Shown here piece after piece: positions 1-38,391 of a stretch of 38,391 nucleotides of DNA. Positions within the stretch are counted from its first letter, which is position 1, and each line of letters opens with the position of its first letter. A program made the translations under genes and the position numbers. Source of the DNA: Deltaproteobacteria bacterium (GTDB lineage Bacteria > Bacillota > Desulfotomaculia > Desulfotomaculales > JAGUVT01); assembly GCA_020062745.1 (NCBI GenBank), contig JAGUVT010000103.1:1-38391 (forward strand), read 5' to 3'. Under the pieces are notes generated by a model, which saw only the letters and a program-made list of their open reading frames with translations, had not been told where the DNA came from and made no database searches.

Positions 1-449
1 ACCGCGGCAAAGCTGCTGCGGGCCGAGCGGATGAAAAACGGCGCGGCCACAAAAATCTGGGCCAGCACCACCGCCGCGGTGGAAAAAGACAGGCCGAATC
101 CCAGGTATTGCCCCACCAGACCCCGCCGGCCGAAGACCATCAGCAGGGCCACCCCGGCCACCGCCGGCGGCAGGATCATCGGCAAATCTACCAGGGCTTC
201 CACCATCCCCTTGCCTTTAAACCGCCCGCGGGCCAGCAGGTATGCCAGGGGCGTTCCCAGCAAAACCACTACCAGAACGCTTGCGACGCTGGTCAAAAAA
301 CTCAGGCGAAGAGCGTCAAAAACCAGCCGGTCGTAAAGAATCGACCATGCCGCCGGCCACTCCAGGCCGGCAAACACCGCCACCAGGGGAAGCAGGAAGA
401 ACAGGAGGATGAAAATAGCGGGAACGGCCAACAGATAAAGGTTGGGCAT
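1..449 (-). CDS. modB: Molybdate ABC transporter permease ModB (partial, cut by left edge)
   Basis: The inner-membrane permease of the ModABC transporter moves molybdate delivered by ModA into the cell, driven by ModC. The frame opens with an ATG at 449 behind a strong GGAGG site (about 456-460) and stays open to the window edge for about 149 codons. It begins MPNLYLLAVPAIFILLFF, a first membrane helix, and continues with a run typical of binding-protein-dependent permeases (LGTPLAYLLARGRFKG, then DLPMILPPAVAGVALL), the usual ModB/CysW sequence. It lies 72 nt downstream of modA and is the last gene seen of the Moco operon; modC is probably just outside. The longer antisense and off-frame reading frames here do not resemble proteins. 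The family is secure; the C-terminus with the EAA loop is not visible. Confidence 0.93.
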   Translation of the reverse strand, partial: MPNLYLLAVPAIFILLFFLLPLVAVFAGLEWPAAWSILYDRLVFDALRLSFLTSVASVLVVVLLGTPLAYLLARGRFKGKGMVEALVDLPMILPPAVAGVALLMVFGRRGLVGQYLGFGLSFSTAAVVLAQIFVAAPFFIRSARSSFAA

Positions 450-521
450 GGTTTACCTCCGGAAAACATACCTGTACAATGACGTTTCCACCCGGCGCCG
501 TCTTGCCGGCATGGGGGCTGC

Positions 522-1316
522 TTAAAAGCCGTATTTGCGGAGCAGTTCCTGGCCGGACTCCGAAACAACAAAGTCCACAAACAGCCGGGCCGGCTCCGGC
601 TGGCGGGCGCCCGCCACCGGGGCGATATAGTATTCCGCCCGGATGTTGGCAGCATCCGGTATTTCCAGCATCCGTACGGCCCCCGCCGTTGATACCGCGG
701 CGTCCGTGGCGTAGACAAAGCCGGCATCGGCCTCGCCCAGCGCCACCTTGGTAAGCACGCTTTTAACATTGGTCTCCTCCGAAAGCAAATTGGCCAGCAC
801 CTGCTCACTGTAACCCGCGCCCAGTTTTTCCTCCAGGTTATGCAGCACCTGGCGCGCGTAACCGCCTGCCGGCACATCCGGGGCCGCCAGCACCAGACGG
901 TGGGGTTTTACCAGGTCATCCACACTGTCAATCCCCGCCGGATTGTTCTCCGGCACCACCAGCACCAGGCGGTTGCGGGCAAAAACCGTATAATCCGGCA
1001 CCAGCCCCTGCTTTTGCAGGGACTCCATGTGGGCCAGATTGGCCGCGGCAAAAACGTCCGCCGGGGCGCCCCGCTCCAGTTGGGCGCGCAGGCGCTGGGT
1101 GCCGTCAAAATTAAAACGCACCGCCACTCCCGGGTGCTGCCGCGCAAATTCGCCGGCCAGTTCCTCGAAAGGCTGCTTTAGGGAAATGGCCGCCATTACC
1201 GTCAACACTTTCTTTTCCTCTTGGGCGGGCCGGCCGCCGATCACCCAAAAGGCCAGTCCGCCCAGCAACAGCACTATAAAAGATAAAAACAACAGGCGTG
1301 TTTTAACCGTTCTCAA
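522..1316 (-). CDS. modA: Molybdate-binding protein ModA
   Basis: Extracytoplasmic solute-binding protein that captures molybdate (possibly tungstate) for the ModB/ModC transporter. A hydrophobic N-terminal segment (LLFLSFIVLLLGGLAFWVIG) acts as signal or membrane anchor; I see no lipobox cysteine. The mature part has the ModA landmarks: LTVMAAISLKQPFEELA, a GTQRLRAQLERGAPADVFAAA stretch, RNRLVLVVPENNP, and ETNVKSVLTKVALGEADAGFVYATDA. The length of 264 aa is normal. I chose the TTG at 1316 because the GGAGG at 1326-1330 stands 9 nt before it. The TTG at 1322 in the same frame is only 3 nt from that site. The start overlaps the end of the MOSC gene by 14 nt, which suggests translational coupling. 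Specificity for molybdate over tungstate is inferred from the neighbouring Moco genes. Confidence 0.94.
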   Translation of the reverse strand: MRTVKTRLLFLSFIVLLLGGLAFWVIGGRPAQEEKKVLTVMAAISLKQPFEELAGEFARQHPGVAVRFNFDGTQRLRAQLERGAPADVFAAANLAHMESLQKQGLVPDYTVFARNRLVLVVPENNPAGIDSVDDLVKPHRLVLAAPDVPAGGYARQVLHNLEEKLGAGYSEQVLANLLSEETNVKSVLTKVALGEADAGFVYATDAAVSTAGAVRMLEIPDAANIRAEYYIAPVAGARQPEPARLFVDFVVSESGQELLRKYGF

Positions 1317-1749
1317 TTCCAATCACCTCCACGGTGTCGCCTTTCTTGATCGCCCCGCCGGTTTTCACCGCGGCGAAAACCCCTTCCCGGGGCATGACAC
1401 AGTCGCCCGCCTGGCGGTAGATGTTGCATTTGCTGTGGCATGTTTTGCCGATCTGGGTTATCTCCACCACCGCTTCTTCCCCCAGGCGCAATCTGGTGCC
1501 CACCGGCAGGGCGGCCAGGTCGATACCCTCGGTGGTAATGTTTTCCGCAAAATCCCCCGGACCCACAGCCAGCCCCTTTTCCTGCATTTTCCGGATGCTT
1601 TCCCGGGCCAGCAGGCTCACCTGGCGGTGCCAGTTGCGGGCGTGAGCGTCCCCCTCCAGGCCGTGGTCCGTCCGCAGCATCCCCCGGCGGATGTCTGTCT
1701 TTCGCTCGCCGGTTTTAGCGCTCCGGCAGACAGCAATTATTTTTCCCAT
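1303..1749 (-). CDS. MOSC domain protein (molybdenum cofactor associated)
   Basis: A free-standing 148-residue MOSC domain. MOSC domains occur at the end of Moco sulfurases and in mARC-type proteins and are thought to bind or handle Moco. Visible family features are GLEGDAHARNWHRQVSLL near the N-terminus, PGDFAENITTEGIDL, LPVGTRLRLGEEAVVEITQIGK, and a cysteine-bearing segment KTCHSKCNIYRQAGDCVMP. That segment holds the position of the conserved cysteine in the family. The start ATG at 1749 gives MGKIIAVC, the typical family beginning; the 17 extra upstream codons lie in the end of moaA and have no homology. It starts 8 nt after the moaA stop and overlaps modA. Its place inside the Moco operon supports a role in cofactor modification or delivery, but the exact reaction is unknown. 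Confidence 0.9.
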   Translation of the reverse strand: MGKIIAVCRSAKTGERKTDIRRGMLRTDHGLEGDAHARNWHRQVSLLARESIRKMQEKGLAVGPGDFAENITTEGIDLAALPVGTRLRLGEEAVVEITQIGKTCHSKCNIYRQAGDCVMPREGVFAAVKTGGAIKKGDTVEVIGIENG

Positions 1750-1757
1750 TGTACTGG

Positions 1758-2747
1758 TCAACCCCCGATCTGAAACATTTTGCGCGGCTGGCAACCCCAA
1801 CCGTTTAATTCCATGTCATGCCCCCCCGGCTTGGCGGCCGCCGCCCGCCGGAAGGCCTCCCGCAGGGCGCCGTCGTCCGCCCCGTTCCGTAAAAGCGGCA
1901 TAACGTCCACTTCCGCTTCTTTTTGCAGGCAGGGGCGGAGCTTGCCGTCGGTAGTCAGCCGCAGGCGGTTGCAGTGGTTGCAAAACCGGTGGCTCATGGC
2001 CGCAATAAAACCGATACTGCCCATGGCTCCGGGAATGGCGCAATATTCCGCCGGCCCGTTCCCCGGCACGTTCTTCCGCGGGATAAGTCCGAAATGCCCG
2101 GCAATCCTTTCCCGCACCAGGCTTAAAGGCAGAAAGCCCTCGCGATCGCTTTCGCCGATGGGCATCAATTCCACAAAGCGCACGTGCAGCGGCCGCTCCA
2201 GGGTAAGGCGGGCAAAATCCAGCACTTCATCGTCATTAAAGCCCTTCATCACCACCATGTTCAGCTTTACCGGCGCCAGGCCGGCGGCCAGGGCCGCCCC
2301 GATTCCCTCCCGGACCCGGTCCAGATCGCCGCGGCGGGTAATGTAGCGAAATTTGCGCGGATTCATGGTATCCAGGCTGATGTTCACCCGGTCGAGCCCG
2401 GCCGCTTTCAACTCCCCGGCGTGGCCGGATAAAAGTATGCCGTTGGTGGTCAGGGCAATTTCCGCAATGCCGGCAATCTCTCTGATCCGCTCCACCAGTT
2501 TCACCAGTCCCTTGCGCACCAGGGGCTCGCCGCCGGTCAGGCGGACTTTATTTACCCCCAGTCCCGCCGCACAGGCCACCAGGCGGGCAATCTCCTCCAG
2601 GGTCAGGACATCCCGGCAGCCGCTCAGCGCCACCCCGTCCGCCGGCATGCAGTAGCGGCAGCGCAGGTTGCAGCGGTCGGTAACCGACACCCGGAGGTAG
2701 TTTATCTCTCTTTTAAAACGGTCTTGCAGGTCAACCGCCCCCTTCAC
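1758..2747 (-). CDS. moaA: GTP 3',8-cyclase MoaA (radical SAM)
   Basis: First enzyme of Moco synthesis. With S-adenosylmethionine it converts GTP to 3',8-cyclo-7,8-dihydro-GTP, which MoaC then turns into cyclic pyranopterin monophosphate. The N-terminal radical-SAM motif is Cys26-x3-Cys30-x2-Cys33 (DRCNLRCRYC). The second cluster ligands are Cys256-x2-Cys259-x13-Cys273. The protein ends in a Gly-Gly pair, as functional MoaA proteins do. TGGEPLVRKG is the SAM-binding GGE motif. At 329 aa the length is standard. The annotated start is GTG at 2747, 11 nt after mobB; a CTG at 2729 behind AAGGGGGCGG is a possible alternative. No moaC, moaD, moaE or mogA is in the window, so these must be elsewhere. 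Confidence 0.97.
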   Translation of the reverse strand: MKGAVDLQDRFKREINYLRVSVTDRCNLRCRYCMPADGVALSGCRDVLTLEEIARLVACAAGLGVNKVRLTGGEPLVRKGLVKLVERIREIAGIAEIALTTNGILLSGHAGELKAAGLDRVNISLDTMNPRKFRYITRRGDLDRVREGIGAALAAGLAPVKLNMVVMKGFNDDEVLDFARLTLERPLHVRFVELMPIGESDREGFLPLSLVRERIAGHFGLIPRKNVPGNGPAEYCAIPGAMGSIGFIAAMSHRFCNHCNRLRLTTDGKLRPCLQKEAEVDVMPLLRNGADDGALREAFRRAAAAKPGGHDMELNGWGCQPRKMFQIGG

Positions 2748-2758
2748 TTAACCGGCCG

Positions 2759-3256
2759 TCAGCATTTTTCAGCATTTCCCCCGTCTTTCCTTAAAAACCG
2801 GTTCTCGATCAAATCAGCGATTCCGGCCGCGTCGTCTAAATCGAAACAGGGCACGCCGATGTCCAGCGGCTCGTCGGCGGCCAGCGCCAGCAATTCTCCG
2901 GGGGGGCTTAAAAGCTTTCCCGCCAGGTTTTTGCGACGCACTTCAATCTTGGGCCTGTCCCCGGTTTTATAGCCCTCGGTAAGCACCAGGTCGACCGGCG
3001 GCAACTGCCGCACCAGTTCATCAAGGGATATCTCCCTTTCCCCGGTGCGGGCGATGAGGGCCATTTTCTCCCTGGAAGAGATCATTACCGCATCTGCTCC
3101 CGCCTGAAAATGGCGGTAGGTGTCCTTGCCGGGATGGTCTATTTCAAAACGGTGCGCGTCGTGCTTGATCACCGCCACCCGGTACCCCCGCCTTTTAATT
3201 TCCGGAATTAATTTCTCCAGCAAAGTGGTCTTGCCGGAACCGGACCGGCCCACCAC
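2759..3256 (-). CDS. mobB: Molybdopterin-guanine dinucleotide adapter MobB
   Basis: GTP-binding P-loop protein that assists MobA in attaching GMP to Mo-molybdopterin, giving the bis-MGD form used by DMSO-reductase family enzymes. The Walker A motif is VGRSGSGKTTLLEKLI. KHDAHRFEIDHPGKDTYRH and LVLTEGYKTGDRPKIEV are the other family signatures. Homologues normally begin about seven residues earlier (Met-x-x-(P)-V-I-S-V-V-G-R). Here that same sequence (T-V-P-V-I-S-V-V-G-R) is encoded upstream in frame, but no ATG, GTG or TTG precedes it before the in-frame TGA. The GTG at 3256 is therefore only the first canonical start; a non-standard start such as ACG, or a sequence error, is possible. It lies between moeA and moaA, behind a repeat-filled gap. 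Confidence 0.92.
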   Translation of the reverse strand: MVGRSGSGKTTLLEKLIPEIKRRGYRVAVIKHDAHRFEIDHPGKDTYRHFQAGADAVMISSREKMALIARTGEREISLDELVRQLPPVDLVLTEGYKTGDRPKIEVRRKNLAGKLLSPPGELLALAADEPLDIGVPCFDLDDAAGIADLIENRFLRKDGGNAEKC

Positions 3257-3291
3257 ACTGATTACCGGTACCGTCGCCCTTCAACTCCTAT

Positions 3292-3385
3292 CCTGAAAAT
3301 TACCCCTTTGTCATTGCGAGCCGCAGGCGAAGCAATCTCATTCCACCGCGGGGGATTGCCGCGGGCTAAAGCCCTCGCAATGACG
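3292..3385. repeat. Dispersed palindromic repeat family A, full copy (moeA-mobB gap)
   Basis: It begins with CCTGAAAATTAC and then TGTCATTGCGAG, and closes with the inverse arm CTCGCAATGAC. Inner arms GCAATCTC and GGGGATTGC give a second level of pairing, so the RNA could fold into one long hairpin. The same opening is found at 5297, 7989 and 27769. The element is non-coding here and fills most of the gap between moeA and mobB. Confidence 0.85.
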
Positions 3386-3408
3386 TGGTAAACAGTATTT
3401 TCTATCCT

Positions 3409-4638
3409 TTACGCCGGTGCCGCAACGCGGCATGAGTGTCTATCCAGCAAAATAGTTCTTACCATATCGCCCGGCGCCAGGGGGCCGCTTCCCGCCGGGA
3501 TCTCCGCCAGGGCATTGTAGCCGCGCATGGCGGCCAGTTCGCCGCCTTCGTTTAAGGCGGCCCGCCACCCGTTTTGATAACCGGCGACCGCCCACAGGTA
3601 ACGGCTGCGTTCGGGTGAAGACCTGGCAAACCCATTTTCCAGCGCCGCCTCCACCACCGGCGGAAAAATATTTGTTCTGCCGCCCAGCCTGGCTATTACC
3701 GGGCCGGCCAGCAGGTAAAAGTTCACCAGCGCCCCGTTCGGTTTGCCGGCCAGTCCCAGGTAAACTGTTTTCCCCCGGACGGCGGCCACCACCGGCATCC
3801 CCGGCTTGATCCGCACCTTCCAGAAAAAGACCTCGTCGGCGGTCTCCAGCAGGGCCTGCCGCACCAGGTCGAAATCACCCATAGACACCCCGCCGGTGCT
3901 TAAAACCAGGTCGGCCTCCTCACCCGCCCGGGTCAGCATCTCCTTGCTGGCTTCCAGTTCGTCGGGCAGGGAAGGGTAAAGCAGCACCCGCCCCCCTGCT
4001 TCCTGAACGGCCGCCGCCAGCATGTAGCGGTTGCTGTTGCGGACTTTACCGGGCAAAAGGGGCTCACGGACATCCAGCAATTCGTCTCCGGTAGAAAGCA
4101 CCGCCACCCGGGGACGCCGGTAAACTTCCACTTCGGCATACCCCTGGGCGGCCAGCACCGCCGCCTCTCCGGGCCCGACAACCATGCCCGGGACCAAAAG
4201 CTGCATTCCGGCGCTGATATCGCACCCCGCTTCCTGGATATTGGTTCCGGCCTCTATCCCGCCGGGGACGACAGCCAGCGCGCCGTTTCTCGCCACATCC
4301 TCCCGGCGCACCACCGCATCGGCTTCCTCCGGCACCGGCGCGCCGGTCATCACCATCATGCAGGTTCCCGGCTCCAGGGGCACCGACGGGAGCTGCCCCG
4401 CCGGCAGTTCCGCCAGCACTTTCAAAGCCGCCGTCTCTTTGTTGCGGGTGTCCGCGGAGCGCAGGGCGTACCCGTCCATTGTGGAACGCCTGAAAGAAGG
4501 AAGGAAATCACGCGCTAAAACTTCCCGCGCCAGCACCCGGCCGGCAGCCTCCAGCAGGTCGATCCTTTCCGTGTCCAGGGGAGCCGCCGCGGATAAGACC
4601 AGTTCTTGCGCTTCATCTAAAGAAATTTTCTCTTTCAC
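3409..4638 (-). CDS. moeA: Molybdopterin molybdenumtransferase MoeA
   Basis: Inserts molybdate into adenylylated molybdopterin to form Mo-MPT. Recognisable motifs are STMDGYALRSADT (N-terminal), MTGAPVPEEADAVVRRED, VLSTGDELLD, KVRNSNRYML and STGGVSMGDFD, the last being the MPT-binding loop. The C-terminal MoeA domain IV follows. The start is GTG at 4638 behind GGAGGAG. The gene begins 14 nt after mobA. The last nine codons (His-Ser-Cys-Arg-Val-Ala-Ala-Pro-Ala) come mostly from a dispersed repeat (3416-3438), so the original stop has probably been replaced and the tail is not family sequence. The length of 409 aa is otherwise normal. Confidence 0.96.
   Translation of the reverse strand: MKEKISLDEAQELVLSAAAPLDTERIDLLEAAGRVLAREVLARDFLPSFRRSTMDGYALRSADTRNKETAALKVLAELPAGQLPSVPLEPGTCMMVMTGAPVPEEADAVVRREDVARNGALAVVPGGIEAGTNIQEAGCDISAGMQLLVPGMVVGPGEAAVLAAQGYAEVEVYRRPRVAVLSTGDELLDVREPLLPGKVRNSNRYMLAAAVQEAGGRVLLYPSLPDELEASKEMLTRAGEEADLVLSTGGVSMGDFDLVRQALLETADEVFFWKVRIKPGMPVVAAVRGKTVYLGLAGKPNGALVNFYLLAGPVIARLGGRTNIFPPVVEAALENGFARSSPERSRYLWAVAGYQNGWRAALNEGGELAAMRGYNALAEIPAGSGPLAPGDMVRTILLDRHSCRVAAPA
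3416..3438. repeat. Dispersed repeat family D, copy 1 (inside the end of moeA)
   Basis: A 23-bp sequence with a GC-rich palindromic core (TGCCGCAACGCGGCA). It is identical to 29330-29352 in the murD-mraY gap. Read on the minus strand in the moeA frame it encodes His-Ser-Cys-Arg-Val-Ala-Ala-Pro. Confidence 0.85.
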
Positions 4639-4652
4639 GATTTACTCCTCCA

Positions 4653-5255
4653 TTAGCCTTTTCTGGAAACATCAACAAGCCTGCGGGCCATTGCCAGATC
4701 GGCAGGGGTGTTGACATTATAAAAAACCTTTTCCACGTCGGCCACCAACGCTATTTTTTCCCGCGCCACATACTTTACCCGCACCTGGTGATAAAAGGCG
4801 GTAACTCTGGAAATACGGCTTTCCAGGCATCTCGTGACCGGCGCCAGGCAGTCCCTGGAATATACGGCAAACAGCGGCTGCAGGCGCTGATTTATTTGGG
4901 GCGCCACTACGTCAAAACCGGGCGCCTCCCGCACCAGGTACCCCGCCAGTCCGGCTTCCACAAAGGGCATATCGCAGGCCAGCACCAGGCTGTACTGGTT
5001 ATGGGCGGCGGTTAGACCGGCATGGATGCCGCTTAAAGGACCCAGGCCGGGGATAATATCCCCAACCGCCTCCACCCCCGGGAGGGCATATGCCGAAGGC
5101 TCGCCGCCGGCAACGAGCACCTGGGCGAACAGCCCGGACAGTTGCGCTACCGTTCTCTCGATTATCTTCTGCCGGCCGATTTCCAGAAAAGCCTTGTGGC
5201 AACCCATGCGGGTGTTTTTGCCGCCGGCCAGGATTATCGCCGTCGCTTCCAGCAT
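4653..5255 (-). CDS. mobA: Molybdenum cofactor guanylyltransferase MobA
   Basis: Transfers GMP from GTP to Mo-molybdopterin, producing the MGD cofactor. The nucleotidyltransferase signature LAGGKNTRMGCHKAFLEIG stands at the N-terminus, followed by GLGPLSGIHAGL, LVLACDMPFVE and the C-terminal FYNVNTPADLAMA, all typical of MobA. I start the gene at the ATG at 5255 because it follows a GGGGGTGAGG ribosome site; the ATG at 5273 has none. This gives 200 aa, normal for the family. It is the first gene of the operon, 95 nt after the terminator of the riboswitch leader, and a half copy of repeat A lies in between. Presence of both MobA and MobB fits the bis-MGD enzyme encoded nearby. Confidence 0.96.
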   Translation of the reverse strand: MLEATAIILAGGKNTRMGCHKAFLEIGRQKIIERTVAQLSGLFAQVLVAGGEPSAYALPGVEAVGDIIPGLGPLSGIHAGLTAAHNQYSLVLACDMPFVEAGLAGYLVREAPGFDVVAPQINQRLQPLFAVYSRDCLAPVTRCLESRISRVTAFYHQVRVKYVAREKIALVADVEKVFYNVNTPADLAMARRLVDVSRKG

Positions 5256-5296
5256 GTCCTCACCCCCTGCCATTGAACGTAAAAAACAGCATCTGC

Positions 5297-5341
5297 CCTG
5301 AAAACTACTCTTTTGTCATTGCGAGCGAAGCGAAGCAATCT
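5297..5341. repeat. Dispersed repeat family A, half copy in the Moco leader
   Basis: Carries the left part only: CCTGAAAA, TGTCATTGCGAG, then GCGAAGCGAAGCAATC. It lies between the leader terminator (5350) and mobA, so it is transcribed with the operon when the riboswitch allows read-through. Short frames reading Val-Ile-Ala-Ser-Glu-Ala-Lys-Gln-Ser through it are artefacts. Confidence 0.8.
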
Positions 5342-5349
5342 TAAAACTG

Positions 5350-5391
5350 AAAAAATAAAATCCCTGTCCCGCTCACACGAAGACAAGGATT
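5350..5391 (-). terminator. Intrinsic terminator of the Moco-operon leader
   Basis: On the minus strand the arm AATCCTTGTC (5391-5382) pairs over ten positions, with one G-U, with GACAGGGATT (5368-5359). A T-rich run TTATTTTTT follows down to 5350. The 5' arm overlaps CAATCC (5392-5387), which can instead pair with GGATTG at 5412-5407. This is the expected layout of a riboswitch expression platform. Confidence 0.85.
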
Positions 5392-5419
5392 GCCCCTTAC
5401 AGCATACAATCCGTTTTTG

Positions 5420-5536
5420 TCTCCTTTGCCTGCAGCGGGCAGATATGACGGTTTTCCGTCATACCCCGTGAGCTTTAAGCCCAGGCCATGCTCCATGGAT
5501 TAAAAAAATAATCTTTAGGTCACATGGCTTCGGAGA
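5420..5536 (-). promoter_or_regulatory. Riboswitch aptamer, probably molybdenum-cofactor (Moco) type
   Basis: The minus-strand leader is closed by a P1 helix TCTCC (5536-5532) with GGAGA (5424-5420). A GAA/AAA internal loop and a GCC/GGC helix follow. Inside is a long hairpin, TATGACGG-AAAA-CCGTCATA, centred near 5460, and further pairing GCCTG/CAGGC. Directly downstream are an antiterminator arm (5412-5407) and a terminator (5391-5350). The regulated genes are mobA-moeA-mobB-moaA-MOSC-modA-modB, exactly the gene set placed under Moco RNA motifs in other bacteria. The fold and its mutually exclusive pairings are visible in the sequence. The ligand (Moco, or the tungsten form) is inferred from context and was not confirmed against the family model. 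Confidence 0.75.
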
Positions 5537-5546
5537 TTGCACCTCA

Positions 5547-5575
5547 ACCATATCACGATGTTTGTCTAAAGTCAA
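5547..5575 (-). promoter_or_regulatory. Sigma-A promoter of the Moco/mod operon
   Basis: Minus strand TTGACT (5575-5570), 17-bp spacer, TATGGT (5552-5547). Transcription would begin near 5540, just before the riboswitch P1 helix. It lies immediately behind the tatC stop codon, so the Moco operon has its own promoter although it follows tatC closely. Confidence 0.8.
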
Positions 5576-5583
5576 CTATACCC

Positions 5584-6336
5584 TTAATCAACAGCCCCCT
5601 GACCGGCGACGTCCGGCCGGGGTCTTACCAGCCTGGCCACCAGCACGCCGGTTTCATACAACAGGTATGTGGGACCGGCCAGCATTACCTGGGAAATTAC
5701 ATCCGGCCCCGGGGTCAAAACCGCCGCCAGGGTGAAGATGACCAGCAACGCATATTTCCGCTTTTGTGACAGCCACCTGTAATCAATCAAACCCATCCGG
5801 GCAAGAAAATACACTACCAGGGGCAGTTCGAAAATCACCCCGAAGGGAATCAAAAAAGAAACCAGAAAGGAAACATAACGGCCGATGGAGATCATGGGCG
5901 TCAGGTCTTCACTGCTTACCATCACCAGCAGAAACCGGGCGGCAAAGTTGAACACCACCAGATAGGCGAAAGCCACCCCGGCGGCAAAAAGCAAAAGGGA
6001 CAGGGGAAGCATTACCAGCAGCCGGCGCCTTTCCCGCGGGTAAAGCGCCGGGGAGACAAACCGCCAGATCTCCCACAGAATTACCGGCAGGGCCAGGATT
6101 ACCCCGGCCAGGAAGGAAATCTTGATCCTGGTGACAAAGGCTTCGGCCATACCGATATAGATCAGTTTCACGGCATATTGGCGCAATGGGTCGGTAATCA
6201 ACTGAAACAAAAGATCGCCCAGGGCGGCATAGCTGATGCTCGTAGTCACCAGCACCGTTACGGCGCTGACGGCTAAAACCCGGCGTAAATCTTCCAGATG
6301 ATCTTTAAGGGACAGGTTTTTCTCTTCCACGAACAT
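5584..6336 (-). CDS. tatC: Sec-independent protein translocase TatC
   Basis: Multi-spanning membrane receptor of the twin-arginine translocase; it recognises the twin-arginine signal of folded, cofactor-loaded proteins. The 250-aa protein has six hydrophobic segments. The family marks are DHLEDLRRVLA at the N-terminus, FLAGVILALPVILWEIWRFVSPALYPRERR with the conserved loop glutamate, and FGVIFELPLVVYFL. The start ATG at 6336 gives MFVEEKNLSLKDHLEDLR, the usual cytoplasmic beginning. It follows two tatA genes. The nearest obvious substrate is the twin-arginine molybdoenzyme at 10149-12749, whose cofactor is made by the operon immediately downstream. Confidence 0.96.
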   Translation of the reverse strand: MFVEEKNLSLKDHLEDLRRVLAVSAVTVLVTTSISYAALGDLLFQLITDPLRQYAVKLIYIGMAEAFVTRIKISFLAGVILALPVILWEIWRFVSPALYPRERRRLLVMLPLSLLLFAAGVAFAYLVVFNFAARFLLVMVSSEDLTPMISIGRYVSFLVSFLIPFGVIFELPLVVYFLARMGLIDYRWLSQKRKYALLVIFTLAAVLTPGPDVISQVMLAGPTYLLYETGVLVARLVRPRPDVAGQGAVD

Positions 6337-6416
6337 ACACCCTTCCAGCCGCTTTGTATCGCCCTGCCATTCAAAAGCCGCTCAGCGCAGCAGTCCTTTG
6401 CTTTTGCATGCACCGG

Positions 6417-6620
6417 CTACTTGGTATCGCTGGTATTCCCCTTTACGGTTCCCGTTTCATTCTCCAGTTCAATGGATTTGCGCAAGTCGCCGGCCGCCCT
6501 CTTGAACTCTTTCACACCGCTGCCGACGGCCTTGCCTATTTCCGGCAGCTTTTTCGGTCCAAAAACCACCAGGGCCAGGACCAGGACCAGGATCAGTTCC
6601 GACGGGCCGATGTTAAACAC
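6417..6620 (-). CDS. tatA: Sec-independent translocase protein TatA/TatB-like (copy 2)
   Basis: A 67-aa protein with one N-terminal membrane helix ([15 protein letters not shown]), the [14 protein letters not shown] hinge and an amphipathic helix, then a charged tail. This is the pore-forming TatA/TatE type, although FGPKKLPE is also seen in TatB. Two GTG codons stand in a row (6623 and 6620). I take 6620 because it lies 6 nt behind AGGTGG and gives the usual MFNIG beginning. It starts 11 nt after the other tatA and lies 80 nt before tatC. With no separate TatB in the window, the two TatA-like proteins may divide the TatA and TatB roles. Confidence 0.93.
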
Positions 6621-6631
6621 CACTTACCACC

Positions 6632-6802
6632 TCAGTCTTTCTTCTCTGCCCCGGCTTCTTTCGGTTCGGTAACGGCGCCCTTAAATTCACGGATACTCTG
6701 ACCCAGCGCCTTGCCCACTCCGGGCAGCTTACCGGCGCCGAAGATTACCAGGGCCAGGACCAGGATAATGAGCAGTTCGGTCAAACCCAGGCTGCCAAAC
6801 AT
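6632..6802 (-). CDS. tatA: Sec-independent translocase protein TatA (copy 1, 56 aa)
   Basis: A small gene starting with ATG at 6802 behind a strong GGAGGTGA site and ending with TGA at 6632. It encodes MFGSLGLTELLIILVLAL followed by VIFGAGKLPGVGKALGQSI and a short charged tail, an unmistakable TatA: one membrane helix, FG hinge, amphipathic helix. The tail is short even for TatA. It precedes the second tatA by 11 nt and follows the polyferredoxin gene after 36 nt that hold a copy of repeat F. TatA oligomerises to form the passage for folded proteins selected by TatC. Confidence 0.93.
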   Translation of the reverse strand: MFGSLGLTELLIILVLALVIFGAGKLPGVGKALGQSIREFKGAVTEPKEAGAEKKD

Positions 6803-6818
6803 TTACTTCACCTCCTTT

Positions 6819-6844
6819 GAGCTGTCAGCCGTCAGCTATCAGCC
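6819..6844. repeat. Dispersed repeat family F, copy 1
   Basis: Minus strand GCTGATAGCTGACGGCTGACAGC: a run of GCTGA(N) units. It supplies the TGA stop of the polyferredoxin gene and the spacer before tatA. Related runs lie at 15591-15612 and 15697-15723. Confidence 0.65.
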
Positions 6845-7981
6845 CAAGATCTTTGCTCTCGCAATGACATACGGCATCTCCGCCCACTGCCGGCGCTGCT
6901 TGCAGCATGCCGACCCGTCCTCAACCACCGCAGTATAAATCCCGCCGCAATCAGGACAGGTAAATTCCCGGCCCTCAACCAGGCAACGGGCGCTTTTACC
7001 CAACTCAACAGCTTTATTTTCTTCCAACCGCAACACGCGATGATAACAAACTTCCACGCACAGGTTGCAGCCACTGCAAACAGCGCCGTCCAGCTCAAGC
7101 CTGATCACGCCGTTTACTCTATTTTGCTTTAAGGCCCCTTGCGGACATAAAATACTGCATGCTTCACAAAACCGGCAGTTGCCCTCCACGCGCGGCAGTT
7201 TCACCCTGATTCTTTCCGCCAGTTCCGGCTGCTTCCATAGCAGGTCAAGCAAGACCCTGCGCCGGCCGGTGATCATTCCTTCGGCAGCCGTAATCCGGCG
7301 CTGCTCCTGTTGCTCTCCGCCCAGCAAGCCGGAAACAAAGTTTTCAGGCACTTCGCCCAGCCCGCCGACCAGCGCCCCGAAAAGCTGCCTGCGCTCCCTG
7401 TTAATATGCCGGGGGCGGTCCTTTTTCTGCTCTATGTTCAGCCGGGTGCAAACCAGCATATTTTTTTCAGCCAGGGACTCCGCCTTTCGCATCTGCTCCC
7501 GCCAGATTTCCCCGCCTGTTTCCACACAGCACCGGTTACAGCCCTCCGCCGGGTGAAAAACTTTTATGGTACCGGAAAAAAACAGCAAGGCCAGCCATTC
7601 TTCCCAGCTTATACTCCCCAGGCACGGCACCTCAATGCCCTGGCGAAACCTTTTTTGCGGCGCATGCCGGGAGCAGAAAACATATCCATTTTCATATGTT
7701 CCGGCCAGCCTCTCCGCCTCCCCGGTCAGTTGCAAAGGCGACGGCATCCTGGAAAGAGCGCCAGTGGGGCACGCCGCGCCGCACAACCCGCACTCCGGGC
7801 ACTTGGCCGTTTCCAAACCGTCCATCGTCCACTTAATCACCCCGGCAGGGCACACCTCAAGGCAGGCCCGGCAAGTGCTCAAGCGTGAACGCACCCGGCA
7901 GCACCGGGACGAACCGACCACCGGGTTGCCCAAATTGGAAACAATGTTTGCCGCTTTTAACAGATCGAGCACCGGCGTCAC
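6839..7981 (-). CDS. Polyferredoxin-like protein with two double-cluster domains
   Basis: A 380-aa cytoplasmic iron-sulfur protein of no named family that I recognise. The N-terminal domain has Cys37-x2-Cys40-x3-Cys44-Pro, lacking the usual first ligand; Cys27 or Cys28 might replace it. It also has a complete Cys61-x2-Cys64-x2-Cys67-x3-Cys71-Pro. A middle part with scattered cysteines (PCLGSISWEEWLALLFFSG, EGCNRCCVETGG) recalls electron-transfer subunits. The C-terminal part has two full motifs, CRFCEACSILCPQGAL and CSGCNLCVEVCYHRVL, then a zinc-ribbon-like CPDCGG...CC. Its place between the NrfD gene and the tat genes suggests electron delivery to, or maturation of, the molybdoenzyme. The last ten residues (YVIARAKILG) are read from repeats A and F, so the true tail was lost or extended. 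Confidence 0.7.
   Translation of the reverse strand: MTPVLDLLKAANIVSNLGNPVVGSSRCCRVRSRLSTCRACLEVCPAGVIKWTMDGLETAKCPECGLCGAACPTGALSRMPSPLQLTGEAERLAGTYENGYVFCSRHAPQKRFRQGIEVPCLGSISWEEWLALLFFSGTIKVFHPAEGCNRCCVETGGEIWREQMRKAESLAEKNMLVCTRLNIEQKKDRPRHINRERRQLFGALVGGLGEVPENFVSGLLGGEQQEQRRITAAEGMITGRRRVLLDLLWKQPELAERIRVKLPRVEGNCRFCEACSILCPQGALKQNRVNGVIRLELDGAVCSGCNLCVEVCYHRVLRLEENKAVELGKSARCLVEGREFTCPDCGGIYTAVVEDGSACCKQRRQWAEMPYVIARAKILG
6846..6870. repeat. Dispersed repeat family A fragment inside a coding region
   Basis: Minus strand TGTCATTGCGAG then AGCAAAGATC, the left arm of repeat A. It is read in frame as the C-terminus of the polyferredoxin (Val-Ile-Ala-Arg-Ala-Lys-Ile). Confidence 0.75.
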
Positions 7982-7988
7982 CCCCTGA

Positions 7989-8083
7989 CCTGAAAATCAC
8001 CCTTACCCGTCATTACGAGCCACAGGCGAAGCAATCTCATTGCTCCAGAGGAGATTGCCACGGGCTACGCCCTCGCAATGACA
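7989..8083. repeat. Dispersed palindromic repeat family A, full copy (NrfD-polyferredoxin gap)
   Basis: Same plan as the copy at 3292: CCTGAAAATCAC, CGTCATTACGAG with one change, CAGGCGAAGCAATCTC, then GAGATTGCCACGGGC and the closing arm CTCGCAATGACA. It could fold as a long hairpin in the transcript between the NrfD gene and the polyferredoxin and may act as a weak terminator or processing site. Confidence 0.85.
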
Positions 8084-8112
8084 TAAGCATGGTTTTGCGC
8101 CACTCTCCTCTG

Positions 8113-8152
8113 TGTCATTGCGAGCAGCTTTAAGGCAATCGTGGCAATCTCT
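8113..8152. repeat. Dispersed repeat family A, partial copy
   Basis: TGTCATTGCGAGCAGC followed by GGCAATCGTGGCAATCTC. It is a shortened variant about 30 bp to the right of the full copy, so two elements lie side by side in the 190-bp gap after the NrfD gene. I see nothing else in this gap. Confidence 0.75.
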
Positions 8153-8171
8153 TGAAAACAGCTCACATCTG

Positions 8172-9461
8172 TCAGTATGAGACTGTTTTTTCGTCGGTTC
8201 GCTTCAATGACGCTTTGACAGCGCTCTCATAGCACCCCGGCAGGTAACGCACCCCGAGGGTTATAACCAGAAGCACAAGCGCCATGGGAAACAGCGTTAC
8301 CATAACCTCCACCCCGGACGGTACGTAGTTCCAAAAGGACACAAAGATATCCTGCGGCGGGTTATATACACCCGTAGCGATCGGATACGCCCACAGTTCC
8401 CCGGAAACACCGGGTACGGGCAAAGATAACGGAATAGAGTTATAAGAAGAAGGCATCAGCAAAAACCGGTGGGCGTAGACGCCGGCCAGCAGGATCAGCG
8501 ACGCCGCGTACAGCCCCCGGAAAGAGTTTTTCGTACCGGGATGCAAAAACATGATCATGGCGGCGAAGGGAAGAACCACTTCCGCCAGGTGCAGCCAGGT
8601 GTAATCCCGCAAAGCAATGAGCAGCGGCTCCATTTCATGCGCCGCGCCCCACCACCATCTGAGCATGAAATCATTATACATAAAGAAAAAATGAACGATA
8701 ATAAACGCTCCGCTAATGGATGCCAGGGTACGGTAAGCGCCGGCGTATTGCTGGAAAGTTTCCCGCCCCTTGACCGTCAGGGAAACCAGGATCACCAGGG
8801 CGGTACCGGAAGCAACCGCCACGGAAATGAAATCCGGAGGCAAAATGGCTGTATTCCACCATGAGCGGGACACCTGGGTAGAGAATATCCAGGCCGTAAC
8901 CGTATGGATAAGAATGGCAAAAGGAAGACCGACGTAAGCCGCAACCCGTGAAAGTCGCCGGGAAATCTCTAAAACTTCGTCTTCCGTTTTCCCCCCTACC
9001 GGAAACGCCAGCCGGCTCTTTTGTTTAAAAAGGTCTGGCAGAACGTCGATATAGAGGCTCACCAGCGTCACCAGGGCGTAACCGGTAATGACAATGATAT
9101 CCCAAACCAGCGGTGATCTAAAATTCGGGTGCAGCAGCAGGTTATAGACCCGGTCCGCTCTCCCCAAATCCGGCAGCACCATTGCGGCAGCTCCCATGGC
9201 GCTGGCAAAAGCGGTAATCTTGGCAATCCTGGCCAGCGGCTTAAGTAGGGCGAGATCGAAAATATAGACGGACGACGATACGATCAGGCCGCCGGCGGCG
9301 ATTCCGACGAAAAAAGCAAAGGTGGCGATATAAATACCCCAGCTAAAGGGATTCCGCATGTTGGTAACGACCATTCCTTCTTTAAGCTGAAAGCCCCAGG
9401 CCACCAGGCCGGCCAGGACAATTAAACCAAGAAACACTATCCACGCCTTAGATTCTTTCAA
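8172..9461 (-). CDS. NrfD/PsrC-like membrane subunit of molybdoenzyme complex
   Basis: Polytopic membrane protein (429 aa, roughly ten hydrophobic segments) of the NrfD family. In polysulfide, tetrathionate and related reductases such subunits exchange electrons with the quinone pool without haem. The first helix is IVFLGLIVLAGLVAWGF. FSWGIYIATFAFFVGIAAGG matches the conserved NrfD beginning, with NPFSWG and a Gly-rich helix. The start is TTG at 9461, 8 nt behind GGAGG. The GTG at 9470 overlaps the ribosome site itself and is unlikely. It overlaps the Fe-S gene by 14 nt, showing translational coupling. The complex order catalytic / Fe-S / membrane is standard. The substrate is not deducible from this subunit. 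Confidence 0.9.
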   Translation of the reverse strand: MKESKAWIVFLGLIVLAGLVAWGFQLKEGMVVTNMRNPFSWGIYIATFAFFVGIAAGGLIVSSSVYIFDLALLKPLARIAKITAFASAMGAAAMVLPDLGRADRVYNLLLHPNFRSPLVWDIIVITGYALVTLVSLYIDVLPDLFKQKSRLAFPVGGKTEDEVLEISRRLSRVAAYVGLPFAILIHTVTAWIFSTQVSRSWWNTAILPPDFISVAVASGTALVILVSLTVKGRETFQQYAGAYRTLASISGAFIIVHFFFMYNDFMLRWWWGAAHEMEPLLIALRDYTWLHLAEVVLPFAAMIMFLHPGTKNSFRGLYAASLILLAGVYAHRFLLMPSSYNSIPLSLPVPGVSGELWAYPIATGVYNPPQDIFVSFWNYVPSGVEVMVTLFPMALVLLVITLGVRYLPGCYESAVKASLKRTDEKTVSY

Positions 9462-10152
9462 TGCGCTCACCTCCGCTTCGTCTTGCCGGCAAGTAATAAA
9501 CCTTTGGTTGAGTGCCCAGATCTTCCAGAAGCCGGAACTCTCCCCGTTGCGTCAGCAACCGGGAAACCTCGCTTTGCGGATCATCAAGGTCGCCGAAATA
9601 ACGGGCGTTCGCCGGGCAGGACCGCACACAGGCCGGCGCCTCCCCACGGTTCACGTACTGGGCGCAAAAGGTGCATTTTTCCACAACACCCTTGGGCCGG
9701 GAGGGCATGTAGACAAGCCGGCCCTGCTTATCCCTGTATTTATGCGGCCAGCCGTAGCTGTAACCGTGCGCGTAATGCGCCTTTTCCGTCGCTTTTTTCC
9801 CGTCCTGCCAGTTAAACTGCCTTACCCCGTACGGGCAGGCCGTCATGCAGTAGCGACAGCCGATACATCGCTCATAGTCAATCAGCACGACACCGTTTTC
9901 ATCATAATAAGTGGCGCCTACCGGACAAACCTTCACACAGGGCGCGTTACTGCACATCTGACAGCATACGGGCAAAAAGTACATGCCCATTCTGCCGTAT
10001 TCCCCCACACCGGTCTGGTGAAACTTGCTGCCCGGCGTAAAAACGCGATTCCACCAAACGCCCGGCGGCTGCCCGTTATGGGCCTTGCAGGCCACGGCAC
10101 AAGTGCGGCAGCCCAGGCATTTTTCCAGATCGATAACCATACCGTACTTCAC
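9448..10152 (-). CDS. Four-cluster Fe-S electron transfer subunit (DmsB/NrfC/PsrB type)
   Basis: A 234-aa protein with four [4Fe-4S] motifs of the DmsB/PsrB class. These are CLGCRTCAVACKAHN (Cys12, 15, 18, 22), CCQMCSNAPCVKVCPVGA, CIGCRYCMTACPYGVR and CTFCAQYVNRGEAPACVRSCP. It passes electrons between the catalytic Mo subunit and the NrfD membrane subunit. It has no signal peptide of its own, so it is probably co-exported with the twin-arginine subunit. The start is GTG at 10152, which overlaps the TGA of the catalytic gene (GTGA), and the end overlaps the NrfD gene; the three genes are tightly coupled. Confidence 0.93.
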   Translation of the reverse strand: MKYGMVIDLEKCLGCRTCAVACKAHNGQPPGVWWNRVFTPGSKFHQTGVGEYGRMGMYFLPVCCQMCSNAPCVKVCPVGATYYDENGVVLIDYERCIGCRYCMTACPYGVRQFNWQDGKKATEKAHYAHGYSYGWPHKYRDKQGRLVYMPSRPKGVVEKCTFCAQYVNRGEAPACVRSCPANARYFGDLDDPQSEVSRLLTQRGEFRLLEDLGTQPKVYYLPARRSGGERIERI

Positions 10153-12749
10153 GCCATAACACCCGCCTTCCGTACGTCAACCAGGCATTCGTTCCAGCAC
10201 GTATTGGGGCTCCATATGCCCGGTACAAAGTAAACCTCGTGGGTCGGCTTGATAAATGGGTAGGTCAGGGAATTGTAAGCGGTTCCCTCGGTATACCGGC
10301 TCCACCAGCCCTGTTCGAAAATAATCACTCCGTTCCGGATGCCCGGATCGATCACGGCATAAGCAATGAGCCGGCCCCGGTCGTTATACACTTCCACCCG
10401 CTCTTTATCCTCAATGCCTCTCTGCCGGGCTTCGCCGGGACTCAGCCAGACCCGCGGCTTGAGGTCCTGGAGTTCGTTCATCCATATGTTGTTGGAATGG
10501 GTCGAGTGCACCCGGTAAAGGGCGTTTCGGGTTATGAGCGCAAGCCGGTACTTCTCGCGGGCCCCGGGATTGAGACGGTACTCGGTATCTTCAAAAGGCG
10601 GTTTATGCACCGGAAGTTCTTCGCCCAACCGGCGGAAAATATCCTCTTCCCGGTAAAACTCGATCCGGCCGCTTTTAACCAGGGCGGCGGTCTTTTCCAG
10701 CGGCGCCGGCAGGCTCTGGGGCGGGAAAGGTTTTTTTTCGTTAACCTGCTCATAAAAGGGAATCTGCCTGTGACCCGGCGCGGGAAGCTTGAGCCGTACC
10801 GGCCCCTTCTTCAGATCCGCCAGGGTTATGCCGGCAACTGCCTCGCCGCCCTTTTGCAGCATTAACTCAATTGCTTTTTCAGCCGCCTGGTTGACGTCAA
10901 GCTCCGGGAAAAAATGGCCGGCAAAATCCGGGTTGATCCTTTTAGCCAGTTCCCTTATAATCCACAGTTCCGGCTTGCACTCGTAAAGCGGCTCAATGGC
11001 CGGCTGCTGGATCTGCACATACGGGTGCACCGGGCTGGCCACCAGTTCGGTTTTCTCGTACCACGTCACGCCGGGCAGCACTACGTCGCTCCACTGGGCC
11101 GAGGTGCTCATCTGGAAATCCATGGCCACGATAAGCTCGAAATCGCCGCCGGTAGCCATTTTTCTCATCTTATTGGACATATTGTGCTGATCGAACGGGT
11201 TCCCCCAACCAAACAACAAGGCTTTAATCCCATTCGGGGGCAACTTGGCCTTCATGTCGGGGGTGGGTCCGTGCAGGACGTACAGGAAGGGAACCCAGTT
11301 CGGCTTTTTGTCCGGCGGAAACCACCAGGAACCGATATTAAACCTGATCCGGTACTGGCCGGCGTAAGTCGAAATGCCCGCCCCCGGCTTGCCGATGTTC
11401 CCGGTCAGTACCGTCACCAGGGCCAGCGCCCGGCCTTTGAGGTCACCGTGGTACCACTGATAGTTGCTGGCGCCGTAAACTATATGCAGCGGCTTTACCG
11501 CGGCCATTTCCCGGGCCAGCCTGATGATTGTCTCCTGGCTGACGCCCGTTATGCCGGCTACCCTGGACGGGGTATAAGAAGCAGCCAGCTTCTCCTTTAA
11601 GAGCTGAAAAACCGGCTTGCATTTTACTCTCCCGCCGTCTTTCAAGGCCACCTCGAACTCGCCCTCGAGAGCCGGATTCCCCACCGGCTCAAGGCTTTGC
11701 GGGTTGACGGAACGGGGCCCGCCGTCCCAAACCACAAATACTTCCCGGTAATCAGGCGCCGGCAGATTTGCCGCTCCGCTCACTTCATTTGCGCGCAGGC
11801 GCTTGCCGTTGTCGCTCCTGATGAGAAGCGGTAAATCAGTATAGCTCTTAATAAAAGCCTCATCGTACAGCTTTTCTTCGATAATAACCTGAGCCAGACC
11901 CAGCCCGAAAGCATCGTCGGAACTCGTCGCTATGGGTATCCATTCATCCGCCTTGGCCGCCGTGGGAGTGTAGTTGGGGTCCACCACAATGAATTTGGCG
12001 CCCCGCTGCCTGGCTTCCACCAGAAAGTGGGCGTCGGGAACCCGCGTGGCCAGCAAATTTGAGCCGAAAACAGCGATGTACTTCGAGTTCAACCACTCCA
12101 GGGGCTCCAACTCCTCGGTTTGCACGCCGAAGGTCATGGGCCAGAACATCGGCAGATCTCCGTTCTGATCGTAGGCGTGGTGCAGGCTCCAACCGGCCTG
12201 CGCGGCCAGGGCGGCTACCGCGCCCTTGTGGACGTAGCCCGTGCCGCCCACCTGGAAGGCCACCCCCACAGACTCGGGACCGTATTTGCCCATAATTTCC
12301 TTTAACTTACCGGCAACGTAGTCCAGCGCTTCGTCCCACGACGCCTCCCGGAACTCCCCCTTGCCCCGCTCTCCCGTGCGGATCAAAGGGGTTTTCAACC
12401 GGTCGGGCCCGTAAATAAGGTTTAAAAAAGAAAGGCCCTTGAGGCAGCCGCGGGGGTTGTACTCCTCCTCCGGATAATCATCGGCCTGAATGATCGCCTT
12501 GATCTGGCCGTTGTCCACCAGCGCCAGCATCCCGCAGGCGCCCGTGCAGTTGGGCGAACAGGTGGTCCGAACGGCTTTTAAGCCCGCCATGCTGGCTTCT
12601 ATCGCGTGCTCGCTCGCCCCAATTTTGCGGGCCAGGCCCAAAGCCGGGACACCCGAAGCAACTAAAGCCCCGGCCGCCGCCGTCGCCTTTAAGAAACCGC
12701 GGCGTGAAATCTTAAAGGCCGGCGCGTCCTCTTTTTGCTGCTTTGCCAA
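10149..12749 (-). CDS. Tat-exported molybdopterin oxidoreductase, DMSO-reductase family (aspartate-ligand, NarG-like)
   Basis: Catalytic bis-MGD subunit, 866 aa. Residues 15-21 (SRRGFLK) and the hydrophobic stretch after them form a twin-arginine signal. The FS0 cluster ligands are Cys64-x3-Cys68-x3-Cys72 and Cys102. The segment YDQNGDLPMFWPMTFGVQT, then NSKYIAVFGSN and TRVPDAHF, follows NarG almost motif by motif. This makes Asp198 the likely molybdenum ligand, as in class II enzymes (nitrate, selenate, chlorate reductases, ethylbenzene and DMS dehydrogenases). The first FS0 ligand is Cys instead of the NarG histidine. The C-terminal cofactor domain ends with THEVYFVPGIWSPNTCWNE. The partner is NrfD-like, an arrangement described for the selenate reductase SrdBCA. 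No TorD-type chaperone is visible. The substrate is unknown: selenate, another oxyanion or sulfur species are possible. Confidence 0.92.
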   Translation of the reverse strand: MAKQQKEDAPAFKISRRGFLKATAAAGALVASGVPALGLARKIGASEHAIEASMAGLKAVRTTCSPNCTGACGMLALVDNGQIKAIIQADDYPEEEYNPRGCLKGLSFLNLIYGPDRLKTPLIRTGERGKGEFREASWDEALDYVAGKLKEIMGKYGPESVGVAFQVGGTGYVHKGAVAALAAQAGWSLHHAYDQNGDLPMFWPMTFGVQTEELEPLEWLNSKYIAVFGSNLLATRVPDAHFLVEARQRGAKFIVVDPNYTPTAAKADEWIPIATSSDDAFGLGLAQVIIEEKLYDEAFIKSYTDLPLLIRSDNGKRLRANEVSGAANLPAPDYREVFVVWDGGPRSVNPQSLEPVGNPALEGEFEVALKDGGRVKCKPVFQLLKEKLAASYTPSRVAGITGVSQETIIRLAREMAAVKPLHIVYGASNYQWYHGDLKGRALALVTVLTGNIGKPGAGISTYAGQYRIRFNIGSWWFPPDKKPNWVPFLYVLHGPTPDMKAKLPPNGIKALLFGWGNPFDQHNMSNKMRKMATGGDFELIVAMDFQMSTSAQWSDVVLPGVTWYEKTELVASPVHPYVQIQQPAIEPLYECKPELWIIRELAKRINPDFAGHFFPELDVNQAAEKAIELMLQKGGEAVAGITLADLKKGPVRLKLPAPGHRQIPFYEQVNEKKPFPPQSLPAPLEKTAALVKSGRIEFYREEDIFRRLGEELPVHKPPFEDTEYRLNPGAREKYRLALITRNALYRVHSTHSNNIWMNELQDLKPRVWLSPGEARQRGIEDKERVEVYNDRGRLIAYAVIDPGIRNGVIIFEQGWWSRYTEGTAYNSLTYPFIKPTHEVYFVPGIWSPNTCWNECLVDVRKAGVMA

Positions 12750-12801
12750 AACACTTTTCCTCCTTCCCTAAATCATAATTAATTAATTAGTTCATCATTG
12801 T

Positions 12802-12821
12802 ATCATTGCGAGAACAATGAT
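12802..12821. repeat. Short fragment of repeat family A forming a hairpin
   Basis: ATCATTGCGAGAACAATGAT: arms ATCATTG and CAATGAT with a six-base loop. It shares the CATTGCGAG core of family A, in the leader of the molybdoenzyme operon. Confidence 0.5.
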
Positions 12822-12932
12822 CCTTTGAACAACAGTTTCTATAAAATATAAAATTCACAAGGAAAGACACATGGTTTGTTAAATTTCTGTTAACAGAGTC
12901 TAAATAAATTTTAATTTAATATTAAAAAAACA

Positions 12933-12952
12933 AAAGTGATCCAGATCACTTT
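12933..12952 (-). promoter_or_regulatory. Crp/Fnr-family operator upstream of the molybdoenzyme operon
   Basis: AAAGTGATC-CA-GATCACTTT, a perfect inverted repeat with nine-base arms. The GTGA-N6-TCAC core is the binding pattern of Crp/Fnr family regulators. It lies about 185 nt before the start of the molybdoenzyme gene and behind the spoIIR stop. Control by a redox- or ligand-responsive Crp/Fnr protein encoded elsewhere is inferred. Confidence 0.65.
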
Positions 12953-13006
12953 CCAGATGTGTCTGTAATCACTTAAAACACAGCCTTTAAAATTTGGAGC
13001 AACCGG

Positions 13007-13756
13007 TTAAAAAACCCGGCGCCAGAGTTCTATTATTTTAAAGCGGAAGGTAACTCCGGACGGCTCCGCCGGCGCGTCATCAGCAGAAACCCCCTCGCCG
13101 CCCCGCAACGTTTCCGCCTGTTCAACGTTCCCGCCCGGGCCGCCGGAGTCATCAACGGTATCGTGAGAAAAGCCGTCCATTCCCTCACGATTCTTAAAAG
13201 AAGCGGCAGGAGTCCCGGCGACAAAAGCAGCGCCCGTACCGATAGATCCGCTCACCGGAACCGCTTCCCTGGACAGATCAACAAAACACAGGGGGGGGAA
13301 CAGGACGCACCACCAGTTGGCGCCGTCACCCCGGCCGATAACCACCCTTACCGCTTCATAGTCGCCCGCCGGCAGGATAAAGTAATCATAAGCCTTGGTC
13401 GGAAACGCATACCGGCCCAGCGACACCGACACCGGGTAGTCCTTGCCTCCCGCCCGCACCACCCGGGAGGCCACCGCACGGATATACCCCAGTTCGGCTT
13501 CCGCTACTTGCCTTGCCCCGGCCACATCGCGCGTGTTGCTGAAGTCCGGACCTACGGCCCGCACTATTTCATCACGCACCTTTTGTTTTAAAGCCTGGTC
13601 TGCCGCGCTGTCGCTGTTGGCCACAACATGCAGGCGGATCAAATTATCCGGATTATAAGCCGGGACTGCCCGTTCCTGGGCAGCCGCCGGTAAAAAAGCT
13701 ATTACCAGCAGAAACAAAGTTACTATACCGGCCTTAACCAGCCGATGTAAAGTCAC
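13007..13756 (-). CDS. spoIIR: Stage II sporulation protein R (SpoIIR)
   Basis: Signal protein made in the forespore and secreted into the intermembrane space, where it triggers SpoIIGA in the mother cell to process pro-sigma-E. The N-terminus carries a signal peptide (hydrophobic residues 8-25, ending AAAQ). The family core follows: LIRLHVVANSDSAADQALKQKVRDEIV, YPVSVSLGRYAFPTKAYDYFILPAGDYEAVRVVIG and GANWWCVLFPPLCFVD. The C-terminal 65 residues are Gly/Asp-rich and poorly conserved before a basic end. The start is GTG at 13756 behind GGAGGAAAAG. It begins 12 nt after sigG, so it is probably transcribed from the sigma-F promoter in front of sigG, which fits its forespore role. Confidence 0.95.
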   Translation of the reverse strand: MTLHRLVKAGIVTLFLLVIAFLPAAAQERAVPAYNPDNLIRLHVVANSDSAADQALKQKVRDEIVRAVGPDFSNTRDVAGARQVAEAELGYIRAVASRVVRAGGKDYPVSVSLGRYAFPTKAYDYFILPAGDYEAVRVVIGRGDGANWWCVLFPPLCFVDLSREAVPVSGSIGTGAAFVAGTPAASFKNREGMDGFSHDTVDDSGGPGGNVEQAETLRGGEGVSADDAPAEPSGVTFRFKIIELWRRVF

Positions 13757-13768
13757 GACTTTTCCTCC

Positions 13769-14542
13769 TCAAATATGTTTGCGCATATGGTTAAGCGCTG
13801 CTTTCTCCAGGCGGGAAACCTGGGCCTGCGAAATGCCAATTTCATCGGCCACTTCCATTTGGGTTTTACCTTCAAAAAAACGCAGGGTAAGAATCATCCT
13901 TTCCCGTTCGCTCAATCTTCTTAAAGCGTCCTTGATAGCAATACCCTCCAGCCAGTTCAGATCAAGGTTCTTTTCATCGCTAATCTGATCCATGACAAAA
14001 ATCGGGTCACCGCCGTCATGATAAATAGGATCGAAAAGAGAAACCGGCTCTTGAATAGCATCCAGGGCAAAAACAACTTCTTCCCTGGGTATTTTCAGCT
14101 CGCCGGCTATTTCGTTAATAGAAGGCTCCCGGGAATGTTTGTTAATCAGGGCATCCCTCATCTGCAGCGCCTTATAAGCGACATCCCGCAGGGAACGGCT
14201 TACCCGGATGGGGTTGTTATCCCTCAGATAGCGGCGGATTTCACCGATAATCATAGGCACCGCATAAGTTGAAAACTTTACATTCTGGGTTAAGTCAAAG
14301 TTGTCAATGGCCTTCATCAAGCCAATGCAACCAACTTGAAAAAGGTCGTCCACATATTCCCCCCGGTTGGTAAAACGCTGGATAATACTTAACACCAGCC
14401 TGAGGTTACCACTAATCAACTGGTTACGGGCAGAGGCATCACCCTTATGCATGGCTTCAAACAAAGTTCGCATCTGGCTTCCTGTCAGTACCGGCAGTTT
14501 TGAAGTATTAACACCACAAATTTCTACCTTGTTAACCAGCAT
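13769..14542 (-). CDS. sigG: RNA polymerase sporulation sigma factor SigG
   Basis: Late forespore sigma factor. The start ATG at 14542 follows AAGGTGG and gives MLVNKVEICGVNTSKLPVL, matching the known SigG N-terminus. The upstream TTG at 14575 would add 11 unrelated residues. Region 2 (LRLVLSIIQRFTNRGEYVDDLFQ, VKFSTYAVPMIIGEIRRYLRD), region 3 and the region 4 helix-turn-helix (KTQMEVADEIGISQAQVSRLEKAAL) are all complete. At 257 aa the length is standard. A sigma-F type promoter lies 50-80 nt upstream, and a terminator separates it from sigE, so sigG and spoIIR form their own unit although they follow spoIIGA-sigE. Confidence 0.97.
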   Translation of the reverse strand: MLVNKVEICGVNTSKLPVLTGSQMRTLFEAMHKGDASARNQLISGNLRLVLSIIQRFTNRGEYVDDLFQVGCIGLMKAIDNFDLTQNVKFSTYAVPMIIGEIRRYLRDNNPIRVSRSLRDVAYKALQMRDALINKHSREPSINEIAGELKIPREEVVFALDAIQEPVSLFDPIYHDGGDPIFVMDQISDEKNLDLNWLEGIAIKDALRRLSERERMILTLRFFEGKTQMEVADEIGISQAQVSRLEKAALNHMRKHI

Positions 14543-14590
14543 GGATACCAACCACCTTTTTCCAGTTATTTTCAATTTTTACTATAAGTT

Positions 14591-14620
14591 AATTATTGCC
14601 GTAGCAAGTAGGATTTATAC
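14591..14620 (-). promoter_or_regulatory. Sigma-F type promoter of sigG-spoIIR
   Basis: Minus strand GTATA (14620-14616), 15-bp spacer, GGCAATAATT (14600-14591). This fits the sigma-F consensus GYWTA-N15-GGNRANANTW at every position. The start codon of sigG is about 40 nt beyond the expected transcription start. Forespore sigma-F control of spoIIIG (sigG) and of spoIIR is known from Bacillus. Confidence 0.8.
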
Positions 14621-14621
14621 A

Positions 14622-14655
14622 TAAACAAAAGCGGCCGTTTCAAACACAGCCGCTT
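14622..14655 (-). terminator. Intrinsic terminator after sigE
   Basis: Minus strand AAGCGGC (14655-14649) and GCCGCTT (14635-14629) form a seven-pair stem with a 13-base loop, followed by TTTGTTT. It separates the spoIIGA-sigE unit from the sigma-F promoter of sigG. Confidence 0.75.
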
Positions 14656-14680
14656 CTTCAATCTCCCTACTTTTCATTCC

Positions 14681-14725
14681 TTCTTCTTTCTTCTGACTCC
14701 TGAATCCCGGCTCCTGAACTCTCTA
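14681..14725. repeat. Dispersed repeat family E, copy 1
   Basis: Contains TTCTGACTCCTGAATCC and a second CTCCTGAACTC. The TTCTGACTCCTG core recurs at 15624-15655 (inverted) and 15726-15762. It lies directly behind the sigE stop. Confidence 0.65.
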
Positions 14726-14727
14726 AC

Positions 14728-15453
14728 TTATTCCATGCGGCGAATCTCTTTTTTCAACCGCCTGATAATCCTCTTCTCCAACCGGGAGATATAAGATTGG
14801 GAAATCCCCAGCAAATCCGCAACTTCTTTTTGGGTCCGCTCCAGGCCATTATTTAAACCAAACCGCAACTCCATAATCCTGCGCTCCCGTCCGGAAAGTT
14901 TTTGCAAAGCCAGGTAAAGCAGCTTTTTATCCACATCTTCTTCAATATACTTGTAAATAACATCATTCTCAGTACCCAGCACATCGGAAAGAAGCAGCTC
15001 ATTCCCATCCCAGTCGATATTAAGCGGTTCATCGAATGACACCTCGCTTCTTACTTTATTATTCCGCCGCAGGTACATTAAGATCTCATTTTCAATACAG
15101 CGGGAAGCGTAAGTAGCCAGTTTAATCTTTTTAGCAGGATCAAAGGTATTTACCGCTTTAATCAGGCCGATGGTACCAATTGATACCAGATCCTCAATAC
15201 CGACGCCGGTATTTTCAAACTTACGGGAAATATATACCACCAGGCGCAAATTGCGCTCGATCAAAACACTCCTTACAGCACCGTCACCGGATTCCAGCCG
15301 GTCAATTAAAAATAATTCCTCTTCAGTGGTCAGCGGCGGCGGCAACGCCTCGCTGCTGCCCACGTAAAATATCCGGGGCCGGTAACCAATCCACAAAAGA
15401 AATCGCAGCAGCGCCAGGCGCACGATCCATTTCAACCGCCAGAGGTTGCGCAA
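14728..15453 (-). CDS. sigE: Pro-sigma-E, early mother-cell sporulation sigma factor
   Basis: Made as an inactive precursor; SpoIIGA removes the hydrophobic N-terminal pro-sequence. Here the pro-sequence is [20 protein letters not shown] and continues to [15 protein letters not shown], the conserved processing neighbourhood. The core is nearly identical to known Sig[59 protein letters not shown] and the region 4 [21 protein letters not shown] place the start at the TTG at 15453, 8 nt behind GGAGG. The GTG at 15459 is too close to that site, and a farther GTG at 15498 lies inside a CACAGAG repeat. This gives 241 aa. It follows spoIIGA after 247 bp crowded with repeats. Confidence 0.96.
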
Positions 15454-15483
15454 AGCCACCCCCTCCCTTCTTAAGAAGAATTT

Positions 15484-15515
15484 AGCCACAGAGGTCACTA
15501 AAGAACACCGAGAAA
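15484..15515. repeat. Dispersed repeat family C (CACAGAG), degenerate copy
   Basis: GCCACAGAGGTCACTAAAGAACACCGAG: a degenerate series of CACAGAG-like units just upstream of the sigE ribosome site. Better copies lie at 15764-15797 and 29300-29329. Confidence 0.65.
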
Positions 15516-15524
15516 ATATCTAGA

Positions 15525-15566
15525 AATTCCAGGGACACTATACTTAATTCCGGTGACACAACACTA
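15525..15566. repeat. Dispersed repeat family B, tandem pair of 21-bp units
   Basis: Two direct units, AATTCCAGGGACACTATACT and AATTCCGGTGACACAACACT, each followed by one more base. A third unit stands alone at 27743-27763 (AATTCCGGGGACACAATACT). I recall similar sequences near REP-associated tyrosine transposases in other bacteria, but could not check this. Confidence 0.7.
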
Positions 15567-15590
15567 ATCTTGGACGAAGCAATCCCATAT

Positions 15591-15612
15591 AAGCCGTCAG
15601 CGTTCAGTCATA
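15591..15612. repeat. Dispersed repeat family F, degenerate copy
   Basis: AGCCGTCAGCGTTCAGTCATAA resembles the GCTGA(N) runs at 6819 and 15697 read on the other strand. Confidence 0.45.
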
Positions 15613-15623
15613 AGCATAAAGAA

Positions 15624-15655
15624 AGAATCCGGTAGTCAGGAGTCAGAATCCAGTA
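15624..15655. repeat. Dispersed repeat family E, copy 2 (inverted)
   Basis: AATCCGGTAGTCAGGAGTCAGAATCC: CAGGAGTCAGAA is the reverse complement of the TTCTGACTCCTG core at 14691 and 15729. Confidence 0.65.
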
Positions 15656-15696
15656 GAGATAAGACAATTAATAATGAATACCTTTTCCAAGCACCA

Positions 15697-15723
15697 ATAG
15701 CTAATAGCTGATAGCTGATAGCT
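15697..15723. repeat. Dispersed repeat family F, copy 3 (inside the end of spoIIGA)
   Basis: Consecutive AGCTAAT/AGCTGAT units. Read on the minus strand it encodes Leu-Ser-Ala-Ile-Ser-Tyr and the TAG stop of spoIIGA. Confidence 0.7.
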
Positions 15724-16723
15724 TTTTATTCTGACTCCTGTATTCTGTCTGCTGTATTCTTTCCTCTGAGCCCTCTGTGCTCTCTGTGGCAAAAATTGTT
15801 TTCCTTCCCATTGTTAGAAGATCCGGCGGCAGCAGGGCGTGGTAAGAACCTTCCGGATCAAGCCGCTTGTGGTAAACAGCGATAACCGCCTTCTCAAACT
15901 GCAGTAAATACCTACCCTGAACTACTTCGACCGTATCCGGCCGGAAACCGGCCAGTAAACCGCCGTCCCGCCCCAGTGACTGAAAAGGAATAAGGCAAAA
16001 ACGGCTTGACCAGCGGCTTTCACTAAGGGACTCAAGGCTGCGGAGACAAACCGGATCACCCGGCGACGCCAAAACCTGCTGTAATACCGGAGGCAAAACC
16101 GGTTTCAAAACATCGTATTCAACTATAATTACCGGCTGCATGGTCATGGGATCGCTCAACCGGTTACCGGTATCAAGCAGGGCTTTTACCTCTATCTGCC
16201 GGTCCCAAAAGCCGATCTTCAGCACCATTTTAAAAAGGCCTTCGGTCAACCGGCTGCGCATCAGGGCAGTATACCCCCTGACCGCCGCCCAAAAAGCAAG
16301 TAACGCCAGCAGGGTACCGTACCAGAAATAATCACCGATGACCATCAGCACGCCACCAATATCACCGGCCGGCAAGGGACCGGAATGCAAGAAAAAAATA
16401 AATCCGAACACCAGGCCGCCTAAAGCAAATGAAGTCAGGTAAAAACAGCCCAGGCAGGTAAAAAACCTGGCTGGCGGCAGGGGAGCAAAAGCCGCCAGGA
16501 TAATCAAAAAAGAAACTGCAATCTTAAAACCAGTGGCCAACAAAAAATTTAAACCAGGTAGGAAAACAGTCAGCACATAGAGGGCTCCCAGCGCCGACCC
16601 GCTCAAAAGCCGCATTTTGTTTGCCGACACCCGGCTCAACCTGGCGGTAGCCCACAGGATAATGTAATTCATCACCAGGTTACCAAGGATTACCTGGTCA
16701 AGGTAAACAGTGTACCCCGTCAT
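15701..16723 (-). CDS. spoIIGA: Sporulation sigma-E processing peptidase SpoIIGA
   Basis: Membrane aspartic protease of the mother cell that cleaves pro-sigma-E when SpoIIR signals from the forespore. The N-terminal half has five to six hydrophobic segments (YTVYLDQVILGNLVMNYIIL onward). The C-terminal protease domain holds ALLDTGNRLSDPMTMQPVII, with the catalytic Asp-Thr-Gly. VQGRYLLQFEKAVIAVYHK and YHALLPPDLL close the normal family sequence. The ATG at 16723 follows GGGGGGTAACG. The last 32 residues (from TIFATESTEG to the end) are encoded by three repeat families in a row (C, E, F), making this protein about 30 residues longer than the typical form. Next gene: sigE, its substrate. Confidence 0.95.
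   Translation of the reverse strand: MTGYTVYLDQVILGNLVMNYIILWATARLSRVSANKMRLLSGSALGALYVLTVFLPGLNFLLATGFKIAVSFLIILAAFAPLPPARFFTCLGCFYLTSFALGGLVFGFIFFLHSGPLPAGDIGGVLMVIGDYFWYGTLLALLAFWAAVRGYTALMRSRLTEGLFKMVLKIGFWDRQIEVKALLDTGNRLSDPMTMQPVIIVEYDVLKPVLPPVLQQVLASPGDPVCLRSLESLSESRWSSRFCLIPFQSLGRDGGLLAGFRPDTVEVVQGRYLLQFEKAVIAVYHKRLDPEGSYHALLPPDLLTMGRKTIFATESTEGSEERIQQTEYRSQNKKLSAISY
15726..15762. repeat. Dispersed repeat family E, copy 3 (inside spoIIGA)
   Basis: TTCTGACTCCTGTATTCTG then CTGCTGTATTC. On the minus strand it encodes the Gln-Gln-Thr-Glu-Tyr-Arg-Ser-Gln-Asn part of the SpoIIGA tail. Confidence 0.7.
15764..15797. repeat. Dispersed repeat family C (CACAGAG), copy inside spoIIGA
   Basis: On the minus strand it reads ACAATTTTTGCCACAGAG followed by AGCACAGAGG. 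About 28 bp are identical to 29300-29327 in the murD-mraY gap. In spoIIGA it encodes Thr-Ile-Phe-Ala-Thr-Glu-Ser-Thr-Glu. Confidence 0.85.
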
Positions 16724-16816
16724 TCGTTACCCCCCAGCCGGGTCTGAAAGTTAAAACGGCCCGCATTACCAGTATATGGCCAAAACTATGTGAATATGAC
16801 AGGCATTATAAACACT

Positions 16817-16848
16817 AAAACCCCGGCTTCCATTATACATCGCCGGGG
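16817..16848 (-). terminator. Intrinsic terminator after ftsZ
   Basis: Minus strand CCCCGGC (16848-16842) pairs with GCCGGGG (16827-16821), followed by TTTT. It would end the division-gene transcript 45 nt behind the ftsZ stop. The loop contains a TATAAT that may belong to a spoIIGA promoter. Confidence 0.65.
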
Positions 16849-16880
16849 CGGAAAAATTTGTCATCATATGGTTTGTCGTA
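16832..16880 (-). promoter_or_regulatory. Possible Spo0A-dependent promoter of spoIIGA-sigE
   Basis: Minus strand TACGACA (16880-16874) matches the Spo0A box TTCGACA at 6 of 7 positions. ATGACA (16864-16859) is a -35-like element, and TATAAT (16837-16832) follows after 21 bp. An over-long spacer with Spo0A boxes at the -35 region is known for the Bacillus spoIIG promoter (22 bp). The elements are visible; the function is inferred. Confidence 0.4.
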
Positions 16881-16893
16881 TAATTTTTTCCAT

Positions 16894-17943
16894 TCATCGC
16901 CGGCGCAGGAAGGCCGGGATGTCGAGTTCATCATGCTGGGCAAAAGGCTTGATTTCCAGATCAGACCGGGAACGCAATTTTTTCTGGCCCTTCTGGTCAA
17001 AACCGGTTGCAATCACCGTAACCCGCACTTCTTCTTCCAGCCTTTCATCAATAACCGCACCGAAAATAATATTAGCCTCGGGGTCCGCCGCCTGAGCAAT
17101 AATCTCGGCTGCTTCATTAACTTCAAAAAGCCCGAGTGAACTGCCGCCGGTAATGTTCAAGAGCACTCCCCTGGCCCCTTCAATCGAAGTTTCCAGGAGA
17201 GGGCTGGAAATAGCCATGCGGGCTGCATCAGCAGCCCTACTCTCACCGCTGGCACTGCCTATGCCCATCAAGGCCGAACCGGTTTCCTTCATGATCGTCT
17301 TTACATCGGCAAAATCCAGGTTAATCAAGCCGGGCACGGCAATTAAATCAGATATTCCCTGTACTCCCTGACGCAACACATCATCGGCAATACGAAAAGC
17401 CTCAATGATCGAAGTATGCTTCTCAATAACCTGCAGAAGGCGGTCGTTTGGAATGGTAATAAGAGTATCCACTTTTTCTTTTAAGGACTCAATTCCTTCC
17501 TCGGCCTGGGTCAATCTCTTGCGGCCTTCAAAGGTAAACGGTTTGGTCACTACTCCAACCGTAAGGGCCCCCAGTTCCTTTGCCACCTCGGCTACTACCG
17601 GAGATGCCCCGGTACCCGTGCCTCCTCCCATACCGGCAGTGACAAATACCATGTCGGAACCCCTCAGCGATTGCATAATTTCTTCCCGGTTCTCCTCTGC
17701 TGCTTTGATCCCAACCTCGGGATTTCCTCCTGAACCCAATCCCTTGGTAAGCTTCGCTCCAATTTGAATCTTCTGGTTAGCTTGAGCCAGGTACAGCGCC
17801 TGGGCATCAGTGTTTACGGCAATAAACTCCACCCCTTTTAAACCAGCGCTAATCATCCGGTTGACAGCATTGTTTCCACCGCCCCCAACCCCGATAACCT
17901 TTATACTGGCAAACCGCTCAAGGTCAATCTCAAAATCAAGCAT
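16894..17943 (-). CDS. ftsZ: Cell division protein FtsZ
   Basis: Tubulin-like GTPase that forms the division ring. The tubulin signature [12 protein letters not shown] is complete, preceded by [16 protein letters not shown] and [18 protein letters not shown] is the synergy-loop region. The C-terminal peptide [10 protein letters not shown], which binds FtsA, SepF and other partners, is intact. At 349 aa the length is normal, with a short linker. The ATG at 17943 overlaps the end of ftsA by 8 nt. It is the last gene of the division cluster, before a terminator and the sporulation genes. Confidence 0.98.
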
Positions 17944-19015
17944 ACCTTAATCCTCCCGTGGAAATTTTTAAAAAGCCGTATTTGATCAGGCCGATACATT
18001 CAGCATAGGCCGGTCCTTGCACTAAATTGCCTGCCTTTACCACTCCCAACCGTACTGGAAGATTAAGATGACTTTCTACCAGTGCAGGCAACCCTGGCAG
18101 TAAAGATACACCACCCGCAAGAACTACTCCCCCGGGCAGAAGACCCGGGTAACGAAAACTTCCTATGGCATCCTTTACCAGGTCCAATATTTCAGACAGA
18201 CGGGGTTCAATGATTGAAGACACCTCTTCAGCAACAGACACAACCCGTCCGTAATTTTTCTGTACTTCTTCCGCCCGAGCCAGGGAGGTATGCAACCCGA
18301 TAGCCAAATCGCTGGTAATGTACCCACCGCCTACCGGAAGCACTATGGCATGCACAACAGAACCCTTCTTGAAAACAGTTACAGATGTAGTCCCGGCACC
18401 AATCGTAAGCTGGATTACTCCCCGTTCCCTCTCTAATGGGCTCAATAAAACCACTGATGCAACCAGAGGATTAAATACTATTTCCTTTACCGTAAGGCCA
18501 GCCTTTATAACACTTTGCACCAGTTTCTGAAGATCAAGAGCACAACCGGCGATCGCTATCGCTTCCAATTTTATACCACCGGGCCCAATCACCGGCGTAT
18601 CTCCACCCTCGGATTCTCCCGGCATAATATGGAGAATCTTTTCACCCGGCAGCGCTTTTTCCGGCTTCAGGGCCAGCAACATGGATTCATTATCAGACTT
18701 ATCAATTCCGCGGCGGATACCGTCAATTGCCAGCATAAACCTTTTTCTTCTTACCACCACGCCAGCTCCGGCATATCCTGTATAAGCGGATAAAACCTTC
18801 ACCCCGGCCATTTTTTCAGCTTTTTTTACGGCCTGCCGGATTGATTGCGCCACATTATCAACATTTACTACTACACCCTTACGCATTCCAACCGTCGGGC
18901 ATTCTCCAAAACCAATTATCCGGAACGAATTAATATTGCCTTCGGCAATTACTGCTGCCGTTTTTCCAGTGCCGACATCAAGGCCTACTATCGTATTTGC
19001 TTGCTTCAAAGCCAA
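17936..19015 (-). CDS. ftsA: Cell division protein FtsA (divergent, no C-terminal membrane helix)
   Basis: Actin-like ATPase that tethers FtsZ to the membrane. Core: [52 protein letters not shown] and [19 protein letters not shown]. Two features differ from the family. The second phosphate motif reads TIGAGTTSV instead of DIGGGTTD. The protein stops at [17 protein letters not shown], so the linker and C-terminal amphipathic helix found in other FtsA proteins are absent. The end overlaps the ftsZ start, so truncation by sequencing error is unlikely. The start is unsure: TTG at 19015 (8 nt behind GGGGG), GTG at 19030 (8 nt behind GGTGGG), or TTG at 19123. The last adds a Trp-rich extension that could itself bind membrane. 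Confidence 0.9.
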
Positions 19016-19150
19016 ATCCAGCACCCCCACGTGCTGCACCCACCAGATACGCCCCCATAACCCCGCCCAGCCGGTCCAATGCTGCAACCCAAAAACCGGG
19101 GGCTCAAATTTCGCTCCAACCAAACCTTGCTTATCCTGTTATGATTCCAC

Positions 19151-19173
19151 ACAAAAGGCAATTTCCCTTTTGT
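19151..19173. other. Hairpin between sbp and ftsA
   Basis: ACAAAAGG and CCTTTTGT are perfect eight-base inverted arms around a seven-base loop. On the minus strand no T-run follows, so it is not a typical terminator. It may be an operator or an RNA-processing element in front of ftsA-ftsZ. Confidence 0.5.
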
Positions 19174-19181
19174 CTCAAAAA

Positions 19182-19523
19182 TTATTTTTTTAGCAGATAA
19201 CGACGGATAATAGCCAGGTTCTGAAATAACCGCACTCCAAAGGCCACTACCGCCGCCAGGTAAAGATCAATGCCCAGCCGCTCGCCGATAAAAGCCAATC
19301 CTGCCGCTAAAAGCGCATTGCTAAAAAAACCGGTAAGGAAAATGTTATTATCAAAGTGATCCTCCATAGCCGCCCGGATACCGCCAAAAACCGAATCCAG
19401 GGCAGCCAGGACGGCTACAGACATGTACTTGGCATAAGCCTGAGGCAGGACCAGGGGTACATTCAAGCCGATCAGCACTCCCACTGCCAGACCGAGAACC
19501 GCCAGCCCAATTCCAAACCACAT
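19182..19523 (-). CDS. sbp: Small basic protein Sbp (DUF1290)
   Basis: A 113-aa integral membrane protein of the DUF1290 family that sits between the DUF881 genes and ftsA in many Firmicutes; its function is unknown. Three to four hydrophobic segments are visible (MWFGIGLAVLGLAVGVLIGL, the YAKYMSVAVLAALDSVFGG region, FLTGFFSNALLAAGLAFIG and YLAAVVAFGVRLFQNLA), with a conserved GGIRAAMEDHFDNNIFL loop. The start ATG at 19523 follows AAAGGATGA; the 13 extra upstream codons overlap the previous gene. Position in the cluster equals that of Bacillus sbp. Confidence 0.9.
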   Translation of the reverse strand: MWFGIGLAVLGLAVGVLIGLNVPLVLPQAYAKYMSVAVLAALDSVFGGIRAAMEDHFDNNIFLTGFFSNALLAAGLAFIGERLGIDLYLAAVVAFGVRLFQNLAIIRRYLLKK

Positions 19524-19530
19524 AAACAAC

Positions 19531-20238
19531 TCATCCTTTCTGTACCGACTTGGCATAATCAAAACTTAAATCACCTTTAAAAGCAGGTATAGCCACCCGT
19601 TCTCTTGCCTGTATTGTAACCATAATACCCAGAGTACTCAAATATTCCGCCAGTCCCCCTTTTGCTTCCAGGCTGCTTTTCAACACTTCGGCATTGCCAA
19701 TAGCTGTTACCTTGTATGGCATGGAAATTCTCGCCAGATTAACATTAATATGATTCCCGATCATCCGGATCTCGGTGGTAGCCATAACCCTCTGGCCGTT
19801 AATGGCTATGGCATCCGCCCCTGCCCCACGCAGTTCATTAACTAACTTTAACAGGTCATCATCCCTGACGATATACGAGGTAGAAGCATTACCGGCACCG
19901 GTTTCTCCCAACAAATCACTCAAAGTAATCTCTATACCCGGGCCGGTTACCGGTACCAGCCCGGCTATTAATTTTGTCTTTTCCAGTTCGCCGCGCAGGG
20001 CTATATTAGCTTCACCTGCGCTTTTACCAGCTATAGCCAATTTTGCCGTCAAATCATCAATTTCATCATCAAGCTGAGCTTTTTCTTTCTCCAGTTGTTT
20101 TTTTTCAATAGTCAGTTCCTGTACCCGGTCATAAGGCACGCTATGGCTGATACTACTGGTATTACGAAACTGGAAAGCCAGCATCAATCCGAGAATGACG
20201 GCCACAGCAGCAATTGAAAAATAAATCGGCCTGTTCAA
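19531..20238 (-). CDS. DUF881 membrane-anchored protein (YlxX-like)
   Basis: Single N-terminal membrane helix (YFSIAAVAVILGLMLAFQF), then a coiled coil (about residues 42-72), then the DUF881 domain with VPVTGPGIEITLSD, AGADAIAINGQRVMATTEIR and PYKVTAIGNAEVL. The domain is extracytoplasmic by topology. Two DUF881 genes occur in this position in Bacillus (ylxW, ylxX) between divIB and sbp; their role is not established, though the context points to division or envelope assembly. The start is TTG at 20238. It is a paralogue of the next gene upstream. Confidence 0.9.
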   Translation of the reverse strand: MNRPIYFSIAAVAVILGLMLAFQFRNTSSISHSVPYDRVQELTIEKKQLEKEKAQLDDEIDDLTAKLAIAGKSAGEANIALRGELEKTKLIAGLVPVTGPGIEITLSDLLGETGAGNASTSYIVRDDDLLKLVNELRGAGADAIAINGQRVMATTEIRMIGNHINVNLARISMPYKVTAIGNAEVLKSSLEAKGGLAEYLSTLGIMVTIQARERVAIPAFKGDLSFDYAKSVQKG

Positions 20239-20273
20239 GAAGTCTCTCCCCTCATGATCTGCTTTATTTTTGA

Positions 20274-20975
20274 TTACCCGGCCGGCCGGGCATACTCAAA
20301 CTTAATCCCACCGGTATAAGCCGGGACAGTAACCTGTGACAGTTTCTTTACCGTTATTTGAATTCCCCAAAACTGCAGGATCTCTGCCACTCCACCCCTC
20401 ATTTTCAAGGCGTTTTCCAGCGTATCCGGATTGCCGATAGCAGTAATTATATAAGGCGGGGCCAACCGCTTATTTTTATTCAGGACAACCGTTGGTCCGG
20501 TGCAACGCACCTCGGTAGTGGCCAGCAACCGCTGACCATTAAAGGCAATTGCTTCTGCTCCTGCCGCTTTCAGTTCATTCAACACCCGCAACACATCTTC
20601 GTCATGCAGCACATAAAGGTTGGGGTTATCGCCCGGGCGCAAATTAATGTTACTATCATTTAAAGTAATTTCTATACCCGGTCCGGTAACATCAGTAACA
20701 CCGGCTACAATCCTGGCCAGTTCCAGTTCCTTTTTTAGAGCATCTCCCCCTATGCCTGCTGTAGCCTTGTCCAACTGCTCCCGCAGGCTTGCTACCTGCG
20801 CCTGAGAAAAATCCCGCTCTTTCTTTAACTGGCCAACCTGAGCAGAGAGTTCTTGCGCCCGCTGAACAGGCACATTTATGCGCACATCCCTGGTAATCCG
20901 GTATTGGAAAGCTAATACAATCCCCAAAATCAGAGCTGCTATAGCCAGAATCCACTGGAACCCCCCGACACGCAA
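20274..20975 (-). CDS. DUF881 membrane-anchored protein (YlxW-like)
   Basis: Same architecture as its downstream neighbour: one membrane helix (WILAIAALILGIVLAFQY), a coiled coil (about residues 40-72), and a DUF881 domain with DVTGPGIEITLND, AGAEAIAFNGQRLLATTEVR and PYIITAIGNPDTLENAL. The pair clearly arose by tandem duplication and the two proteins may form heteromers. The start is TTG at 20975, 12 nt after the ftsQ gene. Function unknown; the conserved place in the division cluster is the only clue. Confidence 0.9.
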   Translation of the reverse strand: MRVGGFQWILAIAALILGIVLAFQYRITRDVRINVPVQRAQELSAQVGQLKKERDFSQAQVASLREQLDKATAGIGGDALKKELELARIVAGVTDVTGPGIEITLNDSNINLRPGDNPNLYVLHDEDVLRVLNELKAAGAEAIAFNGQRLLATTEVRCTGPTVVLNKNKRLAPPYIITAIGNPDTLENALKMRGGVAEILQFWGIQITVKKLSQVTVPAYTGGIKFEYARPAG

Positions 20976-20987
20976 AGAAACCTCCCC

Positions 20988-21716
20988 CTAGCGTTTGTAC
21001 TTAAAAACCGGCTTCCCGGCATAAGACAGGTCTATATATTCTATCTTCTCTTCCTGATCATGCAATCCTTTCAAAACTAAAGACAGCACTTTTCCCTTAC
21101 CCTGAATATTATCGCCACCACCAAGCCGGCATTGAATACCGGCAAGAGTATAAACCCTAAACTGGCACTGTTCCGTCCGGTGAATCTCAGATAATTGCGC
21201 TCGCACCTCTTCCGGCAAGCCCGCCAGCACCGCCAGGGTTTCTTTAAACCCGTCCGCTTCCACCGGTTGACCCAGACTAATCCCTTCCCCTTTCACCCCG
21301 GTGATTATCGGAAGTCCCCTGGTGGCGGCGTCCCCTTTTTGCAAATAAACCCCTTCCTCATCCACTTCGATAAAGCCGTTCTCAGCCGGCAATAGCCCCA
21401 GAGGCTTTCTCTCCTCAATGTCGATTGTCACCATAGCAGGCAGGTTGCGGACAAGCCGGGCTTTTTTTACCATCGGCAATAACTGTAAATTAACAGCAGC
21501 ATCATGCAGGTTTAATTTAAAAATATTGGTACCGGTACTGATACCGGAAACAGCCACAATTTCATCCCCGGACAGGTACTGATTGCCTCTGACCTCAATC
21601 CGGCGCACCTCAAACAGAGGTGAGCGGAGCAAAACAAATCCAGCAATCAAAACCAAAAGAATAAAAAAAATACTCTCTATCAGATTCCACCGCCGTTTAG
21701 GCTTATAAGTGACCAA
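20988..21716 (-). CDS. ftsQ: Cell division protein FtsQ/DivIB
   Basis: Bitopic divisome protein that links FtsL and its partners. It has a short basic cytoplasmic tail, one membrane helix (SIFFILLVLIAGFVLL), then the POTRA domain (SPLFEVRRIEVRGNQYLSGDEIVAVSGISTG), followed by the beta domain with TIDIEERKPLGLLP. At 242 aa it has the usual size. The start is TTG at 21716. It is preceded by a T-rich terminator-like element at the end of murA and a TATAAT, so it may begin a sub-operon ftsQ-DUF881-DUF881-sbp-ftsA-ftsZ. Confidence 0.93.
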   Translation of the reverse strand: MVTYKPKRRWNLIESIFFILLVLIAGFVLLRSPLFEVRRIEVRGNQYLSGDEIVAVSGISTGTNIFKLNLHDAAVNLQLLPMVKKARLVRNLPAMVTIDIEERKPLGLLPAENGFIEVDEEGVYLQKGDAATRGLPIITGVKGEGISLGQPVEADGFKETLAVLAGLPEEVRAQLSEIHRTEQCQFRVYTLAGIQCRLGGGDNIQGKGKVLSLVLKGLHDQEEKIEYIDLSYAGKPVFKYKR

Positions 21717-21738
21717 TATCTACACTCCGTTATTAACA

Positions 21739-21744
21739 ATTATA
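21739..21744 (-). promoter_or_regulatory. Possible -10 element before ftsQ
   Basis: Minus strand TATAAT at 21744-21739, 23 nt before the ftsQ start, in the only real gap of this part of the cluster and just behind a possible terminator. A good -35 is not visible. Confidence 0.35.
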
Positions 21745-21771
21745 TACTACAAACCTGTCCAGAGAAAAGTT

Positions 21772-21802
21772 AAAAAAAAGAGCCACTTTAACCGTGCACT
21801 CT
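21772..21802 (-). terminator. Terminator-like hairpin overlapping the murA stop codon
   Basis: Minus strand AGAG-TG-CAC ... GTG-G-CTCT, seven pairs with one small internal loop, then eight T. The 5' arm lies in the last murA codons and the loop contains its TAA. Confidence 0.5.
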
Positions 21803-23059
21803 GATAATTCTTGCTCCCAGTTCGTTATACTTCAAATCCAGTCGTTCGTAACCCCGGTCGATGTGCGAAACGTTTTCAATAACAGTACCGTTCTCCGCCG
21901 CCAGGGCTGCCAGTACCAGAGCCGCTCCGGCCCGCAGGTCACTGGCCTCAAGGTGAGCGCCGCTCAGTTTCGGGACCCCCTTAATAATCGCTATCTGTCC
22001 CTCAACCTTAATATCAGCGCCCATCCGCCGCAGTTCCCCGGCATGCTTAAAGCGGTTTTCAAAAATAGTTTCCGCCACTATGCTGGTCCCTTCGGCCAGA
22101 CTGAGCAAAGCCATCATCTGCGGCTGCATATCGGTAGGAAAACCGGGATAAGGCATCGTCTTTAAATCCACCGCTTTTACCCTCCCTGTCCCCTGCACCT
22201 GTACAAAATCGTCGCCAACGCCAACCTTTACCCCGGCTTCCCGTAATTTAGCCAGCAGTGGTTCTACATGTTCTGGAATAACGTTAGTTATCGTCACTTC
22301 TCCGCCGGTAACAGCAGTTGCCACCATGTGAGTGCCAGCTTCAATCCGGTCGGGGATGACCGTGTGAACCACCGGCCGCAAGTCCTCGATCCGCACCCCT
22401 TCTATTTTAATGGTGTCGATGCCGGCTCCCTTCACCCGTGCCCCCATACTGTTGAGAAAATTCTGCAAATCAACAATCTCCGGTTCTTTGGCCGCGTTCC
22501 TGATCACAGTTACACCCGACGCTAAAACCGCTGCCATCATAATATTCTCAGTAGCCCCGACACTCGGCTGATCCAGGTGGACAACTCCCCCCGTCAGCCC
22601 TTCTTTGGTTTCTACCGTAATAAAGCCAAACTTTTCGTGAACCGTCGCGCCTAGAGACTGCAATCCCTTTAAATGCAGGTTCATCGGCCGGGAGCCAATC
22701 TGACAACCGCCCGGGTAAGAAATCTTAACCCGGCCGAAGCGGCTTAAAAGAGAACCGAGTACTAAGTTGGAAGCCCGCATGCGGCGCATTAATTCCTCCG
22801 GTACTTCTACCGAGTGAATGCTTTCAGTATCAACTTCAACCGTATTGCCGAACCAGTTAACTTTCGCTCCCAGATAACTCAAAACATCCTGCATCACCGC
22901 CACATCCAAAAGCCTGGGCACGCCATGAATGGTACTTTTGCTCCCGTTGAGGATGCTGGCCGCTAAAATCGGCAGGGTAGCATTTTTAGAGCCTCCCACT
23001 TGAATCGTTCCCCTGAGGTTGTGACCCCCGACAATCATCAATTTCTCTCCGTTAATCAC
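21788..23059 (-). CDS. murA: UDP-N-acetylglucosamine 1-carboxyvinyltransferase MurA
   Basis: First committed step of peptidoglycan synthesis: transfers enolpyruvate from PEP to UDP-GlcNAc. The PEP-binding catalytic loop is PGGCQIGSRPMNLHL, with Cys119 (target of fosfomycin) present. GGSKNATLPILAASIL, the UDP-GlcNAc-binding start, and PYPGFPTDMQPQ are also canonical. At 423 aa the length is normal. The GTG start at 23059 overlaps the end of murB by 8 nt; an ATG at 23038 behind GGAGAG would give a protein seven residues shorter and is a fair alternative. The cysteine means fosfomycin sensitivity is not excluded at target level. Confidence 0.97.
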   Translation of the reverse strand: MINGEKLMIVGGHNLRGTIQVGGSKNATLPILAASILNGSKSTIHGVPRLLDVAVMQDVLSYLGAKVNWFGNTVEVDTESIHSVEVPEELMRRMRASNLVLGSLLSRFGRVKISYPGGCQIGSRPMNLHLKGLQSLGATVHEKFGFITVETKEGLTGGVVHLDQPSVGATENIMMAAVLASGVTVIRNAAKEPEIVDLQNFLNSMGARVKGAGIDTIKIEGVRIEDLRPVVHTVIPDRIEAGTHMVATAVTGGEVTITNVIPEHVEPLLAKLREAGVKVGVGDDFVQVQGTGRVKAVDLKTMPYPGFPTDMQPQMMALLSLAEGTSIVAETIFENRFKHAGELRRMGADIKVEGQIAIIKGVPKLSGAHLEASDLRAGAALVLAALAAENGTVIENVSHIDRGYERLDLKYNELGARIIRVHG

Positions 23060-23960
23060 CTAAAAGCCGTACCTCCAGCTCAAGTTTTACGCCAAACCGC
23101 TGTAAAACAAGCGCCCTTACTTTTTCAATCAGCATCAGAACATCCTGTGCCGTAGCAGAACCCAGGTTGATAATAAAATTAGCATGCTGGTCGGAAACCC
23201 GGGCATTCCCCACCCGTAAACCTTTACCACCGGCATTGTCAATAAGCCAGCCTGCCGATTTGCCTGCCGGATTTTTGAAAACACTGCCTGCGCTGGCCTC
23301 AGCCAATGGTTGATGGTTTCTCCGCAGGGCCAGGCAGTTTTCCATATCCCGCCGGATTAAATCAACATCACGAGGATAACAGCAAAAAGAAGCTGCTGCC
23401 ACAATAGCCGGATCTTGCTGCAAGCTACTGCTGCGGTAGCCAAACTGGAGTTCCTCTCGCGTTTTTTCCAAAAGCTCTCCGCCGGGCCCCATTACCGTAA
23501 CTCTGGTTACCAGTTCACCAATAGCCAACCCATTGGCGCCAGCGTTCATCACTATCGCTCCACCCACCGTGCCCGGTATGCCGGCGGTAAACTCGAGACC
23601 GCCCAGGCCGTTATCTCTGGCAACTGCCGCCACCATGCTCAACCTGGCGCCAGCCTCCGCTTCAATTATCCGTCCCCGCGCCGTCACGCGAGCCAAACCG
23701 CTCCCTATTTTAATTACTATACCCCTGATGCCCCGGTCGGACACTAAAACATTAGAGCCGGCTCCAATTACAGTCAGGGGCAACCCCTTTCCACGGGCAT
23801 AAGACACCACCCGCTGCAATTCCTGAAGGCTGCCCGGCTCTACCAAAAAATCCGCCGGGCCGCCGATACGCCAGCTCGTATGCAACTGTAAAGGCTCTTT
23901 TGACCGTACCAGGCCGGGGAACAATTCTGACATTTCCCGGAATAAAGCCAGATCCGTCAC
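23052..23960 (-). CDS. murB: UDP-N-acetylenolpyruvoylglucosamine reductase MurB
   Basis: FAD enzyme that reduces the enolpyruvyl group to give UDP-MurNAc. FAD-binding segments: SWRIGGPADFLVEP, VIGAGSNVLVSDRGIRGIVI and GIPGTVGGAIVMNAGANG. The catalytic region YRSSSL and AGSVFKNPAGKSAGWLIDNAG, with the proton-donor serine, is present. This is the short type II MurB (302 aa) usual in Firmicutes. The GTG start at 23960 overlaps the murC stop (GTGA). Standing after murC and before murA is the usual order in this group. Confidence 0.97.
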   Translation of the reverse strand: MTDLALFREMSELFPGLVRSKEPLQLHTSWRIGGPADFLVEPGSLQELQRVVSYARGKGLPLTVIGAGSNVLVSDRGIRGIVIKIGSGLARVTARGRIIEAEAGARLSMVAAVARDNGLGGLEFTAGIPGTVGGAIVMNAGANGLAIGELVTRVTVMGPGGELLEKTREELQFGYRSSSLQQDPAIVAAASFCCYPRDVDLIRRDMENCLALRRNHQPLAEASAGSVFKNPAGKSAGWLIDNAGGKGLRVGNARVSDQHANFIINLGSATAQDVLMLIEKVRALVLQRFGVKLELEVRLLGD

Positions 23961-25318
23961 TTCCTCTTTCTCCTTACCAGTTCCACTCCTGCTTTCCAGA
24001 TATCGCCGGCCCCCATGGTGATGATCAGGTCACCCGGCGTCGCTTCAGCAGCCAGATATTCAACCACCTCATCCTGGGTACCGCGGTAAATAACCGCACA
24101 ACGGCCGTAATCCCTGACAGCCGACACAATGAGACGGGCCGATACCCCGGTTATAGGCTGTTCACCAGCACTGTAAATGTCACTAATAACAACCAGATCG
24201 GCATCATCGAAAGCTTCCCCGAACCGGTCCTGCAAAATAGCAGTCCTGGTATAGCGGTGAGGCTGAAAGACACAGATCAACCGTTGCGGGCCGGTCTGGC
24301 GGGCTGCCAACAACGTGGCCTTAATCTCGGCGGGGTGGTGGGCATAGTCATCCACCACTTTAATCCCGTCTATTTCACCGATCAATTGAAACCGCCGGCC
24401 GGCTCCGGCAAATGATTTCAAAGCCGTGGCAATATCTGCAAACTCCAGGCCGACAAAACGTCCTGCAGCCACTACGGCCAGGGCATTGGCCAGATTGTGA
24501 CGGCCCGGCACGGCTAATTCCAGCAGACCCAGACGCCGGCCATGGTAGTATACCTCACCGGCCGTAGCAGTACCGTTTAGTCTAACATTCTGCACGGTAT
24601 AGTCGGCCGCAAAATTATTTAAGGCATAAGACTCTACCGGCCGGCCGTAATTTTTCATCATATCCCGCAACCATGGATCATCCAGGCAAACTACCGCCAA
24701 TCCATCAACAGGTATTCTATCGAGATATTCTCGATAGGCCAGGATAATGTTCTCGAATTTTTTATAATAATCCAGGTGATCGTCATCAATATTTGTCACT
24801 ACCCCGACATACGGCTTAAGTTTCAAAAAAGAACCGTCGCTTTCATCGGCTTCCGCTACGAGATATTTGCCCCTACCCAGCTTGGCGTTGCCGCCAAAAT
24901 CAGTCAATTCACCTCCAACAATAACGGTAGGATCCAACCCGTTTTTCTCCAAGGCCATAGCCATCATTGAAGTGGTAGTAGTTTTACCGTGCATCCCGGC
25001 CACTGCCACGCCCTTCTGCCGCTGCATCAGACGGGCCAGCATCTCACCCCGCTGAAGCACCGGCAAACCTCTGACCCGGGCTTCCACCAGTTCTTCATTA
25101 TCAGGCGGTATGGCTGTCGAGACCACCACCAGGTCGGCACCTCCCACATTTTCAGCTCTATGCTTATTGTAACAGGTTGCCCCTAGAGCCGTCAGTCGTT
25201 CGGTTGCCGCTGATGCATTTAAATCCGAACCGGTTATCCGGTATCCCAGTTCCAGCATGATTCTGGCAATGCCGCTCATACCGGCGCCGCCAATCCCGAT
25301 AAAATGAATTGTTTGCAA
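23957..25318 (-). CDS. murC: UDP-N-acetylmuramate--L-alanine ligase MurC
   Basis: ATP-dependent ligase that adds L-Ala to UDP-MurNAc. The N-terminal Rossmann domain (HFIGIGGAGMSGIARIMLELG) binds the UDP part. The P-loop AGMHGKTTTTSMMA, the VAEADESDGSFLKL segment and the C-terminal VDDYAHHPAEIKATL are diagnostic. At 453 aa the length is standard. The start is TTG at 25318 behind GGGGAGGCG. It is preceded by a 111-bp gap containing a TATAAT, then murG. Confidence 0.97.
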   Translation of the reverse strand: MQTIHFIGIGGAGMSGIARIMLELGYRITGSDLNASAATERLTALGATCYNKHRAENVGGADLVVVSTAIPPDNEELVEARVRGLPVLQRGEMLARLMQRQKGVAVAGMHGKTTTTSMMAMALEKNGLDPTVIVGGELTDFGGNAKLGRGKYLVAEADESDGSFLKLKPYVGVVTNIDDDHLDYYKKFENIILAYREYLDRIPVDGLAVVCLDDPWLRDMMKNYGRPVESYALNNFAADYTVQNVRLNGTATAGEVYYHGRRLGLLELAVPGRHNLANALAVVAAGRFVGLEFADIATALKSFAGAGRRFQLIGEIDGIKVVDDYAHHPAEIKATLLAARQTGPQRLICVFQPHRYTRTAILQDRFGEAFDDADLVVISDIYSAGEQPITGVSARLIVSAVRDYGRCAVIYRGTQDEVVEYLAAEATPGDLIITMGAGDIWKAGVELVRRKRK

Positions 25319-25429
25319 ATACGCCTCCCCTTCCCGTTAACATCCAAATAATAAAAAGGGGGCCTTTAGGATACATTATACTATGCTTTGAGCCAAAAAG
25401 TTGTTCCGGGACAGATACGTCTATCCTTA
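25319..25429 (-). other. Gap between murG and murC with a possible promoter
   Basis: The minus strand contains CATAGTATAATGTATCC (TATAAT at about 25380) about 60 nt before the murC start, without a clear -35, followed by AAAGGCCCCCTTTTTATTA. This could be a weak internal promoter; nothing else is evident. Confidence 0.35.
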
Positions 25430-26545
25430 TTAATAACCTGCAACAAGCTCTCCAACGCAATTCAAAATATCTTCCAGTGCCCGTGGCCGGCCCAGCGCCA
25501 GGCAGGCTGCAGACATAGCCGCCAACCGCCCGGGGTTGTCCAGCAACCCGGTTACCTTTTTGATCAACAATTCACCGGTCAGTTCCCGGTCCAGAATTAC
25601 CTGCGCCGCACCCTGTTGCGCCAGGGCCCGGGCATTATACTCCTGGTGATTCTCCGCCGCATAAGGATAAGGAACCAGGATAGCAGGCCGGCCAAGGGCA
25701 GTTAATTCCGCCAGGGTGGCCGCTCCGGCCCGGCTGATTACCAGATCTGCTACTGCCAGCGCGTCTTGCACGTTATAAATATAAGGCATAATGATAACGT
25801 TACTGACAGCAGCCAGGTCAATACCTTCCCTGCGGCAGCGTGCGCGGAAATCATCATATCCGGCCCGGCCGGCGGCATGCAAAATCTGCAGCCGCGGGTT
25901 ATCCTGAAACACCTTGATCATTGCTACCATCGCCCTATTAATAGTTTGGGAACCCCGGCTGCCGCCAAAAGAAAAAACAGTAAACCGCTCCTCCTTCAGT
26001 CCCATTTTCTTCAGGGCTGCCTGCCGATCCCCCTGTAAAATCTCAGGTCTTACCGGCAGTCCTGTCAGCCTCACCCTGGCGCCCCGGGGAAAATACGGTA
26101 TTGAATCAGCAAAAGTGACTGCGATCAAACGGCAAAACCGGGCCAGGATGCGGTTGGTAAGACCAGGCAAGGCATTTTGCTCATGGATCAAGGTGGGAAT
26201 ACCCTGCCGCGCAGCCGCTAAAACAACGGGGCCGCAGACATAACCGCCGGTACCGATTACTACCGCCGGCTGCCACTTGCGCAACACCCGCCCGGCCTCA
26301 TGCAAACCCCGCCAGGCCTGCCAGCAAACCTTTAAATTTTTCAAGGAAATCTTTCTTTCCAAACCAGCCGCCACAATCCCCTTGAAAGGCAGGCCGGCTT
26401 TCGGGACAATATCCTCCTCCATTCCGCCGGTAACTCCGATATATAAGATTTCGGCGCCGGGATACCGGCCTTGCAGTCCCTGAGCAATAGCCAAAGCCGG
26501 GTAAATATGCCCGCCGGTACCACCGCCGGCAACAACAAACCGCAC
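25430..26545 (-). CDS. murG: Undecaprenyl-PP-MurNAc-pentapeptide GlcNAc transferase MurG
   Basis: Peripheral membrane glycosyltransferase that makes lipid II from lipid I. The N-terminal glycine loop [18 protein letters not shown], the second loop [16 protein letters not shown], the [14 protein letters not shown] segment and the C-terminal [11 protein letters not shown] and [27 protein letters not shown] (UDP-GlcNAc site) are all canonical. At 371 aa the length is normal. The start is GTG at 26545. It follows ftsW/spoVE, whose product works with lipid II on the other side of the membrane. Confidence 0.97.
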
Positions 26546-26569
26546 TGTATTCCCTCCCGCAGGGAGTTT

Positions 26570-27673
26570 TTACGTCTTTTCGGTAAAGCGGGATATGTTC
26601 AGTAAAATGCCCACTCCCGCCAGCAGAAAAATCAGCGAAGTGCCGCCGAAACTGATAAAAGGCAAAGTTATGCCGGTAACCGGTAAAGAGCCGGTTACCA
26701 CACCGATATTGATTACCACCTGTACCCCAACCCAGGCGGTAATGCCGGCGGCCAGCAGGCTGGCGAAGGGATCAGGAGAAGTAATAGCTATTTTCAACCC
26801 CCGCCAGATGAATAAAAGAAAAAGAAATATTACCAGGGAAGCCCCCAAAAAACCCAACTCTTCACCAATAATAGCAAATATAAAGTCGGTATGCTGCTCC
26901 GGCAGATAAAGAAACTTCTGCCGGCTCTGTCCCAGGCCAAGCCCGAACAGGCGGCCGGAGCCAAGGGCATAAAGAGCCTGAATGATATGAAAACCGTCGC
27001 CCTGCGGGTCGGCCCAGGGATCCAGGAAGGCCAGAAAACGCTGCATCCGGTACGGCTCTACTACAATAGCCGCCCCCACGGCTGCCAGCCCGGCTACAGA
27101 CAGCGCGCCCAGGTGGGCAAGCCTGGCGCCGGCCGCAAAAATCATCACAAAAATAATCCCGGCCAGGGAAATGGCCGTGCCCAGATCGGGCTGAAGCAGC
27201 ACCAGGCCGGCCGCCAACGCCATTACCAGCAGGTAGGGCAGCACGCCGCGAGAAAAATTTGTTATCTTCTCCCGGTTCCTGGACAAGCCGTACGCGGTAA
27301 ATATAATCAAACAGAGTTTAACCGTTTCAGCCGGGGCAAAAGTAACAGGCCCCGCCTTAATCCAGCGTTGAGCCCCGTGCGACGAGTAGCCGATCCCGGG
27401 AATAAACACCAGAAGCAGCAGGATGAAGGCCAGAACCAGCAGCGGCCCGGCCCATCCTTTCAACTGGCGGTAGTCGTAATTCATCATCACAAAAAGAGCA
27501 GCCAGTCCAATGGCAGACCACAGTAACTGCCGTTTAAAAAAATAAAAGCTGTCACCATAATACACCAGGGTGCTATACCCGCTGGCGCTGAATACCATCA
27601 CCACACCCAGGCTCAAAAGCATCATTACCGCCAGGAAAAGGATAAAATCGGGCGGTTTTCTTTTAGAGCGCAC
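26570..27673 (-). CDS. spoVE: SEDS peptidoglycan polymerase FtsW/SpoVE
   Basis: A polytopic SEDS glycosyltransferase (about ten helices) that polymerises lipid II together with a class B PBP. Landmarks: GVVMVFSASGYSTL, WIKAGPVTFAPAETVKL, LLQPDLGTAISL, the PEQHTDFIFAIIGEELGF loop and VTGITLPFISFGGTSL. At 367 aa it resembles FtsW and SpoVE equally. The place between murD and murG is that of Bacillus spoVE, but as the only SEDS gene in this cluster it could serve vegetative division too. The start is GTG at 27673 behind GGGGGTAGAACC. A 237-bp repeat-rich gap separates it from murD. Confidence 0.93.
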   Translation of the reverse strand: MRSKRKPPDFILFLAVMMLLSLGVVMVFSASGYSTLVYYGDSFYFFKRQLLWSAIGLAALFVMMNYDYRQLKGWAGPLLVLAFILLLLVFIPGIGYSSHGAQRWIKAGPVTFAPAETVKLCLIIFTAYGLSRNREKITNFSRGVLPYLLVMALAAGLVLLQPDLGTAISLAGIIFVMIFAAGARLAHLGALSVAGLAAVGAAIVVEPYRMQRFLAFLDPWADPQGDGFHIIQALYALGSGRLFGLGLGQSRQKFLYLPEQHTDFIFAIIGEELGFLGASLVIFLFLLFIWRGLKIAITSPDPFASLLAAGITAWVGVQVVINIGVVTGSLPVTGITLPFISFGGTSLIFLLAGVGILLNISRFTEKT

Positions 27674-27713
27674 GGTTCTACCCCCAGTTTGAATCCATCG
27701 AAAAAACCCGTCC

Positions 27714-27730
27714 TGTCATTGCGAGCCATC
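27714..27730. repeat. Dispersed repeat family A, left-arm fragment
   Basis: TGTCATTGCGAGCCATC, only the outer arm, 55 bp from a full copy of the same family and next to a family B unit. Confidence 0.65.
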
Positions 27731-27742
27731 CTCTTTTACCCT

Positions 27743-27763
27743 AATTCCGGGGACACAATACTT
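27743..27763. repeat. Dispersed repeat family B, single 21-bp unit
   Basis: AATTCCGGGGACACAATACT plus one base. It corresponds to the tandem units at 15525-15566 and is placed between two family A elements in the murD-ftsW gap. Confidence 0.7.
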
Positions 27764-27768
27764 ATCTA

Positions 27769-27874
27769 CCCTGAAAATTACTCTTTTGTCATTGCGAGCC
27801 GCAGGCGAAGCAATCCCATAATCGCATACGTTGCCTTTGAGATTGCTTCGTCGCTGACGCTCCTCGCAATGACG
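27769..27874. repeat. Dispersed palindromic repeat family A, full copy (murD-ftsW gap)
   Basis: CCTGAAAATTACTC, TGTCATTGCGAG, CCGCAGGCGAAGCAATC, a variable centre, then GAGATTGCTTCGTCGC and the closing CTCGCAATGAC. With the copies at 3292, 5297 and 7989 it defines the family: a conserved left extension plus an imperfect palindrome of roughly 75-85 bp. Confidence 0.85.
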
Positions 27875-27910
27875 TGGTGGACGACATTTTCACCCTTTTA
27901 CCGCGCCGCG

Positions 27911-29278
27911 TCAGCAACATGAACATCCAGGCAGCGTCTTTAGCACTAACTCCTTAAACAAGTCGCCTCTTTCCTCGTAACTGTTAAACATGTCCCAACT
28001 GGCACAGGCCGGGGAAAGCAACACGATCTCACCCGGGCGGGCCGCCCGGTGGGCCAGCAGCACCGCCTCTTCAAGATTAACGGCCGGCAGGATATTTTGA
28101 AAACCCCGGGAGCGGGCGGCTTCGGCAATTAAACCGGCGCTCTGACCCAAAACTACCAGTACCCGTACTTTCTCTTTTATCTTATCAGCAAACGCACCAA
28201 AATCACTACCCTTATTTTTGCCGCCGGCAATTAAAATAACCGGCTCCCGGTAAGCCTCAAGAGCCTTAATCGAAGCATCCGGGTTGGTGCCTTTGGAATC
28301 ATTGACATACTTCGCCCCTTTGATTTCAGAGACGAATTCCAGCCGGTGCGGTACCCCCTTAAAATTCCTTAAAGCACCGGCTATATACCTGCCGTCTATC
28401 CCCCAGGCCCTGGCCGCAGCAACTGCAGCCAGGGCATTTTCCAGGTTATGGGCGCCGGGAATAGCAACTTCATCAGCACCGCAGATTTCCTCCGGGCCGC
28501 TACCCATTTCCACTACTACCCGTCCGTCCTGGACAAAAACTCCTTTTTCTAAAATATGTTTCCGGCTGAAAAATATTACTCTGCCGCGGCACCCGGCGGC
28601 CAGGGCGGCCGTTACCGGTTCATCATAATTGAGCACGGCATAATCATTTACTCCTTGATTGGCAAAAATCCTGGCCTTGGCTTCAATATAACAGTTCATG
28701 TTTCCATGCCGGTCCAGATGATCCGGGGTAATATTTAAAACCACCCCTATCCTCGGCCGGAAACAAACTGTGGTCTCTAGTTGAAAACTGGAAACCTCCG
28801 CCACTATAACATCACTATATTTTTCCACCTCGGCCACCAGCGGGGTTCCGATATTACCGGCTACTAACGTAGTATAACCGGCATTACGGAAAATTTCACC
28901 GGTAAGAGCCGTGGTAGTAGTCTTGCCGTTAGTCCCGGTGATAGCCACCACAGGCGAAGCAGCAAAACGATAAGCCAGCTCCAGTTCACCGATAACCGGT
29001 ATGCCGCCGGCATAAGCAGCGGCGACCGGCGCTACTGTCTGGGGAACTCCCGGACTGACAACCAGCAGATAATATTTATCTTTTGTCACATCCGGATGTC
29101 TACCGAAACACAGACGCACGCCAACTGCCTCCAAATCCGCCGGGCCGTCCCCGAAAACTCCAGCTTCTTTGATATCAGTAAGCGTAGTCTGCGCCCCCCT
29201 GCCGACCAGAAAACGGGCCGCCGCCAGCCCGCTCTTGCCGGCCCCAATCACCAGTACCTTCTTACCCCGCAATTCCAC
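27911..29278 (-). CDS. murD: UDP-N-acetylmuramoylalanine--D-glutamate ligase MurD
   Basis: Adds D-Glu to UDP-MurNAc-L-Ala. The N-terminal VLVIGAGKSGLAAARFLVG, the P-loop VVAITGTNGKTTTTALTGE, NITPDHLDRHGNMNCYIEAK and the C-terminal VNDSKGTNPDASIKALEAY and LLSPACASWDMFNSYEERG motifs are complete. At 455 aa the length is normal. The start is GTG at 29278. Upstream lies a short gap with two repeats (families C and D); downstream is a 237-bp gap made almost wholly of repeats. The extreme tail (PGCSCC) is Cys-rich and unlike the family, perhaps again a product of a changed stop. Confidence 0.97.
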   Translation of the reverse strand: MELRGKKVLVIGAGKSGLAAARFLVGRGAQTTLTDIKEAGVFGDGPADLEAVGVRLCFGRHPDVTKDKYYLLVVSPGVPQTVAPVAAAYAGGIPVIGELELAYRFAASPVVAITGTNGKTTTTALTGEIFRNAGYTTLVAGNIGTPLVAEVEKYSDVIVAEVSSFQLETTVCFRPRIGVVLNITPDHLDRHGNMNCYIEAKARIFANQGVNDYAVLNYDEPVTAALAAGCRGRVIFFSRKHILEKGVFVQDGRVVVEMGSGPEEICGADEVAIPGAHNLENALAAVAAARAWGIDGRYIAGALRNFKGVPHRLEFVSEIKGAKYVNDSKGTNPDASIKALEAYREPVILIAGGKNKGSDFGAFADKIKEKVRVLVVLGQSAGLIAEAARSRGFQNILPAVNLEEAVLLAHRAARPGEIVLLSPACASWDMFNSYEERGDLFKELVLKTLPGCSCC

Positions 29279-29299
29279 CTTAACTCAAAACCTCCCGGG

Positions 29300-29329
29300 A
29301 CAATTTTTGCCACAGAGAGCACAGAGGCT
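29300..29329. repeat. Dispersed repeat family C (CACAGAG), copy in murD-mraY gap
   Basis: ACAATTTTTGCCACAGAG followed by AGCACAGAGGCT. About 28 bp are identical to the copy read as the spoIIGA tail (15797-15770, opposite strand). Confidence 0.85.
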
Positions 29330-29352
29330 GGTGCCGCAACGCGGCATGAGTG
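29330..29352. repeat. Dispersed repeat family D, copy 2
   Basis: Identical over 23 bp to 3416-3438 in the end of moeA. It lies next to the family C copy, in the gap upstream of murD. Confidence 0.85.
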
Positions 29353-29361
29353 GCTAATTTT

Positions 29362-30345
29362 TTAAAAGAGCCGGTACAGGCCGGCCAGTCCTAATGCGGC
29401 AAACATGACGGATGCGGCCCAAAAAGTCACCACCACCCGGTTTTCGCTCCAGTTTCCCAGTTCAAAATGGTGATGCAGGGGACTCATCCGGAACACCCGC
29501 CTCCCGGTCAATTGAAAGGAAAACACCTGAATAATCACAGACAAAGTCTCCAGAACATAAATACCGCCGATTACAATTAAAAAAAGCTCGCTCCTGGTAA
29601 GTACAGCCGCCGCCCCCAGGGCTCCGCCTAAAGCCAGGGAACCGGTATCACCCATAAAAACCCGCGCCGGGTGGCGGTTATAATAAAGAAAACCAAAGCA
29701 GCCACCGGCCAGCGCCGCCATAACAACAGCCACGCCGGTCTTGTCCACCACTGCCGCAATCAGTGAAAAGGCCAGAGCGCAGGCCAGGCTGACCCCTGCC
29801 GCCAGGCCGTCCAGTCCGTCGGTAAGATTGACCGCGTTGGCCGTCCCCACCACCACCAGGATAGCTAAAAATATGAACAGCCCAAAGCCCAAATCCAGGC
29901 TTATACCGCCGTCAACGAACAGGCCGGAGTAAGGAACCATCAATCCGGTGCCGCGGCCGGCTGTAAACATAGCTAAAAATGCCAGGGCGGCAGCCAGCAC
30001 CAGTTGCCCGGATAATTTTTCCCGCGCCCGCAACCCCAGGGGCCTTTTCAAAACCACTTTCAGGTAATCATCCAGGAGGCCGATTATCCCGAAGCCCACA
30101 GCCGTACCCAGCACCAACATTCCGTCAATATAATCCCGGGCCAGCAAAAGGCTGCTGACCAGAACTCCGGCCAGGAAAACTAACCCCCCCATAGTAGGAG
30201 TGCCGGCTTTTTTCAGGTGCCGGGAAGGCCCATCCTGGCGAATATTCTGGCCAAATTTCAGCCGCTGCAAAACCGGTATAACCAGAGGGCCGAAAAGCAG
30301 CGTAACAACCAGTGCTACGGCAAAAGCCACGATCAACTTTTCCAT
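29362..30345 (-). CDS. mraY: Phospho-MurNAc-pentapeptide transferase MraY
   Basis: Integral membrane enzyme (ten helices) that transfers phospho-MurNAc-pentapeptide to undecaprenyl phosphate, giving lipid I. The magnesium and substrate motifs are present: GLLDDYLKVVLKRPLGL, ANAVNLTDGLDGLAAG, FMGDTGSLALGGALG and the C-terminal MSPLHHHFELGNWSE. At 327 aa the length is normal. The ATG at 30345 overlaps the end of murF by 13 nt. The order murE-murF-mraY-murD is the classical one. Confidence 0.97.
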   Translation of the reverse strand: MEKLIVAFAVALVVTLLFGPLVIPVLQRLKFGQNIRQDGPSRHLKKAGTPTMGGLVFLAGVLVSSLLLARDYIDGMLVLGTAVGFGIIGLLDDYLKVVLKRPLGLRAREKLSGQLVLAAALAFLAMFTAGRGTGLMVPYSGLFVDGGISLDLGFGLFIFLAILVVVGTANAVNLTDGLDGLAAGVSLACALAFSLIAAVVDKTGVAVVMAALAGGCFGFLYYNRHPARVFMGDTGSLALGGALGAAAVLTRSELFLIVIGGIYVLETLSVIIQVFSFQLTGRRVFRMSPLHHHFELGNWSENRVVVTFWAASVMFAALGLAGLYRLF

Positions 30346-31748
30346 CCCAACCCCCTGACCACCTGTTCCATTTTCATACTGCGGGAACCTTTAACCAGGA
30401 CAACATCTCCGGGTTTAAGAATCTCCTGTAATACCTGGATAACTTCATCATTACCGGCACAGGAAAAAACCTTTCCCTCCGGCAAACCAGCCTGGATAGC
30501 CCCGGCAGCGATCTCCCGCGCCAGTTCGCCTACCGTTACCAGGCAATCTACACCTAGCATTGCCGCAGTCTCACCTACTTCCCGGTGACCGGCTTTCGCC
30601 CTCGGTCCAAGTTCCAGCATGTCACCAAGCACAGCAACCCTTCGCCCTCCGGCAGCATACTCAGTTAAAACCTGCAAAGCAGCCCTGTCTGAAGCAGGAC
30701 TGGCGTTATATGCGTCATTTATAATTTTTAAATCTCCGGCTTCAATAACTTCCAGCCGCATGCCGGTTAAAGCCGCCTTTGCCAAACCATCCGCTACCTC
30801 TGCCAGGGAAAGCCCCAATTCCCGACCCGCGCCGACAGCAGCCAAAGCGTTTTGCACGTTATGCCGGCCCGGCACCGGCAGGTAAAACGTACCAGTTTCT
30901 CCATTCACATCCACAGCAAACCAGCTTCCGCTGCCTTCAGCTTTAATACCGGTAGCAACAATTTGGGAGGCAAATTCCGTGCCTTTATCCGTTAACATTC
31001 TGTCAAATGGCTGAGCCAGCGTAAAAAAGATTACCCGTCCCCGGCAACGCTCCGCCTCACGCATGATAAAAGGACTTTCTCCATTCAACAGGGCAAATCC
31101 TTCCGGCGGAATATGATCCAGGATTTCGCCTTTGGCTTTAGCAATATTACTTATAGTCCCCAGTCGCTCCAGGTGACTTTCCCCGATGCTGGTAATTACC
31201 GCTCCGGTAGGCCGGGCTATGCGGCACAAACGGTCAATCTCACCCGGTCCCCGCATGGCCATCTCCACCACCGCCGCCTGGTGGGTTTCATCCATAGCCA
31301 GTAAGGTTAGCGGAAGGCCAATTTCATTATTTAAATTGCCTTCCGTTTTTAAAACACGCAGTCTGGTGCCCAAAACAGACGCAACCATGTCTTTCGTGGT
31401 AGTTTTACCGGTGCTGCCGGTAATCCCGATCACTGGTATATCATACAAGCTCCGGTTATAAGCGGCCAGGGCTTGCAATGCGGTCAGAGTATCCGCCACT
31501 CTGATCACGGGGAAAGCAGGTGCTATTTCCACCAGCCGGCTAACCACCGCGCCGGCCGCCCCCGCCTCCAAAGCTTTTGTCAAAAAGACATGGGCGTCAC
31601 ACCGGTCACCGGTCAGAGCAAAAAAAAGCTCCCCCGACTTTAATTGCCGGGTATCGGTAGAAACCGCTGACACCTTGATTGCCGGGTCGCCCTGGACCAA
31701 CTCCCCGCCAGTTACCCCGGCAATCTCACCAACGCTCATCCGCCTCAT
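30333..31748 (-). CDS. murF: UDP-MurNAc-tripeptide--D-alanyl-D-alanine ligase MurF
   Basis: Adds the D-Ala-D-Ala dipeptide, completing the UDP-MurNAc-pentapeptide. Motifs: VSTDTRQLKSGELFFAL, the P-loop VIGITGSTGKTTTKDMVA, GEIDRLCRIARPTGAVITSIGESHLERLG (given in part), NDAYNASPASDRAALQVL and AVLGDMLELG. At 471 aa the length is normal. The ATG at 31748 lies 9 nt after murE; a second ATG three codons on (31739) follows AGGCGG and cannot be excluded. It overlaps mraY at its end. Confidence 0.97.
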   Translation of the reverse strand: MRRMSVGEIAGVTGGELVQGDPAIKVSAVSTDTRQLKSGELFFALTGDRCDAHVFLTKALEAGAAGAVVSRLVEIAPAFPVIRVADTLTALQALAAYNRSLYDIPVIGITGSTGKTTTKDMVASVLGTRLRVLKTEGNLNNEIGLPLTLLAMDETHQAAVVEMAMRGPGEIDRLCRIARPTGAVITSIGESHLERLGTISNIAKAKGEILDHIPPEGFALLNGESPFIMREAERCRGRVIFFTLAQPFDRMLTDKGTEFASQIVATGIKAEGSGSWFAVDVNGETGTFYLPVPGRHNVQNALAAVGAGRELGLSLAEVADGLAKAALTGMRLEVIEAGDLKIINDAYNASPASDRAALQVLTEYAAGGRRVAVLGDMLELGPRAKAGHREVGETAAMLGVDCLVTVGELAREIAAGAIQAGLPEGKVFSCAGNDEVIQVLQEILKPGDVVLVKGSRSMKMEQVVRGLGWKS

Positions 31749-31757
31749 AATAAACCC

Positions 31758-33245
31758 CTAACTTATCAGCTCATCTAAAATTTTAACAGTTTCCTGCCGG
31801 TCATCAAAGGGAATTTTTTTAGTGCCGATAATCTGGTAGTCCTCATGTCCCTTACCAGCTATCACCACCACATCGCCGTTTCTTGCCATCCGGAGAGCCA
31901 GTCGCATGGCCTCCCGGCGATCCGGCTCGACCGCATAACGCGCCGCCGGATCGACTCCAGCCTCAATTTCCTTAATAATTTCCAGAGGATCTTCAGTACG
32001 GGGATTATCGGAAGTCAGCACTGTGAAGTCGCTGTATCGGGCAGCAATCTCCCCCATTAAAGGGCGCTTTTGGCGATCCCGGTCGCCGCCGCAACCAAAA
32101 ACTGTAATCAGACGATTTCTGGTAATTTGCCGGGCTGTTTTCAGAACGTTTTCCAAACCATCCGGGGTATGAGCATAATCAACAATTACTACAAAGTCCT
32201 GACCGGCATTTACCAGTTCAAAACGGCCCGGCACACCGTCCACCTTCTCCAAAGCCTCTTTAACCGCCGCCAGCGGAATTCCAGCTGCTGCCCCCGTAGT
32301 AAAGGCAGCCAGAGCATTATAAACATTAAAAAGACCGGTCAACTTTAAAGCCAGGTGACAACTTCCCCACCGGCCATCAATACTAAAAGAAGCTCCTCCA
32401 GCGGTAATTCGGATGTCTTTCGCCCGCACATCAGCCGGGCGGTCCACCCCGTAAGTGTAGACCTGCCCGCCGGCAGCGGCAATCACGCTTTTTGCCGCCG
32501 GGTCATCGGCATTGACCACGGCGTATTGGGGACCGGTTTTACCGCCTGGCTGCCCGAGGCCGGCGAAAAGCTTCAACTTGGCCGCCAGATAGGATTCCAT
32601 ATCATTATGAAAGTCCAGATGATCCCGCGTAATGTTGGTAAATACCGCCACATCATACTCGCACCCGGCCACCCGCTCAAGCTCCAGGGCATGCGAAGAC
32701 ACTTCCATAACGGCAGTATCTACTCCCTCATCTACCATTTCCGCCAATAGTTTCTGTAAATCAAAAGATTCGGGGGTGGTATGCGTAACCGGCAGGATTC
32801 TTTCCCCGATGCGGTTATAAACAGTGCCAATCAGCCCTGTCTTCGAACCCCCGGCCCGGTACACAGCCGCAATAAGGTGGGCGGTGGTAGTCTTGCCGTT
32901 GGTACCGGTTACTCCCACCAACCTCAGTCTGGTTGACGGATTTCCAAAAAACCGGGCCGACGCTTTCGCCAGTGCCAGCCTGGTATCCGGCACCAATGCC
33001 CAGGCTATACCGGCAGGCAACATCATTTCCTCCTGAATCACTACCGCCGCAGCCCCACCTTTTACCGCCTGTTCTACATAAAGATGGCCGTCCGTCTGGA
33101 AACCTTTTACTGCTACAAATAAAAAACCCGGTTCCACCAACCGCGAATCATAAGTTATTCCTTCAACCGGAGTCGCCGGATCTCCCCCCCGGGCGCGCAC
33201 CTCGAGCGACTCGATTAACTCTCCGAAAAGCAAAGCAATATCCAC
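31758..33245 (-). CDS. murE: UDP-MurNAc-L-Ala-D-Glu--meso-diaminopimelate ligase MurE
   Basis: Adds the third amino acid of the stem peptide. The motif SDNPRTEDP in the C-terminal domain is the one that selects meso-diaminopimelate rather than lysine, so this organism has DAP-type peptidoglycan. GVTGTNGKTTTAHLIAAV is the P-loop, and VDYAHTPDGLENVL is also typical. At 495 aa the length is normal. The GTG at 33245 has no good ribosome site; the in-frame TTG at 33233, 8 nt behind GGTGG, may be the true start and would remove four residues. An extended -10 element lies upstream at 33298-33303. Confidence 0.97.
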   Translation of the reverse strand: MDIALLFGELIESLEVRARGGDPATPVEGITYDSRLVEPGFLFVAVKGFQTDGHLYVEQAVKGGAAAVVIQEEMMLPAGIAWALVPDTRLALAKASARFFGNPSTRLRLVGVTGTNGKTTTAHLIAAVYRAGGSKTGLIGTVYNRIGERILPVTHTTPESFDLQKLLAEMVDEGVDTAVMEVSSHALELERVAGCEYDVAVFTNITRDHLDFHNDMESYLAAKLKLFAGLGQPGGKTGPQYAVVNADDPAAKSVIAAAGGQVYTYGVDRPADVRAKDIRITAGGASFSIDGRWGSCHLALKLTGLFNVYNALAAFTTGAAAGIPLAAVKEALEKVDGVPGRFELVNAGQDFVVIVDYAHTPDGLENVLKTARQITRNRLITVFGCGGDRDRQKRPLMGEIAARYSDFTVLTSDNPRTEDPLEIIKEIEAGVDPAARYAVEPDRREAMRLALRMARNGDVVVIAGKGHEDYQIIGTKKIPFDDRQETVKILDELIS

Positions 33246-33297
33246 CTTTTGTTAATTTAATTGCTACTTTTGTCATATTGTTTCCCTTATATGCTAA

Positions 33298-33306
33298 ATT
33301 ATACCA
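33298..33306 (-). promoter_or_regulatory. Extended -10 element upstream of murE
   Basis: Minus strand TGGTATAAT (33306-33298), an extended -10, just behind the stop of the PBP gene and about 55 nt before murE. The -35 is poor, as tolerated by extended -10 promoters. It would allow the mur genes to be expressed apart from the PBP. Confidence 0.45.
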
Positions 33307-33311
33307 CAGCC

Positions 33312-35450
33312 TTATCTCTTCTCGTCCGGTGATTTAAATTCAACGGTAACAGTAGACCCCTTAGCCACTTTTTTCCCCGGCGCAACCTGCTGGCTGGTTG
33401 CCAGGCCGGTACCCGCCGGGTTAAGATGCAGACCCAGTTTCTCTAAAAGAGCGCCGGCCTCCTTAATGGTCAGGCCGCGCAAATCGGGAACGGCCACCGT
33501 ACCGGCATTATCCTTCCCCGGCTGCTGCAATTCCAAAACCACGGTAGTTCCGCCTGAAACCACCGCCCCGGCCTTGGGAACCTGGCTGCCAACCACATCA
33601 CCCCGCCCGCTGGTCTGCACTTTAAATCCGTTCCGGCTTAATATTTTCCGGGCATCTTCCAGCGGAAAGTGAACCACGTCAGGCACGGTCACTTTTAGAA
33701 CAGGTTCCTCAAAAACGAAGGGCGACTTGGGTTTTTCCAGCCCGGCCCGCTCCGGCACCATCATATAGCGCAGGGAATCCTGGGCAATAGCTTTAAAAGA
33801 AGGAGCCGCCACCTGGCTGCCGAAATAAATACCGCCTTGAGGTTCAGCCACCATAACTAAAATCGCCAGTTGAGGATCATCTGCCGGAGAAAAGCCGATA
33901 AAAGAAGATACATACTTCCCCTCAACATACCCTCCCGGGCCGACCACCTGGGCCGTACCGGTTTTGCCGGCGGCGCCGTAGCCGTCTACAAAAGCATTCT
34001 TACCGGTTCCCTTAACCACTACATTGGTCAGTAAACTCATCATCAGCCGGGCTGTGTTGCTAGAAATAACCCGGCGGACTGGTTCGGGCTGAAATTCCTT
34101 AATAACTTTGCCGCTTTGGTCTTGTATGGCCTTAACCAGCGTTGGTTTAAGTAAAACCCCCCCGTTTGCCACTGCCGAAGACGCCGTCAACAACTGGATG
34201 GGAGTCACTGCAATAGACTGGCCGATAGACATAGTGGCAATATTCAAGTCGGTAGCCTCCTTTTCCGGGATAACAATACCGACTTCTTCACCAGGCAGGG
34301 AAATATCAGTTTTTTCACCAAAACCAAAGGCCCGGATGTATTTATAAAAACGCTCCCGGCCCAGGTTTAAACCGATTGAAATAAACCCCGGGTTACAGGA
34401 ATTCTGAACCACCTCTTCAAAAGACTGGGCGCCGTGACCACCGTCGTACCAACACCTGATGTTGCGGTCAGCCACCTTTATATAGCCCGGGTCGTAAAAG
34501 CGGTCGCCCAGTTTGACGGTACCTTCTTCCAAAGCCGCCGCGGCAGTAATAATCTTAAAAGTGGAACCGGGTTCGTAGTTATACCAGATGGCCGGATTCT
34601 GGTCCCATACCGGCCGGGGGTATTTATTCCAGGGAGTATCACCGGGGTTAAACGCAGGCCGGTTGCCCAGAGCCAGAATTTCCCCGGTTTTTGGATTCAT
34701 AACAATGATTACGGCATTCTTAGGATGATAGGTATCAACTATCTTATCCAGTTCCCTCTCTACGAAAAACTGGATTGTCCGGTCAACAGTCAGGACCAGA
34801 TTATGCCCCGGAACGGGCGGGATAAGTTTATGTAAAGCCCCCGGTATATTTCTACCCACCGCATCCTTCTCAACCACAATCCGGCCGGGTATTCCTTTAA
34901 GCTCCTGATCATACACACTCTCAATGCCGATTAAACCCTGGTTATCGTCCCCTGCAAATCCGAGCACATGAGCAGCAAGGCCTTCCTGCCGGTAAAAACG
35001 TTTACTTTCTTCCACCAGGTCAACACCGTTCAACTTCAACGCTTTCAGTTTGCGGGCAGATTCAAAATCAATTCTTCTTTTGATCCAAACAAAGCCCACT
35101 TTCCGGCTGAGCTTCTGGTATACTTCTTCTAAGTCCATCCCTAAAGCAACAGCAACTTTCTCTGCTGTCGCCCGTGGATCATCGATTTGAGGCGGAAAAG
35201 CAAAAACAGAATCAACGCTGACACTGGTTACCAACTCGTGGCCGTTACGGTCGTAAATAGTGCCCCGCTTCGCTTCTACCGGAACATCCCGCAGGCGGGC
35301 TTCCATAGCCTGCTCCTGCAACTCACTGCCTTCTACCAACTGGAGCCAGGCCAGGCGCAAAATCAACCCGGAAAGCACTGCCATAAAGATTAAAAAAAGT
35401 CCGGTAATTCTTTTCCGGATCATCATAGTAGTTGTTTGCACCTGACCCAC
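33312..35450 (-). CDS. spoVD: Class B penicillin-binding protein (SpoVD/PBP2B type) with two PASTA domains
   Basis: Transpeptidase that crosslinks new wall with its SEDS partner (26570-27673). One N-terminal membrane helix (about residues 15-36) is followed by the dimerisation domain (KRGTIYDRNG). The transpeptidase motifs are Ser296-Thr-Phe-Lys, Ser351-Cys-Asn and Lys496-Thr-Gly. Two PASTA domains lie at about 579-641 and 650-708. It is the only class B PBP in the cluster, whereas Bacillus has both pbpB and spoVD here, so it may serve both division and spore cortex. Possible starts are GTG 35450, GTG 35441 (behind GGTGGG) and ATG 35426 (MMIRKRITG, closest to the family). The 12-nt gap to ftsL suggests coupling. 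Confidence 0.94.
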   Translation of the reverse strand: MGQVQTTTMMIRKRITGLFLIFMAVLSGLILRLAWLQLVEGSELQEQAMEARLRDVPVEAKRGTIYDRNGHELVTSVSVDSVFAFPPQIDDPRATAEKVAVALGMDLEEVYQKLSRKVGFVWIKRRIDFESARKLKALKLNGVDLVEESKRFYRQEGLAAHVLGFAGDDNQGLIGIESVYDQELKGIPGRIVVEKDAVGRNIPGALHKLIPPVPGHNLVLTVDRTIQFFVERELDKIVDTYHPKNAVIIVMNPKTGEILALGNRPAFNPGDTPWNKYPRPVWDQNPAIWYNYEPGSTFKIITAAAALEEGTVKLGDRFYDPGYIKVADRNIRCWYDGGHGAQSFEEVVQNSCNPGFISIGLNLGRERFYKYIRAFGFGEKTDISLPGEEVGIVIPEKEATDLNIATMSIGQSIAVTPIQLLTASSAVANGGVLLKPTLVKAIQDQSGKVIKEFQPEPVRRVISSNTARLMMSLLTNVVVKGTGKNAFVDGYGAAGKTGTAQVVGPGGYVEGKYVSSFIGFSPADDPQLAILVMVAEPQGGIYFGSQVAAPSFKAIAQDSLRYMMVPERAGLEKPKSPFVFEEPVLKVTVPDVVHFPLEDARKILSRNGFKVQTSGRGDVVGSQVPKAGAVVSGGTTVVLELQQPGKDNAGTVAVPDLRGLTIKEAGALLEKLGLHLNPAGTGLATSQQVAPGKKVAKGSTVTVEFKSPDEKR

Positions 35451-35462
35451 CCGCTAAAATCA

Positions 35463-35951
35463 CTAATCTTTTCTTTCCAACCGGTCAACCAGACTGATAA
35501 AGGCTTGAATAAAACGGCTTTTCTGCTCTTTACCAACAGCCCCGACCGTTTCCTGGCCGGCCATGTTATGTTTCTTCTCGATATTACTGTCATTTACCAC
35601 CAGTACACCGGCATCATCTGACCTGATCATACCCAGCTTTTGTGTGGCCAGAGCTTCTATCCGCCCGAGAGAAGAGAAGCGGCTGACACCTTCTTCCAGG
35701 CCGGCATTTTCGATCCGCAAAGCAGTCACTTGCTTTTCCGCCTGGTCTATACTATAGCCTATGCTCGATACCCAGGTATAATAAAAAGTAATCAAAACAC
35801 CCACCAAAAAGCCGGCCAGTACCAGGCCGAACAGAGCAAGCTTGCGGTTTTTCACCGCAGTATGTTTCAGCCTGTACCGCTTCTTCGCCTGCCGCCGGGA
35901 AATGGCAACAGGCAGCTTTTCGGCCGTGGACTTTTCCTGCGCCATGATCAA
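35463..35951 (-). CDS. ftsL: Cell division protein FtsL
   Basis: Short bitopic divisome protein: a basic cytoplasmic N-terminus (RRQAKKRYRLKHTAVKNRK), one membrane helix (LALFGLVLAGFLVGVLITFYY), then an extracytoplasmic coiled coil (AEKQVTALRIENAGLEEGVS) and a conserved ALATQKLGMIR motif. It pairs with FtsQ/DivIB and FtsB-like proteins to activate the septal synthase. At 162 aa it is longer than many FtsL because of a charged tail. The TTG start at 35951 is 9 nt behind AAGGA. Position between rsmH and the PBP gene is diagnostic, as FtsL sequence is poorly conserved. Confidence 0.9.
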   Translation of the reverse strand: MIMAQEKSTAEKLPVAISRRQAKKRYRLKHTAVKNRKLALFGLVLAGFLVGVLITFYYTWVSSIGYSIDQAEKQVTALRIENAGLEEGVSRFSSLGRIEALATQKLGMIRSDDAGVLVVNDSNIEKKHNMAGQETVGAVGKEQKSRFIQAFISLVDRLERKD

Positions 35952-35987
35952 GATTATTCATCCTTCCCTGAAAATATACGTGCCCGC

Positions 35988-36923
35988 TTAGAGCTTCTCG
36001 CCCACTCTCAGTTTCGCGCTCCGGGCCCGGGAGTTTTTTGCTACTTCCGCTGCAGAAGGTAACAATGGCTTGCCGGTAACAATTTTCAGTTCCCTTTTCC
36101 GGCCACAGGCACACACCGGAAAATCATGCGGACATATACAGGGTAAAGCCAGGCGTCGAAACTCTTCCTTCACCATCCGGTCTTCCAGCGAATGATAGGT
36201 TAAAACGCAAATCCGCCCCTGCGGCCGCAGTAATCCAACTGCGTCTCCTATAGACCGGGACAGGATTTCCAGTTCCCGGTTTACCGCTATCCGTAAAGCC
36301 TGAAAAGTCCGCCTGGCCGGGTGGGGCCCCGTACGCCTGGCCCCGGCCGGAACGGCCTTTTTAACCACTGCCACTAAATCCCCGGTGGTCTCCAGCGGGC
36401 GGCGCTCCCGCTCGCTCCCGATAAAAGCCGCTATCCGGCCAGCCCACCGTTCCTCTCCATATTCCCTGATAATCCTCGCCAGTTCCGCAACCGGCAGTTC
36501 ATTAACCAGATTGCGGGCCGTTACAGACTGGCCGGGATCCATGCGCATATCCAGCGGCGCATCATACTGATAACTAAACCCCCTGGCCGGTTCCTCCAAC
36601 TGGTAGGACGATACGCCCAGATCGAATAAAATGCCATCTGCTTCCTCTATACCCAGTTGTCTCAGCACATCCGGCAGTTGGCTGAAGTTTCGTTGCACCA
36701 GAGTCACCCGATCCCCGTAAGCCGCCAACTTTTCCCGGGCTGCGGCAATCGCCGCCGGATCCCGATCCACAGCCACCAGACACCCGTCCGGACCCAATTT
36801 CTCCAAAATAGCCAGACCGTGCCCCCCCCCGCCGAGAGTGCAGTCCACATAGACGCCGTCCGGCTTTAAGTTTAAATTCTCTACCACCTCATCCAGCATC
36901 ACCGGCACATGTACGTATTCCAT
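35988..36923 (-). CDS. rsmH: 16S rRNA (cytosine1402-N4)-methyltransferase RsmH
   Basis: SAM-dependent methyltransferase acting on C1402 of 16S rRNA (formerly MraW). Start at ATG 36923 gives [19 protein letters not shown], the normal family N-terminus, behind AAGGCAGG; the 32 upstream codons of the longer frame lie in mraZ. SAM-binding motif [19 protein letters not shown], then [19 protein letters not shown] and PLDMRMDP, the [15 protein letters not shown] segment and [17 protein letters not shown] are canonical. 311 aa. It is the second gene of the dcw cluster. Confidence 0.97.
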
Positions 36924-36937
36924 AACCTGCCTTAACT

Positions 36938-37375
36938 TTACAAACCGAGTTCCAGATCCACCAGCTTCTCCGCGGTTTCCTCGTATGAAGCCGCCGCTCC
37001 GCTGCTGTAACCTTCCCAAGCAGCCTTAGACCAGATTTCCACCCGCGCGGATATGCCCAGGATCACCACTTCTTTTTCCAGTTGAGCATACTCCCGCAAA
37101 CCGGCTGGGATTAATATTCTACCCTGCTTGTCCGCTTCACATTCCGCCGCCCCGGAGAAAAAAAGACGGGCAAAGGCCCGGGCATCTGCCCTGGTAACGG
37201 GCAGGGACTTCAACCGCTGCTCTATTATCGCCCATTCCTGGTGAGAATAGACAAAAAGACAGCGGTCCAGCCCTTTAGTCAAAATAAAGCTGTCACCCAG
37301 GCCTTCGCGGAAGCGGGCAGGAATAAATAGCCTTCCTTTAGAATCAATACTATGCTGGTATTCCCCCATAAACAT
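36938..37375 (-). CDS. mraZ: Transcriptional regulator MraZ
   Basis: DNA-binding protein with two SpoVT/AbrB-like domains that forms rings and controls the dcw cluster. [24 protein letters not shown] and the second half [20 protein letters not shown] are the paired D-x-K-G-R motifs. At 145 aa the length is normal. The ATG start at 37375 is 27 nt downstream of four tandem decamers that look like its own operator, so autoregulation is likely. It is the first gene of the cluster. Confidence 0.97.
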
Positions 37376-37402
37376 GGCCGATCAACCTCGCCGGAAGTGT
37401 TG

Positions 37403-37442
37403 CTTCACCACTTTGCTCCACTTCAACCTACTATGCACCACT
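37403..37442 (-). promoter_or_regulatory. MraZ operator: four tandem 10-bp repeats
   Basis: Minus strand: AGTGGTGCAT, AGTAGGTTGA, AGTGGAGCAA, AGTGGTGAAG in unbroken succession. The spacing equals one helical turn, as expected for a ring-shaped regulator contacting one DNA face. Direct repeats with GTGG/TGGG cores upstream of mraZ are the known MraZ sites in several bacteria. Just upstream is TAATAA, a possible -10. Confidence 0.75.
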
Positions 37443-37554
37443 TATTATTCGGCAGGATTACAAAAAATCCTTCTACGTTTTAAAAAATATTTTAAAAAAA
37501 TTTAAAAATTTTTTATGCCAAATAAACCGACAGCATAATTTCCTTTACAAATAC
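37443..37554. other. Very AT-rich stretch upstream of the dcw cluster
   Basis: A and T tracts recur about every turn between 37463 and 37515, suggesting intrinsically bent DNA or an UP-like element. A small hairpin AGGATT/AATCCT lies at about 37454-37471. No gene and no unambiguous -35/-10 pair. Confidence 0.5.
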
Positions 37555-37592
37555 AAAAGGGCGCCGATCCTTTTCAGAACCGGCGCCCCTTT
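37555..37592 (-). terminator. Intrinsic terminator of the gene ending at 37623
   Basis: Minus strand GGGCGCCG (37588-37581) and CGGCGCCC (37566-37559) form a perfect eight-pair GC stem followed by TTTT. It isolates the division cluster from the neighbouring gene. Confidence 0.85.
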
Positions 37593-37622
37593 CAGGCGTT
37601 CTTTCTATTTTTCTTACTCTGC

Positions 37623-38391
37623 TTACTTAACAATCCGGACGCTGTCGCAGCCTTCGAAGTCCTTCCCGCTTAAGGTCTTGCCTTTCAGGCAGGCCTTCGT
37701 AGCGTCATCTGCCAGACTCAACTCCTGGGTGGCGAAGTGGAGCACCAGGTCCAAATACCCGTCGCCGTTTACATCTTCAGGCGAACCTCCGATGGGAAGA
37801 GCATTTGCCCCGGCAAACACCACCGTATCCCGGTCGACGGCGGTGACGTCGAAGGTCTCGCTGCCCAGGATGGCCACCGGAACATTCCCCTTGTTATTCC
37901 GGTTGATGGAATTGGGGAAACTGCCGGGCTTGATGTCGATTTTGACCTTAATCACGCTCTCGACAGTAATAGTTACCTCCTGATCCCCGTAGTTCACCCC
38001 GGCCGCGTCCACGGCGCTGATGGTGAAGCTATAGGTCCCGTCCGCTGTCCCATCCGGGACTTTAATCTCAATATCAAAGTCCACTGTTACACCAGTTGGT
38101 CCGGAGTACGACGGCGGATTCACCGACACCAGCCAGGACTCGTATCCAGCGCTGGCCTTCAGGGTCAGATTTGTTACTTCCGGCGTGGTGAGACCTGTAA
38201 CCACCGCATTGTACACGTCGTCAACCAGGGTGCCGGAGCCCGTCAGGAGAACGTCTCCCCCCGTCAGGCCGGTCCAGTAATTCCAGTACTCCAGGATCAT
38301 AACCCCTGAAGGTCCCGACCAGTCCGACGAATGGCACTCGATCATTACGACATTGTTAGCCGCCATTGCCGCCAAAACCGCTTGCAAATCC
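37623..38391 (-). CDS. Secreted protein with Ig-like and calcium-motif domains (partial, cut by right edge)
   Basis: Only the C-terminal 256 or so residues are in the window; the frame is open to the edge. The first part (VVMIECHSSDWSGPSGVMILEYW..., GTLVDDVYNAVVTGL) could be the end of a von Willebrand A-type domain, which is a guess. Next is an Ig-like beta region (about LTLKASAGYESWLVSVNPP to DQEVTITVES). The last 105 residues are a domain beginning KIDIKPGSFPNSINRNNKG, with a DVNGDGYLDLVLHF calcium loop and ending FEGCDSVRIVK. This module is common in secreted proteins of bacteria and methanogens. Function unknown; surface attachment or binding is possible. The strong terminator shows it is independent of the division cluster. 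Confidence 0.8.
   Translation of the reverse strand, partial: DLQAVLAAMAANNVVMIECHSSDWSGPSGVMILEYWNYWTGLTGGDVLLTGSGTLVDDVYNAVVTGLTTPEVTNLTLKASAGYESWLVSVNPPSYSGPTGVTVDFDIEIKVPDGTADGTYSFTISAVDAAGVNYGDQEVTITVESVIKVKIDIKPGSFPNSINRNNKGNVPVAILGSETFDVTAVDRDTVVFAGANALPIGGSPEDVNGDGYLDLVLHFATQELSLADDATKACLKGKTLSGKDFEGCDSVRIVK

Follow-up and report, generated by a model that had tools for sequence, protein, structure and literature searches.

The molybdenum enzymes of the AF_0174-0176 family have been described in the literature as putative reductases of perchlorate or nitrate. For A. fulgidus, genomic and proteomic data have led to AF0174-0176 being reported as the enzyme that reduces perchlorate (PMC8322695), a role that is called putative elsewhere (PMC6299022), in a source that also records relatives of Af_0176 in Moorella (Moth_1908), Carboxydothermus, Desulfosporosinus and Desulfitobacterium. 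Ferroglobus (Ferp_0124) and Geoglobus (GAH_01285) hold other archaeal members. The literature searched yielded no enzyme assay on any member of this family, which is widespread but little-studied.

The operon described here belongs to this family: its alpha gene is orthologous, the alpha-beta-NrfD order is shared, and the archaeal rows fall inside the single clade that the 14 family rows form (support 100/100). It consists of three adjacent minus-strand ORFs, all open, at positions 8172-12749 of the window (the whole stretch of 38,391 nt that was analysed), overlapping by 4 nt (alpha/beta) and 23 nt (beta/NrfD). The alpha gene (10149..12749, minus strand; TTG start after GGAGG) encodes a predicted Asp-ligated Mo-bisPGD catalytic subunit of 866 aa with a Tat-like signal, the beta gene (9448..10152, minus strand) a DsrO-like Fe-S subunit of 234 aa with four Cys4 motifs, and the gamma gene (8172..9470, minus strand) an NrfD-family membrane subunit of 432 aa with ten long helices, of ActC/DsrP type. 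The preliminary description of this locus, as an Asp-type (NarG-like) molybdoenzyme paired with an NrfD membrane subunit and a four-Cys FS0, is confirmed; of its interpretation, the Asp-type class, the Cys ligand of FS0, the NrfD partner and the Tat-like signal have stood, whereas its view of the combination as rare and its choice of Psr and Srd as guides have not.

The alpha subunit matches the Pfam domains Molybdopterin, Molydop_binding and Molybdop_Fe4S4, and its place among the Asp-type class II enzymes is borne out by two trees, the fold comparison and the alignment of ligand columns; it branches with NarG and PcrA, and not in a clade with Ser or Cys ligands. The sister of the family clade comprises NarG, PcrA, pNar and Cld-linked enzymes (joint 24-row clade, 100/99), and a 58-row tree agrees, with a 48-row NarG/PcrA-side clade (support 100) separate from those Ser- and Cys-type rows that were included, both trees being built without whole rows of SerA, DdhA, EbdA, ClrA, TtrA and PsrA. 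The alpha model matches the fold of PcrA best (Z 45.7, 34% identity over 795 residues), followed by EbdA (42.8), Nxr (41.4), NarG (34.4) and PsrA (29.0), and its sequence similarity to PcrA (373 bits) and wild-type NarG (260 bits) is far above chance. It scores 290.6 bits against the NCBIfam narG model (cut-off 1084) and 509.7 against TIGR03479, DMSO reductase type II as curated (cut-off 984.75), and reaches no NCBIfam cut-off among the matches listed (25 of 28 models), so that automatic annotation is likely to misname the family. A haloarchaeal DmsA encoded with an NrfD (L152) was considered as a second case of an Asp ligand with this type of anchor, and was dropped because the alignment was not clean at its ligand column.

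The Tat-like signal spans residues 13-31 (12657..12713, minus strand) and matches Pfam TAT_signal with an E value of 0.00013 and 22.2 bits, just below the cut-off of 22.7. Alignments place the FS0 ligands at Cys64, Cys68 and Cys72 (12534..12560, minus strand) and Cys102 (12444-12446, minus strand). Cys64 aligns with His49 of NarG, the first ligand thus being Cys where NarG has His; one structure in the fold comparison (3ir5) carries the title NarG-H49C. In a 40-row set, Cys64 and Cys68 are each kept in at least 90% of the family rows, the exceptions seen being L062 (Asp at 64) and L060 (Asp at 68). Asp198 (codon 12156..12158, minus strand) is the predicted molybdenum ligand: the segment YDQNGD198LP aligns on YDWYCDLP and YDWYGDHP of NarG and PcrA, and the residue is invariant in 40/40 family rows. 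Its predicted position above the metal comes from these columns and the whole-chain alignment. The PDAHF motif is absent from 10 of 14 family rows (IDSDF, for example) and is not a family constant; Pro238 is present in at least 90% of the broader 40-row set and Asp239 is invariant in both the 14-row and the 40-row sets.

In the putative substrate pocket, Asn196 (codon 12162..12164, minus strand) takes the position of a Tyr found in NarG and PcrA, and Tyr466 (codon 11352..11354, minus strand) aligns on the gate residue, Trp461 in PcrA and Glu in NarG. Tyr466 is present in 40/40 rows of one family alignment; in a second row set, the gate is Tyr in the family (25/25), Phe in the archaeal rows (6/6) and Glu in NarG-type enzymes (11/11). 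The family pocket therefore differs from that of NarG. An aromatic gate is shared with PcrA, the closest solved fold, and Tyr is also found in a class II reductase linked to chlorite dismutase on an Alisedimentitalea plasmid, which, together with the reports on AF0174-0176, suggests that chlorate or perchlorate might be the relevant substrate of the same complex, with chlorite being removed chemically by sulfide. However, a one-query BLAST for chlorite dismutase gave no match in 80 named loci of the family, the neighbours and the operator (see below) indicate nitrogen oxides, A. neptunius is reported to carry the cluster and not to use perchlorate (PMC8322695), and perchlorate would be an improbable main acceptor for rumen and sediment carriers. 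A (per)chlorate reductase is, on balance, quite improbable.

The beta subunit carries Pfam Fer4 domains and scores 198.9 bits against the DsrO profile, just under the cut-off of 200, and 85.6 against NCBIfam narH (cut-off 524). The match of gamma to NrfD (PF03916, E 3e-52) identifies an NrfD-type partner instead of a haem b subunit. Its model, with ten long helices, resembles ActC of alternative complex III (Z 37.9 over 400/432 residues), whereas PsrC (250 residues) reaches Z 19.3 and covers 243 residues of the gamma model. The DsrP profile is matched by 38/38 family NrfD proteins, and gamma scores 147 against the curated DsrP model (cut-off 350). Judged from sequence and predicted fold, gamma is a member of the ten-helix NrfD group (DsrP/ActC/QrcD) and is not PsrC-like. 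Psr and Srd, proposed as models, are thus poor guides, the anchor being of the ActC/DsrP type; Srd was rejected as a precedent, since the literature lists SrdA among the Cys-ligated enzymes of the TtrA clade (PMC10100899). Both the ten-helix anchor and the operator look new for the AF_0174-0176 family, no prior description of either having been found in the open-licence literature searched.

This type of anchor also bears on the direction of the reaction. A dehydrogenase or quinone reductase running in reverse, which would oxidise a donor outside and feed menaquinone, has precedents: EbdA (the best fold match after PcrA) and DdhA are oxidative enzymes within class II, and in Qrc quinone is reduced by way of a ten-helix NrfD; the ten-helix relatives QrcD and HybB are described as quinone-reducing (PMC6303296). 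However, shared regulation with hcp and the presence of nitrate-type genes nearby are consistent with a terminal reductase, and the 18 neighbour clusters scanned contain no cytochrome c or hydrocarbon gene, making a reverse reaction highly improbable.

The same gene order, alpha-beta-NrfD, is found repeatedly across Bacillota, Desulfobacterota, Coriobacteriia, Methanoperedenaceae and Archaeoglobales. One scan of genome contigs confirmed 105 stretches, of which 80 loci were kept, and relatives of Af_0176 were already in print (PMC6299022), so the family is not rare, contrary to what "uncommon" had implied. A nitrogen-oxide gene set was matched in 33/80 named loci and 2/20 control stretches (both by NrfA), a descriptive comparison between related loci and hand-picked control places; the count falls to 25/80 when the uncertain NapA/NasC-like enzyme is not counted, and to 21/80 when loci whose sole match is a response regulator or NrfA are left out as well. 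The neighbours include NapA with NapG/NapH (3 loci), a flavodiiron protein (3), Hcp (8) and an NreA-like GAF sensor kinase (8; NreA score 97.5, cut-off 175). The NapA/NasC-like neighbour (8 loci) scores best as formate dehydrogenase (555 bits, below cut-off), and NapA of L084 also stays below its cut-off (746 vs 904).

These neighbours bear as well on whether the complex reduces some other oxyanion or N- or S-oxide (selenate, organic N-oxides, nitro compounds or an unknown acceptor) and is co-regulated with nitrosative defence. Such an acceptor would suit a pocket that resembles neither NarG nor PcrA (Asn196, Tyr466) and the existence of carriers described as nitrate-negative, and the reported substrates of class II enzymes include selenate, chlorate, DMS and hydrocarbons (PMC10100899). 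However, no selenium or sulfur-oxyanion gene was present among the 18 recurring neighbour clusters scanned (one representative each), which include several nitrogen-oxide genes, and we regard another acceptor as unlikely.

Upstream of alpha, at a distance of 187 nt, lies a palindromic operator of the CRP/HcpR type, GTGATCTGGATCAC (12936..12949), the sole GTGA-N6-TCAC match in the window. In the 2.69-Mb genome, GTGATNNNNATCAC occurs five times (reversed control, 0), each site being 40-187 nt upstream of a gene, namely the alpha operon, hcp, sat, an HPP protein and cooS (CO dehydrogenase, with rubrerythrin on the opposite side); a GTGA-N6-TCAC operator is therefore common to the alpha operon and hcp of one genome. 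The two upstream motifs were picked after the window palindrome had been seen, so that simple-shuffle expectations for them are post hoc; the genome-wide count of GTGATNNNNATCAC is later than this choice. In four Desulfosporosinus loci the motif is found 119-122 nt upstream of hcp, in two of them also upstream of alpha, and 19/69 family loci have upstream sites of the operator type. In D. desulfuricans, HcpR1 is reported to bind sites of the form TGTGA-N6-TCACA at napC and, weakly, at sat, and expression of the HPP and cooS genes to rise with NO; hcp is placed under HcpR2, not HcpR1, and sat expression is given as unchanged (PMC5701242). Neither the alpha site nor the sat site has the outer bases of the HcpR1 site (TGTGA, TCACA) on either flank. 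The operon may be controlled by an HcpR-type CRP/FNR protein; one candidate, L194, contains an R-E-xxx-R recognition helix, but its best profile is Crp, at a score far below the cut-off (107 vs 266). No sigma-54 promoter was matched upstream of alpha (12 matches in the window vs 20.7 expected), and the FNR consensus with two mismatches gave 21 window matches vs 12.8 expected, one of them being the GTGATC palindrome.

The operon is accompanied by genes on the same minus strand for a 380-aa multi-[4Fe-4S] protein (6839..7981), whose homologues adjoin the operon in nine named loci and which is a possible maturation factor, and for TatC (5584..6336; 195 bits, cut-off 133). These are followed by a Moco (molybdenum/tungsten) riboswitch (5406..5546, minus strand; Rfam RF01055, 56.8 bits, gathering 36) upstream of mobA and by minus-strand genes identified from profile matches as MobA-like (4653..5273), MoeA-like (3409..4638), MobB (2759..3256), MoaA (1758..2747), a MOSC-domain protein (1303..1800) and an extracellular solute-binding protein (SBP_bac_11; 522..1322) that its context suggests to be ModA-like. 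In the same genome, neither a TorD/NarJ chaperone (PF02613, E 0.01) nor NrfA (E 0.001) was found.

Nitrate is tentatively favoured over selenate or sulfur compounds as the substrate, and we consider it somewhat more probable than the contrary that the complex is an exported, outward-facing menaquinol:nitrate oxidoreductase. The ten-helix NrfD subunit would oxidise menaquinol near the outer side of the membrane, and electrons would pass through the four beta clusters and the all-Cys FS0 of alpha to the Asp198-ligated Mo-bisPGD, which would reduce nitrate to nitrite outside the cytoplasm. The putative HcpR-type regulator would switch the operon jointly with hcp, coupling synthesis of the reductase to that of the means to clear its nitrogen-oxide by-products. 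D. metallidurans and strain I2 (carrier loci L039 and L045) are reported to reduce nitrate, with only a 30-31% match to one NarG and none to NarG of E. coli or NapA (PMC10949509). Against nitrate stand the predicted pocket (Tyr or Phe gate, Asn196), the lack of an NrfA match in the genome, the description of Geoglobus ahangari as a carrier that lacks nitrate respiration, and that of A. neptunius as one that grows on neither nitrate nor (per)chlorate (PMC8322695); D. fructosivorans (L044), another carrier, is listed as nitrate-negative, as is D. hippei, which has the same 30% NarG match (PMC10949509). Nap also lies beside the complex in some carriers, where a second nitrate reductase looks redundant.

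Many anaerobes active in the sulfur, carbon and nitrogen cycles carry the family, and, if nitrate is the substrate, it provides a candidate nitrate reductase for carriers listed as having neither NarG nor NapA; if the substrate is perchlorate or another compound, the HcpR-type operator indicates to which stress the complex belongs. A standard molybdenum reductase joined to a ten-helix subunit is also a concrete test case for energy conservation by NrfD proteins. It is possible, although short of an even chance, that respiratory nitrate reductases come in a third architecture in addition to NarGHI and Nap, and that the complex exemplifies it: facing outward, with an Asp ligand, an FS0 held by Cys alone, a quinol module of the ten-helix ActC/DsrP type with the potential to be electrogenic, and HcpR control together with hcp and sat. 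It would then be the principal nitrate reductase in many of the sulfate reducers, acetogens, gut Clostridia and Coriobacteriia that at present seem to lack one.

Compared with its archaeal relatives of the AF_0174-0176 family (six rows, with a Phe gate and YTMNGD), the window copy has a Tyr gate and sits in a TatC/Moco cluster with an HcpR-type operator. It shares with NarGHI the Asp ligand and the class II fold; however, NarGHI is cytoplasmic, with a His ligand of FS0, NarH, the haem-b subunit NarI and a Glu gate, whereas the window complex would be exported and has Cys64 at FS0, a short DsrO-like beta subunit, NrfD and the Tyr466 gate. PcrAB is closest in fold and shares the Asp ligand and an aromatic gate, although PcrA has a His ligand of FS0 and Trp461 in place of Cys64 and Tyr466; to our knowledge, the partner subunits of PcrAB include no NrfD. 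PsrABC and SrdBCA are likewise exported molybdenum enzymes with an anchor of the NrfD superfamily, the PsrC anchor being shorter than the ten-helix gamma. Finally, DsrOP, ActBC and QrcCD have in common with the window complex a ten-helix NrfD subunit and a DsrO-like Fe-S partner, although in the window this quinone module serves a standard Mo-bisPGD enzyme.

The alpha operon begins on the minus strand with the gene for alpha (12749-10149), followed by those for beta (10152-9448) and the NrfD membrane subunit (9470-8172), which are directly consecutive in 59 of the 93 loci that include flanking sequence (51 among the 80 named ones); incorrectly chosen ORFs and contigs that are too short are among the misses. 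A Tat-like signal is present in alpha (22.2 bits, slightly below the Pfam cut-off). Four Cys4 motifs account for 16 of the 17 Cys of beta, whose best profile is DsrO (198.9 bits against a cut-off of 200). Past NrfD, the minus strand encodes a 380-residue multi-[4Fe-4S] protein (6839-7981; 28 Cys, ferredoxin motifs at both ends), TatC, a Moco riboswitch (5406-5546, between tatC and mobA), MobA, MoeA, MobB, MoaA, a MOSC protein and a solute-binding protein, the last ModA-like to judge from its context. Homologues of the 380-residue protein adjoin the reductase in nine named loci, all from Clostridia. This protein may stand in for the TorD/NarJ chaperone, since no member of that family was found in the genome (99.65% complete, 148 contigs). 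At E 1e-3, a search of this genome with alpha turned up just one further relative, a contig C80 gene that contains an in-frame TGA and apparently encodes a selenocysteine formate dehydrogenase, so the adjacent molybdenum and Tat genes may mainly serve the alpha complex.

The preliminary description regarded alpha as an Asp-ligated, NarG-like subunit with Cys instead of His as the first ligand of FS0 (its Fe-S cluster), and both features were confirmed: Asp198 occupies the Mo-ligand Asp column of NarG and PcrA in 31 of 31 family rows (25 plus six archaeal) and is invariant in the 40 rows of alignment A2, and Cys64 aligns with NarG His49. The FS0 exceptions among the 31 rows are L062, from an Oligoflexia bacterium, with Asp for the first Cys (Cys64), and L060, from Methanoperedenaceae, with Asp for the second (Cys68). 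A first-ligand Cys is not unique to the family, because class II enzymes outside it (L005, in genome G027, L138, L139 and L142) have it too. The suggested phylogeny of alpha, run with NarG and PcrA (the latter partial; SerA, DdhA, ClrA, TtrA and PsrA absent), grouped the family with both: in a careful 30-row tree the 14 family rows group together (100/100), next to a sister clade of 10 rows (99/97) that holds NarG, pNar, PcrA and a chlorite-dismutase-linked enzyme (joint support 100/99). A 58-row quick tree, from which the odd paralogues L028 and L029 had been removed, agrees. The structure model of alpha (pLDDT 85.5, pTM 0.86) matches PcrA (Z 45.7), EbdA (42.8), Nxr (41.4), formate dehydrogenase (34.7), NarG (34.4) and PsrA (29.0).

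The gate column (PcrA Trp461) holds Glu in 11/11 NarG-type rows, Tyr in 25/25 family rows and Phe in 6/6 archaeal family rows; in the Cld-linked plasmid enzyme it is Tyr. On a plasmid typed conjugative (L150, NZ_CP123588.1), chlorite dismutase lies beside a class II Mo reductase, an Fe-S subunit, a TorD protein and a cytochrome c. Before the ligand segment, NarG and PcrA read YDWY; in the family the pattern is Y-x-x-N, and Asn196 never varies. The Tyr/Phe gate and Asn196 argue against chemistry identical to that of NarG and leave room for chlorate or another acceptor as the substrate.

The combination of such a subunit with NrfD had been considered uncommon, which did not hold. A named scan confirmed 105 stretches, of which 80 loci were kept, from Desulfosporosinus, Moorella, Paradesulfitobacterium, Desulfobacterota, Methanoperedenaceae, an Oligoflexia bacterium, Eggerthellaceae, rumen Lachnospiraceae and others. 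Af_0176 relatives are given for Desulfosporosinus, Desulfitobacterium, Carboxydothermus and Moorella in PMC6299022, and this kind of complex is therefore already in print. Of 398 genomes sampled from the phylum, 25 matched at 1e-70, the genome under study included, with 19 orthologues beside its own gene (59-70% identity, L006-L024, L024 being read with five internal stops) and one contig-end fragment. Within the same class, 2/113 genomes matched at this threshold, own included, the other match being a 41% paralogue. Around Methanoperedens, 25 of 294 genomes gave matches, 12 being family members by score and the remainder covering about half to two thirds of the profile. Archaeal locus L122 is very likely Geoglobus ahangari GAH_01285, named a close homologue of AF0176 in PMC8322695.

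A nitrogen-oxide gene set was matched at 33 of the 80 named loci (1,257,450 bases) versus 2 of 20 control stretches, both NrfA (20 kb each, from hand-picked places in carrier genomes, with match thresholds set in the script); without the NTRLCM-motif enzyme the count is 25/80, and 21 when loci having a regulator or NrfA alone are also left out. This enzyme lies just upstream in Moorella and relatives (eight loci, seven with a sigma-54-type activator), and from its motif we take it to be NapA/NasC-like, a label that is unsure because the formate dehydrogenase profile scores best (555 bits, cut-off 666), followed by NasC (478) and NapA (437). NapA with NapG and NapH occurs in three termite-gut Peptococcaceae loci, hcp near five Desulfosporosinus and three Desulfobacterota loci, flavodiiron proteins near three Desulfobacterota loci, a GAF kinase resembling the nitrate sensor NreA at eight loci (seven Clostridia, one Coriobacteriales), NarL-type regulators at 12, and HPP or CBS-domain proteins (clusters c12 and c13) near several Desulfobacterota loci; 18 neighbour clusters were scanned, each named from one representative.

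Upstream of alpha lies the palindrome AAAGTGATC-TG-GATCACTTT. Among the 69 loci whose upstream sequence is long enough, GTGA-N6-TCAC precedes alpha in seven (one being the window) and TTGA-N6-TCAA in 12 further ones (post hoc shuffle expectations, 0.06 and 0.56; about 0.6 and 0.7 from the rates across the named loci as a whole, 34 and 44 matches in 1,257,450 bases). In the window's own genome, GTGATNNNNATCAC has five copies (reversed control, 0), all ahead of a gene: the alpha operon (187 nt), sat (40), cooS (74), hcp (137) and an HPP protein (49). Scores for hcp (833 bits), cooS (803) and sat (526) each exceed the curated cut-off. Only the HPP site has the full TGTGA-N6-TCACA; hcp and cooS have a single half of it, and alpha and sat lack both halves. 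According to PMC5701242, HcpR1 of D. desulfuricans recognises TGTGA-N6-TCACA and in gel shifts binds DNA of hcpR1, napC and, weakly, sat; hcpR1, a nearby HPP gene and cooS are up with NO, hcp is under HcpR2 and sat expression is unchanged. HcpR/Crp proteins are marked there by R, E and R at recognition-helix positions 1, 2 and 6; two Crp/Fnr proteins over cut-off are encoded in the genome of the window, and the helix of one (L194) is R-E-T-V-N-R. At cooS, a CO dehydrogenase gene, a divergent rubrerythrin flanks the shared operator on its other side (L186, G000:C72:4785), suggesting that CO or oxidative-stress genes belong to the same regulon. Two links connect HPP membrane proteins with the reductase: their genes neighbour it in Desulfobacterota, and in the window's genome one of them shares its operator (L188, G000:C130:13030). 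These proteins may have a role in nitrite transport. From the sites shared with hcp, sat, cooS and HPP, together with the HcpR1 data, the alpha operon takes the place that nap holds in the Desulfovibrio HcpR regulon.

Nitrate is the best single guess for the substrate, slightly on the probable side, and this regulon position is the strongest argument for it. Against nitrate, perchlorate is a rival acceptor, its reduction in A. fulgidus being credited to the complex (PMC8322695; putatively, PMC6299022), and carriers reported without nitrate respiration are G. ahangari, A. neptunius (PMC8322695) and D. fructosivorans (PMC10949509). Two NrfD-containing Mo operons of Acididesulfobacillus, either of which might be orthologous, are reported up about 13-fold on nitrate. 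Nitrate is reduced by Desulfosporosinus metallidurans and strain I2, in which, according to PMC10949509, Acididesulfobacillus NarG finds matches of only 30-31% and E. coli NarG and NapA find none; the 30-31% match may be the family enzyme. No enzyme assay of any family member was found in the literature searched.

The proposed NrfD-type partner was borne out by a model with ten long helices (pLDDT 84.9) and by the DsrP profile, matched at 1e-10 or better by all 38 family NrfD proteins given (window NrfD, 147 bits, cut-off 350). The family itself is known in print, and the ten-helix anchor type and the HcpR-type operator look new. The window NrfD is far closer to ActC of alternative complex III (6lod_C, Z 37.9 over 400 residues) than to PsrC (2vpw_C, a 250-residue chain, Z 19.3 over 243). 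According to PMC6303296, Qrc is electrogenic, and the catalytic partners of ten-helix members do not belong to the standard Mo/W-bisPGD family. In the window, the ten-helix member serves a standard Mo enzyme.
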